From contig SVKV01000005.1 in assembly GCA_015068305.1 (NCBI GenBank), positions 27,637-91,636 of the forward strand: a stretch of DNA of 64,000 nucleotides, written 5' to 3'. Position numbers and translations under genes: made by a program. The notes below the pieces were generated by a model. It ran no database searches, was not told the origin of the DNA, and saw nothing but the letters and a program-made list of their open reading frames with translations. Source of the DNA: Oscillospiraceae bacterium (GTDB lineage: Bacteria > Bacillota > Clostridia > Oscillospirales > Oscillospiraceae). Positions 1-64,000 of the stretch are shown here, piece by piece (position 1 is the stretch's first letter; each line of letters starts with the position of its first letter).

Positions 1-2098
1 TGGGCGCTTTTTCCTTGTAGGGGTTGTCATTTTCCAGCAGGTAAATCTCATCAGCCTTGGCATTCATCTTCAGAATACCGGCCTGGAGCTGATAGGTGCC
101 GTCCTTATTGATGGCGATAACCGATGCCTTTGTACCCAGTTTCAGCAGCTCCACCGTATCACCGACAAGGATGCCCCGCTTGGGCTCCGGTCTGTGGATC
201 TTGGGCTGAGAAGAACGGATCTGAGCTTCCATCTCATTGAGGCTCCGGCGGACCTCCGCCTGCCGCTGGTTGATTCCGGAAGCATCCGCGCTGTCCTGGA
301 GCTGTTTTCTGAGGGCTTTCAGTTCCTCGGAAGCAAGGTTTGCAGCAGTCCGGGCATCATCAATGATCTTCTGAGCCTCCCGGCGGGCGGACTCCATGGC
401 CTTATCCTTCTCTTTCTGAAGCTGGACCGCATATTCCTCGCTCTGCTGCTTGATCTTTGCGGTTTCTGCCTTCAGCCGTTCCGCCTCATGGCGGGCAGAT
501 TCCATCTGCTGCCGCTGGGCTTCCAGCTGTGAGAGCACATCTTCAAAATCCTTGTCGGATTTATCAACCAAATCATCCGCTTCCTTCAGAATCTCCTCGG
601 AAAGTCCCAGCTTTCGGGAGATGGCAAAGGCATTGGATTTGCCGGGGATGCCGATGAGCAGCTTGTAGGTGGGCCGCAGGGTTTCCACATCAAATTCGCA
701 GGAGGCATTGATGACCCCCTGGGTGCGCATGGCATAGAGCTTCAGCTCAGCATAATGGGTAGTAGCCACCACCCGGCTGCCCATCTTCCGGCAGAATTCA
801 ATAATGGCTGTTGCCAAAGCTGCGCCTTCTGCCGGGTCCGTACCGGCGCCCAGCTCGTCAAAGAGCACCAGAGTCCGGTCGTCGCACTCTGCAACCACAT
901 CCACAATGGTCCGCATATGGCTGGAAAAAGTAGACAGACTCTGGGCAATGGACTGTTCGTCACCGATGTCGGCTAGGATGGCATCGAAGGTCGAAAGTTC
1001 GCTGCCATCCCCTGCCGGAATATGCAGGCCGCACTCCGCCATCAGCGTCAGCAGACCGATGGTTTTCAGGGTAACGGTCTTACCGCCGGTATTGGGGCCG
1101 GTGATGATCATGGAATCGAAGTCCTTGCCCAGATGAACGGAAATCGGCACCACAACCTTAGGATCGATCAGCGGGTGGCGGGCTTTGCGCAGGTCCACTC
1201 TGCCCTGGTCATTCATAATGGGCGCCCAGGCCCGCATCCGGTAGGCAAGCTTTGCTTTTGCAAAGATCACATCCAGCTGCACCAGCATCCGGAAGTTCAG
1301 GTCGATTGCTTCCCGGTAGCCGGCAGCTTCTGCTGACAGCTCTGCCAGGATCCGTTCGATTTCCTTTTTCTCCTTGATTTCCAGCTCTCTGAGGGCATTG
1401 TTGGCGTTCACAGCGGACATGGGCTCCACGAAGAACGTAGAACCGGTGGAGGAAACATCGTGAACCAGACCCGGCACATCGCCCCGGTGCTCGCTCTTAA
1501 CGGGAACCACGTAGCGGCCCTGGCGGATGGTGATGATGGGTTCTCTCAGATATTTGGCATAGGCGGGAGAAGAAATGATCTTCTGGAGGGTATCCCGGAT
1601 CTTACCCGCCTGCAAACGCATGTGCCGGCGGATGTCAGCAAGGGCCGGTGATGCATTATCGGCCAGTTCCTCTTCCGAGAGAATGGCACCAAAGATCTTA
1701 TCTTCCAGATATTTGTTGGGAGTCAGTGCTTTGAAATAGACATCCAGGCAGGTTGCCGGATCGTCCTCAGACACATAACCCTTGATGGTTCGGGCGCAAC
1801 GGAGTACAGATGCAATATGCATCAACTCCACGATCTGCAGCGTACCGCCCCGGTCAGCCCGCTCCAGAGAGGCGGAAACATCCCGCACCTCACCGAAGCC
1901 GGGGTTGCCCTTTTTGGTGCAAAGATCGGAAGCAGCGGTGGTCTGCTCCAGCATCATTTGCACATCTTCAAGATCAGATGTGGGCCGCAGGTTCCGACAG
2001 GCGGCTTTGCCCTCCTGGGAACCTGCGCACTCTGCCAAAAGCTCCAGAACCTGGTCCAGTTCCAGCTTGTGCAGAGATTTTTCGTATAATTCAGACAT
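1..2098 (-). CDS. mutS2: Endonuclease MutS2, 3' end outside window
   Basis: Not in the ORF track because the frame is open at the window edge. Reading the minus strand from the ATG at 2098 gives about 699 residues without a stop, beginning MSELYEKSLHKLELDQ. The MutS core ATPase is clear: a Walker A motif GPNTGGKTVTLKT about residue 330 and a Walker B-like LVLFDELGAGTDP. A long Glu/Lys/Gln-rich coiled coil follows, as in MutS2. The C-terminal Smr nuclease domain would lie beyond base 1. MutS2 acts on branched DNA (recombination control) and, in Bacillus, on collided ribosomes. It is the last visible gene of the yqfC-to-mutS2 run, 10 bp after recO. Confidence 0.95.
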   Translation of the reverse strand, partial: MSELYEKSLHKLELDQVLELLAECAGSQEGKAACRNLRPTSDLEDVQMMLEQTTAASDLCTKKGNPGFGEVRDVSASLERADRGGTLQIVELMHIASVLRCARTIKGYVSEDDPATCLDVYFKALTPNKYLEDKIFGAILSEEELADNASPALADIRRHMRLQAGKIRDTLQKIISSPAYAKYLREPIITIRQGRYVVPVKSEHRGDVPGLVHDVSSTGSTFFVEPMSAVNANNALRELEIKEKKEIERILAELSAEAAGYREAIDLNFRMLVQLDVIFAKAKLAYRMRAWAPIMNDQGRVDLRKARHPLIDPKVVVPISVHLGKDFDSMIITGPNTGGKTVTLKTIGLLTLMAECGLHIPAGDGSELSTFDAILADIGDEQSIAQSLSTFSSHMRTIVDVVAECDDRTLVLFDELGAGTDPAEGAALATAIIEFCRKMGSRVVATTHYAELKLYAMRTQGVINASCEFDVETLRPTYKLLIGIPGKSNAFAISRKLGLSEEILKEADDLVDKSDKDFEDVLSQLEAQRQQMESARHEAERLKAETAKIKQQSEEYAVQLQKEKDKAMESARREAQKIIDDARTAANLASEELKALRKQLQDSADASGINQRQAEVRRSLNEMEAQIRSSQPKIHRPEPKRGILVGDTVELLKLGTKASVIAINKDGTYQLQAGILKMNAKADEIYLLENDNPYKEKAP

Positions 2099-2108
2099 GG
2101 TATTTCTC

Positions 2109-2849
2109 CTATATCATCAGAGACTTGTAAAAATCCAGCGTGGAGAATCCGCGCTCCAGCTGTGTGGTTAAGTAGGCTTCGGTCAGATTGCAGAGCTTTT
2201 CCAGGTTTTCCTGGCCGATCTGAAAGGAAAGCAGCTTTTTCGGGTCGCATAGGCATATGTAGCGCATGGCTTCCAGCACACCCTGCGTCACCGGCATCCG
2301 GATTCCGCCGCCCAATGCGCGGCAGCAGGTACATTCCAGAAGTCCCTCGGAAATATCGAATTTATCCGGAGTCTGGCTGCCGCAGACGTGGCAGCCAAAA
2401 AGGTCCGGCATATAACCGCCCAGAGAAGCTGCCCGGAGTTCAAATACCGCCTTGACCTTCCGTTCCTGCTCGTTCAGACGGGACAGCGCAAAAAGACAAT
2501 TGAGCAGCAGGGACTGCAGCTCCGGGTTTGGCATATCCTCCTGGCTCAGCACATCGGCCACCTGGGCAAAATAAGTACCGAGGCTCAGTTTACCCAGGTC
2601 CCGGCGCAGGGGCTGAAAGAGCTCAATGGAGTGGGCCTCATTGACCGTATACTGGCCTCTGTATTCAAATAAGGTAAATTCCCCATAGGCCAGAAGCTGG
2701 CAGGGCGCGATCAGCGGGCTGTTTTTCCGCCGAAGCCCCCGGGCCTTTACCGTCAGTTTTCCGTGATCACGGCTCAAGACTGTCAGCAGAGCATCCCGGT
2801 CATTGTAGTCCGTGACCCGAAGCACGATGGCCTGGATCGTTAAATACAT
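2109..2849 (-). CDS. recO: DNA repair protein RecO
   Basis: 246 residues, the usual length for the family. The N-terminal OB fold (about 1-80) starts MYLTIQAIVLRVTDYNDRD, with the GLRRKNS stretch typical of Firmicutes RecO. A zinc-finger-like cluster CHVCG...CTCC sits at about 153-176. RecO works with RecR to load RecA onto SSB-coated single-stranded DNA. The start codon lies inside the 3' end of the upstream yqzL frame (50 nt overlap), so the two are probably translationally coupled. It is followed 10 bp later by mutS2. Confidence 0.95.
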   Translation of the reverse strand: MYLTIQAIVLRVTDYNDRDALLTVLSRDHGKLTVKARGLRRKNSPLIAPCQLLAYGEFTLFEYRGQYTVNEAHSIELFQPLRRDLGKLSLGTYFAQVADVLSQEDMPNPELQSLLLNCLFALSRLNEQERKVKAVFELRAASLGGYMPDLFGCHVCGSQTPDKFDISEGLLECTCCRALGGGIRMPVTQGVLEAMRYICLCDPKKLLSFQIGQENLEKLCNLTEAYLTTQLERGFSTLDFYKSLMI

Positions 2850-2943
2850 GGTTAGCCTCCATTTTCAAGGCTCTTTGGTAAAGCAGGTAGTATTCCGGCG
2901 CACCGGTCTCCACAAAGAAATTCCAGTAATCTGCTGCATTCAC
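2800..2943 (-). CDS. yqzL: YqzL-like small protein overlapping recO
   Basis: A 47-residue frame missing from the ORF track. It starts at GTG 2943, 7 nt downstream of an AGGGAGGG ribosome-binding site, and begins (M)NAADYWNFFVETGAPEYY; further on it has YLLYQRA. The W..F..TG....YLLY pattern matches YqzL, which lies immediately upstream of recO in Bacillus and many Clostridia. Its last 50 nt overlap the start of recO in another frame. An ATG in a different frame at 2952 gives a sequence with no family resemblance, so I prefer the GTG. Function is unknown in the family. Confidence 0.75.
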   Translation of the reverse strand: MNAADYWNFFVETGAPEYYLLYQRALKMEANHVFNDPGHRASGHGLQ

Positions 2944-3015
2944 GGATCATCCCTCCCTGGCCTTATTGTTTGCAGGGAGCGTTCAAATCACTCTGGGAAA
3001 TAGCGGTAACCGGAA

Positions 3016-3231
3016 TCAATCCTCTTTTTCATCCGGATCTTCCTGTTTCTGATTCTTGGCCCGGTTTGCATTGTCAATGGCGGAACCAAAGCACAAACCA
3101 ATGCCCAGGCCCATGCACATGCCAACGGAAATATTATCCATGGCAGCGCCGACGGCCATGCCGATGGACAGTCCCAGGCACATGCCGATGGGCATGTACT
3201 GGATCTGGTTTTCGGAGTCGTTCTTTTTCAT
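3016..3231 (-). CDS. Small glycine-zipper membrane protein
   Basis: 71 residues with two hydrophobic, Gly/Met-rich segments (about 13-30 and 36-53) made of near-repeats MCLGLSIGMAVG and MCMGLGIGLCFG, each followed by A-[MI]-DN. Charged tails flank them. The internal duplication and GxxxG spacing suggest a tightly packed two-helix hairpin. It lies between era and yqzL, in the place where many Firmicutes carry dgkA and cdd. The start ATG at 3231 has an AGGAG-poor but acceptable leader. No function is recognised; it resembles short 'glycine zipper' proteins only in general character. Confidence 0.7.
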   Translation of the reverse strand: MKKNDSENQIQYMPIGMCLGLSIGMAVGAAMDNISVGMCMGLGIGLCFGSAIDNANRAKNQKQEDPDEKED

Positions 3232-3244
3232 GGTCTATCTCCCA

Positions 3245-4135
3245 TTACTTGTCGTTGTAGCCGAAGTTTCGGACCAGGAAATCCGAATCCCGCCAGTTTT
3301 CCTTGACTTTCACCCAGGTGGTCAGGTAGACCTTGGTACCCATGAACTTCTCGCAGTCATGGCGGGCCTGGGTGGAGATCTTCTTCAGCATGGCGCCCTG
3401 TTTTCCGATGATGATGCCCTTATGGGATGCCTTTTCGCAGTAAATGGTGGCATCCAGATCAATCACACCGCTGTCCCGCTCGGAAAACCGGGTGATTTCA
3501 ACAGCAGTACCGTGGGGAATTTCCTTATCCAGATTCCACAGGATCTTTTCCCGGATGATCTCGGCCATCACCTGCCGCTCCGGCTGGTCGGTGGTCAAAT
3601 CTTCATCAAAAAGGAAGGGAGATTCCTGGGCATATCCTGCGCAGACTTTCAGCAGTTCCTCCACACCGTCGCCGGACTTGGCGGAAATGGGGATGATGGC
3701 ATCAAAGGCGGCAGATTCGGAGTAGGCCGCAATGACTTCCAGCAGCTTATCCTTCTCAACGGTATCAATTTTATTGATGGCCAGAATGGCGGGGCAGTGG
3801 CTACCCTTGATCTTCTCAATCAGATCAGATTCCTGGCCGCCCACGGAAGCAATGGGCTCCACCACCAGAATGGTGGCATCCACATCGGCGATGGATTCCC
3901 GGACCGTATTGACCATATAGTCGCCCAGCTTGGTACGGGCCCGGTGATAGCCGGGGGTATCCACGAACACGAACTGGGTATCCTCCCGGGTGACGATGCC
4001 GCAGATCCGGTTGCGGGTGGTCTGGGGCTTATTGGAAACGATGGCGATCTTTTCGCCGACGAGATAGTTGGTCAGGGTGGACTTACCCACATTGGGCCGT
4101 CCGGCAATGGTGATCATCGCAGTCTTTGTCTTCAT
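3245..4135 (-). CDS. era: GTPase Era
   Basis: 296 residues, full length. The G1 P-loop GRPNVGKST is at 12-20, the G3 motif DTPGYH at about 59, and G4 NKID at about 121. A C-terminal KH RNA-binding domain contains GIIIGKQGAMLKKI. Era binds the 3' end of 16S rRNA and assists 30S subunit maturation. It lies 19 bp after ybeY, another 16S maturation factor, in the conserved phoH-ybeY-era block. Confidence 0.97.
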   Translation of the reverse strand: MKTKTAMITIAGRPNVGKSTLTNYLVGEKIAIVSNKPQTTRNRICGIVTREDTQFVFVDTPGYHRARTKLGDYMVNTVRESIADVDATILVVEPIASVGGQESDLIEKIKGSHCPAILAINKIDTVEKDKLLEVIAAYSESAAFDAIIPISAKSGDGVEELLKVCAGYAQESPFLFDEDLTTDQPERQVMAEIIREKILWNLDKEIPHGTAVEITRFSERDSGVIDLDATIYCEKASHKGIIIGKQGAMLKKISTQARHDCEKFMGTKVYLTTWVKVKENWRDSDFLVRNFGYNDK

Positions 4136-4154
4136 AAATCTAATCTCCTGTATC

Positions 4155-4658
4155 TTAGTCCCGGCTCATTCCGGGGATCATGGAGGCAATAGCCTCTTCC
4201 CTTGCGCGCATCTGCCGCTTCATTTCGCCCTCATCCAGATGGTCATAACCCAGCAGATGGAGCATGGAGTGGATGGTTAAGTAGCCCACTTCCCTTTTGA
4301 CGCTGTGGCCGAATTCCTTTGCCTGGAGCATAGCCCGCTCCAGAGAAATGCACATATCCCCCAGAGGGCACATGCCGGTCTCCGGATCCAGATAATCTTC
4401 CCAACCCTCCGGAGGATTACCGGGCTCCAGCTCAAACATGGGAAAGCTCAGCACATCTGTGGGACGGTCGATCTGGCGGCTGGCCAGATTGATGGCATGG
4501 ATTCCCCTGTCGTTGGTAACCATCACATTGATCTCACAGGGTACGGAAATATTTTCAGCACCCAGGGTGGTCTCAATGCACTTGGTAATGATATTGGAAA
4601 TGATGGGCTGACGCCAGGTAAGGCAATCAAAAGTCATATTGATCTTTACGTTTTTCAT
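4155..4658 (-). CDS. ybeY: Endoribonuclease YbeY
   Basis: The track frame is longer, but the protein should start at the ATG at 4658 (MKNVKINMTFDCLTW), giving 167 residues; the upstream part is only the antisense-like tail of phoH. The zinc-binding motif HSMLHLLGYDH (HxxxHxxxxxH) near residue 120 defines the family. YbeY matures the 3' end of 16S rRNA and takes part in ribosome quality control. Its start is 1 bp from the phoH stop, consistent with coupled translation. Confidence 0.95.
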   Translation of the reverse strand: MKNVKINMTFDCLTWRQPIISNIITKCIETTLGAENISVPCEINVMVTNDRGIHAINLASRQIDRPTDVLSFPMFELEPGNPPEGWEDYLDPETGMCPLGDMCISLERAMLQAKEFGHSVKREVGYLTIHSMLHLLGYDHLDEGEMKRQMRAREEAIASMIPGMSRD

Positions 4659-4659
4659 A

Positions 4660-5673
4660 TCAGTTCTTCCTCTGGTAACGTCCCTTAAAATCGGGATTCG
4701 GTTTCTTAAAGTCGGGCTTGGCTGCCTTCTCATAGGCATTGATGATCTCCTGGACCAGTGCATGGCGTACAACGTCAGCGGAGGTCAGACGGCAAATGGC
4801 AATATCGTTGATACCCTCCAGCACCCGGACCGCATCCTTAAGGCCCGAGGTCTTATCATCCGGCAGGTCGATCTGGGTGATGTCGCCGGTGATGACGATC
4901 TTGGACCCGAATCCCAATCGGGTCAGGAACATCTTCATCTGTTCCTTGGTGGTATTCTGAGCTTCATCGAGGATGATAAAGCTGTCGTCCAGGGTGCGGC
5001 CTCTCATATAGGCCAGAGGCGCCACTTCGATGGAACCCCGCTCCTGGTACTTCTGGAAGGTTTCGGCGCCCAGCATGTCATAGAGGGCATCATACAGGGG
5101 CCGCAGATAGGGATCCACCTTGTTCTGCAGGTCACCGGGCAGAAAGCCCAGACGCTCGCCGGCTTCCACTGCAGGACGGGTCAGAATGATCCGGTTCACC
5201 GTTCGCTCCCGGAATGCTGCAACAGCAGCAGCCACCGCAAGATAAGTCTTGCCGGTACCGGCAGGGCCCACGCCAATGGTGATGGTGTTTTTCTGGATGG
5301 CTTTCATGTATTTCTGCTGACCGACGGTTTTGGCCTTGATGGGCTTACCCTTGGCAGTAATACAGACCACATCCTTGGCCATCTGGGCGATGCTGTCATC
5401 ATTGCCCTCCCGGACCAGGGTGATCAGATAGCGGACCCGCTGCTCATCGATATTCTCACCCTTGGCAGCCAGAGCCAGCAGACCTTCCAGAGTCCGCACG
5501 GCCTTGTCCACGTTTTCCTCATCACCGGATACCTTCATATCGGTACCCCGGTTGATGATGTGCACATCCAGTGCTTCCTCGATGCGCTTGATATTTTCAT
5601 CAAAAGAACCGAATACTGCGATCAGATCATCCACCCGATCCGCGTTCACGATCCGTTCCGTTGTCTTTCCCAT
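4660..5673 (-). CDS. phoH: PhoH family ATPase
   Basis: A PhoH/YlaK-type P-loop ATPase. Walker A GPAGTGKTYLA lies near residue 135 and the Walker B/DEAQN motif about 100 residues later. The track starts at a TTG at 5685; the ATG at 5673 (MGKTTERIVN) has GGAG six bases upstream and is preferred, giving 337 residues. An N-terminal KH-like segment precedes the ATPase. The start overlaps the yqfD 3' end by 47 nt. It is a putative RNA helicase/ATPase acting with YbeY, judged from the conserved gene pair. Confidence 0.92.
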   Translation of the reverse strand: MGKTTERIVNADRVDDLIAVFGSFDENIKRIEEALDVHIINRGTDMKVSGDEENVDKAVRTLEGLLALAAKGENIDEQRVRYLITLVREGNDDSIAQMAKDVVCITAKGKPIKAKTVGQQKYMKAIQKNTITIGVGPAGTGKTYLAVAAAVAAFRERTVNRIILTRPAVEAGERLGFLPGDLQNKVDPYLRPLYDALYDMLGAETFQKYQERGSIEVAPLAYMRGRTLDDSFIILDEAQNTTKEQMKMFLTRLGFGSKIVITGDITQIDLPDDKTSGLKDAVRVLEGINDIAICRLTSADVVRHALVQEIINAYEKAAKPDFKKPNPDFKGRYQRKN

Positions 5674-6853
5674 GGTATTCTCCAATCATCTCTTCCTGTC
5701 TTCTGCCGATCATCTCGGTGCAGGCATATATACCCTCCAGCCGGTAGCAGCCGGATTCCGTAACAACCGATTCTTCCCGCTGTGTAACGATACCGGCGAT
5801 CATGATCTGCTTCAGCTGTTTTTCCGCAAAGGACGACAACTGCACTGCGGCAGTTTCCTCCGTTACTGCAATATCAGCAAGAACCGAGTCGGTAATTGTT
5901 TCCCGGATCAAAGCAACCGGCAGACAAAATCCTCCCGGCAGCGACAGGACATACTTCGAATACATTTTAACACAACCTGCACCGGAAATTCCACTACCTT
6001 TATAGAAATTTATGCGTTTTTTTCCGATGAGAAGGCTATATTTTGTCTGGGTACCGTGGTTTTCTCTTCTTGCTGACTGAAATGCGGGTGTGACAGCCTG
6101 GATATTTCTCCTGGTGACGGCAAAAATCTCACCCTGGGCATGGGTTGCCGATACACTCAGGCCTCTGTCTGCATAGCCGGATATCAGAACCTGTCCCTCC
6201 TTCACCGCCTGTCCCGGGACACAAAGCGGGGTTCCCTCCGTAACATTGCAGGAAAGAATCACCCCGTCCCGATGGGCAACCAAGCTGCTGATCCCCGGCA
6301 TTGTTGCTGTTTGCTCCGTCAAAGTTCGCTCCCGGACCGTAATTACAGCGGTGCAGCCGTAGGTGTTGACACCCGCCCATTGAAGCTCCGGCAGCTGGGC
6401 AAGCAGTTCATTTTTCATGACCTCGCTTCTAACCTGCCGTCGTACTGCACCGAAGCGGATCCCGCTTTCTTTTGCCGCTTCCAATATCAGCCGGTCCGGA
6501 ATCTGAGCATTCCCCTCCACGCTAACAAACAGAATGCGGCCCGACAGCAGCCCGGTCATCAGAAAAAGCAGCAAAAATCCCCCGGTCAGCATTGGCCGCC
6601 GCAGCATTCTTTTGACCGTCCAATAGGCACCCCGGCGGCCTACGGTTGTCAGCCGGTCACCGCGCCGCTGCGCAATTTCTTTTACCTTCCGGTAATTTTT
6701 CCGGGATACGGTGAGATCCGCTTCCAATTCTCCGTTCATCGTCACATTCCATACCGGGATTTGGGCAGCGTTGATGAGCAGCAGACTTTTTGGAATGTCG
6801 GCACCGATCAGTCTGAGTCTGACCTCACCCGCCAGCGACCTGTACAGTCCCAT
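5627..6853 (-). CDS. yqfD: Sporulation protein YqfD
   Basis: I place the start at ATG 6853 (MGLYRSLAGEVRLRLIG), with GGAGGTG seven bases upstream, giving 408 residues. It has an N-terminal cytosolic domain, one membrane segment at about 88-110 (LTGGFLLLFLMTGLLSG), then an extracytoplasmic region starting FVSVEGNAQIPD, a FtsQ/POTRA-like pattern. YqfD is a sigmaE-controlled mother-cell protein required for efficient spore formation. It overlaps yqfC by one base and phoH by 47, as in the Bacillus yqfC-yqfD-phoH cluster. Confidence 0.9.
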   Translation of the reverse strand: MGLYRSLAGEVRLRLIGADIPKSLLLINAAQIPVWNVTMNGELEADLTVSRKNYRKVKEIAQRRGDRLTTVGRRGAYWTVKRMLRRPMLTGGFLLLFLMTGLLSGRILFVSVEGNAQIPDRLILEAAKESGIRFGAVRRQVRSEVMKNELLAQLPELQWAGVNTYGCTAVITVRERTLTEQTATMPGISSLVAHRDGVILSCNVTEGTPLCVPGQAVKEGQVLISGYADRGLSVSATHAQGEIFAVTRRNIQAVTPAFQSARRENHGTQTKYSLLIGKKRINFYKGSGISGAGCVKMYSKYVLSLPGGFCLPVALIRETITDSVLADIAVTEETAAVQLSSFAEKQLKQIMIAGIVTQREESVVTESGCYRLEGIYACTEMIGRRQEEMIGEYHGKDNGTDRERGSGG

Positions 6854-7137
6854 TATCTGCACCTCCGCTGAAGCTGCACACAATCAATCCTTCCGGAAAT
6901 GACCAGCTGTTCCCGGGTCATTCTGGTTAATTCCAGAGCGCAGCCGCAGATACACACCGTACCGAAGCGCACCTTCACACCGATCCGTTCCCTGCTGTAT
7001 TCCGTCACACCTCCGTGCCGTTCAATCAGTACCCGGCTGTCCCCGGCCAGTTCCACCACGGGAACCCCGGGTAGAGGCTCCCCCTCCAGCTCCGCTCCAT
7101 CTGCCAGATACCGGATCCAATGCTTTTTCTGCACCAT
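6853..7137 (-). CDS. yqfC: Sporulation protein YqfC (YabP/YqfC family)
   Basis: Starting at ATG 7137 (MVQKKHWIRYLADG), with GGGAGGTG upstream, gives 94 residues. The YabP/YqfC core is recognisable: VELAGDSRVLIERHGGV, then a second beta-rich half ending in MTREQLVISGRI. It is the first gene of the minus-strand run and is adjacent to yqfD. The family is part of the mother-cell sporulation programme; its molecular role is not established. The 85 bp between it and the divergent ylbJ would hold both promoters, but I see no clear sigmaE consensus. Confidence 0.88.
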   Translation of the reverse strand: MVQKKHWIRYLADGAELEGEPLPGVPVVELAGDSRVLIERHGGVTEYSRERIGVKVRFGTVCICGCALELTRMTREQLVISGRIDCVQLQRRCR

Positions 7138-7222
7138 CTGTGCACCTCCCTTTTGAAAAAGCATATGAGCTTCCGGCAATTATCTTTCCGGAAGATGCAT
7201 AGATTCTTATGAGGTGAAATCC

Positions 7223-8203
7223 ATGCGAACAAGAAATCGGGTAACTCTGATCGGAAGCGCTGCTGCCATGCTTTTGCTGATTCTGGACGGAAAGACGGCA
7301 GTCCGCGGGATTTATGAGGGAATTCAGTTATGCTTGAATTCCTTATTGCCGGCGCTGTTTCCCTTCAGTGTTCTGTCAATTTTAATCACAGGAAGCATCA
7401 TCGGAAAACAGATTCCAATTTTGGCTCCGGTCTGCAGATTCTGCAGTATTCCTGCGGGCTGTGAATCTCTGTTTGCGGTAGGTATATTGGGCGGTTATCC
7501 GGTGGGGGCCCAGAATGTGATGCTAGCATTCCGTGACGGGAAACTTCCGGAGGCTGATGCCCGTCGGATGGCTGTCTTTTGCAACAATGCAGGTCCTTCC
7601 TTCATCTTCGGGATTCTGGGACCCCTGTTCCCGTCACCGGTGTATTTATGGCTTCTGTGGGGAATCCAGATTCTCAGCGGGCTGGTTACAGGCTGGCTGA
7701 TGCCCGGTGGAAACCGAAATCCGCTGATGATGCAGGATCCGAAGGCACCGTCTGTACCGGATGCAATTCTAATTGCCGCCAAAGGGATGTTTCACATCTG
7801 CAGCTGTGTTGTGCTGTTGCGCATGGTGTTGGAATTCCTGTCTCACTGGATTCTCTGGTATTTCCCAACCGTGGTCCAGGTGATGATTTCCGGTTTGCTG
7901 GAGCTTTCCAACGGGTGTTTGATGCTGCATTCTGTCGAAAGCGTGAATCTTCGGTTTGTACTGGCTGCCGTTCTGCTTTCCTTTGGTGGACTCTGTGTCC
8001 GAATGCAGACGGTTTCGGTCTGTGATGGACTTGATCTGAAAAGCTACCTTCCCTGGAAAGGTGTACAGTCTGCCATTGCGGGTATCCTGGCGGCTGCAGC
8101 CGTTACTCTCCCCCGATCCGCCGTATTCCTGGCCGTGCTGCTCCCGGCAGCCGCGGTGATTCGCCTATTGGGAGGATCCCGAAAAAAAGAGGTAGCTTTC
8201 TGA
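7223..8203 (+). CDS. ylbJ: Sporulation integral membrane protein YlbJ
   Basis: 326 residues from ATG 7223 (GAGGTG upstream; the track uses a GTG 9 bp earlier). A polytopic membrane protein with the nucleoside-recognition/GATE-type repeats of YlbJ: an N-terminal helix pair, LNSLLPALFPFSVLS, the GGYPVGAQN loop near residue 95, and a CNNAGPSFIFG motif. YlbJ is a sigmaE-dependent mother-cell protein needed for spore heat resistance. It is divergent from yqfC-yqfD, so two sporulation units face away from one control region. Confidence 0.87.
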   Translation: MRTRNRVTLIGSAAAMLLLILDGKTAVRGIYEGIQLCLNSLLPALFPFSVLSILITGSIIGKQIPILAPVCRFCSIPAGCESLFAVGILGGYPVGAQNVMLAFRDGKLPEADARRMAVFCNNAGPSFIFGILGPLFPSPVYLWLLWGIQILSGLVTGWLMPGGNRNPLMMQDPKAPSVPDAILIAAKGMFHICSCVVLLRMVLEFLSHWILWYFPTVVQVMISGLLELSNGCLMLHSVESVNLRFVLAAVLLSFGGLCVRMQTVSVCDGLDLKSYLPWKGVQSAIAGILAAAAVTLPRSAVFLAVLLPAAAVIRLLGGSRKKEVAF

Positions 8204-8251
8204 ACTGTTTTGATATATAATATAGGGACTATGCATAATGAGGTATATGCC

Positions 8252-8461
8252 ATGCTATTCAGAAAGAAGATCAGCCCCAGCTGCAGTTACTGCATCCATG
8301 GAACGCAACTGGACGATGGCCAGTTTCTCTGCTCCAAAAAAGGATCCGTGTCGGACAAGCAAAAATGTATGGCATTCCGCTACGATCCTGTGAAGCGTAT
8401 CCCAGTGAAAGCAAAAGCTTTGGATTTTAAAAAGTACGAGCAGGAAGACTATTCTCTGTAA
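8252..8461 (+). CDS. Small four-cysteine protein, function unknown
   Basis: 69 residues from ATG 8252 (GAGGTA seven bases upstream), shorter than the track frame. It begins MLFRKKISPSCSYCIHG and has C-x2-C-x16-C-x10-C spacing, suggesting one bound metal ion. It ends in a basic-then-acidic tail (KALDFKKYEQEDYSL). I recognise the type as a conserved small protein of Clostridia but know no function. It is followed 19 bp later by the first NAGPA-domain gene and may be co-transcribed with it. Confidence 0.75.
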   Translation: MLFRKKISPSCSYCIHGTQLDDGQFLCSKKGSVSDKQKCMAFRYDPVKRIPVKAKALDFKKYEQEDYSL

Positions 8462-8480
8462 CCTTCGCGAGGAGCAGATC

Positions 8481-9623
8481 ATGACAACTGGTATGAAACC
8501 CAAATTACTGAAAGGAATGTTGATTTCTTTCACTGCACTTATCTGTATATTTGTGGTGTTCTTGGGAGCACTTACTGTGCTCAGTCTGAAAAACGCCCGG
8601 GAGCAGATACCGGTTTTACCGGAAGCGAACATCATGAACCGGTTTGATTCAATTATTTCTGATACACTTGCAGATGCTGAAGCCGGTGCCCGCTCTGTTA
8701 GAAAACAGTTCTGGCTGGAAGAAAACGTCACAGAAGGTCCGCTTCCTGATCCGGACTGCTACGGTACCTCCGACGACCCGTCCACGCTCGGTTGGCTGCT
8801 GGAAGATGCGTCCTTTATTCTGGAGGGGCAGGATACCCTCTTTTCAACGGACATTGAACTGAAGCCGGGCAGCGAAGTCACATACTATCTGGACGAAAGT
8901 ATCTTTGCTGTTACCTGGCAGCAGCTGATCAACAATTATGTATACACCATTTCCGAGGTAAAGGTTTCACATCCGACTCAGTTCAGACGGCATCTGGCAG
9001 ACGGCATCTATAATTCCAAGAATTGTTACACCGTGGCTTTCATGTCCAAGCAGGTCAATGCGGTTGTAGGCTCCAGCGCTGATCACTACCGGGGTCGAAA
9101 ATTCGGAACGAAGGTTTATGACGGAATCGTCCGGTCAGTCAATCTTCCTCAGGAGTGTGACATATGCTATATTGACCGCAACGGCGATCTTATCCTGTCC
9201 CACCGCGGGGAGCTGATGGATATGGAAAGTGTCCAGAAGTTTGTGGACGAAAATGACATCAGTTTCAGTATTTCCTTCGGCCCGATTCTCATTGAGGACG
9301 GCGTTCGCTGCGATCCTCCCAATTATGCATTGGGTGAGATTAATGACAAATACCCCCGTGCAGCCCTGTGTCAGATGGATAACCTGCACTATCTGGTGGT
9401 CGTCGGAAATTCCGAAAAGAAGTACTTCGGCACACCGACCATCCATGATTTTGCTGAGATAATTGACACCTTTGGCTGTCAGAAAGCCTACGCAATGGAT
9501 GGCGGTAATACGGGCGCCATTTTCATGAACGGAAAAATAATCAACGTTCCCTCCCTGGGGTATGAACGAGACGTGAGTGATATTATTTACTTTTGTACCG
9601 CTGTCCCGGAGAAAACAAAATAG
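8481..9623 (+). CDS. Membrane-anchored phosphodiester glycosidase (NAGPA) domain protein, copy 1
   Basis: 380 residues. One N-terminal membrane segment (about 13-35, ISFTALICIFVVFLGALTVL) acts as signal anchor. The rest should be outside the membrane. The C-terminal two thirds carry the NAGPA fold seen in bacterial phosphodiester glycosidases: RGRKFGTKVYDG, a FGPILIEDG strand, and AMDGGNTGAIFMNG matching the D-G-G-x-S/T core. Enzymes of this family cleave a sugar from a phosphodiester-linked sugar; the substrate here is unknown. A paralogue follows 30 bp downstream. Confidence 0.85.
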   Translation: MTTGMKPKLLKGMLISFTALICIFVVFLGALTVLSLKNAREQIPVLPEANIMNRFDSIISDTLADAEAGARSVRKQFWLEENVTEGPLPDPDCYGTSDDPSTLGWLLEDASFILEGQDTLFSTDIELKPGSEVTYYLDESIFAVTWQQLINNYVYTISEVKVSHPTQFRRHLADGIYNSKNCYTVAFMSKQVNAVVGSSADHYRGRKFGTKVYDGIVRSVNLPQECDICYIDRNGDLILSHRGELMDMESVQKFVDENDISFSISFGPILIEDGVRCDPPNYALGEINDKYPRAALCQMDNLHYLVVVGNSEKKYFGTPTIHDFAEIIDTFGCQKAYAMDGGNTGAIFMNGKIINVPSLGYERDVSDIIYFCTAVPEKTK

Positions 9624-9653
9624 CGTTTAAAGTTTTTTGAAAAGAGAAATATA

Positions 9654-10781
9654 ATGACGATATTTAAAAAAATCATTTCATTGATTACATGCAGCTTCTG
9701 TATTCTCCTAACATTGGGCTTTTTATTGCTGATTCTAACCGGTAATAACAGTTCTGAAGTATCCGCTTTCGCTGCAGTAAAGAACTACGGAATTTCTGAT
9801 CGCTACGATAATTTCATCTCGAATTCCATCAGTTCTGCTGCTGAAGGTTTTATTAAGATTAAGAAAGTGTATCTGCTCAGTGACAATGACCAGGTTGCAC
9901 CGGAACCGGTTCAAAGCAATTTCGGCAAAGCCGCCGATCCCGCTTCTCTGCAATGGCTGATTGATACTGCACATCTGCAAATGGATGAACAGGAACTGCT
10001 CTTTAGCACAGAAACCCCCATCCTGCGTAATAGCGAGATCAACTATTTTCTGGATGATACAATATTTGCCGTAACCTGGAAGCAAGTAATAGATAATGCG
10101 GTATATACCATTTCTGAAGTCAAAATCGAACACCCTTCCCAGTTCCGCCGTTTTCTTTCGGGTGGTACATTCGGCTATGAACGACAATTCCTAACCAGCC
10201 AAATGGCATCCTCCGTCAATGCAGTAGTTGCTTCAGCGGGCGATTTTTACAAATACCGCGGCAGCGGAATTGTTGTATATAACGGTCAGGTAGAACGTTT
10301 CAATATGAATGATCTTGACACCTGTCTGATTGATGATCAGGGTGACTTTGTTTTTATAAAAGCAAGGGAGTTTCAAACCAAGGAAGACCTCCAGAATTAT
10401 GTCGATGAACATAACATTCGTTTTAGTCTCTGTTTTGGTCCGATTCTGGTACAGGACGGCAAAACCTGTGAACCAAGTCACTATGTTCTTGGAGAAATTA
10501 ATCAAAAATACGCGCGTTCGGCAATCTGCCAGCTTGGTCCACTCCATTATGCTATGATTACCGCAAACGGTGAAGATTATTATTATTCCTTTCCCAATAT
10601 CCATACGTTTGCAAAGGCGATCTCTGAGATGGGTATTGAAACAGCATACACCCTCGACGGTGGTCAGACTGCAACGATTGTAATGAATGATGAAGTTATC
10701 AATCATGTCAGTTACGGTGCAGAACGGTACATCAGCGATATTATCTATTTTGCAACGGCATTGCCTGACATTAATGAATAA
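9654..10781 (+). CDS. Membrane-anchored phosphodiester glycosidase (NAGPA) domain protein, copy 2
   Basis: 375 residues and the same architecture as the gene before it: signal anchor at about 8-30, then the NAGPA domain with YRGSGIVVYNG, FGPILVQDG and TLDGGQTATIVMND. The two copies align end to end, from SEINYFLDDTIFAVTWKQV near residue 125 to SDIIYFATA at the C terminus. This copy is visibly more AT-rich than its neighbour and the rest of the window, and its ribosome-binding site is weak. Probably a duplication with divergence, or one copy acquired from a related genome. A strong terminator follows. Confidence 0.85.
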   Translation: MTIFKKIISLITCSFCILLTLGFLLLILTGNNSSEVSAFAAVKNYGISDRYDNFISNSISSAAEGFIKIKKVYLLSDNDQVAPEPVQSNFGKAADPASLQWLIDTAHLQMDEQELLFSTETPILRNSEINYFLDDTIFAVTWKQVIDNAVYTISEVKIEHPSQFRRFLSGGTFGYERQFLTSQMASSVNAVVASAGDFYKYRGSGIVVYNGQVERFNMNDLDTCLIDDQGDFVFIKAREFQTKEDLQNYVDEHNIRFSLCFGPILVQDGKTCEPSHYVLGEINQKYARSAICQLGPLHYAMITANGEDYYYSFPNIHTFAKAISEMGIETAYTLDGGQTATIVMNDEVINHVSYGAERYISDIIYFATALPDINE

Positions 10782-10790
10782 ACGTATTAA

Positions 10791-10825
10791 CCGGGAAGCA
10801 ACGGATATCGTTGCTTCCCGGTTTT
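10791..10825 (+). terminator. Rho-independent terminator after the NAGPA genes
   Basis: A 13-bp perfect stem (CCGGGAAGCAACG / CGTTGCTTCCCGG) with a GATAT loop, followed by TTTT. It lies between the convergent NAGPA copy 2 and ligA. The T run is only on the plus side, so it mainly ends the plus-strand transcript. Confidence 0.9.
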
Positions 10826-10829
10826 GCCG

Positions 10830-13435
<2,606 letters not shown>

Positions 13436-13471
13436 CCCCCCGCTGGAGGATATGCAGCGCAGAAGTGTTTA

Positions 13472-15925
13472 TTACAGTTTTTTCATATGAGCAGAGGCCG
13501 TCTTAGCCATCAGCTTCTTGGTGCCGATATCGTCAAAGGCAATTTCCAGCAGCGCATCGCCGCCCATTTTCATCACCGACAGCACCATGCCTCTGCCGAA
13601 GGCTGCATGGAGCACCATATCGCCCTTGCTCAGTTCCAGATAAGAGGCCTTTGTACTCTGGGATGTAAAGACGGACTGTTCGCTGCGCTTCATGCGCTCC
13701 TTGGCGGCCAGCTCCTGCTGAGTGGGTCTGCGGGCATAATCGCCGCCGACAGAACCGTAGCTGCCGGAGAAGGTCCCGCCGTAGCCGCAGTAGGATCCGG
13801 ATTCGGGGCGGACCTTGGTGCCACCCTTGAAAACCACACATTCTTCGGGAATTTCCCGGAGGAAACGGGATTTCAGCGCAGCATTGGTCCGACCGTAGAG
13901 CATTCTCTGTTTGGCATAGCAGATTGTCAGCGTCTGCTTGGCCCGGGTGATGGCCACATAGCAAAGCCGCCGTTCCTCTTCCATCTCCTCCATATCTCCG
14001 ATGGCCCGCATACCGGGGAACAAGCCGTCCTCAAAGCCAACCAGAAAAACATGGGGAAACTCCAGGCCCTTAGCGGAGTGCATGGTCATCATAACAGCCG
14101 CATCATCGCTGTCGTTATACTCCTCCAGGTCCGTGTACAGGGCGATTTCCTCCAGGAAACCGGCCAGGGTCGGAAGTTCCGCGTTTTCTGCATAGGCGTT
14201 GATGCTGGATTTCAGTTCCCGGACGTTTTCCAGTTTTGTCTTGTTCTCTTCCGTAGGCTTTCCTTCCAGCATGGCTACATAGCCGGTGCGCTGCATCACT
14301 TCGTCGTAGAATTCCGGCAGGCTGATGCCGGTGTCCAGAAGCTCCGCCAGTTCCTCGATCATGGCAGAAAACTGCATCAGCTTCATGGCAGGCTTTTCAA
14401 GAGGGCCGTAGGAATAGGGATCGGAAACCACGCTGTACAGGGGCTTTCCTTCCGCTTCAGCCAGACGGATGGCAGTTTCGATGGTCTTTGCACCCAAACC
14501 TCTGGGAGGATTGTTAATGATCCGCCGCAGCCGCAGATCGTCCGCCCGGTTATTGATGACGCACAGGTAGCTGAGCATATCCTTTATTTCAGCCCGGTCG
14601 AAGAATCGCATACCGCCGATGACCCGGTACGGAATACCATTGCGCTTCAGTGCAAATTCCAGGGCGTTGGACTGGGCATTGGTCCGGTACAAAATGGCAT
14701 AATCCTTGAAGTTTTTGCCTCTGGACCGGGAAATGATCTGACCTGCCACATAGTTTGCTTCCGCCCCTTCGTCGTAGGCTTCATAAACTGTGATGGGATC
14801 GCCGCTGCCGTTGGCTGTCCAGAGCCGTTTGCCCTTGCGCCCAAGATTATGGGCAATCACGGCATTCGCCGCATTCAGGATAGACTGGGTGGAGCGGTAG
14901 TTCTGCTCCAGACGGATAACCCGGGCACCCCGGTACTGCTTTTCAAAGCTCAGAATATTTTCAATGGTGGCGCCCCGGAACCGGTAAATACTCTGGTCGT
15001 CATCACCCACCACGCAGATATTTTCGTAACCGCCGGCCAGGAGGCTCGTCAGCAGGTACTGCACATGGTTGGTATCCTGGTACTCATCCACCAGCACATA
15101 GCGGAATTTCTTCTGGTAATACTGCCGCACATCCTCATGCTCCTGCAGCAGCCGGACGGTGACGCAGATGATGTCATCAAAATCCAGGGCATTATTGTCC
15201 TTAAGCTGCTTCTGATACCGCTGATAGGCCCTGGCGATGTGAAGAATCCGCAGATCATTGGTTTCTTCGGCCCTGCGCAGCAGATCCTCCGGGGTCGTCA
15301 GCTGGTCCTTTTCCTTGCTGATGGCATTCAGGACCACCTTGGCGGGGAAGGTCTTGTCATCCAGGCCCATATCCTTGATGATATCCTTCATGACCCGCTC
15401 AGAATCGGAGGAATCATAGATGGTAAAGCTCTTGTCATAGCCCATCCGCTCAATGTCCCGGCGCAGGATCCGGCAGCAGGCAGAGTGGAAGGTCATGGCC
15501 CAGATGTCCTGGGCTTCGGGACCCAGCATCAGCGACAGACGTTCCTTCAGCTCATTGGCAGCCTTGTTTGTAAAGGTAATGGCAATGATGCTCCAGGGAG
15601 CAGCCGGACGCAGGGCGCAGAGCCAGTCGGCCCGGTGACGGTCAAAATCGGAGGGTTCATCTCCAAGAGTCTCCAGGAAATCCACATCCTCCTGGGTCAC
15701 CGTATCGGGAATTTCATAGCTGTCCGCACCGCAGCCGAAGCGCATCAGATTGGCAATCCGGTTGATCAGCACGGTGGTTTTGCCGCTGCCGGCACCTGCA
15801 AGCAGCAGAAGCGGGCCCTCTGTAGTCAGAACGGCCTCCCGCTGCATGGCATTCAGGTTTGAAAACTGCCGGGCAATGTAGCTGCGCCGGGCAGTCAGAA
15901 ATCTCTGTTCATAGGATTCAGTCAT
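13472..15925 (-). CDS. pcrA: ATP-dependent DNA helicase PcrA/UvrD
   Basis: 817 residues from ATG 15925 (AGGTG upstream), six shorter than the track. A superfamily 1 helicase: Walker A GAGSGKTTVL near residue 50, VDEYQDTNHVQ (motif II), GDDDQSIYRFRGA (III), QNYRST (IV), TMHSAKGLEF (V) and YVAITRAK (VI). PcrA is the essential UvrD-type helicase of Firmicutes, acting in repair, rolling-circle replication and transcription-conflict removal. The C-terminal 80 residues resemble the RNA-polymerase-binding Tudor-like end. First gene of pcrA-yunB-ligA. Confidence 0.96.
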   Translation of the reverse strand: MTESYEQRFLTARRSYIARQFSNLNAMQREAVLTTEGPLLLLAGAGSGKTTVLINRIANLMRFGCGADSYEIPDTVTQEDVDFLETLGDEPSDFDRHRADWLCALRPAAPWSIIAITFTNKAANELKERLSLMLGPEAQDIWAMTFHSACCRILRRDIERMGYDKSFTIYDSSDSERVMKDIIKDMGLDDKTFPAKVVLNAISKEKDQLTTPEDLLRRAEETNDLRILHIARAYQRYQKQLKDNNALDFDDIICVTVRLLQEHEDVRQYYQKKFRYVLVDEYQDTNHVQYLLTSLLAGGYENICVVGDDDQSIYRFRGATIENILSFEKQYRGARVIRLEQNYRSTQSILNAANAVIAHNLGRKGKRLWTANGSGDPITVYEAYDEGAEANYVAGQIISRSRGKNFKDYAILYRTNAQSNALEFALKRNGIPYRVIGGMRFFDRAEIKDMLSYLCVINNRADDLRLRRIINNPPRGLGAKTIETAIRLAEAEGKPLYSVVSDPYSYGPLEKPAMKLMQFSAMIEELAELLDTGISLPEFYDEVMQRTGYVAMLEGKPTEENKTKLENVRELKSSINAYAENAELPTLAGFLEEIALYTDLEEYNDSDDAAVMMTMHSAKGLEFPHVFLVGFEDGLFPGMRAIGDMEEMEEERRLCYVAITRAKQTLTICYAKQRMLYGRTNAALKSRFLREIPEECVVFKGGTKVRPESGSYCGYGGTFSGSYGSVGGDYARRPTQQELAAKERMKRSEQSVFTSQSTKASYLELSKGDMVLHAAFGRGMVLSVMKMGGDALLEIAFDDIGTKKLMAKTASAHMKKL

Positions 15926-15980
15926 AGTTACACCTGTATACAATAAGATGCAACTATTTTACCTTATTTGCGGCAAAAAC

Positions 15981-16685
15981 TCAAGATAGAAGTTCTCTCA
16001 GATGGGCCAATGCTTTCTTTTCGATCCGGGAAACCTGTACCTGACTCACATCCAGCACCTTTGCCACCCGCTGCTGGGTCAGCCCGTGATAATACCGCAG
16101 CCGGATCACCATTCCTTCTTTCTCCTGCAGCTTTCCGATTGCCTGACTCAGAGCTATTTTTTCCACCATCCGTTCTTCCGATTCCGTATCGGTAAGAATA
16201 TGCTCCAGAGAGAATCCTTCCTCCCCGGTTTCCCGCTGGATGGATTCGGTGGCGGCAGTTGCATTCTCGGCAATGGCAATGTCTTCCGGAGAGATGCCGG
16301 TTTGCCGGGAGATTTCCAGAACCGTCGGTTCCCTGCCCAATGCAGCGGTCAAGTGATTTCTGGCAATTTTGATGGCAGTTGCCTGTTCCTTGATGCCCCG
16401 GGATACCTTAACCGCCCCGTCATCCCGGAGAAATCTTCGAATTTCCCCGGATATTTTCGGCACCGCATAGGTGGAAAACTGAGTTCCGAAGGCCGGATCA
16501 AAGCCCTCCACTGCCTTCAGAAAGCCCAGACACCCTAACTGATACAGATCCTCCAGATCGGTGCCCCGGCCCACGAAACGCCTGGCAATGGACCAGATCA
16601 GCCCCGCGTTTTCCGTAACAAGATCCTCGGATGCCCGGGGATCCCCCTGTTTTGCCCGGCGCAGAAGCTCCTCCGTGCGGCTCAT
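15981..16685 (-). CDS. sigF: Forespore sigma factor SigF
   Basis: 234 residues. Region 2 contains DLYQLGCLGFLKAVEGFDP and QFSTYAVPKI; region 4 ends in a helix-turn-helix (LTQQRVAKVLDVSQVQVSRIEKKAL). SigF is the first compartment-specific sigma factor of sporulation, active in the forespore after SpoIIAB lets go. It overlaps spoIIAB by 4 nt and ends the spoIIA operon. Identity as SigF rather than SigG rests on this gene order. Confidence 0.96.
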   Translation of the reverse strand: MSRTEELLRRAKQGDPRASEDLVTENAGLIWSIARRFVGRGTDLEDLYQLGCLGFLKAVEGFDPAFGTQFSTYAVPKISGEIRRFLRDDGAVKVSRGIKEQATAIKIARNHLTAALGREPTVLEISRQTGISPEDIAIAENATAATESIQRETGEEGFSLEHILTDTESEERMVEKIALSQAIGKLQEKEGMVIRLRYYHGLTQQRVAKVLDVSQVQVSRIEKKALAHLRELLS

Positions 16686-17113
16686 TGGCGCTGTTTGATC
16701 TTCCGGCGCATATGTACCGTCGTTCCCTTTCCCGGCTGGGAGGAGACCTCAAAGCTTGTCATAAAGCTTTCCATGATGGTAAAGCCCATGCCGCTGCGGT
16801 CTGCGCCGCCTGTTGTGAAGGCAGGTCTTCTTGCTTCTTCCAGATTGGGAATGCCCACACCCTTATCTTTGATCACGATATCCAGCACATTGTCCTTCAG
16901 CATCCGGCACCGAAGGGTAATGATCCCGAAGCCCTCTGGATAGGCATGGACGATGCAGTTGGTCACAGCCTCAGAAACCGCTGTGCGGATGTCCCCCAGT
17001 TCCTCCAGCGTCGGGTCCATCTGAGCTGCAAAGCATGCCACCGCAGACCGGGCAAAGGCTTCATTTGCAGATTTGCTGGGAAATTCCAGAATCATATAGT
17101 TTTCAAATTTCAT
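16682..17113 (-). CDS. spoIIAB: Anti-sigma F factor SpoIIAB
   Basis: 143 residues, a GHKL-type serine kinase. The N box is DIRTAVSEAVTNCIVHAYP (about 41-59), the G1 box DKGVGI, and the G2 box GADRSGMGFTIM. It holds SigF inactive and phosphorylates SpoIIAA. It overlaps spoIIAA by 4 nt at its start and sigF by 4 nt at its end, so the three proteins are likely made in fixed ratio. Confidence 0.97.
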   Translation of the reverse strand: MKFENYMILEFPSKSANEAFARSAVACFAAQMDPTLEELGDIRTAVSEAVTNCIVHAYPEGFGIITLRCRMLKDNVLDIVIKDKGVGIPNLEEARRPAFTTGGADRSGMGFTIMESFMTSFEVSSQPGKGTTVHMRRKIKQRQ

Positions 17114-17427
17114 GATACGGCCTCCTTGATTTCAACCAGTTTGTCAATTCCCGATGCCCGGAACACCCGCATGGGCTGATTTCCGATGCCGGACAGAATC
17201 AGTTTTCCTTCAATCTGGGTCATATTCCGCAGGGCATTGATCACCACAGCAATTCCGGATGAATCCACAAAAGAAACCTCCCCAAAATCCAGGACACAGA
17301 GCTCCGGGGTGTATGCTTCGATCTTGGCCGCAATTGCCTGAATATAGCCCTTGGCGCAGTGGTGGTCAATTTCTCCTGTCAGCGCCACCGTCAGCTGGCC
17401 ATTTTCAAGATAACTTGTAAAATGCAT
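17110..17427 (-). CDS. spoIIAA: Anti-anti-sigma factor SpoIIAA
   Basis: 105 residues with the STAS fold. The phosphorylatable serine lies in VDSSGIAVVINAL near residue 55-60. Unphosphorylated SpoIIAA binds SpoIIAB and frees SigF. The start ATG has AGGAGG eight bases upstream. First gene of spoIIAA-spoIIAB-sigF. The 130 bp upstream should contain a sigmaH/Spo0A-type promoter, but I could not pick out a convincing match. Confidence 0.96.
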   Translation of the reverse strand: MHFTSYLENGQLTVALTGEIDHHCAKGYIQAIAAKIEAYTPELCVLDFGEVSFVDSSGIAVVINALRNMTQIEGKLILSGIGNQPMRVFRASGIDKLVEIKEAVS

Positions 17428-17514
17428 GCAAATTCCTCCTTGTTGTTTTCTGCAGTTCAGTATACAGTTCGGCCGTTAGATTTACAGTCGGAAACGGGAG
17501 TTCGCAAAAAGAAA

Positions 17515-17542
17515 ACGGTGCAAACCAAATGGTTTGCACCGT
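17515..17542 (-). terminator. Terminator after valS
   Basis: A 12-bp perfect stem ACGGTGCAAACC / GGTTTGCACCGT with a 4-nt loop. On the minus strand it is followed by TTTTCTTTTT, so it ends the valS transcript and separates it from the spoIIA operon. Confidence 0.9.
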
Positions 17543-17556
17543 TAGAGATTATTTCA

Positions 17557-20202
17557 TTAACCCAGCTTTTCCATGGCAGCCAGGCTTTCTTCCAGCTGCG
17601 CGATGAGATCCGCAGTTCTGGCGGCCTTTTCACGCTCGGCGGCCACAACAGCCTCGGGAGCCCGACCAACAAACTTCTCGTTGGAAAGCTTTGCTTCCAG
17701 GGAAGCCAGGAACTTCCGGTTCTTCTCCAGTTCCTTGTTGATCCGCTCCAGCTCCTTGGCAACGTCAACCAGCTGACCCATGGGGATATAGAGCTTGGCA
17801 TCGGCGGTGGTGATGGTCACCATGCCGTCCAGGTTAGCAGGCTCTGCATCCAGGAGCTTCACCTCATCCGCATAAGCCAGCCGCTGCAGGAAGCCTTCGC
17901 CCTCAGTGAAGATCTGGGGCTTGGCCGTCAGAACGAACAGGGCTGCCTTCTTGGAGGGGGGCACGTTCATTTCGGTACGGCGGTTGCGGATGGCCCGGAT
18001 GGCATCCATCACGGACTCCATCATATCAGCCTCAGCCTTGAAGTTCAGTTCATCCTTGTACTCGGGCCACTTGGCAACGATCAGTGCATCGCCCTCGTGA
18101 GGAATGGACTGCCAGATTTCCTCGGTGATGAAGGGCATGAAGGGATGCAGCAGACGCAGCACCTGGTCCAGAACGTAAACCAGAACCTTCAGCGCAGTAT
18201 CCTTGCGGTCGGCATCGTCAGCAAAGAGTCTTGCCTTGGTCATCTCGATATACCAGTCGCAGTAGATATCCCAGATAAAGTCATAGATCTTGGAGATGGC
18301 AACACCCAGTTCATACTTATCCATGTTCTCGGTGACTTCTGCGATGAGGGTATTCAGCTTGCTGAGCACCCACTTATCGGCAATTTCCAGCTTTTCGGCT
18401 GCGGGCAGCTCGTTCTTGGCATCCTCAGGCAGGTTCATCAGCACATAGCGGGATGCGTTCCACAGCTTATTGGCAAAGTTGCGCATGGCTTCGCAGCGCT
18501 CCACATAGAAGCGCATATCGTTGCCGGGGCTGTTGGAAGAAACCATGTTCATGCGCAGGGCATCGCAGCCGTACTTGTCGATCATTTCCAGAGGATCAAT
18601 GCCGTTACCGAGAGACTTACTCATCTTCCGGCCCTGATTGTCACGGACCAGACCGTGAATCAGAACGGTGTGGAAGGGGGTCTTACCGGTATGCTCGCAG
18701 CCGGAGAAGATCATTCTGGCAACCCAGAAGAAAATGATGTCATAGCCGGTGACCAGCACGTCGGTGGGATAGAAATAGTCCAGATCCTCAGTTTTGCCGG
18801 GCCAGCCCAGAGTCTCGAAGGGCCACAGGGCAGAGCTGAACCAGGTATCCAGCACGTCCTCTTCCCGGGTGATCTTGGTGCTGCCGCACTTCTGGCAGGT
18901 GCAAATATCATCACGGGAGACGGAAATATGGCCGCAGTCAGCACAGGTCCAGGCAGGAATCTGATGACCCCACCACAGCTGACGGGAGATGCACCAGTCA
19001 CGGACATTCTCCATCCAGTTCATATAGGTCTTGGAGAAGCGGTCGGGAACAAACTTGGTCTCGCCTTCCTTCACCACACGGATGGCTTCCTCTGCCAGGG
19101 GCTTCATCTTCACGAACCACTGGGCGGAGATAATGGGCTCCACATCCTTGTGGCAGCGGTAGCAGGTACCCACATTGTGGGCGTGGTCTTCGATCTTGAC
19201 CAGGTAGCCCTGCTCTTCCAGATCAGCGACGATGGCCTTACGGGCATCGTAACGGTCCATACCCTCGTACTTGCCGCCAAACTCGTTGACAACACCGTTG
19301 TCGTTCAGCACACGGATGACTTCCAGATTGTGCCGCAGGCCCACTTCAAAGTCGTTGGGGTCATGGGCGGGAGTCATCTTGACGCATCCGGTACCGAATT
19401 CCATCTCGGCATAATCATCGGCAACGACAGGAATTTCCTTGTTCACCAGGGGCAGAATGACCTTCTTACCCACGATGTCCTTATACCGCTCATCGTTGGG
19501 GTTGACGCAGACACCGGTATCGCCCAGCATGGTCTCGGGACGGGTGGTTGCAACCACCACTTCGCCGGAGCCGTCAGCCAGAGGATAACGGATATGCCAC
19601 AGGTGACCGGGCTTATCCACGTACTCAACCTCTGCATCGGACAGTGCGGTAACACAGTTGGGGCACCAGTTGATAATCCGGCTACCCTTGTAAATGAGGC
19701 CCTTCTCATACAGGGAAACGAAGACTTCCCGGACAGCCTTGGAGCAGCCTTCATTCATGGTAAATGCGCTGCGGTCCCAATCGCAGGAGGCACCCAGCTT
19801 CTTCTGCTGTTCCACAATCCGGTTGCCGTACTTGTTCTTCCAGTCCCAGACCCGCTCCAGGAACTTCTCGCGGCCCAGGTCATACCGGCTCAGGCCTTCC
19901 TTCACCCGCAGTTCTTCCTCAACCTTAATCTGGGTTGCAATACCTGCATGGTCAACACCGGGAATCCACAAAGCGTTGTAGCCCTGCATCCGCTTGAAAC
20001 GGATCAGCGTATCCTGCAGCGTTGCGTCCATGGCGTGACCCATGTGCAGCTGGCCGGTGACATTGGGAGGGGGCATGACGATGGTGAAGGGCTTCTTGCT
20101 GCGGTCCACCTCCGCATGGAAGTAGCCGCCTTTCTGCCACATGTCATAGATACGGGACTCCACCTGCTGGGGCTCGTAGATCTTCGGCAGTTCTCTTGCC
20201 AT
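17557..20202 (-). CDS. valS: Valyl-tRNA synthetase
   Basis: 881 residues, full length class I synthetase. The HIGH-type motif appears in [16 protein letters not shown] near residue 45-55, and KMSKS as [11 protein letters not shown] near residue 525. An editing domain lies between, and a C-terminal coiled coil ([13 protein letters not shown]) ends the protein. Two CxxC pairs (YRCH, CADCG/CQKCG) are seen in bacterial ValRS. It charges tRNA-Val. Expression is set by the valine T-box directly upstream. Confidence 0.97.
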
Positions 20203-20244
20203 AATTTGTTATCTCCTTTTGTTTGAGTATTTTCTGTCAGGACG

Positions 20245-20476
20245 GAACTAAAAAAGCCCCGAAGCATAGCTTCAGGGCGAAAATTCCGCGGTACCACCTG
20301 ACTTCCCGAATAAACGGGCACTCAAACGCTGTAACGGGCTGACCCGGTCTTCCCTACTATCCTTTCAGAAAAACAGCTCCGGGGCGACAAACCGTTCAAC
20401 CCATTACCGCCTTGCACCGACCGGCGGCTCTCTGAAACAGGTTTTGAGCGGAAACTCCCCTTCTATGCCTTTAACT
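20245..20476 (-). promoter_or_regulatory. T-box riboswitch, valine (GUC specifier), upstream of valS
   Basis: The minus strand carries the invariant T-box AGGTGGTACCGCG (plus 20286-20299) followed by a terminator stem GCCCTGAAGC/GCTTCGGGGC and TTTTTT (20249-20279). Stem I shows the CAGAGAGCCGCCGGTCGGTG region. In the specifier-loop position, aligned against the tyrosine T-box at 30.7 kb, stands GUC (plus 20386-20388), a valine codon. Uncharged tRNA-Val should pair with this codon and with the T-box bulge and allow read-through into valS. Confidence 0.93.
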
Positions 20477-20482
20477 TAGGAT

Positions 20483-20511
20483 AAGTTACCATATTTTCTG
20501 AGGAATGTCAA
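20483..20511 (-). promoter_or_regulatory. SigmaA promoter of the valS T-box transcript
   Basis: On the minus strand TTGACA (20506-20511) is separated by 17 nt from TAACTT (20483-20488). The -35 is perfect and the -10 poor. It lies back to back with the promoter of the plus-strand glycosyltransferase gene. Confidence 0.65.
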
Positions 20512-20524
20512 CACTTTTTCCGTG

Positions 20525-20553
20525 TTGACGCGGCTCCAAAAAGGGAATATAAT
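20525..20553 (+). promoter_or_regulatory. SigmaA promoter of the glycosyltransferase-pepP pair
   Basis: TTGACG (20525-20530), a 17-nt spacer and a perfect TATAAT (20548-20553), with the gene start 35 nt downstream. A strong housekeeping promoter. Confidence 0.8.
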
Positions 20554-20587
20554 ATACTATATTTTCCAAAAACGCGAGGCAATTGTT

Positions 20588-21538
20588 ATGAAGCTATCTC
20601 TGATCGTTCCATGCTACAATGAAGCTGAAAATGTCCAGGCATTTCAGGATGCCGTCATAGATGCATTCTCAGGATGCGGCTATGATTATGAGATCATTTT
20701 TATCAACGACGGCAGCCGGGATGCAACACTTCACAACTTAAAAAAGATCTTCAGAGCACAGAAATGTCCGGTCAAAGTCATCTCCTTCTCCCGGAATTTC
20801 GGCAAGGAGGCAGGCCTCTATGCAGGTTTGGAACACGCCTCCGGCGAGTATATCTCCCTGATCGATGCAGACCTGCAGCAACGGCCGGAAATTGTCCGGG
20901 ATATGGTCCGGATGCTGGACGAAAGTCCCGAAACGGATGTGATCGCAGCCTACCAGGATCGTCGCGGCGAAGGTAAGGTCCTCTCTTTCTTCAAGAAGAG
21001 CTTCTATGCGATCATCAACAAGCTTTCCAAGGTGACATTGCAGCCCGATGCCAGCGATTTCCGCACCTTCCGCCGGTCCGTCCGGGACAGCATGCTGGAA
21101 ATGGCGGAGTATCACCGGTTCTCCAAGGGTATTTTTGCCTGGGTCGGATATGATACCCAGTTCATTCCCTATACGGCCTGCGAACGCCATGCCGGCAGCT
21201 CCAAGTGGAATTTCTGGAAGCTTCTGAACTATGCCATCGAGGGCATCATCGGCTATTCCACCGCTCCCCTGCGCTTTTCTGCCTGTGTCGGTGCCTTTAC
21301 GGCAGTGGCTGCGGTGATTTATCTGATTACGGTGATTCTGCAGAAGCTGATCTGGGGTATCGACGTTCCCGGTTATGCTTCCATCATCGTGCTGATCCTG
21401 TTCTTCGGCTCCATGCAGCTGTTTGGACAGGGCATCATCGGCGAATATGTGGGCCGAACCTTCGAGCAGACAAAAAACCGACCCATCTATATTGCAAAAG
21501 AGATCCTGACCTACGATACGGAGGATTCCCATGAATAA
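20588..21538 (+). CDS. GtrB/DPM1-like family 2 glycosyltransferase
   Basis: 316 residues from ATG 20588 (GAGGCA upstream); the track frame starts before the promoter and is too long. GT-A domain starts MKLSLIVPCYNEAENV, with the DADLQQRP metal motif near residue 95. Two C-terminal membrane helices (about 235-260 and 270-290) and the EYVGRTFEQTKNRP tail are typical of GtrB/CsbB/YkoT enzymes. These transfer a sugar from a nucleotide to undecaprenyl phosphate for later wall or polymer glycosylation. Its sugar and acceptor are unknown. The 3' end overlaps the peptidase gene by 8 nt. Confidence 0.9.
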   Translation: MKLSLIVPCYNEAENVQAFQDAVIDAFSGCGYDYEIIFINDGSRDATLHNLKKIFRAQKCPVKVISFSRNFGKEAGLYAGLEHASGEYISLIDADLQQRPEIVRDMVRMLDESPETDVIAAYQDRRGEGKVLSFFKKSFYAIINKLSKVTLQPDASDFRTFRRSVRDSMLEMAEYHRFSKGIFAWVGYDTQFIPYTACERHAGSSKWNFWKLLNYAIEGIIGYSTAPLRFSACVGAFTAVAAVIYLITVILQKLIWGIDVPGYASIIVLILFFGSMQLFGQGIIGEYVGRTFEQTKNRPIYIAKEILTYDTEDSHE

Positions 21539-22772
21539 AACTTACTTTACCGGTAACCGCCGGCGGGCCTATGAATCCATGAAGCCCGGCTCCCTGGCCG
21601 TCTTCTTTTCAGGCTGCGAGCTGCGGAAAACCATCGACGAATACTATCCCTTCTTCGCCCAGCGCAACTTTGTCTATCTGACCGGCATCGAGCAGAAGAA
21701 CACCTTCCTTCTGGCCGGTAAGGACTCTGCCGGCAGCACCTGGGAGCGGCTGTATATTCTTCCGCCCGATGCGATGGCGGAGCGCTGGACCGGACGCCGT
21801 GTGAAGCCTGCGGAGGTGGAAGCGGTTTCCGGTGTTGCGGATATCCGTTATGAACAGAATTTCCTTGCAGATTTCCGGGCGCTGACTGTTTCCGGTGCCT
21901 ATGAAAATCTGTATCTGGACCTCTACCGGCAGAATGCGGAGGATCCGGACTCCCCTGCCCACAGCTTCTGCGCGCTGGTCGCCAGGGACTACCCCTTCCT
22001 GAAAATCGAGAATTCCAATCCCATCCTGCGTAAACTCCGCACGGTCAAGCAGCCCTGTGAGATTGAGGCCCTGCGCAAAGCTGAGGAAATCACCAGGTCC
22101 GGTATCATCGCCATGATGAAAGCATCCCGTCCCGGCATGTACGAATATCAGTACAAGGCAGAATTCGACCGGGCGCTGGGCCAGTACGGTCCCCAGGGTC
22201 CCGGCTTCCCGCCCATCATTTCCGCAGGAAACAACAATTTCTGCATCCATTACTATGCCTATACGGGTCAGGCCCATGACGGAGATATGATCCTCAACGA
22301 CGTGGGTGCCAAGTGGAACCACATGATCAATGATGTGTCCCGTGGATTCCCCTGCAACGGTAAGTTTATGGACAAGCAGAAGCTCCTGTACAACTGCGCC
22401 CTGGAAACCTCCAACTACATGTTCTCCATCATCCGTCCTGGCATGAAGATGGCTGATGTGGACAGAACCATCCGGGAGTACAACGCACAGCTGCTTGTTG
22501 ATGCCGGCGTGCTGGATGATGTGGCAAATGTCGGCCGCTATATGTGGCACGGCGGCGCCCACCACATTGGCTATGACGTCCACGATGCCATCGCCACCCC
22601 GGAGATTATCACCCCCAACATGACCTTCTGCGTGGACGTGGGAATCTACCATGAAGACTGGGGCATCGGCTTCCGGGTGGAGGACAACTGCCTGGTTACC
22701 GAATCCGGCTGCGAAAACCTCTCGGCAGGAATCCCCAGAACAATCGAAGAAATTGAAGATATCATGAACTAA
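21531..22772 (+). CDS. pepP: Xaa-Pro aminopeptidase (M24B family)
   Basis: 413 residues. The N-terminal aminopeptidase-P domain (about 1-140) is followed by the pita-bread metallopeptidase fold. Metal ligands are visible: NDVGAKWNHMINDVSRG (two Asp), HGGAHHIGYD (His), a late Glu in VGIYHEDWGIGFRVEDN and the second in the same strand. It removes N-terminal residues preceding proline. Coupled by an 8-nt overlap to the glycosyltransferase, with a terminator right after. Confidence 0.92.
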   Translation: MNKTYFTGNRRRAYESMKPGSLAVFFSGCELRKTIDEYYPFFAQRNFVYLTGIEQKNTFLLAGKDSAGSTWERLYILPPDAMAERWTGRRVKPAEVEAVSGVADIRYEQNFLADFRALTVSGAYENLYLDLYRQNAEDPDSPAHSFCALVARDYPFLKIENSNPILRKLRTVKQPCEIEALRKAEEITRSGIIAMMKASRPGMYEYQYKAEFDRALGQYGPQGPGFPPIISAGNNNFCIHYYAYTGQAHDGDMILNDVGAKWNHMINDVSRGFPCNGKFMDKQKLLYNCALETSNYMFSIIRPGMKMADVDRTIREYNAQLLVDAGVLDDVANVGRYMWHGGAHHIGYDVHDAIATPEIITPNMTFCVDVGIYHEDWGIGFRVEDNCLVTESGCENLSAGIPRTIEEIEDIMN

Positions 22773-22777
22773 GAAAA

Positions 22778-22810
22778 GGGCTTCGGAAATTATCCGAAGC
22801 CCTCAGTTTT
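22778..22810 (+). terminator. Terminator between pepP and yajC
   Basis: A 10-bp perfect stem GGGCTTCGGA/TCCGAAGCCC with an AATTA loop. A TTTT run follows after CAG on the plus strand, and TTTTC follows on the minus strand. It probably works for both convergent transcripts. Confidence 0.85.
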
Positions 22811-22816
22811 ATGTTC

Positions 22817-23197
22817 TTACTTCTCAGCCTTCTTGGCAGCCTTTGCCTTTGCCTTGGCTTCTTCAGCCTTCTTAGCCTCAGCCTTGGCGTTCTCAGCAGC
22901 AGTCTCGTTGGAAGAGATTGCCCACTTGGCAAACTCAACACGAACCTGATCTGCGGAAGTCTCGATGACAATGTTGTTTTCCTTCACGTCAACAACAGTG
23001 CCGATGATGCCGCCGATGGTGGTGATCTTGTCGCCCTTACGGACGGAAGCGCGCATCTGTTCAGCTTCCTTCTTGCGCTTGTTCTCAGGACGGATCAGCA
23101 TGAAGTAGAAAATGCCGAGCATGGCAACCATCATGATGACGGTGCTCATCATACCGCCGGTAGCAGCGGCATCGGTAGCGGTCAGAAAATTAACCAT
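22817..23197 (-). CDS. yajC: Preprotein translocase subunit YajC
   Basis: 126 residues. One membrane helix (about 17-36, STVIMMVAMLGIFYFMLIRP) is followed by the YajC signature RKGDKITTIGGIIGTVVDVKENNIVIET. A low-complexity Ala/Lys/Glu tail (about 95-126) extends past the usual end of the domain. It associates with SecDF in protein export. It follows tgt by 70 bp, the usual tgt-yajC pairing; secDF is not in the window. Confidence 0.95.
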   Translation of the reverse strand: MVNFLTATDAAATGGMMSTVIMMVAMLGIFYFMLIRPENKRKKEAEQMRASVRKGDKITTIGGIIGTVVDVKENNIVIETSADQVRVEFAKWAISSNETAAENAKAEAKKAEEAKAKAKAAKKAEK

Positions 23198-23267
23198 GGG
23201 TAGAAAACTCCTTCGTGTATAAAATCTTAATTATTATATCATTGATTGGACAAAAAGCAAGCCTATT

Positions 23268-24398
23268 TTAGATTCTTCTTGCCAGTTTTTCGGAATACTC
23301 CCGGCGGAAGGCCTCAAAACTGCCCTCATCCAGGGCATTGCGGATCCGCTCCATCAGTTTGTTGTAGAAATACAGATTGTGCATCACCGCCAGGCGCATG
23401 GCCAGCATTTCATCGGCAATGAACAGGTGGCGGATATAGGCACGGCTGTACCGGCGGCACACCGGGCAGTCACATTGGGGATCGATGGGGTTTTCATCCA
23501 GCTGATACTTGGCGTTTTTCAGATTGATAGCACCCTCCCAGGTGAAGAGCCGGGCGTGGCGGGCATTCCGGGCAGGCATCACGCAGTCAAAGAAATCCAC
23601 ACCCCTGGCAACCGCTTCAATAATATTGGTGGGGGTACCTACACCCATCAGATAGCGGGTCTTATCCTTCGGCATGTGGGGTTCCACAGCTTCGATGATG
23701 TCATACATCTCCTCGGCAGTTTCACCCACTGCCAGACCGCCGATGGCATAGCCGGGCAGGTCCAGATCGGCAATCCGCTTCATGTGGTCAACGCGGATAT
23801 CCGCATAAGTGCCGCCCTGGTTGATGCCCCAGAGCATCTGATGAGGATTGACCGTACCAGGAAGGCTGTTCAGCCGTGCATTTTCTGCCTTGCAGCGAAC
23901 CAGCCAGCGATAGGTTCTGTCCACACTCTGCAGCACATAATCCCGGGGAGCGGGATTTTCGATGCACTCATCAAAGGCCATGCAGATGTCGCTTCCCAGA
24001 TTGGACTGAATCTGCATACTCTCCTCCGGGCCCATGAAGATCTTGCGGCCGTCAATATGGGATGCAAAGGTGACGCCTTCTTCCTTGATCTTTCGCAGAG
24101 AGGACAGGCTGAACACCTGGAATCCGCCGGAGTCCGTAAGAATGGGGCCGTCCCAGGTCATAAATTTATGGAGGCCGCCCATTTCCCGGACAACCTTATC
24201 GGTAGGACGAAGGTGCAGATGGTATGTGTTGGAAAGCTCCACCTGGCAGCCGATGTTTTTCAGATCCTCTGCGCTCAATCCGCCTTTGATGGCAGCCTGG
24301 GTACCCACATTCATAAAAACAGGGGTCTGGACAGTGCCATGGGCGCAGGTAAATTCGCCTCTGCGGGCCTTCCCTTCCGTTTTTTTCAGTTCAAACAT
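23268..24398 (-). CDS. tgt: tRNA-guanine transglycosylase
   Basis: 376 residues. Active-site DSGGFQVFS near residue 90-98, the nucleophile region FDCVMPARNARHA near 265, and the zinc site CDCPVCRRYSRAYIRHLF near 310. It exchanges guanine 34 of GUN-anticodon tRNAs for a queuosine precursor. With queA in the same run, only the last two tRNA steps of queuosine synthesis are encoded here; no preQ1 synthesis genes or preQ1 riboswitch are seen, so the precursor may be made elsewhere or salvaged. Confidence 0.97.
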   Translation of the reverse strand: MFELKKTEGKARRGEFTCAHGTVQTPVFMNVGTQAAIKGGLSAEDLKNIGCQVELSNTYHLHLRPTDKVVREMGGLHKFMTWDGPILTDSGGFQVFSLSSLRKIKEEGVTFASHIDGRKIFMGPEESMQIQSNLGSDICMAFDECIENPAPRDYVLQSVDRTYRWLVRCKAENARLNSLPGTVNPHQMLWGINQGGTYADIRVDHMKRIADLDLPGYAIGGLAVGETAEEMYDIIEAVEPHMPKDKTRYLMGVGTPTNIIEAVARGVDFFDCVMPARNARHARLFTWEGAINLKNAKYQLDENPIDPQCDCPVCRRYSRAYIRHLFIADEMLAMRLAVMHNLYFYNKLMERIRNALDEGSFEAFRREYSEKLARRI

Positions 24399-24426
24399 TG
24401 TTTATCTCCTATCTAAAATGGCAGGA

Positions 24427-25302
24427 TTACATATACTTCTCTGTAAATTCCCGGATGGTATTCTGGTACAGCTGTGTCTGCTTGTACATGCCGTTTCCGT
24501 GATTGCAGCCGGGCAGAATCAAAAGGGTAGTTGGCTGGGGGTTCCGGTCCCGGATCAGGGAAAGAACCTCATCCTGCTGCTCCAGACTGCCAGCAGACAG
24601 CAGAAGCGGGTACTTGCCGGCTCTGATATTCTCACGGCGGTCATAGTCCGCAGCGTCAACAGAAAAGGTCTTGCGGTACCGCTCATGGAGGCAGGCTGCC
24701 AGTTTTTCGTGGTTCATTTTGGAAACGGAACGTGAAACACCTTCAAAGAAGCCGGAAATACTGTAGCTGGGAGCATCAGCCAGGATGCATCTGACATTCA
24801 CCAGGTCCTTCGTCGCAAGGTCCAGGGCGATTCCGCCGCCCATGGACAGTCCGTGAAGCATGATGCTGCCAGGGAATCGTTCATTGACCCGGTCAATCCA
24901 CTTCATAATATCCCGGGATTCCAGGGGGCCAAAGGAAATGTAGTTACCTTCGCTGGGACCATGGGACCGCAGATACGGGATCAGAACGTTATATCCCATG
25001 CTGTGATAAAACAGGCCCGGAAATGCGGATTCCCGCTCCGCATGGCTGGTGTAGCCGTGAATCCAGATGACCGTCTTGTTCGTCGTACCGGGATAGAATA
25101 CTGCCTTCAGAGAAAGGCCGTCGTGGCTGGTGATCTCCCAATCCTCATGGGGAAGCTTCTGAATCTCGGCCAGGGAATTGTGAACGGTGGTGATGGTATC
25201 ATACCAGCTGTCCTCAGGACCCACCATTTTGTAGGCCTTGCTGATATCGTGGCGCTTCATGAGATTTTCAAACAAGACATTTGCGATCCATTTTTCAAAC
25301 AT
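24427..25302 (-). CDS. Alpha/beta hydrolase
   Basis: 291 residues. The oxyanion motif HGYTSHAE and the nucleophile elbow GLSMGGG (Ser near residue 155) define the fold; the C-terminal His is in ILPGCNHGNG. The family resembles the BEM46/YqkD-type serine hydrolases that act on esters or are of unknown substrate. No signal peptide. It sits between the GNAT gene and tgt in the queA-tgt run, with 8 and 28 bp gaps, so it is co-transcribed, but a role in queuosine metabolism is not shown. Confidence 0.85.
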   Translation of the reverse strand: MFEKWIANVLFENLMKRHDISKAYKMVGPEDSWYDTITTVHNSLAEIQKLPHEDWEITSHDGLSLKAVFYPGTTNKTVIWIHGYTSHAERESAFPGLFYHSMGYNVLIPYLRSHGPSEGNYISFGPLESRDIMKWIDRVNERFPGSIMLHGLSMGGGIALDLATKDLVNVRCILADAPSYSISGFFEGVSRSVSKMNHEKLAACLHERYRKTFSVDAADYDRRENIRAGKYPLLLSAGSLEQQDEVLSLIRDRNPQPTTLLILPGCNHGNGMYKQTQLYQNTIREFTEKYM

Positions 25303-25310
25303 AGTCTACC

Positions 25311-25862
25311 TCACTTTTGGGGATTGCGGATGATATAAAGATTGGTCAGTTCTTCCGTTCCGAACTGTGTTGTGTGGGAAATATCCTTCAGATACCGGAA
25401 TCCGCATTTTTCAATGACCCGTCTGGACTGCTCATTCCAGACGAAATGTCCGCAAAGCAGATAATCATAGTTCAGCACTCCAAAGCAGTAACCGATCACG
25501 GCTTTCACAGCCTCCGGAACCAGTCCCCTGCCCCAATAATCCTTGCTGAGCACATAGCCGACCTCACGGCCCAGATATTCAGGCCCCACATGGTCATTGT
25601 CATTTTCGTGGATACCCAGTGAACCGATGACCTTTCCGGATTCCTTCAGTTCCAGGGCAAGGACTTCCCTGCCTTCGACAAAGGAGCGGATAACCTTTCG
25701 GGTATCATCCATGGATTTATGGTGGGGCCAGCCGGCCATTTCTCCTACGCCGGGGACTCTGGCATATTCAAAGCAATCTTCCAGATCTGTCTCCTGCCAG
25801 GGCCGCAGAACTAGCCGGTCCGTTTCGATCCGGATGCCGGTAACATCGATGGGTGCATTCAT
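25311..25862 (-). CDS. RimJ/RimL-type GNAT acetyltransferase
   Basis: 183 residues. N-terminal IRIETDRLVLRPWQETDLED is the classical RimJ/RimL opening; the acetyl-CoA loop appears in GREVGYVLSKDYWGRGLVPEA. It would acetylate an amino group on a protein N terminus or small molecule; substrate unknown. Ten bp downstream of queA. Confidence 0.88.
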   Translation of the reverse strand: MNAPIDVTGIRIETDRLVLRPWQETDLEDCFEYARVPGVGEMAGWPHHKSMDDTRKVIRSFVEGREVLALELKESGKVIGSLGIHENDNDHVGPEYLGREVGYVLSKDYWGRGLVPEAVKAVIGYCFGVLNYDYLLCGHFVWNEQSRRVIEKCGFRYLKDISHTTQFGTEELTNLYIIRNPQK

Positions 25863-25872
25863 AGCTTACACC

Positions 25873-26895
25873 CTACAAAATGCACATGGCGTCGCCGAAG
25901 CTGAAGAAACGGTAGCGCTCCCGGACAGCTTCCTCGTAGGCGGCCAGTACATTTTCCCGTCCTGCAAAGGCGGATACCAGCATCACCAGGGTACTCTCCG
26001 GCAGGTGAAAATTGGTGATCAGACCGTCCATAGCCTTAAAGGTATAACCGGGATAGATGAAAATCTCCGTCCATTTGGACTTCTCCTCAAAGGTTCCGTC
26101 CTCATTGACAAGGCTCTCCAGAGTCCGGCAGGAGGTAGTTCCCACGCAGATCACGCGGCCGCCGTTCCTCTTGGTTTCATTCAGAATGTCAGCAGTCTCC
26201 CGGGAGATCATGCAAAGCTCTGCGTGCATATGATGCTCGTGAATATTGTCTGCCTTTACGGGGCGGAAGGTACCAAGTCCCACGTGCAGGGTCACAAAAG
26301 CGGTTTTCACGCCTTTTTCCCGGACCCGGTTCAGCAAATCCTCCGTCCAGTGCAGTCCGGCGGTGGGCGCTGCGGCAGAGCCGACAGATTTGGAATAGAC
26401 TGTCTGATACCGTTCCTGGTCCTGGAGTTCTTCCTTGATGTAGGGCGGCAGAGGCATCTTTCCCAGGCGCTCCAGCACCTCCAGGAAAATACCCTCGTAG
26501 TGGAATTCCACAACCCGGTTTCCGGTTTCCTGGACCTCCACCACCGTGGCGGTCAGTTCTCCGTTTCCGAAGATCACTTCGTTGCCAACCTGCATCTTCC
26601 GGCCGGGTTTGCACAGACATTCCCATTTTTTATCTCCCAGGTCCCGCAGCAGCAACACTTCCACCGCGCCGCCGGTGGGCCGGTGGCCCAGAAGCCGGGC
26701 AGGCAGCACCCGGGAATCGTTCATCACCAGGCAGTCCCCGGGATTCAGGTAATCAATAATATCATAAAAATGATGATGCTCCACCGCACCGGTAACCCGG
26801 TCCAGCTTCAAAAGCCTTGATGTATCCCGCTTTTCCAGAGGTGTCTGGGCAATCAGCTCCTCCGGCAGATCATAGAAAAAATCATGGGTTTTCAT
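25873..26895 (-). CDS. queA: S-adenosylmethionine:tRNA ribosyltransferase-isomerase QueA
   Basis: 340 residues, full length. It starts [17 protein letters not shown] and contains the conserved [11 protein letters not shown] and [10 protein letters not shown] stretches. QueA adds the cyclopentene-diol ring, as an epoxide, to 7-aminomethyl-deazaguanine in tRNA, using SAM as ribosyl donor. First gene of queA-GNAT-hydrolase-tgt-yajC, with its own promoter. Confidence 0.97.
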
Positions 26896-26925
26896 GACAA
26901 ACTCCTCCGTTTTCTAAACAGAATC

Positions 26926-26954
26926 AGTATAGCCGATTTCTCCGGAATTTGCAA
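26926..26954 (-). promoter_or_regulatory. SigmaA promoter of the queA operon
   Basis: On the minus strand TTGCAA (26949-26954), a 17-nt spacer and TATACT (26926-26931), about 30 nt before the queA ATG. The sequence lies in the divergent queA/dapA control region. Confidence 0.65.
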
Positions 26955-27002
26955 CAGACAAAATCCTTTCAGATGCATAGACTGATACGGAGGGATCAGT
27001 CT

Positions 27003-27872
27003 ATGAAAAATGCATTATTTTCGGGTGTCTGCACGGCACTTGTCACACCATTTCTGGATAATCGGGTAAATTACCCCATGCTGGAGCAGCTGCTGCGCCG
27101 ACAGATCGATGCAGGCATTGAAGCGGTTGTGATCTGCGGTACCACCGGTGAGGCACCCACCTTGTCTGACAGCGAGAAAGTGGAGCTTTTCCGCTGCGCG
27201 AAAAACTATGTCGGTGATAGCTGCAAAATCATCGCCGGAACCGGAAGCAATTCCACGGAACATACGCTTCATCTGAGCATTGCAGCCCAGGAATGTGGTG
27301 CGGACGGCTTACTGGTGGTCAGTCCCTACTATAACAAGGCAACTCCTGATGGTCTATATCTGCACTATTCTCTGATTTCGGAGGCAGTTGACCTACCTCT
27401 GATCCTTTACAACGTCCCGTCACGGACCGGTCAGGATATTCCGGTGTCCGTATATCAGCGGCTTAGCCGGATTCCTAACATCGCCGGCGTAAAGGAAGCC
27501 TCAACCGATATTAAAAAAATCACAAGGATCCGATGTGCCTGCAAAGACGATCTTCCGATATGGACCGGAAATGACGAAATGATCACCCCGGTTATTTCTC
27601 TGGGCGGTTTGGGCGTTGTATCAGTGGTTTCCAACATCGCTCCGGTTGAAACCCAGGCGCTGGCAAAGGCAGCTCTGAACGGCGACTTTGATACCGCAGC
27701 TGCACTTCAGGCACAACTGCAGCCGCTGATTGAAGTGCTGTTTTCTGAAGTCAGTCCGATCCCCGTAAAGGAAACCATGAAAATCATCGGCTATGATTGC
27801 GGCAGCTGCCGTCCTCCGCTGACTCCTGCCTGTGCCGAAACCGCAAAGAAACTGAAGCAGATTCTCAAATGA
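27003..27872 (+). CDS. dapA: 4-hydroxy-tetrahydrodipicolinate synthase
   Basis: 289 residues from ATG 27003, preceded by GGAGGGA; the track start lies upstream of this site. TIM-barrel signature GTTGEAPTLSDSEK near residue 43-56, the catalytic tyrosine region YNVPSRTG near 133-140 and the Schiff-base lysine in GVKEAS near 161. It condenses aspartate semialdehyde with pyruvate, the first committed step towards diaminopimelate, lysine and dipicolinate. It stands alone between queA and a convergent GNAT gene. Confidence 0.95.
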   Translation: MKNALFSGVCTALVTPFLDNRVNYPMLEQLLRRQIDAGIEAVVICGTTGEAPTLSDSEKVELFRCAKNYVGDSCKIIAGTGSNSTEHTLHLSIAAQECGADGLLVVSPYYNKATPDGLYLHYSLISEAVDLPLILYNVPSRTGQDIPVSVYQRLSRIPNIAGVKEASTDIKKITRIRCACKDDLPIWTGNDEMITPVISLGGLGVVSVVSNIAPVETQALAKAALNGDFDTAAALQAQLQPLIEVLFSEVSPIPVKETMKIIGYDCGSCRPPLTPACAETAKKLKQILK

Positions 27873-27900
27873 GAAAGCGGCCTCCTTTGAGGCCGCTTTC
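27873..27900 (+). terminator. Bidirectional terminator after dapA
   Basis: A 12-bp perfect stem GAAAGCGGCCTC/GAGGCCGCTTTC with a CTTT loop. It lies exactly between the convergent dapA and GNAT genes and overlaps the end of the dapA stop. Confidence 0.8.
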
Positions 27901-27901
27901 G

Positions 27902-28369
27902 TTACATGCTTTTCTCGTAGTAGACAATATCCATTCCGTCTTTCAGGTGATCCACTCTGCCGGTCTTTCTGTAACCGATTTTTTCATACAGATAGCAGAG
28001 CTTTTCCTCCTGGGCAATGGTGTCCAGTTCCCACAGTCCGGCTTTCGGATAAAGATCTTCCATCAGCCGGATGGCTTTCTGGGCATAGCCGTTCCCCTGA
28101 AATTCCGGCAGGATACAGATGGGTGATAGTTTGCAGGCTGCACCAAAATCGCAGACTCTGAGGGCTCCGATCACAGATCCGTCCAGCTCGATCAGATAGT
28201 AATCTGTAAAGGACTGATCAAACCGGCGGTAAATATCATCCAGAGACTCTGAAGCAGGATTGCTGTCGTAATCCTGGTATTTTAGAAGAATCGGAGAAAA
28301 CGCCTTGACCTGGATCCGGTGAATGGTTTCACAGTCGGACCGGTCAGCTTTTTTTAAATCAATCATCAA
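27902..28369 (-). CDS. GNAT acetyltransferase
   Basis: 155 residues. It opens with DLKKADRSDCETIHRIQ, and the acetyl-CoA pyrophosphate loop is seen in LSPICILPEFQGNGYAQKAI (R/QxxGxG/A). Near the end, YEKIGYRKTGRVDHLKDGMD is the typical last strand. Substrate unknown. It lies in a short gap behind tyrS on the same strand, 44 bp downstream, so it may be read from the tyrosine T-box transcript. Confidence 0.85.
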   Translation of the reverse strand: MMIDLKKADRSDCETIHRIQVKAFSPILLKYQDYDSNPASESLDDIYRRFDQSFTDYYLIELDGSVIGALRVCDFGAACKLSPICILPEFQGNGYAQKAIRLMEDLYPKAGLWELDTIAQEEKLCYLYEKIGYRKTGRVDHLKDGMDIVYYEKSM

Positions 28370-28413
28370 AAATTATTGTGCGGATACCGTATACCGGCAG
28401 CATCCGTTTGTCA

Positions 28414-29637
28414 TTAAGCCAGGATGGCCTTGTGGAAGACCTTCTTACCCTTGCGGATCTTAACGCCTTCTTTCAGCATTTCTTCGGTGACCTGGAAGGT
28501 GGGATCAGCCATTTTCTCGTCATTGACGAAGATGCCGCCCTGCTGGACAAGCTGTCTTGCCTGCTTGTTGGAAGGTGCCAGACCGCAGGCAACCATCAGA
28601 TTCAGGAAGCCGATTTTGCCGTCGGTGAGCTTGTCTGCGGATACTTCAGTGGTGGGCATGTTGGCATCGTCGCCGCCGCCGACAAACAGAGCTTTGGCAG
28701 CAGCTTTTGCCTTTTCTGCCTCTTCTTCGCCGTGGACCAGCTTGGTCAGCTCATAAGCCAGAATTTCCTTTGCCTCGTTGATCTTGGCATCCTTCCAGGA
28801 GTCCATCTCGTTGATCTGCTCCAGAGGCAGGAAGGTCAGCATCCGGATGCACTTCATCACGTCTGCATCCTCCACATTTCTCCAGTACTGGAAGAAATCG
28901 TACGGAGAGGTCTTGTTGGGATCCAGCCACACGGCGCCCTTTGCAGTCTTGCCCATCTTCTTGCCCTCAGAGTTGAGCAGGAGGGTGATGGTCATGGCGT
29001 GGGCATCCTTGCCCAGCTTCTTGCGGATCAGCTCGGTGCCGCCCAGCATATTGGACCACTGGTCATTGCCGCCGAACTGCATGTTGCAGCCGTAGTGCTG
29101 GAACAGGTAGTAGAAGTCGTAGGACTGCATGGGCATGTAGTTAAATTCCAGGAAGGACAGGCCCTTTTCCATTCTCTGCTTGAAGCACTCGGCCCGGAGC
29201 ATATTGTTAACGGAGAAGCAGCCGCCGATTTCACGGATGAAATCCACGTAGTTCAGATTCAGCAGCCAGTCAGCATTGTTAACCATCTGGGCCTTGCCTT
29301 CACCGAACTCAATGAACCGCTCCATCTGCTTCTTGAAGCAGTCGCAGTTATGCTGGATGGTCTCCTGGGTCATCATGCTTCTCATATCGGTACGGCCGGA
29401 AGGGTCACCGATCATGGCAGTGCCGCCGCCGATCAGAGCGATGGGGCGGTTGCCGGCCATCTGCAGGCGCTTCATCAGGCACAGGGCCATGAAGTGGCCA
29501 ACGTGCAGGGAGTCAGCGGTGGGGTCAAAGCCAATGTAGAAGGTGGCCTTGCCGTTGTCGATCATTTCACGGATTTCTTCTTCATTGGTAACCTGGGCAA
29601 TCAGGCCGCGGGCTACCAGCTCGTCATAAACTTTCAT
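28414..29637 (-). CDS. tyrS: Tyrosyl-tRNA synthetase
   Basis: 407 residues. Class I signature [11 protein letters not shown] near residue 42-52, the KMSKS equivalent KKMGKTAKG near 230, and a C-terminal S4 domain ([16 protein letters not shown]). This is the longer TyrRS subgroup ending in S4. It charges tRNA-Tyr. The T-box leader with a UAC specifier lies upstream of the peptidase gene in front of it, so tyrS is the second gene of that transcript. Confidence 0.96.
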
Positions 29638-29651
29638 AATTACTTCCTTTC

Positions 29652-30584
29652 TTATTGGGCTGCGCTGCCGATCAGTTGGATCAGCTTATCGCGCAGAAAA
29701 CTTACATTCTTTTCATCCAGGACCGTATCCTTTTTGGTATGGATCCTGCCGCAGTAAAGACCTGCCCATTTGCTCCTGCGGAAGGCGGCAATACCAACGC
29801 CGGAGGGGAAATTTTTCTGATCGGAGGGATAATAGGCAAAACCCTTTTCCCGAAGCGCCAGACTCTTTCCTTCTCCTTCACCGCAGATGCTTCGCAGCGC
29901 GTCCATCTGCAGGGCATCCTGCTTTGTTTTCTTATTGGGGAACAACATCAGCTCATCGCCGTCGCCGACACAGTCGCAGTTGAGAATGATCTGATCCTTG
30001 ATCTGCTTTTTGTGGGCGCTTGCATAGGATGCAGAGCCGATCAGACCTGCTTCTTCCAGGTCAAACAGGACGAAGCAGACCTGTTCTCTCAGTTCTGCCG
30101 GCAGTGATTTTGCGGTTTCCAGAACCGTCACCACGCCGGAGGTATTGTCATTGGCATTATGCTTATTGGCAGGGCCAACCATCATCAACACAAGAAATAT
30201 CCAGACCGACATATATCCGGACCAATAACCCAGAAAGCTGTCCCGGGTCAGCAGATAAACGGCAGCACCCACTATGCCCACCATTGCAAACATGAACGCG
30301 ACTACAAACAGCTGGTAGGCCATAAATGCCCAGAAATTGCAGGGTGTGATCAGATTGGGAAAAGGCAGCCGGGCCGGGGTGTCATAATGGGCGGTCACCA
30401 GATATTTAGCCGTTTCCGGGTTGCCGATCAGCAGATTCTTTGCACCAAAGCTTCCTTTTTCCACATTCACAGCATATCCAAGTCCTTCGCCATAGGACTG
30501 AACCGCATCCCGGAAGGCCTGTTTCTGTTTCTTATTCTTGCGCACAGGAAATGCATTTAAAACATCCATGGGATTTTCGATCAT
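29652..30584 (-). CDS. M28-type metallopeptidase with membrane insertion
   Basis: 310 residues. Metal ligands of the M28 aminopeptidase fold are spread as VTAHYDTPA (about 65), NANDNTSGV (about 142), [11 protein letters not shown] (about 172), [10 protein letters not shown] and a late RIHTKKDT (about 287). Between the first two sit two hydrophobic helices (about 83-107 and 115-136), an unusual insertion that would anchor the catalytic domain to the membrane. It is directly behind the tyrosine T-box and 14 bp ahead of tyrS, suggesting it is made when tyrosine is short. Substrate unknown. Confidence 0.85.
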
Positions 30585-30604
30585 GGTATCTCCTCCTCTC
30601 TGCG

Positions 30605-30863
30605 AAAAAACGCCCCCTGTCCTTTCGGACAGAGGGCGTGAAAATTACGCGGTACCACCTCTGGTTCATCTGCATCTCACAATACAGACCTCACGGCGTC
30701 CAACAACGCCTCTCGCTGTTTCGGGCGACCCCGTCCTCCCCTACTGTCATTTCAGGCAGGCCACTCCGGGAGGTATTTCAGCGGTTTTTCCCACTGCCTT
30801 GCACCAACCGGCAGCTCTCTGGCGGAAAAGGGGTCGCTTACTTCGTCCCTTCGTCGTGTTTAC
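30605..30863 (-). promoter_or_regulatory. T-box riboswitch, tyrosine (UAC specifier)
   Basis: Minus strand: the T-box AGAGGTGGTACCGCGT (plus 30646-30661 region), then a terminator stem from CGCCCTCTGTCC/GGACAGGGGGCG with a TTTTTT tail (30605-30638). The upstream stem I has CCAGAGAGCTGCCGGTTGGTG. The specifier position reads UAC (plus 30773-30775, GAAA-UAC-CUCCCGGAG), a tyrosine codon, fitting tyrS two genes downstream. The whole 258-nt gap between the peptidase and the 120-aa gene is this leader. Confidence 0.93.
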
Positions 30864-30869
30864 TGAAAT

Positions 30870-30898
30870 ATCCTAACAAATATTAGGCACTTTGTCAA
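30870..30898 (-). promoter_or_regulatory. SigmaA promoter of the tyrosine T-box operon
   Basis: Minus strand TTGACA (30893-30898), 17 nt, TAGGAT (30870-30875), starting just after the stop codon of the upstream 120-aa gene. Confidence 0.75.
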
Positions 30899-30902
30899 GC
30901 AT

Positions 30903-31265
30903 TTATCGGATTTTATACTTCCTGAGAATCTTATGATATTTACAAATCAGCCAGCCGATGCCGACGGTGCAGCCAACGCAAAGGAAAACAATAGATACGG
31001 TCATCAGCGATTCTGCCCAGATGCTGCCTAGGGCACAACCGGCACAGAGCCAGAAAGGTATAGAAAACGCCTTCCACATCTTCGAATTTTCAAGATTGTA
31101 GGATGGAACATCTGAGATGGTCTTGGGATCCACGGTTGTTCCGGTGTAAAAGTGCATGGGTTCCTTCCGCTTCTGTGCCCATACACCGATTCCGTAAAAA
31201 ATGCCGGCACACAGAAGGTTCACAAAGGTCATCAGAATAATACCAAAAATCCGTTCTCCGTCCAT
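30903..31265 (-). CDS. Small membrane protein, 120 aa
   Basis: The ATG at 31265 (MDGERIFGIILMTFVN), with AAAGGGGG upstream, lies 26 nt after a good promoter; the longer track frame starts before it. Three probable membrane helices (about 6-27, 67-83 and 88-109) and a hydrophilic loop after the first helix containing HFYTGTTVDP. No family recognised beyond a loose resemblance to small uncharacterised Clostridia membrane proteins. Independent transcription is suggested by its own promoter. Confidence 0.7.
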   Translation of the reverse strand: MDGERIFGIILMTFVNLLCAGIFYGIGVWAQKRKEPMHFYTGTTVDPKTISDVPSYNLENSKMWKAFSIPFWLCAGCALGSIWAESLMTVSIVFLCVGCTVGIGWLICKYHKILRKYKIR

Positions 31266-31290
31266 GAAAAATCCCCCTTTCTGTACATTC

Positions 31291-31319
31291 ATTGTACACA
31301 AAAGGGGGATGATTGTCAA
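31291..31319 (-). promoter_or_regulatory. SigmaA promoter of the 120-aa membrane protein gene
   Basis: Minus strand TTGACA (31314-31319), 17 nt, TACAAT (31291-31296). The -10 region is part of a TGTACA-ATGAA-TGTACA repeat that could bind a regulator. The -35 abuts the stop codon of the 64-aa gene. Confidence 0.75.
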
Positions 31320-31514
31320 TTATGATTCCGATTTTGAAGATTTTGCCTTCATTGCAGCAAGAACTGCGAATTCAATGCACAAAACTGCAATAATCAGATA
31401 AAAGATCACACGGCCGTATTCCATAAACTGAAAGGCCACAATGGTCATTACAAGGCCAAAAACACCGCCGGCGGCACATAGGAAAGCCAGAAGACCCCAA
31501 AGAATTTTAATCAT
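31320..31514 (-). CDS. Small two-helix membrane protein, 64 aa
   Basis: Starts at ATG 31514 (MIKILWGLLAFLCAAG), with GGAGGAG nearby; the track frame runs back into recN in another frame. Two hydrophobic segments (about 3-28 and 35-55) and a Lys/Ser tail. Its first 8 nt overlap the end of recN, suggesting coupling to the recN transcript. No function recognised. Confidence 0.65.
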   Translation of the reverse strand: MIKILWGLLAFLCAAGGVFGLVMTIVAFQFMEYGRVIFYLIIAVLCIEFAVLAAMKAKSSKSES

Positions 31515-33159
31515 TATGGAGCATCTCCTCCGCACTCTTGAGGGTCGTTTCGGTGATATTGGCACCGCCGATAATCCGGGCAAGCTCCTTCTTTCTGCCT
31601 TCCAGGTCCAGAGGTGTGACAGTTGTATAAGTACGTCCATCCCGCTCGCCCTTGGCGATCAGCAGATGGGTATCACCCATGGCCGCCAGCTGAGGAAGAT
31701 GCGTGACACAAAGAACCTGCTTGGATCGGGCCACACTCTTGAGCTTTTCCGCAACCTTCTGGGCAGCCCGGCCGGAAACACCGGTATCCACCTCATCAAA
31801 GATCAGCGTATCCACCTTATCCTGCTCAGCCAGAACATTCTTCATGGCAAGCATGATCCGGGCCAGCTCACCGCCGGAGGCGACCTTGCTCATGGGCTTT
31901 AATGCTTCGCCCACATTGGCAGACATATAGAAGGCCACCGCATCAGCGCCAAGTGCCGTAAGCTCCAGCTCAGAAAACCGGCAGGCAAACTGAACCTTGG
32001 GCATATCCAACTGGGCAAGCTCCGTCAAAATCCGTTCAGAAAGCCTTTCAGCCGTTTCTTTGCGGTTTTCCCGGAGGATCAAAGCTGCATCCCAGGCTTC
32101 CTTTTCGGCCTTCTTCAGCTTCTTTTTCAGCCGCTCGATATGATCGTCCGCAAATTCAATCTCATCCAGCTCCTGTTTTGCCTTTTCCTGGTATGCCAGA
32201 ATGTCAGCACAGGTGGTGCCGTACTTCCGCCGGAGCTTATGAATTACATCCAGACGGGACTCGATTTCATCCAATTCATCACCGGAATAGGACAGCTCAT
32301 ACTGCACATCCCGGGCCAATTCCGCCGCATCCTGGACCTGGTACATAAGGTCGGCCACTTTTTCATGCAGCTGGGCAATCTGGTCGCTGAATTTGGAAAC
32401 CCGAGCCAAAGCCCGCTCTGCAGTGGCAAGCAACGATGCCGCGCCGTCGGTATCGTCACCGCCGTAGAGATTTTCCACCGCATCATTGAGCCCGTTGGCG
32501 ATTTTTTCGGCATTCTGCAGGAGCTTCCGGCGGGATTCCAGCTCCTCGTCCTCCCCTGCTTCCAGATTGGCTTTCTCAATCTCCCCGATCTGATACTTTA
32601 GCGTTTCCATCCGGCGAAGCTTTTCGCCTTCGTCCATGCTCATGCGGTTGATTTCTTTTCTCAGCTTATCCACCGCAGTATATTTTTCCAGATATTGGGC
32701 CCGCAGTTCCTCATTGGCTGCAAAATCATCCAGGAATGTCAGGTGATTGGCTTCATCAAACAGGGATGCCGAATCATGCTGACCGTGGATATTGATCAGC
32801 TGAATGCCCAGCTTACTCAGAATCGATACGGTCACCAGACTTCCGTTGACCCGGCAGACATTCTTTCCGTCCAGGTGGATTTCCCGCTGGATGATGGTCT
32901 CCGGATCGTACTCCACACCGTTTTCTTCAAACCAGGAAAGTTTGGGAACTCCGGTAAAAACAGCCCGGACGGAAGCCTTGGCGGTTCCGGTCCGGATCAT
33001 ATCCCGGTAAGCCCGCTGACCCAGAATGGCAGAAATCGCATCGATCACAATGGATTTACCTGCACCGGTCTCACCGGTGAGCACATTAAAACCCCGGTCA
33101 AAGGAAATGTCCGCACATTCAATGACCGCAATATTCTCAATATGCAGAAGACTCAGCAC
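31507..33159 (-). CDS. recN: DNA repair protein RecN
   Basis: 550 residues, SMC-like. Walker A GETGAGKSIVIDAI at about 30-43, a long coiled coil in the middle (about 150-370), the signature SGGELARIMLA and Walker B DEVDTGVSG near 455-475. RecN is recruited early to double-strand breaks. Follows argR by 19 bp, the conserved argR-recN pairing. Confidence 0.96.
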   Translation of the reverse strand: MLSLLHIENIAVIECADISFDRGFNVLTGETGAGKSIVIDAISAILGQRAYRDMIRTGTAKASVRAVFTGVPKLSWFEENGVEYDPETIIQREIHLDGKNVCRVNGSLVTVSILSKLGIQLINIHGQHDSASLFDEANHLTFLDDFAANEELRAQYLEKYTAVDKLRKEINRMSMDEGEKLRRMETLKYQIGEIEKANLEAGEDEELESRRKLLQNAEKIANGLNDAVENLYGGDDTDGAASLLATAERALARVSKFSDQIAQLHEKVADLMYQVQDAAELARDVQYELSYSGDELDEIESRLDVIHKLRRKYGTTCADILAYQEKAKQELDEIEFADDHIERLKKKLKKAEKEAWDAALILRENRKETAERLSERILTELAQLDMPKVQFACRFSELELTALGADAVAFYMSANVGEALKPMSKVASGGELARIMLAMKNVLAEQDKVDTLIFDEVDTGVSGRAAQKVAEKLKSVARSKQVLCVTHLPQLAAMGDTHLLIAKGERDGRTYTTVTPLDLEGRKKELARIIGGANITETTLKSAEEMLHND

Positions 33160-33178
33160 GTCATTTCCCTCCCCGATA

Positions 33179-33637
33179 TTACTTCATCAGATTGCTGACC
33201 TCGCCGCAGAACTGAGCTGCCGCATTGGTATCGCGCATGACGACCATCACAGTATCGTCGCCGGCCAGTGTTCCCACGATCACACTCAGATTCATCGCAT
33301 CAATTGCAGATGCGGCGGCACCGGCAAGGCCGGGCATGGTGTGGATCACCACGATGTTCTGTGCATAATCATAACGGGTAACACACTCTCTGAAAATGGT
33401 ATTCAGACGACCGGAAAAAGTAGAAGGAACTTCCTTGGCAGCAGTGGTGTAGCGGTAGGTTCCCAGAGAAGTCAGTTCCTTGACAATCCGCAGTTCCTTG
33501 ATATCCCGGGAAATGGTTGCCTGGGTGCTGCGCACACCGGCCCGCTCCAGTTCCAGCAGCAGCTGTTCCTGGGTTTCCACATTGATTGTGGAGATGATTT
33601 CCAAAATTTTTGCCTGTCTTTGAGATTTCACTGCCAC
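33179..33637 (-). CDS. argR: Arginine repressor ArgR/AhrC
   Basis: 152 residues. N-terminal winged helix (KILEIISTINVETQEQLLLELERAGVRSTQATISRDI in shortened form: VETQEQLL and TQATISRDIKEL). C-terminal hexamerisation domain contains the arginine-binding GTLAGDDTVMVV near residue 122-133. It controls arginine synthesis and breakdown genes in trans. Located between nadK (8 bp gap) and recN. Confidence 0.95.
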   Translation of the reverse strand: MAVKSQRQAKILEIISTINVETQEQLLLELERAGVRSTQATISRDIKELRIVKELTSLGTYRYTTAAKEVPSTFSGRLNTIFRECVTRYDYAQNIVVIHTMPGLAGAAASAIDAMNLSVIVGTLAGDDTVMVVMRDTNAAAQFCGEVSNLMK

Positions 33638-33645
33638 TCCCTCTT

Positions 33646-34509
33646 TCAGATCTTCTTGAATTTCATATTGACCACATCGTAGAAACTGCGCTCTTTCAGT
33701 CGAATCAGCTTCGTTTCCAGATTACTCTTCTTAACCGTCACCACATCGCCCATGTTCAGCCGCAGAGATTTGCCGCCGTCCACGGACAGATAGGCGTTCC
33801 GGCGGGCATTCTGAACCAGCTCCACCGTAATGGTCCGCTTGTCAGATGCCACGATGCACCGGCTCATCACATCGTGGGCGCAGATGGGGGTGATGAGGAT
33901 ATTTCTTGCCTCCGGCTCCACAATGGGACCGCCGGCAGAAAGGCTGTAGGCTGTGGAACCGGTGGGTGTGGCGATGATCACACCGTCGCCGCCGCACTGC
34001 ATTGCCTCCACGCCGTCGCACTTGACCTGCAGGTAGGCAATCCGGGCAACAGCGCCCTTGGTAATTACCACATCATTCAGACCAATGTCGTGGAAGATAA
34101 TATCCCGGTCCCGCTGCACCACCACATCGATCATCATTCTTTTATCGAGAGTATACTCATCCTTTGCAAGCTTCGCCAGAAGGTTCAGTTCTGTGCTTTC
34201 CAGCTCTGCCATGAAGCCCAATGTGCCGCTGTTAACGCCGAGAATGGGCACATTCTTACGGGTGGCAGTCTTTGCCATGTGCAAAATGGTACCGTCGCCG
34301 CCGAAGCAGATTACCAGCTCAGCATTGTGGATCTCCCGGTCCAGCCGATGGAAGCGGATATCCTTAGGCAGTTCAAAGCTTTTGTCCACATCAAAGGGCA
34401 GGCAAACCTTCGTCTCCACGCCGGCGTCCCGGAGGATGCCCATGGCCGTCCGCACGGTCTGAAAATCCTTGTCCCGATATGGATTTGGTGTTAAAATCAC
34501 ACGTTTCAT
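33646..34509 (-). CDS. nadK: NAD kinase
   Basis: 287 residues. The GGDGTILHMAK motif near residue 71-80 and the TPTGSTAYSLSAGGP motif near 155-168 define NAD kinases. It makes NADP from NAD and ATP or polyphosphate. Twelve bp after tlyA, in the dxs-tlyA-nadK-argR-recN run. Confidence 0.96.
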   Translation of the reverse strand: MKRVILTPNPYRDKDFQTVRTAMGILRDAGVETKVCLPFDVDKSFELPKDIRFHRLDREIHNAELVICFGGDGTILHMAKTATRKNVPILGVNSGTLGFMAELESTELNLLAKLAKDEYTLDKRMMIDVVVQRDRDIIFHDIGLNDVVITKGAVARIAYLQVKCDGVEAMQCGGDGVIIATPTGSTAYSLSAGGPIVEPEARNILITPICAHDVMSRCIVASDKRTITVELVQNARRNAYLSVDGGKSLRLNMGDVVTVKKSNLETKLIRLKERSFYDVVNMKFKKI

Positions 34510-34520
34510 GTGTTTCTACC

Positions 34521-35324
34521 TCAATTCAGCGTTTTATGTGCCTGGGCGACCACATCTGCGGTGTCCGGTTCCATTCCCGGCGTATCTGCCAGGGTCAGAT
34601 GTCCCAAAAACTCAATATTGCCCTCGGGCCCCTTAACAGGAGAGAAAGTAAGACCCAGGATTTTAAAGCCCAGTCCCTTCACCAGTGCCACGAAGTTATC
34701 CAGCACCATCTTGTGGATCTTCGGATCCCGGACAACGCCCTTCTTTCCTACATTTTCCTTGCCTGCTTCAAACTGGGGCTTGATCAGACACAGGACCTGG
34801 CCGCTGTCGGGTTTTAAGAGGGTCTTGATAGTAGGAAGAACGATTTCCAGGCCGATGAAGCTGACATCAATCACGGAAAGATCCAGGGGTTCTCCCAGAT
34901 CCTCCGGAGTCACATAGCGGATATTGGTCCGCTCCATGACCACCACCCGCTCGTCGGAGCGGATCTTCCAGTCCAGCTGGCCGTAACCGACGTCGATGGC
35001 AAAAACCTTCTTTGCACCCTGCTGCAGCAGGCAGTCGGTAAAACCGCCGGTGGAGGCACCGGAATCACTGCAAACATAGCCATCGGGCTTCACACCGAAA
35101 TCCCGAAGGGCTTTCTCCAGCTTCAGTCCGCCCCGACTTACATAGGGACAGACAGCGCCCCGGACTTCGATCTCCACTGTTTCTTCAAAGGCTGTGCCGG
35201 GCTTGTCCGCCTTCTGTCCGTTGACATAGACATTGCCGCTCATGATGATGGCCTGAGCTTTGGTGCGGCTGTCCGCATAGAGGCGCTCCACCAGCAGCAC
35301 ATCCAGTCTCTTCTTTATCTTCAA
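34521..35324 (-). CDS. tlyA: TlyA-family rRNA 2'-O-methyltransferase (S4 domain)
   Basis: 267 residues. An N-terminal S4 RNA-binding domain (KKRLDVLLVERLYADSRTKA) precedes an FtsJ-like methyltransferase domain with SAM motif SGASTGGFTDCLLQ near residue 86. Also called YqxC in Bacillus. The family methylates ribosomal RNA ribose or acts as a haemolysin-annotated protein. It overlaps dxs by 4 nt. Confidence 0.93.
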   Translation of the reverse strand: MKIKKRLDVLLVERLYADSRTKAQAIIMSGNVYVNGQKADKPGTAFEETVEIEVRGAVCPYVSRGGLKLEKALRDFGVKPDGYVCSDSGASTGGFTDCLLQQGAKKVFAIDVGYGQLDWKIRSDERVVVMERTNIRYVTPEDLGEPLDLSVIDVSFIGLEIVLPTIKTLLKPDSGQVLCLIKPQFEAGKENVGKKGVVRDPKIHKMVLDNFVALVKGLGFKILGLTFSPVKGPEGNIEFLGHLTLADTPGMEPDTADVVAQAHKTLN

Positions 35325-37171
35325 GATTTCCGCACCTCCAGGAACCGGTCTGCAATGCCCGCTGCATCCAGACCGTGCTTTTCATAAAGCTTCGCAACTG
35401 TGCCGTGAGTCACATATTCTCTGCCCAGGTCGATTACAGCAGCACTGCTGTCCGGCAGAATCTGATGAATCATACAGGATAGATCGGCACCAAGTCCGCC
35501 GATAGCCTCCTCCGCGATCAGGATAACCTTCTGTCCGGCAAGGGCAGCTTCAAGCCTGCTTGCAGAAATGGGGTTCAGCTTTGTTAAACGGATCACGGAT
35601 ACAGACAGTCCCTGCTGCGCAAGGATATCTGCAGCCTCCAGGGCCTGGTTAATAAGAGTGCCGTAGGTAATGATCGCGCCATCTGTGCCTTGCCGATGGG
35701 ACACAACCCCGGAATCCGCATCCCAGCTAGACCCGGTGACAGCGCCGTCACCGCCCCTGGGATAGCGGACGGCAACAGGTCCGCTGCATTCTAAAACTGC
35801 CCAGCGGAGCATTTCTTTCAGTTCCTCCGTGCAGCAGGGCGCCAGGACCGTCATACCGGGAACCTGGCCCAGGAAGCCCACATCAAATACGCCGTGATGG
35901 GTCTCTCCGTCGTCCCCTACCAGACCCGCCCGGTCAACGGCCAGTACCACATGGAGCTTCAGCATGGAGATATCCTGCAAAATCTGGTCATAGGAGCGCT
36001 GCAGGAATGTGGAATAGATGGCCACCACCGGCACCATTCCCTGCTTTGCTAGTCCGCCTGCCATGGAGACCGCGTGCTCTTCCGCAATACCCACGTCAAA
36101 GAGCCGGTCAGGAAATTCCTTCCGGAAACCCAGCAGACCTGTACCACCAGGCATAGCCGCTGTGATGGCACATACCCGGTCATTTTCTTTCGCAATTTCA
36201 GTCAGTGTCTGACCGAACACGTCAGAAAAACTGACCGATTTTGCACCCAGCGTCTCGCCGGTTGCGGGATCAAACTTACCGATGCCGTGAAATTTGCTGG
36301 GCTGCTTCTCGGCAAACTCGTAGCCGTAGCCCTTCTTGGTCAGCACATGGACCAGAACCGGGGCATTCAGACCTCTTGCAGCCCGCAGAAGATCGATCAG
36401 ATCCGGCAGGTCATGGCCATCCACAGGGCCCAGATAGGTAAAGCCCATGTTTTCAAAAATAGTGGAAGGCAGGATCACTCTCTTAATCCGGTTCTTCAGA
36501 TTGCTGGTAAACCGGTAAAATGCACCGCCGCCGGGCATTTTCTTCAGAAAATTCCGGTAACGGATCTTAAACTTTAAATACTCATCGCTGGAGCGCAGCT
36601 TCGAAAGGTGCCTTGCTATGCCGCCCACGTTAGGATCAATGGACATGGCATTATCGTTGAGAATGATCACCATGGGCTCCTTGCTCACCGCGGCATCGTT
36701 CAGACCCTCATAGGCCATACCGCCGGTGGCGGCACCGTCGCCGATGACAGTTACCACGTTGTAATCCTGCTTCTGCAGCGTTCTGGCCCGGGCCATACCC
36801 AGGGCAATGGAAACAGAGCTGGAGGCATGACCGGCAACAAAAGCATCGCTCTGGCTCTCGTTGGGTTTGGGGAATCCGGAGATTCCGCCGAACTGCCGAA
36901 GATGCTCAAAATCCGCCTGGCGTCCGGTCAGAATCTTATGGACATAAGACTGATGACCCACATCAAATACCAGGCGGTCTTTCATTGTATCAAAAACGGT
37001 CTCGATGGCAACAGAAAGCTCCACAATTCCCAAATTAGAGGCCAGGTGGCCACCCGTCCTGGAAACACTGCTTACCAAAAATTCACGGATTTCTGAACAC
37101 AGCAGGGCTCTTTCTTCATCGTTTAACTTAACAAGATCATCATGACCGCCGATATTCGGTAAAATATGCAC
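35321..37171 (-). CDS. dxs: 1-deoxy-D-xylulose-5-phosphate synthase
   Basis: 616 residues, full length, starting from GTG 37171. The thiamine-diphosphate motif GDGAATGGMAYEGLNDA...NDN lies near residue 147-170, and the transketolase pyrimidine-binding segment DRAGLVGDDGETHHG near 415. It condenses pyruvate and glyceraldehyde 3-phosphate, the first step of the MEP isoprenoid pathway. The ispA and xseA/xseB genes that precede dxs in many Firmicutes are absent; the OLE RNA/oapA pair is upstream instead. Confidence 0.96.
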   Translation of the reverse strand: MHILPNIGGHDDLVKLNDEERALLCSEIREFLVSSVSRTGGHLASNLGIVELSVAIETVFDTMKDRLVFDVGHQSYVHKILTGRQADFEHLRQFGGISGFPKPNESQSDAFVAGHASSSVSIALGMARARTLQKQDYNVVTVIGDGAATGGMAYEGLNDAAVSKEPMVIILNDNAMSIDPNVGGIARHLSKLRSSDEYLKFKIRYRNFLKKMPGGGAFYRFTSNLKNRIKRVILPSTIFENMGFTYLGPVDGHDLPDLIDLLRAARGLNAPVLVHVLTKKGYGYEFAEKQPSKFHGIGKFDPATGETLGAKSVSFSDVFGQTLTEIAKENDRVCAITAAMPGGTGLLGFRKEFPDRLFDVGIAEEHAVSMAGGLAKQGMVPVVAIYSTFLQRSYDQILQDISMLKLHVVLAVDRAGLVGDDGETHHGVFDVGFLGQVPGMTVLAPCCTEELKEMLRWAVLECSGPVAVRYPRGGDGAVTGSSWDADSGVVSHRQGTDGAIITYGTLINQALEAADILAQQGLSVSVIRLTKLNPISASRLEAALAGQKVILIAEEAIGGLGADLSCMIHQILPDSSAAVIDLGREYVTHGTVAKLYEKHGLDAAGIADRFLEVRKS

Positions 37172-37186
37172 GTATCAACACGACCT

Positions 37187-37780
37187 TTATTTCTTAGTTT
37201 TCTTTTTCCGGAACAGATCCGGCACATGGTTCAGCCAGTAAATCAGCTTACCGACGGTGTGAACAATTTCGGTGGCGGAATTCACCGCAAAGGTTTTGCC
37301 GATGGCCTTGCCGCCCACCGTCAGACCGGCACAGAGTGCAGACATCAGCAGAGAAATAATCTGAGGCCATCCGAAATCCATGCTGCGCAGAATCTGGGCA
37401 GCGATGGTTGCAGAAGCAGAGCCGGAAACAACGCCGCAGATATCGCCCACCACGTCATTGCAGATGGAACTGACCCGCTCCGCATTCCGCAGGAGTCTGA
37501 TGGAAGCCTGGGCACCGGGCACTTTCCGGGCAGCCATGGAATGGAAAGGTTTTTCGTCGGCAGTGGCAACAGCCATGCCGATGATATCAAAGATAATACC
37601 CACAAGAATGATGGCCAGCAGGATCAAAAAAGCGGTAACGATACCGCTTTTAGCCATCACTTCGTCAGAAATGAACGAAATGGTACCGGAAATGACAATG
37701 GTAACCAAAAAAATGGTGACGACCCAACGGATCGTCTTGTTCCGCTCCTTTTTTATGGCAGCGGGATCAGACTTAGACAC
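37187..37780 (-). CDS. oapA: OLE-associated membrane protein OapA
   Basis: 197 residues, four probable membrane helices (about 18-37, 45-70, 112-130, 137-158) and a conserved loop TADEKPFHSMAARKVPGA after helix 2, then CNDVVGDICGVVSG. This matches the DUF21/CNNM-like small protein encoded next to OLE RNAs, usually about 180 residues. It lies between the 620-nt structured RNA region and dxs, exactly the OLE-oapA-dxs arrangement known from alkaliphilic Bacillus. OapA binds OLE RNA at the membrane and is tied to Mg2+ and alcohol/cold stress. The start is probably a GTG next to 37780. Confidence 0.78.
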   Translation of the reverse strand: MSKSDPAAIKKERNKTIRWVVTIFLVTIVISGTISFISDEVMAKSGIVTAFLILLAIILVGIIFDIIGMAVATADEKPFHSMAARKVPGAQASIRLLRNAERVSSICNDVVGDICGVVSGSASATIAAQILRSMDFGWPQIISLLMSALCAGLTVGGKAIGKTFAVNSATEIVHTVGKLIYWLNHVPDLFRKKKTKK

Positions 37781-37799
37781 GAGAATTACCTCTTTGGAT

Positions 37800-38419
37800 T
37801 TTTTAATGGGAGACGGCAGCAGACAGGATAAATCTTACGGCTTAGGTCGGGTTGTCTTTCACCGCAAAGAACCTGTCGTTGCCGCACAGGCCGTTTCCAT
37901 TTAATCCCTGCGCTCATGCGTCGCCGCCATGAGTACCCGATTGCCACTGAGACCGTACTGTAATCCCCTGTCTGCCCAATTACGACAGCCTAGGTGTTTT
38001 CCACGACAAAGTGATCCATAGTCTTAGCCTCTTTTGCAAGGATGGTTTCCAGAGGCAATGAAGACAGACGCTTGGCCGAGCGTTCAGTCAACTGGTCCTC
38101 TTTCCCCGCATACTCACTCAAGGCAGGCTACACTGCACGTAGCACACGATTCTGTGCACCACTTTGCAGGTTCTTTTCCCGGCCCGTACGCGATGGGATC
38201 CCGCTAGGGACATTTCCCTCGTCGCACAATACCAGGTCTCCACGGAAAACGGGTCGTATGCTCCATGCCATTGGGGCGCGCCCGTAATCCTTAACCCCCA
38301 GCACCCACCCTAAACTGGGCGTAAAAAGCAGGCACCAGGGACTTCATCGATGTGCCCTTCAAAGGATTTTTAGGCCCTTCCTGGAAGATGGTCACCCCGA
38401 CTAGGATACTGCACCGTCG
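37800..38419 (-). ncRNA. ole: OLE RNA (ornate, large, extremophilic RNA)
   Basis: About 620 nt on the minus strand with no plausible coding frame in either direction, preceded by a promoter and ending just before oapA. Length (OLE is about 610 nt), gene order (OLE-oapA-dxs-tlyA-argR-recN) and the OapA-like neighbour all fit. The region is GC-rich and full of local inverted repeats, for example GAGGGAAATGTCCCT and ACGGGCGCGCCC. It does not contain RNase P, SRP or tmRNA signatures. The 5' end is estimated from the promoter; the 3' end from the oapA start. I infer identity mainly from synteny and size and have not run a covariance model. Confidence 0.75.
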
Positions 38420-38425
38420 GAATAA

Positions 38426-38454
38426 ATCATAACACATTCTGAATGAATATACAA
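38426..38454 (-). promoter_or_regulatory. SigmaA promoter of the OLE-oapA-dxs operon
   Basis: Minus strand TTGTAT (38449-38454), 17 nt, TATGAT (38426-38431). It places the RNA start near 38419. It lies after the terminator of the NUDIX gene, so the OLE transcript starts here rather than coming from further upstream. Confidence 0.7.
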
Positions 38455-38513
38455 GATGAAATCATGAATATTTTATAAATCTTCCCGCCTGTCCATTCAT
38501 TTCCTGTATACAA

Positions 38514-38538
38514 AAGCGCCGCATATCCTGCGGCGCTT
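38514..38538 (-). terminator. Terminator after the NUDIX gene
   Basis: A 10-bp perfect stem AAGCGCCGCA/TGCGGCGCTT with a 5-nt loop; on the minus strand the 3' arm runs into TTTTG. It separates the kinase-NUDIX unit from the OLE promoter. Confidence 0.85.
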
Positions 38539-38548
38539 CGGTCTTTAT

Positions 38549-39013
38549 TCATCTGTCGAGAAAGCATTCCCGGACAATATCCGTGTGGGTCACCGCAATT
38601 TCCAGATTCTCCACTTCCTCTTTCGTAAAGAACCGGGCTTCCTTGGACTCAGAACTAATCCGGATGGGACGTTCCTCCGGAAGATCCAGTGCGAACACCA
38701 CGATCACCATCCGCCAGATGCTGCCGTCCCGGAATGCGGCGATTCGTCCCGGTTCGCCGTATACTTTGATCTTTTGAAACTGATCTCTCGGGATCCGCCA
38801 GCCCAGTTCCTCCAGCACTTCCCTCTGCATGGCCTGATCCGGCTCCTCCCATTTCTTGCAGCCGCCCCCCACAAGGCCCCAGGTGTTGGAATCCACCCGT
38901 TTTTCCAGCAGGAGCTTACCCTTGCAGGTAATGATACAGTTGGATCCCAGATGGGCCGGCATATTGGGCTTTGGCGCATTGGGATCGTTTAAGTAGAATT
39001 TTACGTAGGCCAT
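38549..39013 (-). CDS. NUDIX hydrolase
   Basis: 154 residues. The NUDIX box GGGCKKWEEPDQAMQREV-LEELG lies at about 49-71 and has all catalytic Glu positions (G-x5-E-x7-REVLEELG). The N-terminal part (HLGSNCIITCKGKLLLEKR) is a normal strand leading in. It would hydrolyse a nucleoside diphosphate linked to another group; substrate unknown. It overlaps the upstream kinase gene by 13 nt. Confidence 0.9.
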   Translation of the reverse strand: MAYVKFYLNDPNAPKPNMPAHLGSNCIITCKGKLLLEKRVDSNTWGLVGGGCKKWEEPDQAMQREVLEELGWRIPRDQFQKIKVYGEPGRIAAFRDGSIWRMVIVVFALDLPEERPIRISSESKEARFFTKEEVENLEIAVTHTDIVRECFLDR

Positions 39014-39534
39014 AGGATACCTCCAATTTGTTCCGATACATCATAGCTGTCCCCGATCAGGATCCGGGGAAGATGATATCTGATGCAGGATGCCAGATTT
39101 TTCCGGTTATCCTCCATCAGTCCTTCTCTGGTCAGTCCGCTGTCATCCAGACGCCGCTCCATATCGCAGGCGTGACTGCAAATCTCATCAAAATGCTTTT
39201 CGATGTATTCATCCGTCATGATCAGACAGCAATAGCGTATCTGCTTCAAATAGGATTCTTCGAAGGACTCTGCCCAGTCAAAGGGAATGTAGCAGCCCTC
39301 CACGATCAGATTCTGATGATTTTCGATGGCCGTCTTGATCATTTCCCGGACAATGGGCCAGAGATAATCCGTCAGTTTCTCATCATCGCAGGGTGTCAAA
39401 CAGGTCTGGCCGCTGCGGATCAGTCCCATTTTCAGATGGTCGATGGACAAATATGGATAATGATACCGTTCCAGCAGTTTCTGGGCAAGAACCGTCTTCC
39501 CGGTATGGGAGGCACCGGCAATCAGGATGATCAT
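39001..39534 (-). CDS. P-loop kinase (adenylate-kinase-like)
   Basis: The track start at 39558 lies on top of a TATAAT; the ATG at 39534 (MIILIAGASHTGKT), with AAAGGAAGTG upstream, is better and gives 177 residues. Walker A GASHTGKT is at 7-14. DHLKMGLIRSG and IVEGCYIPFD resemble the small P-loop kinases that phosphorylate nucleosides, sugars or antibiotics. Substrate unknown. Coupled to the NUDIX gene. Confidence 0.8.
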   Translation of the reverse strand: MIILIAGASHTGKTVLAQKLLERYHYPYLSIDHLKMGLIRSGQTCLTPCDDEKLTDYLWPIVREMIKTAIENHQNLIVEGCYIPFDWAESFEESYLKQIRYCCLIMTDEYIEKHFDEICSHACDMERRLDDSGLTREGLMEDNRKNLASCIRYHLPRILIGDSYDVSEQIGGILWPT

Positions 39535-39556
39535 AGGCTTCACTTCCTTTGCTTCC

Positions 39557-39585
39557 ATTATAGCGCAGAATAATCCACATTTCCA
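39557..39585 (-). promoter_or_regulatory. Promoter of the kinase-NUDIX pair
   Basis: Minus strand TGGAAA (39580-39585), 17 nt, TATAAT (39557-39562). The -10 overlaps the first Met of the track ORF, which argues for the downstream ATG as true start. Confidence 0.65.
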
Positions 39586-39587
39586 CT

Positions 39588-40865
39588 CTAAAATTCCTTG
39601 GGGACCGGCTTTGTGATACCGGTTCGTCTGGCCTTGTCCAGTCCGCCTGCCATATGGGCCCCGGGAGACTGAGCAAATTTTCCCCGGCGCACCGCATCCT
39701 CCCCATATTTATCCCGGAGCGCATCCACCGTTTCATCCAGTTTGATCTTCTTTTCATACTGCTGGGGTGTCATCCCGGAGAAAAAATCGAATTGCTGATA
39801 GGCTTCCGCCGTCAGTCCGGTCATCTGAACACCCAGCTGCCGCAGAGGTGTCACCCCATCCCAGGCCTCATCAAAGACCCGGCAGGCTTCCCGATAGATC
39901 TCTGCGGTAATATTGGTGGCACCCAGCAGCTTCGATTGATGGGAAAAATGATGAAAGGCATTGGTGCGCAGATGCACTGTCACACAGCTGCCGCATTTAT
40001 CGTCTTTGCGCATCCGGCTGGCCACCGTTTCACAGAGGCTCAGCAGTACCTGGTGGGCCTGTTCCTGGGTAACCACATCCCGGGCAGTGGTGGTGGAATT
40101 GCCGTAGCCCTTATTCTCAGCCGGTTCCGGGGTCACCGCATCTGCATTGCGCCCGTTGGCGAAATGCCAGATGGTTTCCCCGTGCTTGCCCAACCTCTTC
40201 TTCAGCACATGCACATCCGCGTGGGCCAGATCTCCGATGGTGTAGATGCCCAGCATCTTCAGCTTCCGCTCGGTGGCTGCACCCACCAGAAACAGATCCC
40301 GCACCGGCAGGGGCCAGAATTTCTGTTCCACTTCCTCGGGAAAGAGGGTATGGACCTTATTTGGCTTTTCAAAATCTCCGGCCATTTTTGCAAGGAGCTT
40401 ATTGGAAGAAATCCCCACATTGACGGTAAAACCCAGCTCCTCCCAGATCCGCAGGCGCATTTTCTCCGCCGCAAGCCGAGGTGGGCCCCAGAGCCGCTCC
40501 GTTCCGGTCATATCCACCCACGCTTCGTCGATGGAATACTGCTCCACCACCGGGCTGAACTGCCTCAGCATCTCCACAAAATGGCGGCTGGCCTCCACAT
40601 AAAGGCTGTAATCCGGCTGAACCACCACCAGATCCGGGCATTTTTCCAGAGCCTGAAACAGGGGCTCTCCGGTCTGGATGCCGTATTTTTTTGCCGGGGT
40701 ACTCTTGGCCAGAATGATGGAATGGCGGGATTCCTTATCCCCGGCCACCACGGACGGGACCTCCCGGATATCCTGCTCCTCTCCCAGTACTTTTACTTTA
40801 TAGGCTGCCGTCCAGCTTAAAAAGGCAGAGTTGGCATCCACATGAAAGACCACCCGCTGCGCCAT
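39588..40865 (-). CDS. dinB: DNA polymerase IV (Y family)
   Basis: 425 residues. Catalytic carboxylates in HVDANSAFLSW (near residue 8-18) and YSIDEAWVDM (near 105), helix-hairpin-helix and a little-finger domain follow. It lacks a C-terminal beta-clamp motif of the classical QLxLF form as far as I can see; the region MTPQQYEKKIKLDE lies there instead. It is an error-prone bypass polymerase. It lies 1 bp after an 88-aa gene under LexA-like boxes, consistent with SOS control. Confidence 0.93.
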   Translation of the reverse strand: MAQRVVFHVDANSAFLSWTAAYKVKVLGEEQDIREVPSVVAGDKESRHSIILAKSTPAKKYGIQTGEPLFQALEKCPDLVVVQPDYSLYVEASRHFVEMLRQFSPVVEQYSIDEAWVDMTGTERLWGPPRLAAEKMRLRIWEELGFTVNVGISSNKLLAKMAGDFEKPNKVHTLFPEEVEQKFWPLPVRDLFLVGAATERKLKMLGIYTIGDLAHADVHVLKKRLGKHGETIWHFANGRNADAVTPEPAENKGYGNSTTTARDVVTQEQAHQVLLSLCETVASRMRKDDKCGSCVTVHLRTNAFHHFSHQSKLLGATNITAEIYREACRVFDEAWDGVTPLRQLGVQMTGLTAEAYQQFDFFSGMTPQQYEKKIKLDETVDALRDKYGEDAVRRGKFAQSPGAHMAGGLDKARRTGITKPVPKEF

Positions 40866-40866
40866 C

Positions 40867-41133
40867 TCAATACACCTTCCTCATCAGACACCAGTTATGG
40901 GAGCGGACGGTGTATTTCAGTTCGAATACACTCTCCTTCCCCCGTACCGTGGCCCGGCACAAAAATACATGGGCCTCGATGCCCACATACTGAATTTCCT
41001 TGCTGCTGATGACTTCTTCAATGTCAATCCGCAGAAGCTGATGGGCCTCATCCTCCATCCGCAGCCGCAGCGGTTTGATGGTCCCATCGGCGCTGCACAC
41101 CGAGATCACATCCACCGGAGTGTTGCACTTCAT
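40867..41133 (-). CDS. Small SOS-linked protein upstream of dinB
   Basis: 88 residues from ATG 41133, with GGAGGTGATCCC before it; the track frame starts far upstream of the promoter. Alternating hydrophobic/polar residues suggest an all-beta fold (VDVISVCSADGTIKPLRLRMED). No family recognised. It is the first gene of the dinB transcript and just 1 bp from dinB, and it shares the LexA-like control. Small beta-rich ORFs ahead of dinB/umuC-type genes are common in Clostridia, function unknown. Confidence 0.75.
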   Translation of the reverse strand: MKCNTPVDVISVCSADGTIKPLRLRMEDEAHQLLRIDIEEVISSKEIQYVGIEAHVFLCRATVRGKESVFELKYTVRSHNWCLMRKVY

Positions 41134-41144
41134 GGGATCACCTC

Positions 41145-41187
41145 CGTTCGTTTGTTCTATTATAGCACGTTTGTTCGAATTTATCAA
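41145..41187 (-). promoter_or_regulatory. dinB promoter with two LexA-like (SOS) boxes
   Basis: Minus strand: TTGATA (41182-41187), 17 nt, TATAAT (41159-41164). Box B CGAACAAACGTGCT (41164-41177) fills the spacer; box A AGAACAAACGAACG (41145-41158) sits just after the -10. Each matches about 11 of 14 positions of the Firmicutes SOS box CGAACRNRYGTTYG. Binding there would block RNA polymerase. Confidence 0.7.
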
Positions 41188-41251
41188 GAGGAATTTCATG
41201 GTTGCCCAAGTAAATGATTTTTGATATAATTCAGAAAAAGGGGTGATTTCC

Positions 41252-41587
41252 GTGAAATTCAAGCGCATATTCGGCATCGGAGCAAAGAAGATTCTGAGCA
41301 AAAACTGTTCCGTCAAAGGTGTTGTCACCGGTGTGGGAAATTCCTATATCCATGTAGTCAAAAAACCGGTCCGCCTATATGTCAACGACTCCAACACCAT
41401 GTACTCCCACTACATTTTCTTTACCTACACCGTAGACAACATTCCTTACAAGGGAAAACTCTATGTAGACTTAAACTACCGCTGCCCCCAGAAGGGTGAG
41501 ACGGTGGAAGTATTCTACGATCCCGAAAATCCCGCAGATTATGCCTTTTATTCTTTCGGTCCCAATCCCAATCCGCTAGGCTGGTGA
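41252..41587 (+). CDS. Small DUF3592-like protein
   Basis: 111 residues, starting at GTG 41252 with AAAGGGGTG upstream. A beta-rich chain with HYIFFTYTVDNIPYKGKL and the terminal pattern GETVEVFYDPENPADYAF, which is the DUF3592 signature; the usual flanking membrane helices are missing. A -10 TATAAT is at 41224. Function unknown. It runs 1 bp into the HAD gene. Confidence 0.7.
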   Translation: MKFKRIFGIGAKKILSKNCSVKGVVTGVGNSYIHVVKKPVRLYVNDSNTMYSHYIFFTYTVDNIPYKGKLYVDLNYRCPQKGETVEVFYDPENPADYAFYSFGPNPNPLGW

Positions 41588-41588
41588 A

Positions 41589-42251
41589 ATGATGCTCAAA
41601 TACAAATGTCTTGTGCTGGATCACGATGATACGGTGGTGCAGAGCATGAAAACCTTAAGTTATCCCTTCTGGTGTCTGGAGCTGGAGCAGTTCCGGCCCG
41701 GGGTAACCATGAGTCTGGAAGATTATATTCTGGAATGCCACCGGGTTGGCTTTGCGGAGATGTGCCGGGAAAGATTTCACTTTACGGAAGAAGAGCTGAA
41801 AACCGAGCACAAACAATGGATGGAATACATTCTGCAAAATATCCCGGACCCCTACCCCGGTATTGACCGGATCATCCGCCGTCAGAAAGAAGAAGGAGGA
41901 CTCATCTGCGTAGTGTCCCACTCCCATGCAGACAACATACTCCGGGATTACCGGACCCACTTTGCAGCCGAACCCGATGCCATCTACGGCTGGGAGCTGG
42001 AGCCCCATCAGCGAAAACCCAATCCCTGGCCTCTGGAAGATATTATGAAGAGATTTCATCTGACTGCGGAGGAAATCCTGGTGGTAGACGATATGAAGCT
42101 GGCCTGCCAGATGGCAGCACCCCTGGGTGTCAGAGTTGCCTATGCCGGATGGAGCGGCATGGGTGTAGAATCGCTTTCCGCGGAAATGGAGAAAATCTGC
42201 GATTATTCTTTCGGCACCACACAGGAATTCGAGGATTTTCTGTTTGTCTGA
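41589..42251 (+). CDS. HAD-superfamily hydrolase
   Basis: 220 residues. Motif I VLDHDDTVV (the nucleophile Asp and acid Asp near residue 12-14), motif II VVSHS near 98, the lysine of motif III in QRKPNPWPLEDI near 138 and motif IV VVDDMKLACQMA near 155. Resembles phosphoglycolate phosphatase-type HAD enzymes; substrate unknown. Short gap to the DUF3592 gene. Confidence 0.87.
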   Translation: MMLKYKCLVLDHDDTVVQSMKTLSYPFWCLELEQFRPGVTMSLEDYILECHRVGFAEMCRERFHFTEEELKTEHKQWMEYILQNIPDPYPGIDRIIRRQKEEGGLICVVSHSHADNILRDYRTHFAAEPDAIYGWELEPHQRKPNPWPLEDIMKRFHLTAEEILVVDDMKLACQMAAPLGVRVAYAGWSGMGVESLSAEMEKICDYSFGTTQEFEDFLFV

Positions 42252-42271
42252 CTTGACAGTTATGGTATAAT
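42244..42271 (+). promoter_or_regulatory. Promoter of smpB
   Basis: TTGTCT (42244-42249), 16 nt, TATAAT (42266-42271), with the extended TGG before the -10. It overlaps the end of the HAD gene. A TTGACA at 42253 is too close to serve. Confidence 0.55.
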
Positions 42272-42304
42272 ACACATTGGAAATTGCGAAAGGAGGTGCG
42301 CAGA

Positions 42305-42766
42305 TTGGAAAAGGATTCCATCAAGGTTCTGGCCAAAAACCGGGAGGCTTATCACGAATACTTCGTGGAAGAAGAAATGGAAGCCGGCATCGAGCTCAAG
42401 GGCACGGAAGTTAAATCTGTCCGAGCCGGTACGCTGAATCTGAAAGATGCCTGGTGCGGCATCAAGGACGGCGAGATGATCCTCAACCAGATGCACATCT
42501 CCCCCTATGACCACGGAAACCGGTTCAATCCGGATCCCCGCAGGCCCCGGCGGCTGCTGATGCACCGGCGTGAGATCATGCGGCTTTTCGGTAAGGTCAA
42601 ACAGGACGGCTATGCCCTCATTCCCCTTTCCGTCTATCTGAAAGGCAGCCGTGTGAAGGTAAAGGTCGGCCTGTGCAAGGGCAAAAAACTATATGACAAA
42701 AGACAGTCCGCTGCAGAGAGGGACGCAAAGCGTCAGATCGAGCGGGCCATGAAGGAGAGATATTAA
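42305..42766 (+). CDS. smpB: SsrA-binding protein SmpB
   Basis: 153 residues from TTG 42305, which sits 8 nt after AGGAGGTG; the track frame adds a few codons. Signature AGIELKGTEVKSVRAGTLNL near residue 27-46, MHISPYDHGNRFNPDP, and a basic C-terminal tail AAERDAKRQIERAMK. SmpB carries tmRNA into stalled ribosomes. Its RNA partner ssrA lies one gene downstream, so both halves of trans-translation are together. Confidence 0.96.
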   Translation: MEKDSIKVLAKNREAYHEYFVEEEMEAGIELKGTEVKSVRAGTLNLKDAWCGIKDGEMILNQMHISPYDHGNRFNPDPRRPRRLLMHRREIMRLFGKVKQDGYALIPLSVYLKGSRVKVKVGLCKGKKLYDKRQSAAERDAKRQIERAMKERY

Positions 42767-42767
42767 T

Positions 42768-43307
42768 ATGAATCCTACTTTTAAAATCACCATGGAAAAC
42801 GGCGGTGTTATCGAGGGCGAACTGTACCCCGATAAGGCACCCCAGAGCGTTGCAAACTTCGTGGACCTGTGCCAGCATAACTACTATGACGGCCTGATCT
42901 TCCACCGTGTCATCCCCGGCTTCATGATCCAGGGCGGCTGCCCCGAGGGCACCGGCATGGGCGGCCCCGGCTACTGCATCAAGGGCGAGTTCATGTTCAA
43001 CGGCTTCCCCAAGAACGACATCAAGCACAAGCGCGGTGTTCTGTCCATGGCCCGTTCCTCCTCCCCCAACTCTGCCGGCAGCCAGTTCTTCATCATGCAC
43101 CAGGATGCCAAGCACCTGGACAAGCAGTATGCTGCCTTCGGCAAGGTCACTTCCGGCATGGAGGTTGTGGATGCCATCGCTGCCACCAAGACCAATTTCC
43201 AGGACCGTCCTCTGACTGAGCAGAAAATCGCTTCCATCACTGTGGAAGTTAACGGCGCAGAGCTGGCAGAGCTGAAGAAGCTCCCTGATCCCTACGGCAG
43301 ATTCTAA
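42768..43307 (+). CDS. Cyclophilin-type peptidyl-prolyl isomerase
   Basis: 179 residues. Active-site FHRVIPGFMIQGG near residue 46-58 and GVLSMARSS followed by NSAGSQFFIM near 93-109. Cytosolic: no signal peptide. It speeds prolyl bond rotation in folding. It follows smpB by 1 bp. Codon use is strongly biased to C-ending codons, suggesting high expression. Confidence 0.94.
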   Translation: MNPTFKITMENGGVIEGELYPDKAPQSVANFVDLCQHNYYDGLIFHRVIPGFMIQGGCPEGTGMGGPGYCIKGEFMFNGFPKNDIKHKRGVLSMARSSSPNSAGSQFFIMHQDAKHLDKQYAAFGKVTSGMEVVDAIAATKTNFQDRPLTEQKIASITVEVNGAELAELKKLPDPYGRF

Positions 43308-43314
43308 TTCAGAG

Positions 43315-43401
43315 TGAAGTATTAAGAGTGGAGTGTGGAGTGATTCTTCCACTCCCGCCCACTCTTGATAACTCCACTCTTCACACTCCAAACTCCACAC
43401 T
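43315..43401. repeat. GAGTG-type low-complexity inverted repeat ahead of ssrA
   Basis: Runs of GAGTG/GGAGTG (for example AAGAGTGGAGTGTGGAGTG) are followed by their reverse complements (CCACTC, CCACTCTTG, CACTCCAAACTCCACACTC). The arms fold back on each other as an imperfect hairpin between the cyclophilin stop and the tmRNA 5' end. It could slow or end transcription before ssrA. Similar heptameric repeats turn up between genes in gut Firmicutes; no function is known. Confidence 0.6.
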
Positions 43402-43406
43402 CTTAT

Positions 43407-43754
43407 GGGGCCGTACTGGTTTCGACGGGGGTAGTGAGGCTGGATAAGCGGGCCGCGGCGCCTGACCGCGATAAAACGGGTACCTTTTAAATTTAACTGA
43501 CAACAATACTGTTGCTCTGGCTGCCTAATTAGGCGCCCATCCGCCCCGGAAGGTCCACGAGCCGGGCTCGGGTGTGATTTGAGTGGAGACCGTGCGTATG
43601 CAAAGCTTTGAGCATACCATGCATCATGAAGCTACTGATTCCCGGAGCGTGTCTGTTCACGCCGGGTTGAGGGAATGTAAATAACAGACTGCGCCCGGAG
43701 AAAGTCTTTCCAAGTTATTTTCGGACAGGGGTTCGATTCCCCTCGGCTCCACCA
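43407..43754 (+). ncRNA. ssrA: Transfer-messenger RNA (tmRNA)
   Basis: The 5' end GGGGCCGTACTGGTTTCGACGGGG and 3' end GGTTCGATTCCCCTCGGCTCCACCA form the tRNA-like domain; acceptor arms GGGGCCG and CGGCTCC pair over seven bases and CCA is encoded. The tag reading frame ends ACT-GAC-AAC-AAT-ACT-GTT-GCT-CTG-GCT-GCC-TAA, that is ...TDNNTVALAA. The resume codon is not certain. tmRNA frees stalled ribosomes with SmpB. Confidence 0.97.
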
Positions 43755-43755
43755 A

Positions 43756-43792
43756 AAAGAAGGACCACCCTTTATGGGTGGTCCTTCTTTTT
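43756..43792 (+). terminator. Terminator after ssrA
   Basis: A stem of about 15 bp (AAAGAAGGACCACCC/GGGTGGTCCTTCTTT) with a TTTAT loop and a terminal TTTTT. Confidence 0.9.
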
Positions 43793-43807
43793 GATCAAGT
43801 AGAAGCT

Positions 43808-43921
43808 GGGGAATCGAACCGACCAAAATGCGGCGCGGATGAGCGCCGCTGGCGAGGGCATGACCGAGCCACTCCTTAATTTTTGCCCCAGAGGGCAAAA
43901 ATGCAAATCGATTCCCCTCGG
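43808..43921. repeat. Copies of the ssrA 3' end (possible attachment-site remnant)
   Basis: The tmRNA end TCGATTCCCCTCGG (43733-43746) recurs exactly at 43908-43921, 175 bp downstream, and the inverted form GGGGAATCGAAC lies at 43808-43819. Between them is a GC-rich stretch with no plausible gene (the 88-aa minus frame has no ribosome-binding site). The pattern resembles the scar left when an element that integrated into ssrA was lost. The remainder of the 43.76-44.17 kb gap holds no other clear element apart from a CATATACT sequence near 44136 that could be a mother-cell sigma -10. Confidence 0.5.
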
Positions 43922-44170
43922 TTTCTTTTATCTTTTATACAGTGTCTCTGATAAAGCAATTAATCTATCGAAGAAATCAATCCTTGATCTCAGCAAACTC
44001 AAGTTCCAGCTTCTCGACCTTATACACTTGACCCAGTTACTCTATCAGTATTATAGCAAACAGCAATGCTGATTGCAAATATTGCTATCGGCTTTGCCAA
44101 ACTGAATGCGGATGTGTCAGTTCCTGTCAAATGATCATATACTGGAATACCCACATTACAAGGAGGGGAT

Positions 44171-45112
44171 ATGATGAACAGATACAGATGCTTCCAGGAC
44201 TCAAAAGATGGACCGCAACATGATGACAACACCTGCAAGCGATACCGTCCCACAGAACTCTGCTGTGAAAACAAGGATTATTGCTGTTGCAACCTGTGTC
44301 CACCGGGACCTCGGGGACCTGCCGGGCCACAGGGTCCCATCGGTCCGAGAGGGCCTGCAGGTCCTCAAGGAATTCCGGGTGTCAGAGGACCTGTGGGTCC
44401 CCAAGGCCCCGAAGGAATCGCCGGTCCAGTTGGGCCTCAGGGGCCTGTCGGTGAATCTGGTCCTGTTGGGCCTCAAGGTCCCGGTGGTGTAGCTGGTCCC
44501 GCTGGTCCTCAAGGTCCCATAGGTGAAACCGGACCCATTGGTCCTCAAGGTCCTGTTGGTCCTCAGGGGCCTATCGGTGAAACTGGCCCCGTTGGCCCTC
44601 AGGGGCCCGTCGGTGAAACCGGTCCCATTGGTCCTCAGGGTCCCGTCGGTGAAACCGGTCCTGTTGGTCCTCAGGGCCCGGCCGGAGGCGTCTTGGGCTA
44701 TGCGGATTTCTATGCATTAATGCCTCCCGACAACGCTGCAACCGTAGCACCCGGCACAGATGTCAGTTTCCCTCAGGATGGTCCCAACAGCGGCACCGGC
44801 ATTGCCCGTTCCGGCCCAAGTTCCTTCACCCTGACAGAAATCGGCGCCTATCAGGTGCTGTTCCAGGTGAGTGTAACCGAGCCGGGACAGCTGATTCTGA
44901 CCTTGAACGGTGAAGATTTGGCATATACGGTGGCAGGCCGCGCAACCGGAACCTCCCAAATCGTTGGTATGGCGATTGTGGAAACAACTGCAGTCAACTC
45001 CGTTCTGACGGTGCGAAATCCCGAAGGAACCGCAGAAGCGCTGACGATCACTCCCCTGGCAGGCGGAACCAGACCAGTCTCTGCACACCTGGTGATCACA
45101 CAGATTCAGTAA
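44171..45112 (+). CDS. Collagen-like spore-surface protein (BclA type)
   Basis: 313 residues, start ATG 44171 or 44174 after AAGGAGGGG. A Cys-rich N terminus ([17 protein letters not shown]) leads into some 44 Gly-X-Y triplets (about 44-175), later ones in a 12-residue period [15 protein letters not shown]-terminal beta-sandwich of about 130 residues ([20 protein letters not shown] to [10 protein letters not shown]) resembles the BclA/TNF-like trimerising domain. BclA-type proteins form hair-like filaments on the exosporium. It is isolated between ssrA and a terminator, fitting late sporulation control. Confidence 0.88.
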
Positions 45113-45150
45113 AGCACGTATACAGAGATGGTATTACAGCCATTATAAAA

Positions 45151-45180
45151 GAGCCTGCATCAAAACGATGCAGGCTCCTT
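45151..45180 (+). terminator. Terminator after the collagen-like gene
   Basis: An 11-bp perfect stem GAGCCTGCATC/GATGCAGGCTC with an AAAAC loop, lying between the convergent collagen-like gene and the ABC transporter gene. T-rich tails are weak on both sides. Confidence 0.8.
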
Positions 45181-45182
45181 CA

Positions 45183-46979
45183 TTAAAAGTCCATGGCCAT
45201 CCGGCTGGATTCCTCTTCGGAAAGCTCCCGGACATTGGTCTCCATGACCCGGTAGACCCGCTGGCACATATTCAGCACGCTGGGCCGGTGGGTGGTGACG
45301 ATGCAGGTCTTATTGGGGTGCTGCTTGATGATGTTGCGAAGCACCTGCCGCTCGGTGGTTACATCCAGGGCCGAAGTTGCCTCGTCCATCAGCAGAATCG
45401 GTGCATCCCGCAAAACTGCCCGGGCGATGGCAATTCGCTGGGCCTGTCCTTCGGAAAGGCCCATGCCCCGTTCACCAACGTTCATCCCAATACCCTGGGG
45501 ATGGCGGCTGACAAAGTCCCAGGCGCAGGCCGTTTTCAGCGCGTCGATGATTTCCTCATCCGTGGCATCTTCCTTGACCATCCGCAGATTTTCTGCAATG
45601 GTACCGGAGAGAATGGTGTTGCCCTGGGGTACATAGGAGAAAAACTGCCGGACATCGGCGCTCATATCCATTTCCCTGCCATCCTTACCGGAAAGGACCA
45701 CACTGCCGTCCTGGGGCGAAATCAATCCCAGGATCAGCCGCAGCATCGTCGTTTTGCCCTCTCCGCTGGGGCCCACCAGTGCGACGATCTCGCCCGGCTG
45801 AGCTACAAAATCGCTGTCCGTGATTACATTCTGTCCTTCCATATAAGAGAAGTCCACGTCCTTCATCCGGACAGTCAAGCCATCATCTTTGACCGCGTCC
45901 AGCTGCTTTGCCGCTTCCGGATTGTGAAACTCCTTGGGAAGCTGAACGATTTCGCGGATACGGTGGGCAGAAATAGAGCTGTTCAGCATACCGGGAATGA
46001 TACCCACAAGGGAATTGAACTGGCTGGTCAGCGCAGAGCGCTGCTGGAGAAACAGCGTCATGGTGCCGTAGGAAATAGCGCCGCTCCACATCCGGAACAG
46101 ACAGTAGCCGAAGGCAACAAAGGTCACTCCCGTGGAAATCAGCTTGGTCAGAATACCGGTCTTGATCTGGAACAAATTGTATTCCAGGCTGTGGTCTTTG
46201 TATTTACCCTGCCATTTTTTCAGTTCACGGCCGTATTTGTCCATGATGCCGAAGCTTTTGATGGTATCGATGTTATAGAATGTCTCCACCTCAAAGCTCA
46301 TGAGCTTACTGTTCATCTGCAGGACCCGTTCCCGGTATTCCTTATTCTTGCGCATGATATACCGGCTCATCAGAAGCAGGAAAGGCGCACTTCCCAATGC
46401 AATGAACGCCATGGTCACATCATAATAAAGAATCACGCAGAAGGTAGCAATGAAATTGTACACAGAAAGAATCAGCGAAGGGCCCCAGCTGACCGCATTG
46501 CCCGCAACGGTGCTGACGTCGCTGTTGAACCGGTTCAGAAGATCGCCATTGGGATACCGATTCAGCTCCAGCCACTTGGCATCAATGATCTGAGAGAAAA
46601 TGTCCGCCTGGATGTCATTGCCCACATCGATGCTGATCTTCAGGGACAGGCGGCCGATGACGCTGGAAAACACCAGACTGAACACCGTGGAAAAGACCAT
46701 CATAAAAACAAGGACCCACAGCTGATCCAGCTTTTTACCCACAATGATATCGATCAGATACTTGCTAACCACAGAGGAAACCAGGCCCAGAGTAGAGCTC
46801 AAAATACCCAGGATCAGATAAAAGGCTATGACCTTCTTGTATCGCTTGCTGTAGGAGAAGATCCACTTCCAGTCGTCAATAAAAGTAGAAAACGTTCCGT
46901 CGTCGATCTTATTCAGCAGCTGCTGCAGCGATTCGGATTTCAGAAACCGGTTCAGACCGGTAAACTTATTCTTTTGCAT
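45183..46979 (-). CDS. ABC transporter, fused permease and ATPase
   Basis: 598 residues. Six membrane helices (about 50-330) are followed by an ATPase domain: Walker A GPSGEGKTTMLR near residue 393, an altered signature LSEGQAQRIA in place of LSGGQ, and Walker B ILLMDEATSALD. An exporter half-transporter working as a homodimer or with a partner not seen here. Substrate unknown. The start is 3 bp after the MATE stop, so the pair is co-transcribed. Confidence 0.9.
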   Translation of the reverse strand: MQKNKFTGLNRFLKSESLQQLLNKIDDGTFSTFIDDWKWIFSYSKRYKKVIAFYLILGILSSTLGLVSSVVSKYLIDIIVGKKLDQLWVLVFMMVFSTVFSLVFSSVIGRLSLKISIDVGNDIQADIFSQIIDAKWLELNRYPNGDLLNRFNSDVSTVAGNAVSWGPSLILSVYNFIATFCVILYYDVTMAFIALGSAPFLLLMSRYIMRKNKEYRERVLQMNSKLMSFEVETFYNIDTIKSFGIMDKYGRELKKWQGKYKDHSLEYNLFQIKTGILTKLISTGVTFVAFGYCLFRMWSGAISYGTMTLFLQQRSALTSQFNSLVGIIPGMLNSSISAHRIREIVQLPKEFHNPEAAKQLDAVKDDGLTVRMKDVDFSYMEGQNVITDSDFVAQPGEIVALVGPSGEGKTTMLRLILGLISPQDGSVVLSGKDGREMDMSADVRQFFSYVPQGNTILSGTIAENLRMVKEDATDEEIIDALKTACAWDFVSRHPQGIGMNVGERGMGLSEGQAQRIAIARAVLRDAPILLMDEATSALDVTTERQVLRNIIKQHPNKTCIVTTHRPSVLNMCQRVYRVMETNVRELSEEESSRMAMDF

Positions 46980-46982
46980 CCT

Positions 46983-48368
46983 TTACCTCCTTCTTCCGGA
47001 AGATGCTTCCAGAGGATTCCAGCTGCCTCTGAGATAGGTGGCAGAAAACAGTGCAAACAGCAGCAGATTGTGGCCGATCATGCAGCCCCAGGCTGCAACC
47101 AGGCCCATGCCCAGCAGCTGGGTGCAGATATACGTACCTACAATCCGGACACCCCACATGCCAATGATATTGAACACAAAGGGTGCCTTGGTTTTGCCCA
47201 CACCCTGCATCATGCCTTCGACAATGATGGAAACGCCATAGAAGGGCTCCGAAAGAGCCACCATCCGCAGCACAGTGCTGCCAAGTTCAATGACATCCGG
47301 GCTGTCCGAGAAAATTCCCATCAGCGCCGGTGCCAGCAGGAACAGGGCGCCACCGGAAATCACCATCAAAATTACTTCGATGGGCAAGAACATGGAGGAT
47401 ATATCCTTCATGCGCTTGCTGTCTTTCGCGCCGTAGGCATTGCCCACCAGCGTTGCAGCAGCAGTCTGCATGCCGTAGCCGGGGATATAGAATGCGGATT
47501 CCACGGTATTTGCGATGGTATGGGCAGCGGTAGCCACCTCGCCGATGCTGTTGACCATGGATGCAAAGAACACATAGCCCAAAGAGGTACCGAACCGCTG
47601 GAGCATATTGGGCAGAGCCACCTTCATGCAGGGGGCCAGGATCTCCGGATCCGGCTTTATGGTTTTACCCCGGGGAGAAATATCCGGATGCCGCCAGAGT
47701 ACCACCGTGATGGCGATACCGCCGAAGGTGAAGGCGATGGCGCTGGCAAGAGCCGCACCGATGACGCCCATTCCGGCGCCGGGAACGGTAATGCCCCAAA
47801 GAGTTCTTGTGGGATAGATCAGAAGAAAATTCAGCACAACATTGATCAGATTCACCCCAACACCGATCTTCATGGGTGTTTTGGTGTCCCCTGCCGCCCG
47901 CAGGACCATGCCGAAGATGGTGCTGGCGGTTCTTGGAAGCATGGGCGCATAGAGAATGAAGAAATACTGTCCGGTGAGGATCTGGATTTCCGGGTCCACC
48001 TGCATCCAGACCGGTACAAACTCGCTGATACTGAGGCAAACCGCCGTAAAGACCAGGCCTACCACCAATGTGATCAGCACGGCCTGGGCGGAGGCCCGGG
48101 AAGCCTTCTCCCGATCCCCGGCACCGTGGGACTGGGCAATGTAGGAAAGGAATCCGATACCCAGCGCTGCGGTACTGCTGCCGATGAGCCAGCTGACGGT
48201 GGAGGTAGCACCGACGGCTGCGGTGGCATAGGTACCCAGGGATCCCACCATGGCCGTGTCGATGTACTGGACCGCCGTCTGCATGGCCTGCTCCAGCATG
48301 GTGGGCCATGCAAGGCTCAGGATGGTGGCGACCATTGCCATATTCAGTTTTCTGTTTCTTTGGATCAT
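46983..48368 (-). CDS. MATE family efflux transporter
   Basis: 461 residues from ATG 48368 (GAGGTATGCC upstream). Twelve hydrophobic segments, internal two-fold repeat, and MATE features such as WPTMLEQAMQTAVQYIDTAMVG near residue 16 and GRIVGTYICTQ-like helix 12 sequences. MATE proteins export cationic drugs or metabolites by Na+ or H+ antiport. An 8-bp inverted repeat lies between its promoter and start. Confidence 0.92.
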   Translation of the reverse strand: MIQRNRKLNMAMVATILSLAWPTMLEQAMQTAVQYIDTAMVGSLGTYATAAVGATSTVSWLIGSSTAALGIGFLSYIAQSHGAGDREKASRASAQAVLITLVVGLVFTAVCLSISEFVPVWMQVDPEIQILTGQYFFILYAPMLPRTASTIFGMVLRAAGDTKTPMKIGVGVNLINVVLNFLLIYPTRTLWGITVPGAGMGVIGAALASAIAFTFGGIAITVVLWRHPDISPRGKTIKPDPEILAPCMKVALPNMLQRFGTSLGYVFFASMVNSIGEVATAAHTIANTVESAFYIPGYGMQTAAATLVGNAYGAKDSKRMKDISSMFLPIEVILMVISGGALFLLAPALMGIFSDSPDVIELGSTVLRMVALSEPFYGVSIIVEGMMQGVGKTKAPFVFNIIGMWGVRIVGTYICTQLLGMGLVAAWGCMIGHNLLLFALFSATYLRGSWNPLEASSGRRR

Positions 48369-48371
48369 GGC

Positions 48372-48399
48372 ATACCTCTGCTTATACATATAGAGGTAT
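48372..48399 (-). promoter_or_regulatory. Inverted repeat over the MATE ribosome-binding site
   Basis: ATACCTCT (48372-48379) and AGAGGTAT (48392-48399) are perfect inverted copies with a 12-nt spacer containing TATACATATA. They lie between a TACAAT -10 (48398-48403, minus strand) and the ATG, and one arm is the GAGG ribosome-binding site. It could be an operator for a drug-responsive repressor or an RNA hairpin that hides the start. Confidence 0.6.
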
Positions 48400-48434
48400 T
48401 GTAGCAAAGAAATCGGCCAAAGTAAATAGTAAAA

Positions 48435-48456
48435 CCCGGCAGGATTTCCTGCCGGG
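48435..48456 (-). terminator. Terminator after the anti-sigma gene
   Basis: A 10-bp perfect stem CCCGGCAGGA/TCCTGCCGGG with a TT spacer, followed on the minus strand by TTTTAC. Ends the sigma/anti-sigma transcript. Confidence 0.85.
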
Positions 48457-48462
48457 CTCCGT

Positions 48463-49509
48463 TTAGTTTAGCTCATATTCCGTTTCGTTCACAATGACAG
48501 ACTTGACTGATTCCATATCCACTAGCCTGTTAAATATATATGATGCATCACAATTCTCGTTTATAAGTGCATACTTTGTATTATTGATTACCCTGTCATC
48601 TGCCTCGCTTTTAATGATGTATTCCGAACCATCGATAAAACGCAAAGCAAGGTACTCCAGCTTTACATCATCTACCGGCGGCATATAAGCACCACCCTCA
48701 AAGGTGTATCCTAAGAATTTGAAATATGGTAAATGCAGTTTTATTGCGATCGGTGATACAGAAATCGCCTCCTGATGCTTCTTAGACTTCATTCCACCGC
48801 CGTCCAAAAGTGGTAATTTCAAAGACTGCTCTGTTTCGAAGAAGAACATGATTTCAACTTGTTTGCTTTCAATATCAGCATTGCAATAGTAGGATGCAAC
48901 AGACAGTATCGTGTCCGTCGTTTCTTCTTCTACAATGTAATTCATCCATTGTGCCCCTTTGATGTTTACTAATTCACCTCCGGGCCACCAGACTTCACCC
49001 CAGAACTGGGTATCGTAACCCTTTACTCCATGTTCATTCTCAATGGTGTAGTAGATCACTCCGCAATTTGTTGCAGAGTCATATTGATGCGCATTGACTG
49101 TTAATACATAATCTTCATAACAGATAGACTGCCCAACCGCGGAAATATAGGGAGCTACTTCCTGAGCTACTTCTTGATCCACCGGAACATGTTCAACCGT
49201 TGGTTCAATTATTTCGTACTCCAGATCATAATAAGTTTCAACTCGGATTTTTCCATCGTCCTTAGAATACTCATCAGTGCCAAAGAATGTCCTCAGCATT
49301 TCCATAGGATTCTCATATTGCGTAAATCCTACATATGCGAATACTGTGGTAGCAAGCATCGCAGAAAGTATGGCAGCAACCAGTAATACTCTGCCTGCTC
49401 TTCTGACACCAGAATGCTTATTCTGCGCAGCACACAAAATATTGTCCGCCTCCTGCACATACTTGCTGTGGACATAGCTCATGTCACTGAGCAATTCTTT
49501 TCCGTTCAT
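48463..49509 (-). CDS. Membrane anti-sigma-like protein paired with the upstream sigma factor
   Basis: 348 residues. A cytosolic N-terminal domain (about 1-35), one membrane helix (about 37-62, RAGRVLLVAAILSAMLATTVFAYVG) and an extracytoplasmic domain of about 280 residues with no enzyme motif. Architecture and the ATGA overlap with the sigma gene point to an anti-sigma factor, close to DUF4179-type proteins. AT-rich codon use in the second half compared with neighbours. Confidence 0.75.
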   Translation of the reverse strand: MNGKELLSDMSYVHSKYVQEADNILCAAQNKHSGVRRAGRVLLVAAILSAMLATTVFAYVGFTQYENPMEMLRTFFGTDEYSKDDGKIRVETYYDLEYEIIEPTVEHVPVDQEVAQEVAPYISAVGQSICYEDYVLTVNAHQYDSATNCGVIYYTIENEHGVKGYDTQFWGEVWWPGGELVNIKGAQWMNYIVEEETTDTILSVASYYCNADIESKQVEIMFFFETEQSLKLPLLDGGGMKSKKHQEAISVSPIAIKLHLPYFKFLGYTFEGGAYMPPVDDVKLEYLALRFIDGSEYIIKSEADDRVINNTKYALINENCDASYIFNRLVDMESVKSVIVNETEYELN

Positions 49510-50060
49510 ACTGCAATGCCCTCCTTTGCCAAAAATGCCTTCAGCTTCCCTCTTGTCCGGTGCAGACTGGTTTTAACCTTGCTCTGACCGATGCCGTAGC
49601 GTCTGGAGATTTCCTCTATGGAATCGCAATACCAGTAGCGCCGCAGAAAGATCATTCTGCTCTCCCTGGGCGTCACCGCCAGAAACTCATTAAGAAGATG
49701 TCCGATCTCCTGGCCTTCCAGCCTTCGCTCCCAGCCCCGGTCCGGAATGCACAGCTGCATCTCCTCGGACAGGCTGACAACCTCCGCCTTCCGCTTGGCC
49801 GCATTGTCCCAGTCCAGCTTTCCGAATGCCAGATGACGGCAGATTTTTGCAAGAAATGCAAACAGATACACAGGCCTTTCCGGCGGTATGGTCTGCCAGG
49901 CTTTCAGATACGTATCGTTGACACTTTCCTCCGCATCCTCATACTTCGAAAGGATCCGGAATGCGATTCCCTGGAGCTTCCGGCCATAGGCGAAGGCAGT
50001 ACAGGAAACAGCCTCTTCCTTTCTGGCCCAGTACAGTTCGATGATTTGATCGTCGGTCAA
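49506..50060 (-). CDS. Sigma-70 family factor, ECF-like
   Basis: The track starts at GTG 50069, which overlaps the AGGAGGTGA ribosome-binding site; TTG 50060 is 7 nt downstream and better placed, giving 184 residues. Region 2 has KYEDAEESVNDTYLKAWQTIPP; region 4 ends in IEEISRRYGIGQSKVKTSLHRTRGKL, a helix-turn-helix. Regions 3 and 1 are absent, as in ECF factors. Pairs with the membrane protein downstream; the trigger is unknown. Confidence 0.85.
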   Translation of the reverse strand: MTDDQIIELYWARKEEAVSCTAFAYGRKLQGIAFRILSKYEDAEESVNDTYLKAWQTIPPERPVYLFAFLAKICRHLAFGKLDWDNAAKRKAEVVSLSEEMQLCIPDRGWERRLEGQEIGHLLNEFLAVTPRESRMIFLRRYWYCDSIEEISRRYGIGQSKVKTSLHRTRGKLKAFLAKEGIAV

Positions 50061-50136
50061 GGCGATCACCTCCTATCTTTGTTTCACCTTAACAGAGGGA
50101 TTTTTAATGGCAAAGGTTACAGGACCAATAAAAAAT

Positions 50137-50160
50137 CCGGGAAACATTTCTGCTTCCCGG
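50137..50160 (-). terminator. Terminator after clpE
   Basis: Stem CCGGGAA/TTCCCGG extended by ACA/TGC mismatched pairs, followed on the minus strand by ATTTTTTA. Just after the clpE stop at 50167. Confidence 0.8.
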
Positions 50161-50166
50161 AATGAT

Positions 50167-52470
50167 TTATGCAGTTTCGAGGGTGACCTTGTCATCCGCG
50201 ATGCTGATACGGATGGAAGAAATGGGATCATCGAAGGAATCAATGATCTTCTCAGAGATGGGATCCTCCAGGTCCCGCTGGATGGTGCGGCGCAGATTCC
50301 GGGCGCCATAGACCATGGAGTAGGCCTTCTTCACCAGATACTGCCGCAGAGATTCATCCCAGGAAAGCTCCAGTCCACGGGATGCAAGGCTTTCCTTCAG
50401 TTCCTTCAGCATGATATCCGCAATACCAAGGAAATTGTCCTCCGTCAGATGGTTGAAGGTAATGATCTCATCCACCCGGTTGATAAACTCGGGACGCAGG
50501 AAGCCCTGGAGGGCTTTCATGGTCCGCTCCTTCACCATATCTCCGGAGGTGCGTCCGAAGCCCATACCGCCCACCTGTCCCTCGGAACCTGCGTTGGAGG
50601 TCATGACGATGATGGTATTCTCGAAATTTACCACACGGCCCTGGGCGTCGCTGATCCGGCCGTCGTCCAGAACCTGAAGCAGGACATTCAGCACATCGGG
50701 ATGGGCTTTCTCGATTTCATCAAAGAGCACCACAGAATAGGGTCTGCGGCGGATCTTCTCCGTCAGCTGGCCCGCTTCATCGTAGCCCACATAGCCGGGG
50801 GGCGAACCGATCAGCTTGGAAACTGCGTGCTTTTCCATATACTCGGACATATCCACCCGGATCAGACTGTCCACACTGTCGAACAGGTCATCAGCCAGCC
50901 GCTTGACCAGCTCCGTCTTACCGACGCCGGTAGGACCGACAAAAATGAAGGAAACAGGCCGCTTCTTGGGGCTGATGCCCACCCGGTTGCGGCGGATTGC
51001 ACGGGAGACCGCATCCACAGCCTCATCCTGGCCCACGATATGTTCTTTCAGCCGGTCGGACAGGCCCTTGATCTGCTCATACTCCTGGGCCTTGATCTTG
51101 GATGCAGGAATTTGGGTCCACAGCTCGATGATCCGGGCCAGATTCTCCATGGTCACCGCTGGCTTGGGAAGTTTTTCCAGCTCCTCGATTTTTGCGGCAA
51201 CCTGCATCAGTTTGGTGCGGATATGGGCCAGTCGCTCATAATTGGTATTCTCCGTATCCTCATTGAGCATACGAAGCTCCAGTTCGTAGTCATCCCGCTC
51301 CTTCTTTGCCTCTGCCAGCAGGGAGATCTCCTTGCACCGCAGATTCACATCGGAGCAGGCTTCGTCCAGCAGGTCGATGGCCTTATCGGGTAGGAAACGG
51401 TCGGTAATATAGCGCTCAGAGAGCACCACGCACTGCCGTGCAATCTCCGGGGAGATCACAACGCCGTGGAAATCCGCATAGGCCTTGGCGATTCCCTGCA
51501 TGATCTGGGCAGCCTCCTCCAGAGAGGGCTCTGCCACGGAAACAGGCTGGAAGCGCCGTTCCAGGGCTGCATCCTTTTCGATATACTTGCGATACTCAGC
51601 AAAGGTGGTGGCACCGATGACCTGAATCTCGCCACGGGACAGGGCGGGCTTGAGGATATTGGCTGCATTCATGCTGCCCTCTGCATCGCCGGCACCCACC
51701 AGATTGTGGACTTCGTCAATAACCAGGATGATATTGCCGCACTCCTTGATCTCACCGATCAGGCTCTTCATACGGCTTTCAAACTGGCCTCGGAACTGAG
51801 TACCTGCCACCAGGGCAGTCAGATCCAGGAGGAATACTTCCTTATCCTTCAGCTTGTAAGGCACCTCACCGGAGGCAATCCGCTGGGCAAGGCCCTCCGC
51901 AATGGCGGTCTTACCGACGCCGGGCTCACCGATGAGGCAGGGGTTGTTTTTCTGGCGGCGGTTGAGGATCTGGATCACCCGTTCGGTCTCCACATCCCGG
52001 CCGATCACCTTATCCAGTTTTCCCGCTCTGGCACGGCCGGTCAGATCCATGCAGTAGGAATCCAGGAATTTATGCTTTTGGGACTTTTTCTTGCCCTTCT
52101 CTCCTTCCTCCTGCTTTTCCTCCTTCTTGGGAGGGCGGGGCGCGGGAGGATTGGGCATATTCCCGCCGTTCATGCCGCCGAACAGCTGGTTCAGCAGCGG
52201 AAAAGTGGCGGTCTGGGAGTCCACCTCGTCATCATCATGGCGGTCGGCTTCATCGATCTGACCGAAGAAGCTGCCCATTTCATCGGTGAGCATATCCAGT
52301 TCATCCTCAGAAATACCCATCTGGCGGACTGCCTCATCGATCTGGGGAATTCCCAGACTTCTTGCACATTTCAGGCAGTAACCTTCGTTCATGGATACGC
52401 CGTTTTCAATCTTCGTAATAAAAAGAACCGCCAGGTTCTTCTTGCACTTGATGCACATTTTGGGCTGCAT
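50167..52470 (-). CDS. clpE: ClpE-type AAA+ unfoldase
   Basis: 767 residues. The N-terminal zinc finger CIKCKKN...CLKCARS (CxxC-x21-CxxC) replaces the Clp-N repeat and marks ClpE rather than ClpC. Two AAA domains follow: Walker [14 protein letters not shown] near residue 187 and [13 protein letters not shown] near 518, with a coiled-coil middle domain at about 400-480. A GGMGFG tripeptide near 650 could be the ClpP-contact loop. It unfolds proteins for ClpP or refolds aggregates. A large dyad lies over its promoter; no CtsR box is seen. Confidence 0.92.
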
Positions 52471-52497
52471 CGCAAATCTCTCCTTTCACAAGGAAAC

Positions 52498-52540
52498 TTC
52501 CTTTTTGGCACAGTATAGCACACACCGTACCAAAAAGGAA
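52498..52540 (-). promoter_or_regulatory. Dyad operator over the clpE promoter
   Basis: Arms TTCCTTTTTGGCAC and GTACCAAAAAGGAA are inverted over 14 positions with one mismatch, separated by 15 nt. On the minus strand the -10 TATACT (52512-52517) lies inside the spacer. Too long and symmetric for chance; it differs from the CtsR operator GGTCAAA direct repeat. Probably a repressor site controlling clpE. Confidence 0.75.
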
Positions 52541-52557
52541 AAACAAAATATGAATTC

Positions 52558-53337
52558 TCAGCGAAGCATCGGAACGCACTCAAATTGTTCGATGCCGTCG
52601 TCATACCACAAATGGGTCATGTAAAGTCCCCCGGGGGGAACTGTGGGACCGGCAGCGGTGCGGTTGCCGGAATCCAGGATTGCACCGATTTCAGAGGGCT
52701 TGATCTTCCCCTCCGCGGCATAAACAACCGTACCGGCCATGGCCCGGGCCATATTGTAGAGGAAGCCATTGGCACAGACCTTCAGTTCGATGATATCCCC
52801 ATGGCGCTCCACATTGTAATAGTATACGGTTCGGACCGTGGATTTCACATCCGTTCCCACACTTCTTACCGCGGCAAAATCATGGGTTCCCACGAACTGG
52901 CTGGCAGCTTCCTGCATGATCTTCTCATCCAGATGCTTGGGATAAAACCAGGCCCGGTTCACATAGAAGGGATCCTTCAGCCGGGAGTTATAAATCAGAT
53001 AGGTATATTCCTTCCGGGCGCAGGATCCGATGGCATTGAAATTCTCATGAACGTCAAAGGCCCGGGTCACCACAATATCACAGGGCAGATGGGTATTCAG
53101 GGCATAGGGAAGCCGGTCCGCCGGAATGGTGGAGGTGGTCCGGAAATTGGCCACATAGCACTTGGCATGGACGCCGGCGTCCGTTCTGCCGCAGCCGGTG
53201 ACATGAACATCATGGCCAACCACCATGGCGATGGCCTTTTCCATGGTCTCCTGGACCGTGGGCAGATTCTTCTGCATCTGCCAGCCATGGTAACCGGTGC
53301 CCAGATAGCTTAAATACAAAACAATATTACGCATCAT
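52558..53337 (-). CDS. truA: tRNA pseudouridine synthase A
   Basis: 259 residues. The catalytic Asp lies in CGRTDAGVHAKCYVANF near residue 54, and the family strands YLSYLGTGYHGWQ and LYNMARAMAGTVVYAAEGK are present. It modifies positions 38-40 of tRNA. It ends the ecfA1-ecfA2-ecfT-truA order, conserved in Firmicutes. Confidence 0.96.
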   Translation of the reverse strand: MMRNIVLYLSYLGTGYHGWQMQKNLPTVQETMEKAIAMVVGHDVHVTGCGRTDAGVHAKCYVANFRTTSTIPADRLPYALNTHLPCDIVVTRAFDVHENFNAIGSCARKEYTYLIYNSRLKDPFYVNRAWFYPKHLDEKIMQEAASQFVGTHDFAAVRSVGTDVKSTVRTVYYYNVERHGDIIELKVCANGFLYNMARAMAGTVVYAAEGKIKPSEIGAILDSGNRTAAGPTVPPGGLYMTHLWYDDGIEQFECVPMLR

Positions 53338-53342
53338 TTACC

Positions 53343-54152
53343 TCACAGACCGAAGGTGCGCAGCACAATGATCAGACCGAGCAGAACCGCACCAATGCCG
53401 AAAGCCTCAAAATCCCACAGATTATAGCGAAGCAGCTTCATCTTGGTACGGCCTTCACCGCCCTGGTAGCAGCGGCATTCCATGGCAGTTGCCAGTTCGT
53501 CGGCCCGTCGGAAGGCACTGATAAAGAGCGGCACCAGAATAGGCACCAAAGCTCTGGCCTTATCCATCAGATTCCCGGATTCAAAGTCAGCACCCCTTGC
53601 CTTCTGGGCAGCCATTATCTTATCCGTTTCCTCGATCAGGGTGGGAATGAAACGCAGGGCAATGCACATCATCATGGAAAGCTCATGGACCGGAACCTTG
53701 ATGGCCTTCAGCGGATTCATGAGGCTCTCCAGACCGTCGGTCAGGGAAATGGGCGAGGTGGTGTAGGTCAGTAGGAAGGTGCCGGAAATCAGCAGCAGGA
53801 TCCGGATGACCATCAAAACAGCCCGCTTGAGGCCGTCGGCATAGACAGTAAAGATCCAGAAATCCACCAGCGGCTCCCCTTCTCCGGCTGTAAAGAACAG
53901 ATTCAGCACAGCGGTGAAGATGAGGATCATCACCAGGGGCTTCATGCCCCGGACGATGGATTTGGGCGGGATGGTGGAAACCTTAATGGCAATGATCAAA
54001 AATGCAGCCATAACGGCATAGGATACCCAGTTGACGGCCAGAAACAGGGCCACAATATAAACCACCAGCAAAATCAGCTTGGTTCTGGGATCCAGGCGGT
54101 GAACCACGGAATTCCCCGGGAAATACTGGCCGAGTGTAATGTCTTTTAACAT
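53343..54152 (-). CDS. ecfT: ECF transporter transmembrane subunit EcfT
   Basis: 269 residues, about six membrane helices. The coupling-helix motifs ARGADFES and AMECRCY near residues 180 and 222 carry the Ala-Arg-Gly pattern that docks onto the ATPases. It connects energy from EcfA1/A2 to exchangeable vitamin-binding S components. Overlaps ecfA2 by 7 nt. Confidence 0.93.
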   Translation of the reverse strand: MLKDITLGQYFPGNSVVHRLDPRTKLILLVVYIVALFLAVNWVSYAVMAAFLIIAIKVSTIPPKSIVRGMKPLVMILIFTAVLNLFFTAGEGEPLVDFWIFTVYADGLKRAVLMVIRILLLISGTFLLTYTTSPISLTDGLESLMNPLKAIKVPVHELSMMMCIALRFIPTLIEETDKIMAAQKARGADFESGNLMDKARALVPILVPLFISAFRRADELATAMECRCYQGGEGRTKMKLLRYNLWDFEAFGIGAVLLGLIIVLRTFGL

Positions 54153-55009
54153 TTGGCCGCACCTCCTCTGAGGGTTTTCAGCACCGCAACTGCCTGGTCG
54201 ATGGTATAAACAGGCTCCACATCCAGGCCCATAGCCTTCAGCTCCAGGAACACACGGGTGACCTGTGGAATGTTCAGACCCATCTCAATCAGTTCCTCTG
54301 AGCGTGCAAAAACCTCGGCAGGACTGCCGTCCATCACAAGCCGGGAGCCGTTGAGCACCAGCAGCCGGTCTGTCAGTCTTGCCACATCGTCCATGGAATG
54401 GCTGACCATCATAACGGTTGCATTGTGGGTTCTGCGGTAATCTTCGATGTTTTTGAGAATCTCCTCACGGCCCCTTGGATCAAGTCCTGCAGTGGGTTCA
54501 TCCAGGATCAGAACCTCCGGTTCCATGGCGATGACGCCGGCAATGGCGACTCTCCGCTTCTGTCCGCCGGAAAGATCGAAGGGAGAAACCTGCAGCTGCT
54601 GCTCCGTCAGTCCCACGGTGGCAGCGGCATCCCGTACACGGCGGTCGATTTCCTCGTAGGAAAGGCCCATGTTTTTAGGACCAAATGCAATGTCCTTATA
54701 AACGGTTTCTTCAAACAGCTGATACTCCGGGTACTGAAACACAAGGCCCACACGGAACCGGGCCTGCCGGGTCAGCTTCTTGTCGGACCAGATATCCTTT
54801 CCGTCCAGCAAAATTGTGCCGGAGGTAGGCTTCAAAAGGCCGTTTAGCTGCTGCATCAGCGTGGATTTGCCGGAACCGGTGTGACCGATGATGCCAATAA
54901 ACTCACCCCGACTGACAGAAAACGACACATCCTGCAGCGCCTGATGCTCAAAGGGTGTTCCGGCACTGTATATATAATTAAGATTTTGGACCTGTAAAAT
55001 CGGTTCCAA
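54146..55009 (-). CDS. ecfA2: ECF transporter ATPase EcfA2
   Basis: 287 residues from TTG 55009, with GGAGGA nine bases upstream; the track start at 55075 lies within ecfA1 and is less likely. Walker A GHTGSGKSTLMQQ, signature LSGGQKRRVA, Walker B VLILDEPTAGLD. Partner of EcfA1 in the energising module. The start choice shortens the protein by 22 residues to the usual family opening (EPILQVQNLNYIYSAG). Confidence 0.92.
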   Translation of the reverse strand: MEPILQVQNLNYIYSAGTPFEHQALQDVSFSVSRGEFIGIIGHTGSGKSTLMQQLNGLLKPTSGTILLDGKDIWSDKKLTRQARFRVGLVFQYPEYQLFEETVYKDIAFGPKNMGLSYEEIDRRVRDAAATVGLTEQQLQVSPFDLSGGQKRRVAIAGVIAMEPEVLILDEPTAGLDPRGREEILKNIEDYRRTHNATVMMVSHSMDDVARLTDRLLVLNGSRLVMDGSPAEVFARSEELIEMGLNIPQVTRVFLELKAMGLDVEPVYTIDQAVAVLKTLRGGAAKC

Positions 55010-55028
55010 TGGACATTCCTCCAAGGGA

Positions 55029-55877
55029 TTATTTTTGGATTGCTTCAAATAGTGCCTTTGCACATTCTTTTTCATTCAACCGGTCCAGCGGAAGATCAAA
55101 GCCTTCCCTGTTCAGCTCATAGCAAAGTTCCACCGATTCAGGAGCCGCCAGACCCAGCCGGTGCAGCAGTTCCACCTGAGAAAAGACTTCTTCGGGCTTG
55201 CCGTCGGCGGCAATTTCACCCCGGTGCATCACCACGACCCGCTGGGCCTGGGCTGCCTCATCCATATGATGGGTGATCAGCACGATGGTGATTCCCTTTT
55301 CCCGGTTCAGCTTTGTTACGGTTTCCATGACCTCCCGGCGGCCCCGGGGATCCAGCATGGCAGTGGGTTCATCCAGGACGATGCATTTGGGCTCCATGGC
55401 AATGATGCCTGCAATGGCGATCCGCTGTTTCTGGCCGCCGGAGAGCAGATGCGGCGCATGCTTTGCATACTTGCTCATGCCCACCTGCTTCAGAGCATGA
55501 TCCACCCGGCGGCGGATCTCTGCGCTGGAGATCCCCAGATTTTCCGGGCCGAAAGCCACATCCTCTTCCACCACATTGGCAACAATCTGATTGTCGGGAT
55601 TCTGAAACACCATGCCCACACTCCGGCGGATGGCGATGAGCTTATTCTCATCGGACGTATCCATGCCGCTGACCCAGACTTTGCCGCCGCAGGGCAAAAG
55701 GATAGAATTAAAATGCTTTGCAAGAGTAGACTTGCCGCAGCCGTTGCCGCCTAAAACAGCCACAAAACTGCCTGCATCCACCCGCAGATTCAAATCTTTA
55801 AATACGGCAACGCCGGGCGTGTCATCCACGCCCGGATAGGTATATGCCAGATGCTCTACATTGATAATCTCGCCCAT
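55029..55877 (-). CDS. ecfA1: ECF transporter ATPase EcfA1
   Basis: 282 residues. Walker A GGNGCGKSTLAKH near residue 39, signature LSGGQKQRIA, Walker B CIVLDEPTAMLD and the H-loop ITHHMDEAAQA. First ATPase of the module; no substrate-binding S component is encoded in the window, as usual for group II ECF systems. Confidence 0.94.
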   Translation of the reverse strand: MGEIINVEHLAYTYPGVDDTPGVAVFKDLNLRVDAGSFVAVLGGNGCGKSTLAKHFNSILLPCGGKVWVSGMDTSDENKLIAIRRSVGMVFQNPDNQIVANVVEEDVAFGPENLGISSAEIRRRVDHALKQVGMSKYAKHAPHLLSGGQKQRIAIAGIIAMEPKCIVLDEPTAMLDPRGRREVMETVTKLNREKGITIVLITHHMDEAAQAQRVVVMHRGEIAADGKPEEVFSQVELLHRLGLAAPESVELCYELNREGFDLPLDRLNEKECAKALFEAIQK

Positions 55878-55890
55878 AGATGCCTCCCCA

Positions 55891-56763
55891 TCAGGGTGTC
55901 CAGCGGCCTGTGGAGCCGCAGGGCAACATCAGCCCCGAAGCCCTCACCGGAAGGCCAAGCTCTCCCACTTCCGTATGTCCGCCATGGGTTCCGCTGAACA
56001 CAACGTCGGAGGCATAACCGACGGCGGAGGGTGCCAAACCGGTGGTGTAGGAATTGATGATCACAAACAGCGGATCATCGCTGAGCAGCTTGTTCACTTC
56101 CAGCAGGAAGGGATAGAAGCTGGTTTCCATCTTCCAGATCTCACCGCTGGGGCCCCGGCCGTAGCTGGGGGGATCCATGATTATGCCGTCGTACTTCCGG
56201 CCCCGGCGCAGTTCTCTCTGGATGAACTTGCCGCAGTCGTCCACAATCCAGTGGATTGGCTTGTCCGCAAGGCCGGAGGCCTGGGCATTTTCCTTGGCCC
56301 AGGCAACCATATTCTTGGCAGCATCCACATGCCACACCTCTGCCCCACCGGCTGCGGCTGCCAAAGTGGCACCGCCGGAGTAGGCAAAGAGGTTCAGAAC
56401 CCGCACGGGGCGCTGTGCGGAAGCTTCCGCACATTTCTCACGGATGAAATCCCAGTTGGCAGCCTGCTCCGGGAACACGCCCGTGTGCTTGAAGTTCATG
56501 GGCTTGACGTTGAAGGTCAGATAGTCCCGGTACTTAACCTGCCAGCGCTCCGGCAGATGGTGGTCACTCCAGCGGCCGCCGCCGGTATTGGAGCGCAGAT
56601 ACCGGGCATCATACTTCTTCCATTCAGGGGCGGTGTGGGGGGTATTCCAAATCACCTGGGGATCGGGACGGACCAGGATATACTTACCCCAGCGCTCCAG
56701 ACGTTCTCCGTCGGAAGTGTCCAGAACTTCATAATCTTTCCATTGATCAGAAATCCAAATCAT
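55891..56763 (-). CDS. Class I SAM-dependent RNA methyltransferase (RlmI/RlmK-like)
   Basis: 290 residues. SAM motif LNLFAYSGGATLAAAAGGAEVWHVD near residue 124-145 and catalytic motif IIMDPPSYGRGPSGEIW near 195. The DPPSY form fits the 23S rRNA m5C/m2G Rossmann methyltransferases. A PUA domain, common at the N terminus of RlmI, is not evident. Lies in the run from the PBP to truA, 13 bp before ecfA1. Confidence 0.87.
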   Translation of the reverse strand: MIWISDQWKDYEVLDTSDGERLERWGKYILVRPDPQVIWNTPHTAPEWKKYDARYLRSNTGGGRWSDHHLPERWQVKYRDYLTFNVKPMNFKHTGVFPEQAANWDFIREKCAEASAQRPVRVLNLFAYSGGATLAAAAGGAEVWHVDAAKNMVAWAKENAQASGLADKPIHWIVDDCGKFIQRELRRGRKYDGIIMDPPSYGRGPSGEIWKMETSFYPFLLEVNKLLSDDPLFVIINSYTTGLAPSAVGYASDVVFSGTHGGHTEVGELGLPVRASGLMLPCGSTGRWTP

Positions 56764-56794
56764 TGGCTTTCTCCTTTATCTTTCTGTGATACAA

Positions 56795-59575
56795 TCAGCC
56801 GGAGGTTTCGGGAGCTGCGGTAGGTGTTTCCACCGGTCCTTCCACGGGGGCTTCCGTGGGAGGCTCCGTCTCCAGGGATGCCTCATAGTCGGCCCAGGCT
56901 TGAGCAGTGTGGACCGGGCAGAGCACATAAGGTGCATCAATGCCGTCATTGGCCTTGCCATTGAAGCCGTGCCAGTCCAGAGCGCTGCCATCTTCGGATA
57001 CATAGTAGACATACCGGTTATCCCGGAAATCGCTGCTCAGACCGTGCTTGTAGGCGCTGTTGATCTGCTCCACCTGGGAGGGTGTCAGCTTCAGCAGTGC
57101 CCGGGAGTCGATTTCAACCCGTTCGATATCTGCAAACATATGGCAGTATTCCGTTGCAACACCGCCGCCGGTGGTGCAGAAATCCACCAGAACGTGCTGA
57201 TCGCAGCTGCCGCTGGGGCCGTCACCACTGTAGGCATAGGCGGAAGTCACCCGGTTTCTGCCCAGCAGATAGCGGCGGATATCCTTTTCACAGGCATCCG
57301 TTGCAAGGTCACCGGAATCAAGACAGACGCTGTAACCGCGCATGCCGCTGGTGCTGTACAGAGATTTCCGGGCCAGGCCGCTGTGGATGGGCTGCATGAC
57401 CTTCTTGAAGAGCCGCGCTGCAGGATTCTGAGAGCTGCCAGTAAGGCGGATCTCCTCAGGCTGCTTATAGCCGCACCAGACTGCAGCGGTATAGTAGCCG
57501 GTGTAACCGCAGAACCAGCGGTCACGGTTGCTGGAGGTGGTGCCGGTTTTGCCTGCCACATTGTGACCGGACAGGTCCGCAGCACCGCCGGTACCGCTGG
57601 TGACTGCATTCTGCAGACAGTAATTCATATAGTTGACGGTCTTTTCGCTGAGAATCTGCTCAGAATCCTGGGTATTATCCAAAACAATATTGCCGAGGCT
57701 GTCATAGACCTTCGTATAGGTTCTGGCTTCTCTGCGGATGCCGTTATTGGCAAAGGTGGCATAGGCCGCAGAAACATCCCGGATGGTGGCGCCAACAGTC
57801 AGCGCGCCCATACCCAGAGGAGAGTCGCCCAGGTCGTTCTTGATCTTGCCGGAGGAGGTTTCATAGTGATCCGTCAGGGTGGACAGACCGAACTTATCCT
57901 TACTGAACCGGAAGCTGTAGTCATAGCCGATCATCCGCAGGGTTCTGACGGAAACGGCATTGATGGAGCTGGTGATGCCGCTGAAAACGGTTCTGGAATA
58001 GGAATAGGTCCGGGAATCGTTCTTGGGATAGGCGCCGCCGGAATAGGAAACCGGCAGATCCGGAATCACAGTAGCCGGAGAAATCACACCGGCTTCAAAG
58101 GCAGGAGCATAGACGGACAGGGGCTTCTGGGCAGAACCGGTCTGGAGCTTGGAGTCCGTCGCAATATTCCAGCCGTCATGCTCAGTCTTGGGTCCGACAC
58201 CGCCGGCCATGCCCACAATGTCGCCGGTGCGGTTATCGATGACCACGATACCGGACTGAAGCTGCTGCTTGCTTCGGGTGGTGGGAATCTGACTCAGGTC
58301 CGTATAAACCGCATCGATGGCATTCTGGACCTTCATATCCAGGGTGGAATAAATGTGGAAACCGCCCCGCTGGATGATATTATTCCAGTATTTCTTGCCT
58401 TCCTTGTCCAGGATATCGTAATTAACACCGTTGGAGGCAGCCAGATCCCGGGCCACATCCTCCAGAACCGTATCCACAAAATAGGAATACACTTCCTGGG
58501 ATGCATCCTCGGCCAGAGTGGTGCTGCCGCCGCAGACAGGACAGACATAGGAACTGCCCTGCTGGACAAAGGAGCTGGCAATGCCCTCGTATGCACAGGA
58601 GCTGCGCTCGCAGACGGTCCACTTGTCCGCATCATCGATGCCGCTCTTGAATACCAGTTCCTGTTCCAGAGCCTGCTTGTAGATATCCGGGCCGATGAGG
58701 CCCTCTTCCTTCATGACCCAGAGGGTATTGACCTGCCGGACCCGGTTACGCTCCACACCGGTCATTTCCCGGCGGCCTTCCTCGTCACCGGGGTCCCACT
58801 CGAAGGTGGAGCTGAAGGGATTGAAGATGGAGGGGTTATTGGTGATGCTGATCAGGCTGGCGCACTCGGCAGTGGTCAGCATCTGAATTTCCTTGCCGAA
58901 ATACTCTGCTGCAGCGCTTCGGACGCCGTAGCAGCCACGGCCCAGATAGATGGTATTCAGATACCATTCCATAATGGTATCCTTGTCGTAGGAGCGTTCA
59001 AACTGCTGGGCGCGGAAAATCTCCATGACCTTTCGCTGAACCGTCACAGAGTCTTCGCCGGTCAGATTCTTGATCAGCTGCTGGGTGATGGTGGAGCCGC
59101 CGAAGGTATCGCCGCCGCCAAAGAACATATTGGCGCAGGCCTTTACCGTGGTGATCCAGTCCACACCCTGGTGCTCATAGAATCGCTTGTCCTCGATGGC
59201 AATGGCTGCATTCACCAGGTCCTCGGGAATCTGATCCAGAGATGCCCACTGCCGGTCTGCAGTGGTATAGATCTGCTGCAGCTGCTGAATATTGCCGCCG
59301 GCATCCACATAGTATACAAAGGAAGTCTGATCCAGCGATGCGTTCTCCAGATTGTAGTTTGCTTCCGGGAGAATGTCATCCTGCAGATAATTGCCAAGGA
59401 TTCCCACGAAGACGAACATACACACCAGGGCTATCAGAACAACCGTGGCAACTGCGCCGGCTGCGACCTTCACCGCGGCCACTGCCAGATACCAGATGCC
59501 GTAAAGAATCTTCAGCAGCCAGTGGGGATTCCACTCCTGGCGCTGCTTGTTTTTCCGATTTGAGAATTCAGCCAT
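56795..59575 (-). CDS. Class A penicillin-binding protein with Cys4 insertion
   Basis: 926 residues. Cytosolic tail, membrane helix (about 40-62), glycosyltransferase domain with EDKRFYEHQGVDW at 128-140, and transpeptidase domain with SAQKPL near 480, SINAVSV near 538 and KTGTTSSN near 676. Between the two domains (about 318-350) CERSSC...CPVCGG forms a Cys4, zinc-ribbon-like insertion, uncommon for PBP1a. The C terminus has a Pro/Thr/Glu tail. It polymerises and crosslinks peptidoglycan. First gene before the methyltransferase and ecf genes. Confidence 0.94.
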   Translation of the reverse strand: MAEFSNRKNKQRQEWNPHWLLKILYGIWYLAVAAVKVAAGAVATVVLIALVCMFVFVGILGNYLQDDILPEANYNLENASLDQTSFVYYVDAGGNIQQLQQIYTTADRQWASLDQIPEDLVNAAIAIEDKRFYEHQGVDWITTVKACANMFFGGGDTFGGSTITQQLIKNLTGEDSVTVQRKVMEIFRAQQFERSYDKDTIMEWYLNTIYLGRGCYGVRSAAAEYFGKEIQMLTTAECASLISITNNPSIFNPFSSTFEWDPGDEEGRREMTGVERNRVRQVNTLWVMKEEGLIGPDIYKQALEQELVFKSGIDDADKWTVCERSSCAYEGIASSFVQQGSSYVCPVCGGSTTLAEDASQEVYSYFVDTVLEDVARDLAASNGVNYDILDKEGKKYWNNIIQRGGFHIYSTLDMKVQNAIDAVYTDLSQIPTTRSKQQLQSGIVVIDNRTGDIVGMAGGVGPKTEHDGWNIATDSKLQTGSAQKPLSVYAPAFEAGVISPATVIPDLPVSYSGGAYPKNDSRTYSYSRTVFSGITSSINAVSVRTLRMIGYDYSFRFSKDKFGLSTLTDHYETSSGKIKNDLGDSPLGMGALTVGATIRDVSAAYATFANNGIRREARTYTKVYDSLGNIVLDNTQDSEQILSEKTVNYMNYCLQNAVTSGTGGAADLSGHNVAGKTGTTSSNRDRWFCGYTGYYTAAVWCGYKQPEEIRLTGSSQNPAARLFKKVMQPIHSGLARKSLYSTSGMRGYSVCLDSGDLATDACEKDIRRYLLGRNRVTSAYAYSGDGPSGSCDQHVLVDFCTTGGGVATEYCHMFADIERVEIDSRALLKLTPSQVEQINSAYKHGLSSDFRDNRYVYYVSEDGSALDWHGFNGKANDGIDAPYVLCPVHTAQAWADYEASLETEPPTEAPVEGPVETPTAAPETSG

Positions 59576-59661
59576 AATATAAACCTCCGCTGCATTGACC
59601 GCATGGGTCTGGTAAGGTAAAACTCAGTTTTATAAGGTGCCGATGGGCATAGCACCACTTC

Positions 59662-59690
59662 ATAGTATTATAGCATACCCCAAAGCAAAA
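59662..59690 (-). promoter_or_regulatory. Promoter of the PBP-led operon
   Basis: Minus strand TATAAT (plus 59667-59672) preceded by TGC (extended -10) and a T-rich -35 area without a clean TTGACA. About 95 nt upstream of the PBP start. Confidence 0.5.
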
Positions 59691-59758
59691 CGAAAGCCCC
59701 AAAATATTAATAAAGATTAAATTTGGGGAGATACTACCGGCAGAAGGAGGCGGTAAAC

Positions 59759-59980
59759 ATGAAAATCAGCCACCGGTTACTTTCCGTCTTAATGTCTTTC
59801 TATCTGGGCATCCACGGCGGACAGCTTGCGCTGCTGGAGCCGGGCAATCCCCTGCCCGTTGAAATCTTCCCAATTACGGCGCAAATGCTTCCGGCAGCCG
59901 ACCGGCAGGCCCTGGCGGATGGCATCCGGATCCGGGATAAGCTGCACCTTGCACAGTTACTGGAGGACTATCTTTCGTAA
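59759..59980 (+). CDS. Small anchored or secreted protein, 73 aa
   Basis: From ATG 59759 (AGGAGGCGG upstream), 73 residues. A hydrophobic N terminus (about 6-22) may be a signal anchor; then GGQLALLEPGNPLPVEIFPI and an acidic end QLLEDYLS. I know related short proteins from Oscillospirales but no function. Alone between the divergent PBP operon and DUF1292. Confidence 0.65.
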   Translation: MKISHRLLSVLMSFYLGIHGGQLALLEPGNPLPVEIFPITAQMLPAADRQALADGIRIRDKLHLAQLLEDYLS

Positions 59981-60010
59981 GCACCCCCAATCCTCATGCA
60001 ATATTTCCTC

Positions 60011-60039
60011 TTGATTTTGCACGTGGAAACCGATAGAAT
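60011..60039 (+). promoter_or_regulatory. SigmaA promoter of the DUF1292 gene
   Basis: TTGATT (60011-60016), 17 nt, TAGAAT (60034-60039), 38 nt before the ATG. May also drive the probable 6S RNA downstream. Confidence 0.7.
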
Positions 60040-60076
60040 ATAGACAGGAACAATGCTGCACGGAGGATGAGCTTCA

Positions 60077-60358
60077 ATGGATAACAATTACGGTTCTGAT
60101 TTTATGACCATCGTGGATGAGGACGGCACCGAATTCGAACTGGAGATTCTCAGCACCCTGGAATACAACGGCTGCACCTATCTTGCAGTCATTCCCGCAG
60201 GTGCAGAGGATGAGGGGGATCTGGAGGTCAGCATCCTCAAGAGCGTGGAAGAAGACGGTGAACCCATTCTCTGTGCCATCGAGGATGAGGAAGAGCTGCA
60301 GAGCGTATATGATCTGATCATGGATGAGCTCTACGCAGAAGAGGACGAAGAAGAATAA
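60077..60358 (+). CDS. DUF1292 (YrzB-type) acidic protein
   Basis: 93 residues with a strongly acidic composition. DFMTIVDEDGTEFELEILSTLEYNGCTYLAVIP near the N terminus and VEEDGEPILCAIEDEEELQSVYD near residue 60 fit DUF1292. Start ATG 60077 after CGGAGGATG. Usually near ruvX in Firmicutes; here ruvX is 3 kb away on the other strand. Function unknown. Confidence 0.85.
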   Translation: MDNNYGSDFMTIVDEDGTEFELEILSTLEYNGCTYLAVIPAGAEDEGDLEVSILKSVEEDGEPILCAIEDEEELQSVYDLIMDELYAEEDEEE

Positions 60359-60364
60359 TAAGAC

Positions 60365-60562
60365 ATTTCCTGCTTGGTGCGAGGTGTGTCCTTTTGGACC
60401 CACATTTTATAATCGGGAAGCCTGAAACTTCCTGTCCGGTTTGCAGACCTCCCGCCTGCGCTCAGACGTACGGTGGATGTTGGGAGCAGTAATGGCCAGG
60501 AGAGGCATCCCACCTGCCATTCGTGCAGGTCATAATCGGATGCGCCACGGCTAAAGCGGGGT
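60365..60562 (+). ncRNA. ssrS: Probable 6S RNA
   Basis: About 198 nt between DUF1292 and a terminator. Closing stem CCTGCTT/AAGCGGG, then GGTGTGTCC/GGATGCGCC, form a long rod. A central open region carries the purine-rich GAAGCCTGAAACTTCC on one side and a small hairpin ACCTGC-GCAGGT on the other, as in 6S RNAs of Clostridia. It mimics an open promoter to hold sigmaA polymerase. No ORF fits. Alternative: another long structured RNA. No clear promoter of its own, so it may be processed from the DUF1292 transcript. Confidence 0.7.
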
Positions 60563-60567
60563 TTTGG

Positions 60568-60598
60568 CATGGGGGACTTCGGTCCCCCATGTTTTTTT
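60568..60598 (+). terminator. Terminator after the probable 6S RNA
   Basis: A 10-bp stem CATGGGGGAC/GTCCCCCATG closed by a TTCG tetraloop and followed by TTTTTTT. Confidence 0.93.
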
Positions 60599-60670
60599 GT
60601 ACATTGATCCATTACGGAAGAAATTCCCCGCATTTTCATGTTACCGGCAGAATTTTCGTTCCCTCCCCTC

Positions 60671-60699
60671 TTGAAACCACAGAAAAAATAGGTTATAAT
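60671..60699 (+). promoter_or_regulatory. SigmaA promoter of the PrsA-like gene
   Basis: TTGAAA (60671-60676), 17 nt, TATAAT (60694-60699), 70 nt before the ATG. Confidence 0.8.
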
Positions 60700-60768
60700 A
60701 GCCCGGTCTATCTGCAATTTTTGGATTGCACATATATAAGAATCGCACAAATGAGAGGAAATGATACC

Positions 60769-62394
60769 ATGAGCGCATCCGACAAGAAGAAGCTTCGCGC
60801 TGCAGAGCGTGCCGAAAAGCTGACTGAGAAGCAGCTGGCCGAGCAGAAGGAAGCAAAGAAACTGAAAATTTTGACCACCGTGTTTGTAGTCGCCCTGGCT
60901 CTGATGCTCTGCTTTGCCATTGTCATCACCGCCGTCAAGACTGTGGAGAACAGCGGCATCCGAGAGCGGAACACTGTTGCACTGACTCTGGATGACCGCC
61001 AGATCAACAACGCTGAGCTGAACTACTTCTTCATCGACGGTCTGAATACCTTCCTCAATGAGAACAGCACCATCATCCCCTATCTGGGTCTGGACGCCAC
61101 CAAGCCTCTGGATGAGCAGATCCTGGATGAAGCCACCGGCATGACCTGGGCAGACGACTTTATGACCGGCGCTGTAGAGAACGCCAAGGCTGCCTACGCT
61201 CTGGCCGATGCTGCTGCCGAGGCCGGTTTTGTTCTGACCGAAGAGGACAAGACCAACATCGAAGCAACCATTGCCAACATTGAGCTGTCCGCTATGGTCA
61301 ATTACGGCTACCCCGATCTGAAGACCTATCTGAAGGCCATGTACGGCAACGGTGCGGATGAGGAATCCTTCCGCGCTTACCGGGAGCTGAACTACCTGGC
61401 AGAAAGCTACCAGGTAAAATATGCTGAGGATCTGACCTACGAAGATGCCGACCTGCGGGAGGCTGAAGCAGACAACTATGATGCATATTCCAGCTACACC
61501 TACAATTACTACTATCTGAATGTCAACAGCCTGATCGAGGGCGAAGATACTTCCAATCCCACCAACGAGCAGTATGCCGATGCTGTGGCTCTGGCAGAAG
61601 AATATGCCAAGTCTCTGACCGAGGGCATCACCACTGTAGAGGAGTTTGATGCAGCCGTTGCTGCTCTGCCCATGAATACAGAGGTTGAGAACGCCGCTTC
61701 CAATGCAAGCAAGGATGTTTCCTACGGCGCAGTGAATGCCGTCATCGCTGACTGGGTTACCGACAGCGCCCGGAAGGCCGGCGATATCACCTACATTCCC
61801 GGTATCTCCACCAGCACCGACGAAGCCGGCAACGAGACCTCCAAGATCACCGGTTACTATGCCGTTCTGTTTGGCGGCTGCAACGAGAATAACTTCTCCC
61901 TGCCCAACGTCCGTCATATCCTGGTTGCCTTTGAAGGCGGCACTCTGGACGAAAACGGCTACAAGATCTACTCCGACACCGAAAAGAACACCGCAAAGCT
62001 GGCTGCCGAAAAGCTGCTGAACACCTGGAAGAACGGCGATGCCACCGAAGAGAGCTTTGCAACCCTGGCAAACGAGAATTCCGATGACAGCGACGGCACC
62101 GACGGCGGTCTGTACACCAACATTGTCCCCGGCCAGATGGTCGCCAACTTCAATGACTGGTGCTTCGATGATTCCCGTAAGGTCGGTGACACCGACATCG
62201 TGGAAACCGAATACGGCTACCATGTGATGTATTTCTGCGGCGAAAGCGAGCGGACCTACCGCGACCTCATGATCGAGAACGAACTGAAAGTTGCGGCTGT
62301 GAACGCCTGGTTTGAGGAACTGCTCAGCGGCGTTACCGCTACTGTTGTCGATCCCAAGTACGTCAGCACGGATCTGGTTCTGTCCACCAATTAA
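60769..62394 (+). CDS. Membrane-anchored PrsA/SurA-like peptidyl-prolyl isomerase
   Basis: 541 residues from ATG 60769 (AGAGGAA upstream); the track frame runs back over the 6S region. A Lys-rich cytosolic start (about 1-32) and one membrane helix (about 34-56) anchor it; there is no lipoprotein Cys, unlike Bacillus PrsA. A SurA-like helical region follows and a parvulin domain near 405-520 (LPNVRHILVAFEGG, DGGLYTNIVPGQM, VETEYGYHVMYF). A foldase for exported proteins. Followed by a terminator. Confidence 0.88.
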   Translation: MSASDKKKLRAAERAEKLTEKQLAEQKEAKKLKILTTVFVVALALMLCFAIVITAVKTVENSGIRERNTVALTLDDRQINNAELNYFFIDGLNTFLNENSTIIPYLGLDATKPLDEQILDEATGMTWADDFMTGAVENAKAAYALADAAAEAGFVLTEEDKTNIEATIANIELSAMVNYGYPDLKTYLKAMYGNGADEESFRAYRELNYLAESYQVKYAEDLTYEDADLREAEADNYDAYSSYTYNYYYLNVNSLIEGEDTSNPTNEQYADAVALAEEYAKSLTEGITTVEEFDAAVAALPMNTEVENAASNASKDVSYGAVNAVIADWVTDSARKAGDITYIPGISTSTDEAGNETSKITGYYAVLFGGCNENNFSLPNVRHILVAFEGGTLDENGYKIYSDTEKNTAKLAAEKLLNTWKNGDATEESFATLANENSDDSDGTDGGLYTNIVPGQMVANFNDWCFDDSRKVGDTDIVETEYGYHVMYFCGESERTYRDLMIENELKVAAVNAWFEELLSGVTATVVDPKYVSTDLVLSTN

Positions 62395-62398
62395 TATA

Positions 62399-62430
62399 GA
62401 AAGGAGAGCTGCTTTGCGGCTCTCCTTTTT
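62399..62430 (+). terminator. Terminator after the PrsA-like gene
   Basis: AAAGGAGAGC.GC/GC.GCTCTCCTTT stem with a TTT loop, ending in TTTTT. Confidence 0.85.
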
Positions 62431-62441
62431 GCATAAAGAAT

Positions 62442-62470
62442 CCTCCTGTGGAGAAACTTTCCACAGGAGG
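62442..62470 (+). promoter_or_regulatory. Hairpin that hides the ribosome-binding site of the TauE gene
   Basis: CCTCCTGTGGA (62442-62452) and TCCACAGGAGG (62460-62470) pair perfectly over 11 bases with a 7-nt loop. The 3' arm contains AGGAGG, the only ribosome-binding site for the ATG at 62478. Translation should need the stem to open. Confidence 0.7.
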
Positions 62471-62477
62471 TGTTTTT

Positions 62478-62834
62478 ATGAAGCATCAAAAATGGGGTAT
62501 GATCCTGGCAGGAATCGGTGCAGGTGCCGTCAACGGTCTTTTCGGCGCCGGCGGCGGTATGGTGCTCATTCCGCTGCTGGGGATGCTGACTTCTCTTGAG
62601 GACCGTCAAATGTTCTCCGGTTCCGTTGCCATCATCCTGCCCATGTGCATCGTCAGTCTGATTGCAACCGGACTGACCGGCACTATCGCCTGGAAGGAGG
62701 CCCTTCCCTACCTCCCCGGCAGCGCCATTGGCGGATACCTTGCATTCCGTTACGGGGGCAAAATCCCGGTAAAATGGCTCCACAGAGGTCTGGGAATACT
62801 GATCATTTGGGGAGGATTGCGATATCTATGCTAG
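62478..62834 (+). CDS. TauE/SafE (TSUP) transporter half, first gene
   Basis: 118 residues from ATG 62478. About four membrane helices; the family motif GAVNGLFGAGGGMVLIPLL is near residue 14-32. A normal TauE/SafE protein is about 250 residues and has two such halves; this gene carries only the first. It overlaps the second half by 7 nt (ATGCTAG), so the halves are translated together. The family exports sulfite, sulfonates or similar anions. Confidence 0.85.
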   Translation: MKHQKWGMILAGIGAGAVNGLFGAGGGMVLIPLLGMLTSLEDRQMFSGSVAIILPMCIVSLIATGLTGTIAWKEALPYLPGSAIGGYLAFRYGGKIPVKWLHRGLGILIIWGGLRYLC

Positions 62835-63202
62835 AATCACTGCCCGTTATGCTGATTGTGGGTACGGCCCTTGGTTTTCTTTCAGGACTGGGCATCGGCG
62901 GCGGCAGCCTGCTGATCCTCTGGCTGACCGTAGTATTACAAACCGATCCGCAGATTTCAAGAAGCATCAACCTTTTGTTTTTCATTCCTTCTGCCATTGT
63001 CGTCTGCATCCTTCGTATGAAGCAGCAGAAACTGGAGCTCCGCCCGCTTCTGCCTGCCATGGTTGCCGGCTGCTGCGCCGCAGCCCTCTTTTCCTGGATT
63101 TCCACGATTCTGACTGTGGAAATCATGAAAAAGATATTCGGATTTGTTCTTTTGGCTGCCGGTCTGCGGGAAGTCCTTTATCGGGAACGGAAGGCCAGAT
63201 AA
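62828..63202 (+). CDS. TauE/SafE (TSUP) transporter half, second gene
   Basis: 124 residues from ATG 62828 (the track frame begins earlier). Four hydrophobic segments and the second copy of the glycine motif, LGFLSGLGIGGGSLLILWL near residue 16-34. With the preceding gene it makes a complete TSUP unit as two chains. The 3' end overlaps the ruvX 3' end by 25 nt, convergent. Confidence 0.85.
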   Translation: MLESLPVMLIVGTALGFLSGLGIGGGSLLILWLTVVLQTDPQISRSINLLFFIPSAIVVCILRMKQQKLELRPLLPAMVAGCCAAALFSWISTILTVEIMKKIFGFVLLAAGLREVLYRERKAR

Positions 63203-63591
63203 CCCTCCAGAATCAGGGATGCAGCCACCGCATCCACGGTATTCTTCCGCTTCTGGCCGTGATAATTATGTGCGGAGAGAATATTGTGGGCCTCCACTGT
63301 GGTACGGCGCTCGTCCCACATATGAACCGGAAGGCCGGTAGCTTCCTTTAATTTCTCTGCAAATTCCTTGCACACATCGGCCCGGGGACCCTCGGTGCCA
63401 TTCATGTTCTTCGGCAGGCCCACCACAATCTCCGTCACAGCATTCTGGGCAATCAGTTTCTGGATTTCTGCGATGGTCTTATCATCTCTTCTGCTGTGGA
63501 TCACGGTGGTACTACCCACAATGCTGCACAGCAGGTCACTCATGGCAATGCCCGTTCTGGCATCGCCGTAATCAACGCCCATGATTCTCAT
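63178..63591 (-). CDS. ruvX: Putative pre-16S rRNA nuclease / Holliday junction resolvase RuvX
   Basis: 137 residues. RNase H-like fold: MGVDYGDARTGIAMSD near residue 4-19, VVGLPKNMNGTEGPR near 57-71, and MWDERRTT near 95. YqgF/RuvX trims the 5' end of 16S rRNA. It is convergent with the TauE pair and overlaps it. Confidence 0.93.
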   Translation of the reverse strand: MRIMGVDYGDARTGIAMSDLLCSIVGSTTVIHSRRDDKTIAEIQKLIAQNAVTEIVVGLPKNMNGTEGPRADVCKEFAEKLKEATGLPVHMWDERRTTVEAHNILSAHNYHGQKRKNTVDAVAASLILEGYLAFRSR

Positions 63592-63612
63592 TTTGCGTTT
63601 CCGCCTTTCTTC

Positions 63613-63644
63613 TGTAATTGGCCCTATTTGTAATTGGCCCTATT
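63613..63644. repeat. Tandem 16-bp direct repeat upstream of ruvX
   Basis: Two perfect adjacent copies of TGTAATTGGCCCTATT (63613-63628 and 63629-63644), just upstream of the ruvX start on the minus strand. Possibly a regulator site or a slippage product. Confidence 0.8.
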
Positions 63645-63681
63645 ATAAACCAAAAAAGTCAAAAAATAAAGAAAAATCTTA

Positions 63682-63710
63682 TTGACAACCGCACACCCCC
63701 GTGGTAGAAT
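63682..63710 (+). promoter_or_regulatory. SigmaA promoter of rpmG
   Basis: TTGACA (63682-63687), 17 nt, TAGAAT (63705-63710). It leaves a leader of about 125 nt that contains a GGCGGC/GCCGCC hairpin followed by an AU-rich stretch. Confidence 0.85.
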
Positions 63711-63843
63711 GTCTTTACCTGTGAAAAAGAGGGTTATTTTTTTGTGCCCATTTTTCAGCTCCGAGGCGGCAATTGTAGTGGCCGCCGGCTAAATTTTTAC
63801 TGGACGGAGTGATACAGGGAGGCAATTTTAAGGAGGTGCCGTT

Positions 63844-63993
63844 ATGCGCGTTAAAGTCACTTTGAGATGCTCTGAGTGCAAGCAGAGAAACTACAACACC
63901 ATGAAGAACAAGAAGAATGACCCCGACCGTCTCGAAATGAAGAAGTACTGCAGATTCTGCAGAAAGCACACCACTCACAACGAGACCAAGTAA
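63844..63993 (+). CDS. rpmG: 50S ribosomal protein L33
   Basis: 49 residues, too short for the ORF track. [19 protein letters not shown] opens the protein, and [14 protein letters not shown] ends it, giving the CxxC...CxxC zinc-binding form of L33. AAGGAGG lies upstream of the ATG. A further GGAGG at 63995 begins the ribosome-binding site of the next gene, expected to be secE of the rpmG-secE-nusG order. Confidence 0.96.
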
Positions 63994-64000
63994 GGAGGCC

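Follow-up and report, generated by a model that had tools for sequence, protein, structure and literature searches.

A gene for an M28-family metallopeptidase stands between a tyrosine T-box leader and tyrS in the genome of an uncultured gut-type member of the Clostridia. The locus is quite probably a tyrosine T-box operon that belongs to tyrS, in which the peptidase, a predicted cytosol-facing M28 exopeptidase tied to the membrane, is an optional gene. The operon lies on the minus strand of the window, i.e. the whole stretch of 64,000 nucleotides that was analysed. A sequence-only reading of this DNA had drawn attention to positions 29652–30898, which span the peptidase gene, the leader and the promoter, tyrS lying outside.

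Organisation of the operon

Table 1. Features of the tyrS operon in the window.
Feature	Position	Strand	Evidence and remarks
Sigma-70-type promoter, TTGACA-17-TAGGAT, extended -10 (TG)	30870..30898	-	Perfect -35 hexamer; T-box model begins a few bases on
T-box leader RF00230, tyrosine-specific	30629..30863	-	Rfam covariance model, 111.8 bits
Specifier codon UAC (Tyr)	30773..30775	-	Covariance alignment
T-box UGGN element, UGGU	30654..30657	-	Covariance alignment; would pair with tRNA ACCA end, discriminator A
Intrinsic terminator, alternative to antiterminator	30610..30639	-	-27.1 kcal/mol, z = -8.1
M28-family metallopeptidase, 310 aa, internal membrane hairpin	29652..30584	-	Pfam, AlphaFold2
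tyrS, tyrosyl-tRNA synthetase, 407 aa	28414..29637	-	TIGR00234, E = 7e-119
GNAT acetyltransferase, probable third operon gene	27902..28369	-	PF00583, 1.2e-9; start ATG at 28366 or TTG at 28369
GC-rich hairpin past GNAT gene, probable operon end	27873..27900	-	Read directly; common to a convergent gene

The unit runs from a consensus promoter through the T-box, the terminator and the peptidase gene to tyrS, and probably on to a GNAT acetyltransferase gene (Table 1). A good ribosome-binding site lies upstream of the peptidase ORF, and tyrS starts 14 bp past the peptidase stop codon, as the sequence-only reading had it. The GNAT gene, located ~45 bp downstream of tyrS, is probably the third member of the operon; in several relatives, a different GNAT gene is found downstream of tyrS. 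A mobile-element origin was also considered, and no matches were obtained in plasmid or phage collections.

The 14-bp gap is too small for a promoter or a terminator, and no transcript start is expected between the two genes. Given one promoter and one tyrosine T-box, transcripts from that promoter would thus serve both the peptidase gene and tyrS, and this anatomy makes joint expression of the two genes probable when tyrosine is limiting. Additional transcripts of tyrS alone may arise from a promoter within the peptidase gene. To this extent the proposal that the T-box controls both genes stands; control as a property of the peptidase itself is not supported (see below).

T-box leader and promoter

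T-box control of tyrS is textbook knowledge. The leader scored 111.8 bits in the covariance search, as compared with a gathering threshold of 93, and matched the RF00230 model completely (positions 1–219). In the covariance alignment, UAC occupies positions 2–4 counted back from the end of the specifier loop's 3′ strand, the place of the specifier by the rule given in PMC7778990. Thus, the leader is tyrosine-specific, as had been proposed, and its specifier matches the synthetase encoded downstream. The antiterminator is present in the same alignment, together with the competing terminator. The leader includes UGGU; the 44 tRNA matches obtained in the 95%-complete assembly did not include the organism's own tRNA-Tyr. 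UAC was present in all 34 leaders compared, and each of the 34 T-box loci has a promoter site (at least 10 of 12 matches, 17-nt spacing) 3–16 nt before the T-box model.

B. subtilis tyrS is cited as the founding T-box example in PMC2494555 and PMC7778990. Like the T-box of that type (RF00230), the leader includes Stem I, a UAC specifier, a UGGN antiterminator and a terminator upstream of tyrS. Unlike it, an optional gene, for the peptidase or for a metallo-β-lactamase (MBL)-fold hydrolase, lies here between the leader and tyrS. When uncharged tRNA-Tyr accumulates, its pairing with specifier (UAC) and bulge (UGGU) would allow the antiterminator to form, and polymerase would read the peptidase gene and then tyrS. 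With charged tRNA-Tyr, the terminator would stop transcription upstream of the peptidase gene.

A second T-box in the window (20270–20474, minus strand, 113 bits) has a GUC (Val) specifier and precedes an 881-aa valS-like gene (17557–20202, minus strand). The window also includes a full OLE RNA (RF01071, 446 bits; 37797–38433, minus strand). Directly downstream of the OLE RNA, an ORF for a 197-aa membrane-protein-like product (37187–37780, minus strand) occupies the place expected of OapA, and dxs-like and tlyA-like genes are found further downstream on the same strand.

Fold, metal site and membrane hairpin of the peptidase

The peptidase matched Pfam Peptidase_M28 (PF04389) with E = 5.7e-18 and 65.8 bits (gathering threshold 21.3). 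AlphaFold2, run with 35 sequences, predicted an M28 fold at high confidence (pLDDT 96.3, pTM 0.93), and Foldseek matched the model to M28 aminopeptidases (1CP7, E 1.9e-10; 1AMP, TM 0.59–0.62). The metal ligands H66, D146, E178, D204 and H282 and the catalytic E177 are all present. Profile alignment with the Vibrio aminopeptidase (AAP) placed D146, E177/E178, D204 and H282 opposite the ligands and catalytic Glu of AAP (D117, E151/E152, D179 and H256); H66 lies within an HYD motif common to YwaD. In the model, the ligands are found where core strands end or helices start, H66 ending strand 61–66 and D146 starting helix 144–160, in agreement with M28 enzymes in general. The fold, the five ligands and the catalytic Glu, as well as the motifs HYD, NDNxSG, FDxEE, NxD, SDxxxF and HTxxD, are thus those of MEROPS family M28 (PF04389), represented by the Vibrio (1AMP), Streptomyces griseus (1CP7) and B. 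subtilis YwaD (6HC6) enzymes. Judged by retention of the ligands and the Glu, the window peptidase is apparently catalytically active.

The two membrane helices noticed earlier between the first and second ligands were located in the model at residues 84–113 and 116–136. Hence, 80 residues separate H66 from D146, whereas the corresponding motifs of YwaD are roughly 12 residues apart. Unlike 1AMP, 1CP7 and YwaD, the window peptidase has no evident secretion signal. The hairpin leaves both soluble halves on one side, and the loop between its helices is very short; as no signal sequence is evident either, the cytosolic side is likely. From hydropathy, the place of the helices in the fold and the missing signal, the soluble domain likely faces the cytosol. 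The protein would then be an M28 exopeptidase with two metals, held at the inner membrane face by a helical hairpin that interrupts the fold after the strand of the first ligand and before the helix of the second. It would probably trim short peptides, imported or membrane-derived, at the membrane. Eukaryotic GPAA1 likewise has an M28 domain linked to the membrane. In GPAA1, this domain faces the lumen and, as modelled, does not include the membrane segments (PMC7522609), whereas the hairpin of the window peptidase is inside the catalytic domain.

Hydropathy scanning of 36 sequences, down to ~30% identity, revealed two hydrophobic peaks side by side in the interval from the first to the second ligand motif, the second peak falling below the cut-off in one sequence. 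The hairpin layout is universal within the homologues examined of this M28 subfamily, and is absent from the bacterial M28 enzymes of solved structure that were matched. The layout had been called rare, which is correct by comparison with the solved enzymes and incorrect within the subfamily. The subfamily itself is patchy, being found in 23 of 201 genomes of the family, 8 of 197 in an order sample (single-sequence search) and 4 of 399 in a phylum sample.

Retention and loss of the metal site

H66, D146, E177, E178, D204 and H282 are all kept in 48 of 56 homologues; one sequence is cut by a contig end and seven have lost ligands. The dN/dS ratio is about 0.16–0.42 in live pairs. The seven sequences (L025, L087, L088, L089, L091, L094 and L095) form one clade (support 100/99) and have lost D146 and/or E177, E178, D204 and H282. 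Their ORFs are full-length; dN/dS is about 0.25–0.27 for three pairs, as compared with 0.58 for the pair from lineage g28. The intact ORFs and low dN/dS give them the look of retained non-enzymes, apparently kept under purifying selection. An AlphaFold2 model of this clade has the same order of elements, with pLDDT 77.7 from only 7 sequences, and adds little. These ligand-losing M28-fold membrane proteins are encoded next to recN and, in g28, also next to tyrS.

The existence of this related clade is the ground for considering that the window peptidase, too, is no enzyme but an M28-fold membrane protein with a metal-binding or structural role. This is highly improbable, as the full set of ligands and the catalytic Glu persist across the window protein and 47 other homologues at identities of about 28–66%.

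Occupancy of the slot between the T-box and tyrS

Thirty genomes of the genus, the window included, have a readable tyrS context. The slot before tyrS holds the peptidase gene in 12, in one of them together with an MBL-fold hydrolase gene, the MBL-fold hydrolase gene alone in four, and no gene in 14. The promoter and the T-box stay with tyrS, peptidase or not, in all 29 loci that have the leader region. In the thirtieth (G009), 345 bp of contig precede the peptidase gene, and in the nearest relative the T-box lies 413 bp before that gene; hence the leader is seen in 11 of the 12 genomes with the T-box-peptidase-tyrS order. No T-box with a peptidase gene and without tyrS was seen among the loci examined. 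The T-box-peptidase pair recurs in two genomes of a second genus (g198): tyrS follows in one, and the contig of the other breaks off within the peptidase gene. The slot peptidases of both genera form one clade (100/99). The genes are closely spaced, and in three relatives the peptidase and tyrS ORFs overlap by 4 bp. The poorly resolved tyrS tree gives at least 10 changes between slots with and without the peptidase gene. The gene pair proposed in the sequence-only reading does recur, namely in 12 genomes of the genus and in g198, but it is not conserved as a functional unit, being absent from 18 genomes in which T-box and tyrS remain.

The hydrolase (PF13483) encoded between the tyrosine T-box and tyrS was found in the relatives' loci L042, L045, L054, L067 and L068, alone or after the peptidase. 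Unusually long gaps (264–418 bp) occur around the peptidase gene or before tyrS in three relatives, at L006 (1087–1501), L010 (2421–2706 and 1200–1465) and L047 (1082–1501), and may be small inserted repeats.

Peptidase genes at other loci

Elsewhere, the peptidase gene adjoins recN, uvrB-like and uvrA-like genes, or unrelated genes. It is next to uvrB-like and uvrA-like genes in L076, L080 and L081, and between them in L076 and L080. A T-box scan of unpaired peptidase loci covered L016–L025 and L030–L040, a set separate from the loci with uvr genes or recN that came from the family survey; no T-box was detected upstream at the gathering threshold in either set, nor at E<0.01 in L016–L025. Retention of promoter and T-box by tyrS in 29 of 29 loci, and homologues elsewhere that have no detected T-box, argue against tyrosine-starvation control as a property of the peptidase, which the sequence-only reading had assumed.

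In g28, recN and tyrS flank the gene, whose product has lost its metal site, and no T-box was detected at the locus. The recN-tyrS neighbourhood also occurs with neither the peptidase nor a detected T-box (G049, L070). A single clade for all tyrS-adjacent peptidases was rejected (p-AU 0.0025), the g28 copies grouping with the ligand-losing recN-adjacent clade. In G025, the peptidase gene lies downstream of a T-box-MBL-tyrS-GNAT unit. A hairpin, GACCCAGG-CTTG-CCTGGGTC, with the T tract CTGTTTTT, lies between the GNAT and peptidase genes; it was read by eye and is absent from the pattern-scan listing. Given this terminator-like hairpin, G025 was set aside as a second route to T-box control.

Discussion

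By the distribution of the loci, the T-box appears to be tyrS's own and the peptidase an optional member of its operon. In the model proposed earlier, the peptidase was selected for its place behind the tyrosine T-box, since peptide breakdown supplies tyrosine when charging of tRNA-Tyr falls. The gene order kept in two genera, the translational overlaps in some relatives and the gene directly before tyrS in the sister lineage g28 are consistent with such coupling. However, metal ligands are missing from the g28 copies, no T-box was found at their locus, and in other lineages the gene has uvrB/uvrA or recN as its neighbours. A role in tyrosine release is further weakened because the gene is optional, is replaceable by one for an MBL-fold hydrolase and has no detectable T-box control elsewhere. 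Selected coupling is therefore considered unlikely.

A general membrane-linked job unrelated to tyrosine, e.g. clearing signal-peptide fragments or trimming imported peptides, with T-box control only incidental, is given a little less than an even chance. It would account for gene neighbours that vary across families, for a hairpin found throughout the subfamily and for a narrow, patchy distribution, but the T-box would give poor expression when tyrosine is plentiful, which is odd for a housekeeping role. As regards the exact job of the peptidase, this alternative overlaps with the preferred explanation, an optional exopeptidase gene in an operon owned by tyrS. There, the peptidase would inherit its regulation from tyrS and would have its own general task of trimming peptides at the membrane side.

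A full-text search of open-licence papers found no description of a peptidase gene accompanying tyrS in a T-box operon, nor of a membrane hairpin within the catalytic domain of an M28 enzyme. As far as that literature goes, both features are new. A wider reading is speculative and rather doubtful: a distinct M28 subfamily, its active site held at the inner membrane face by a hairpin next to the metal site, would yield amino acids from membrane-delivered peptides under the tyrS T-box, while a sister branch would have lost the metal site and become a non-enzymatic membrane protein. With the hairpin subfamily, the idea of an exopeptidase whose active site is held at the membrane can be put to the test. 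The loci form a natural series, with a fixed RNA switch and synthetase and a changeable first gene, that asks whether genes under T-box control are chosen for their function or inherit that control.
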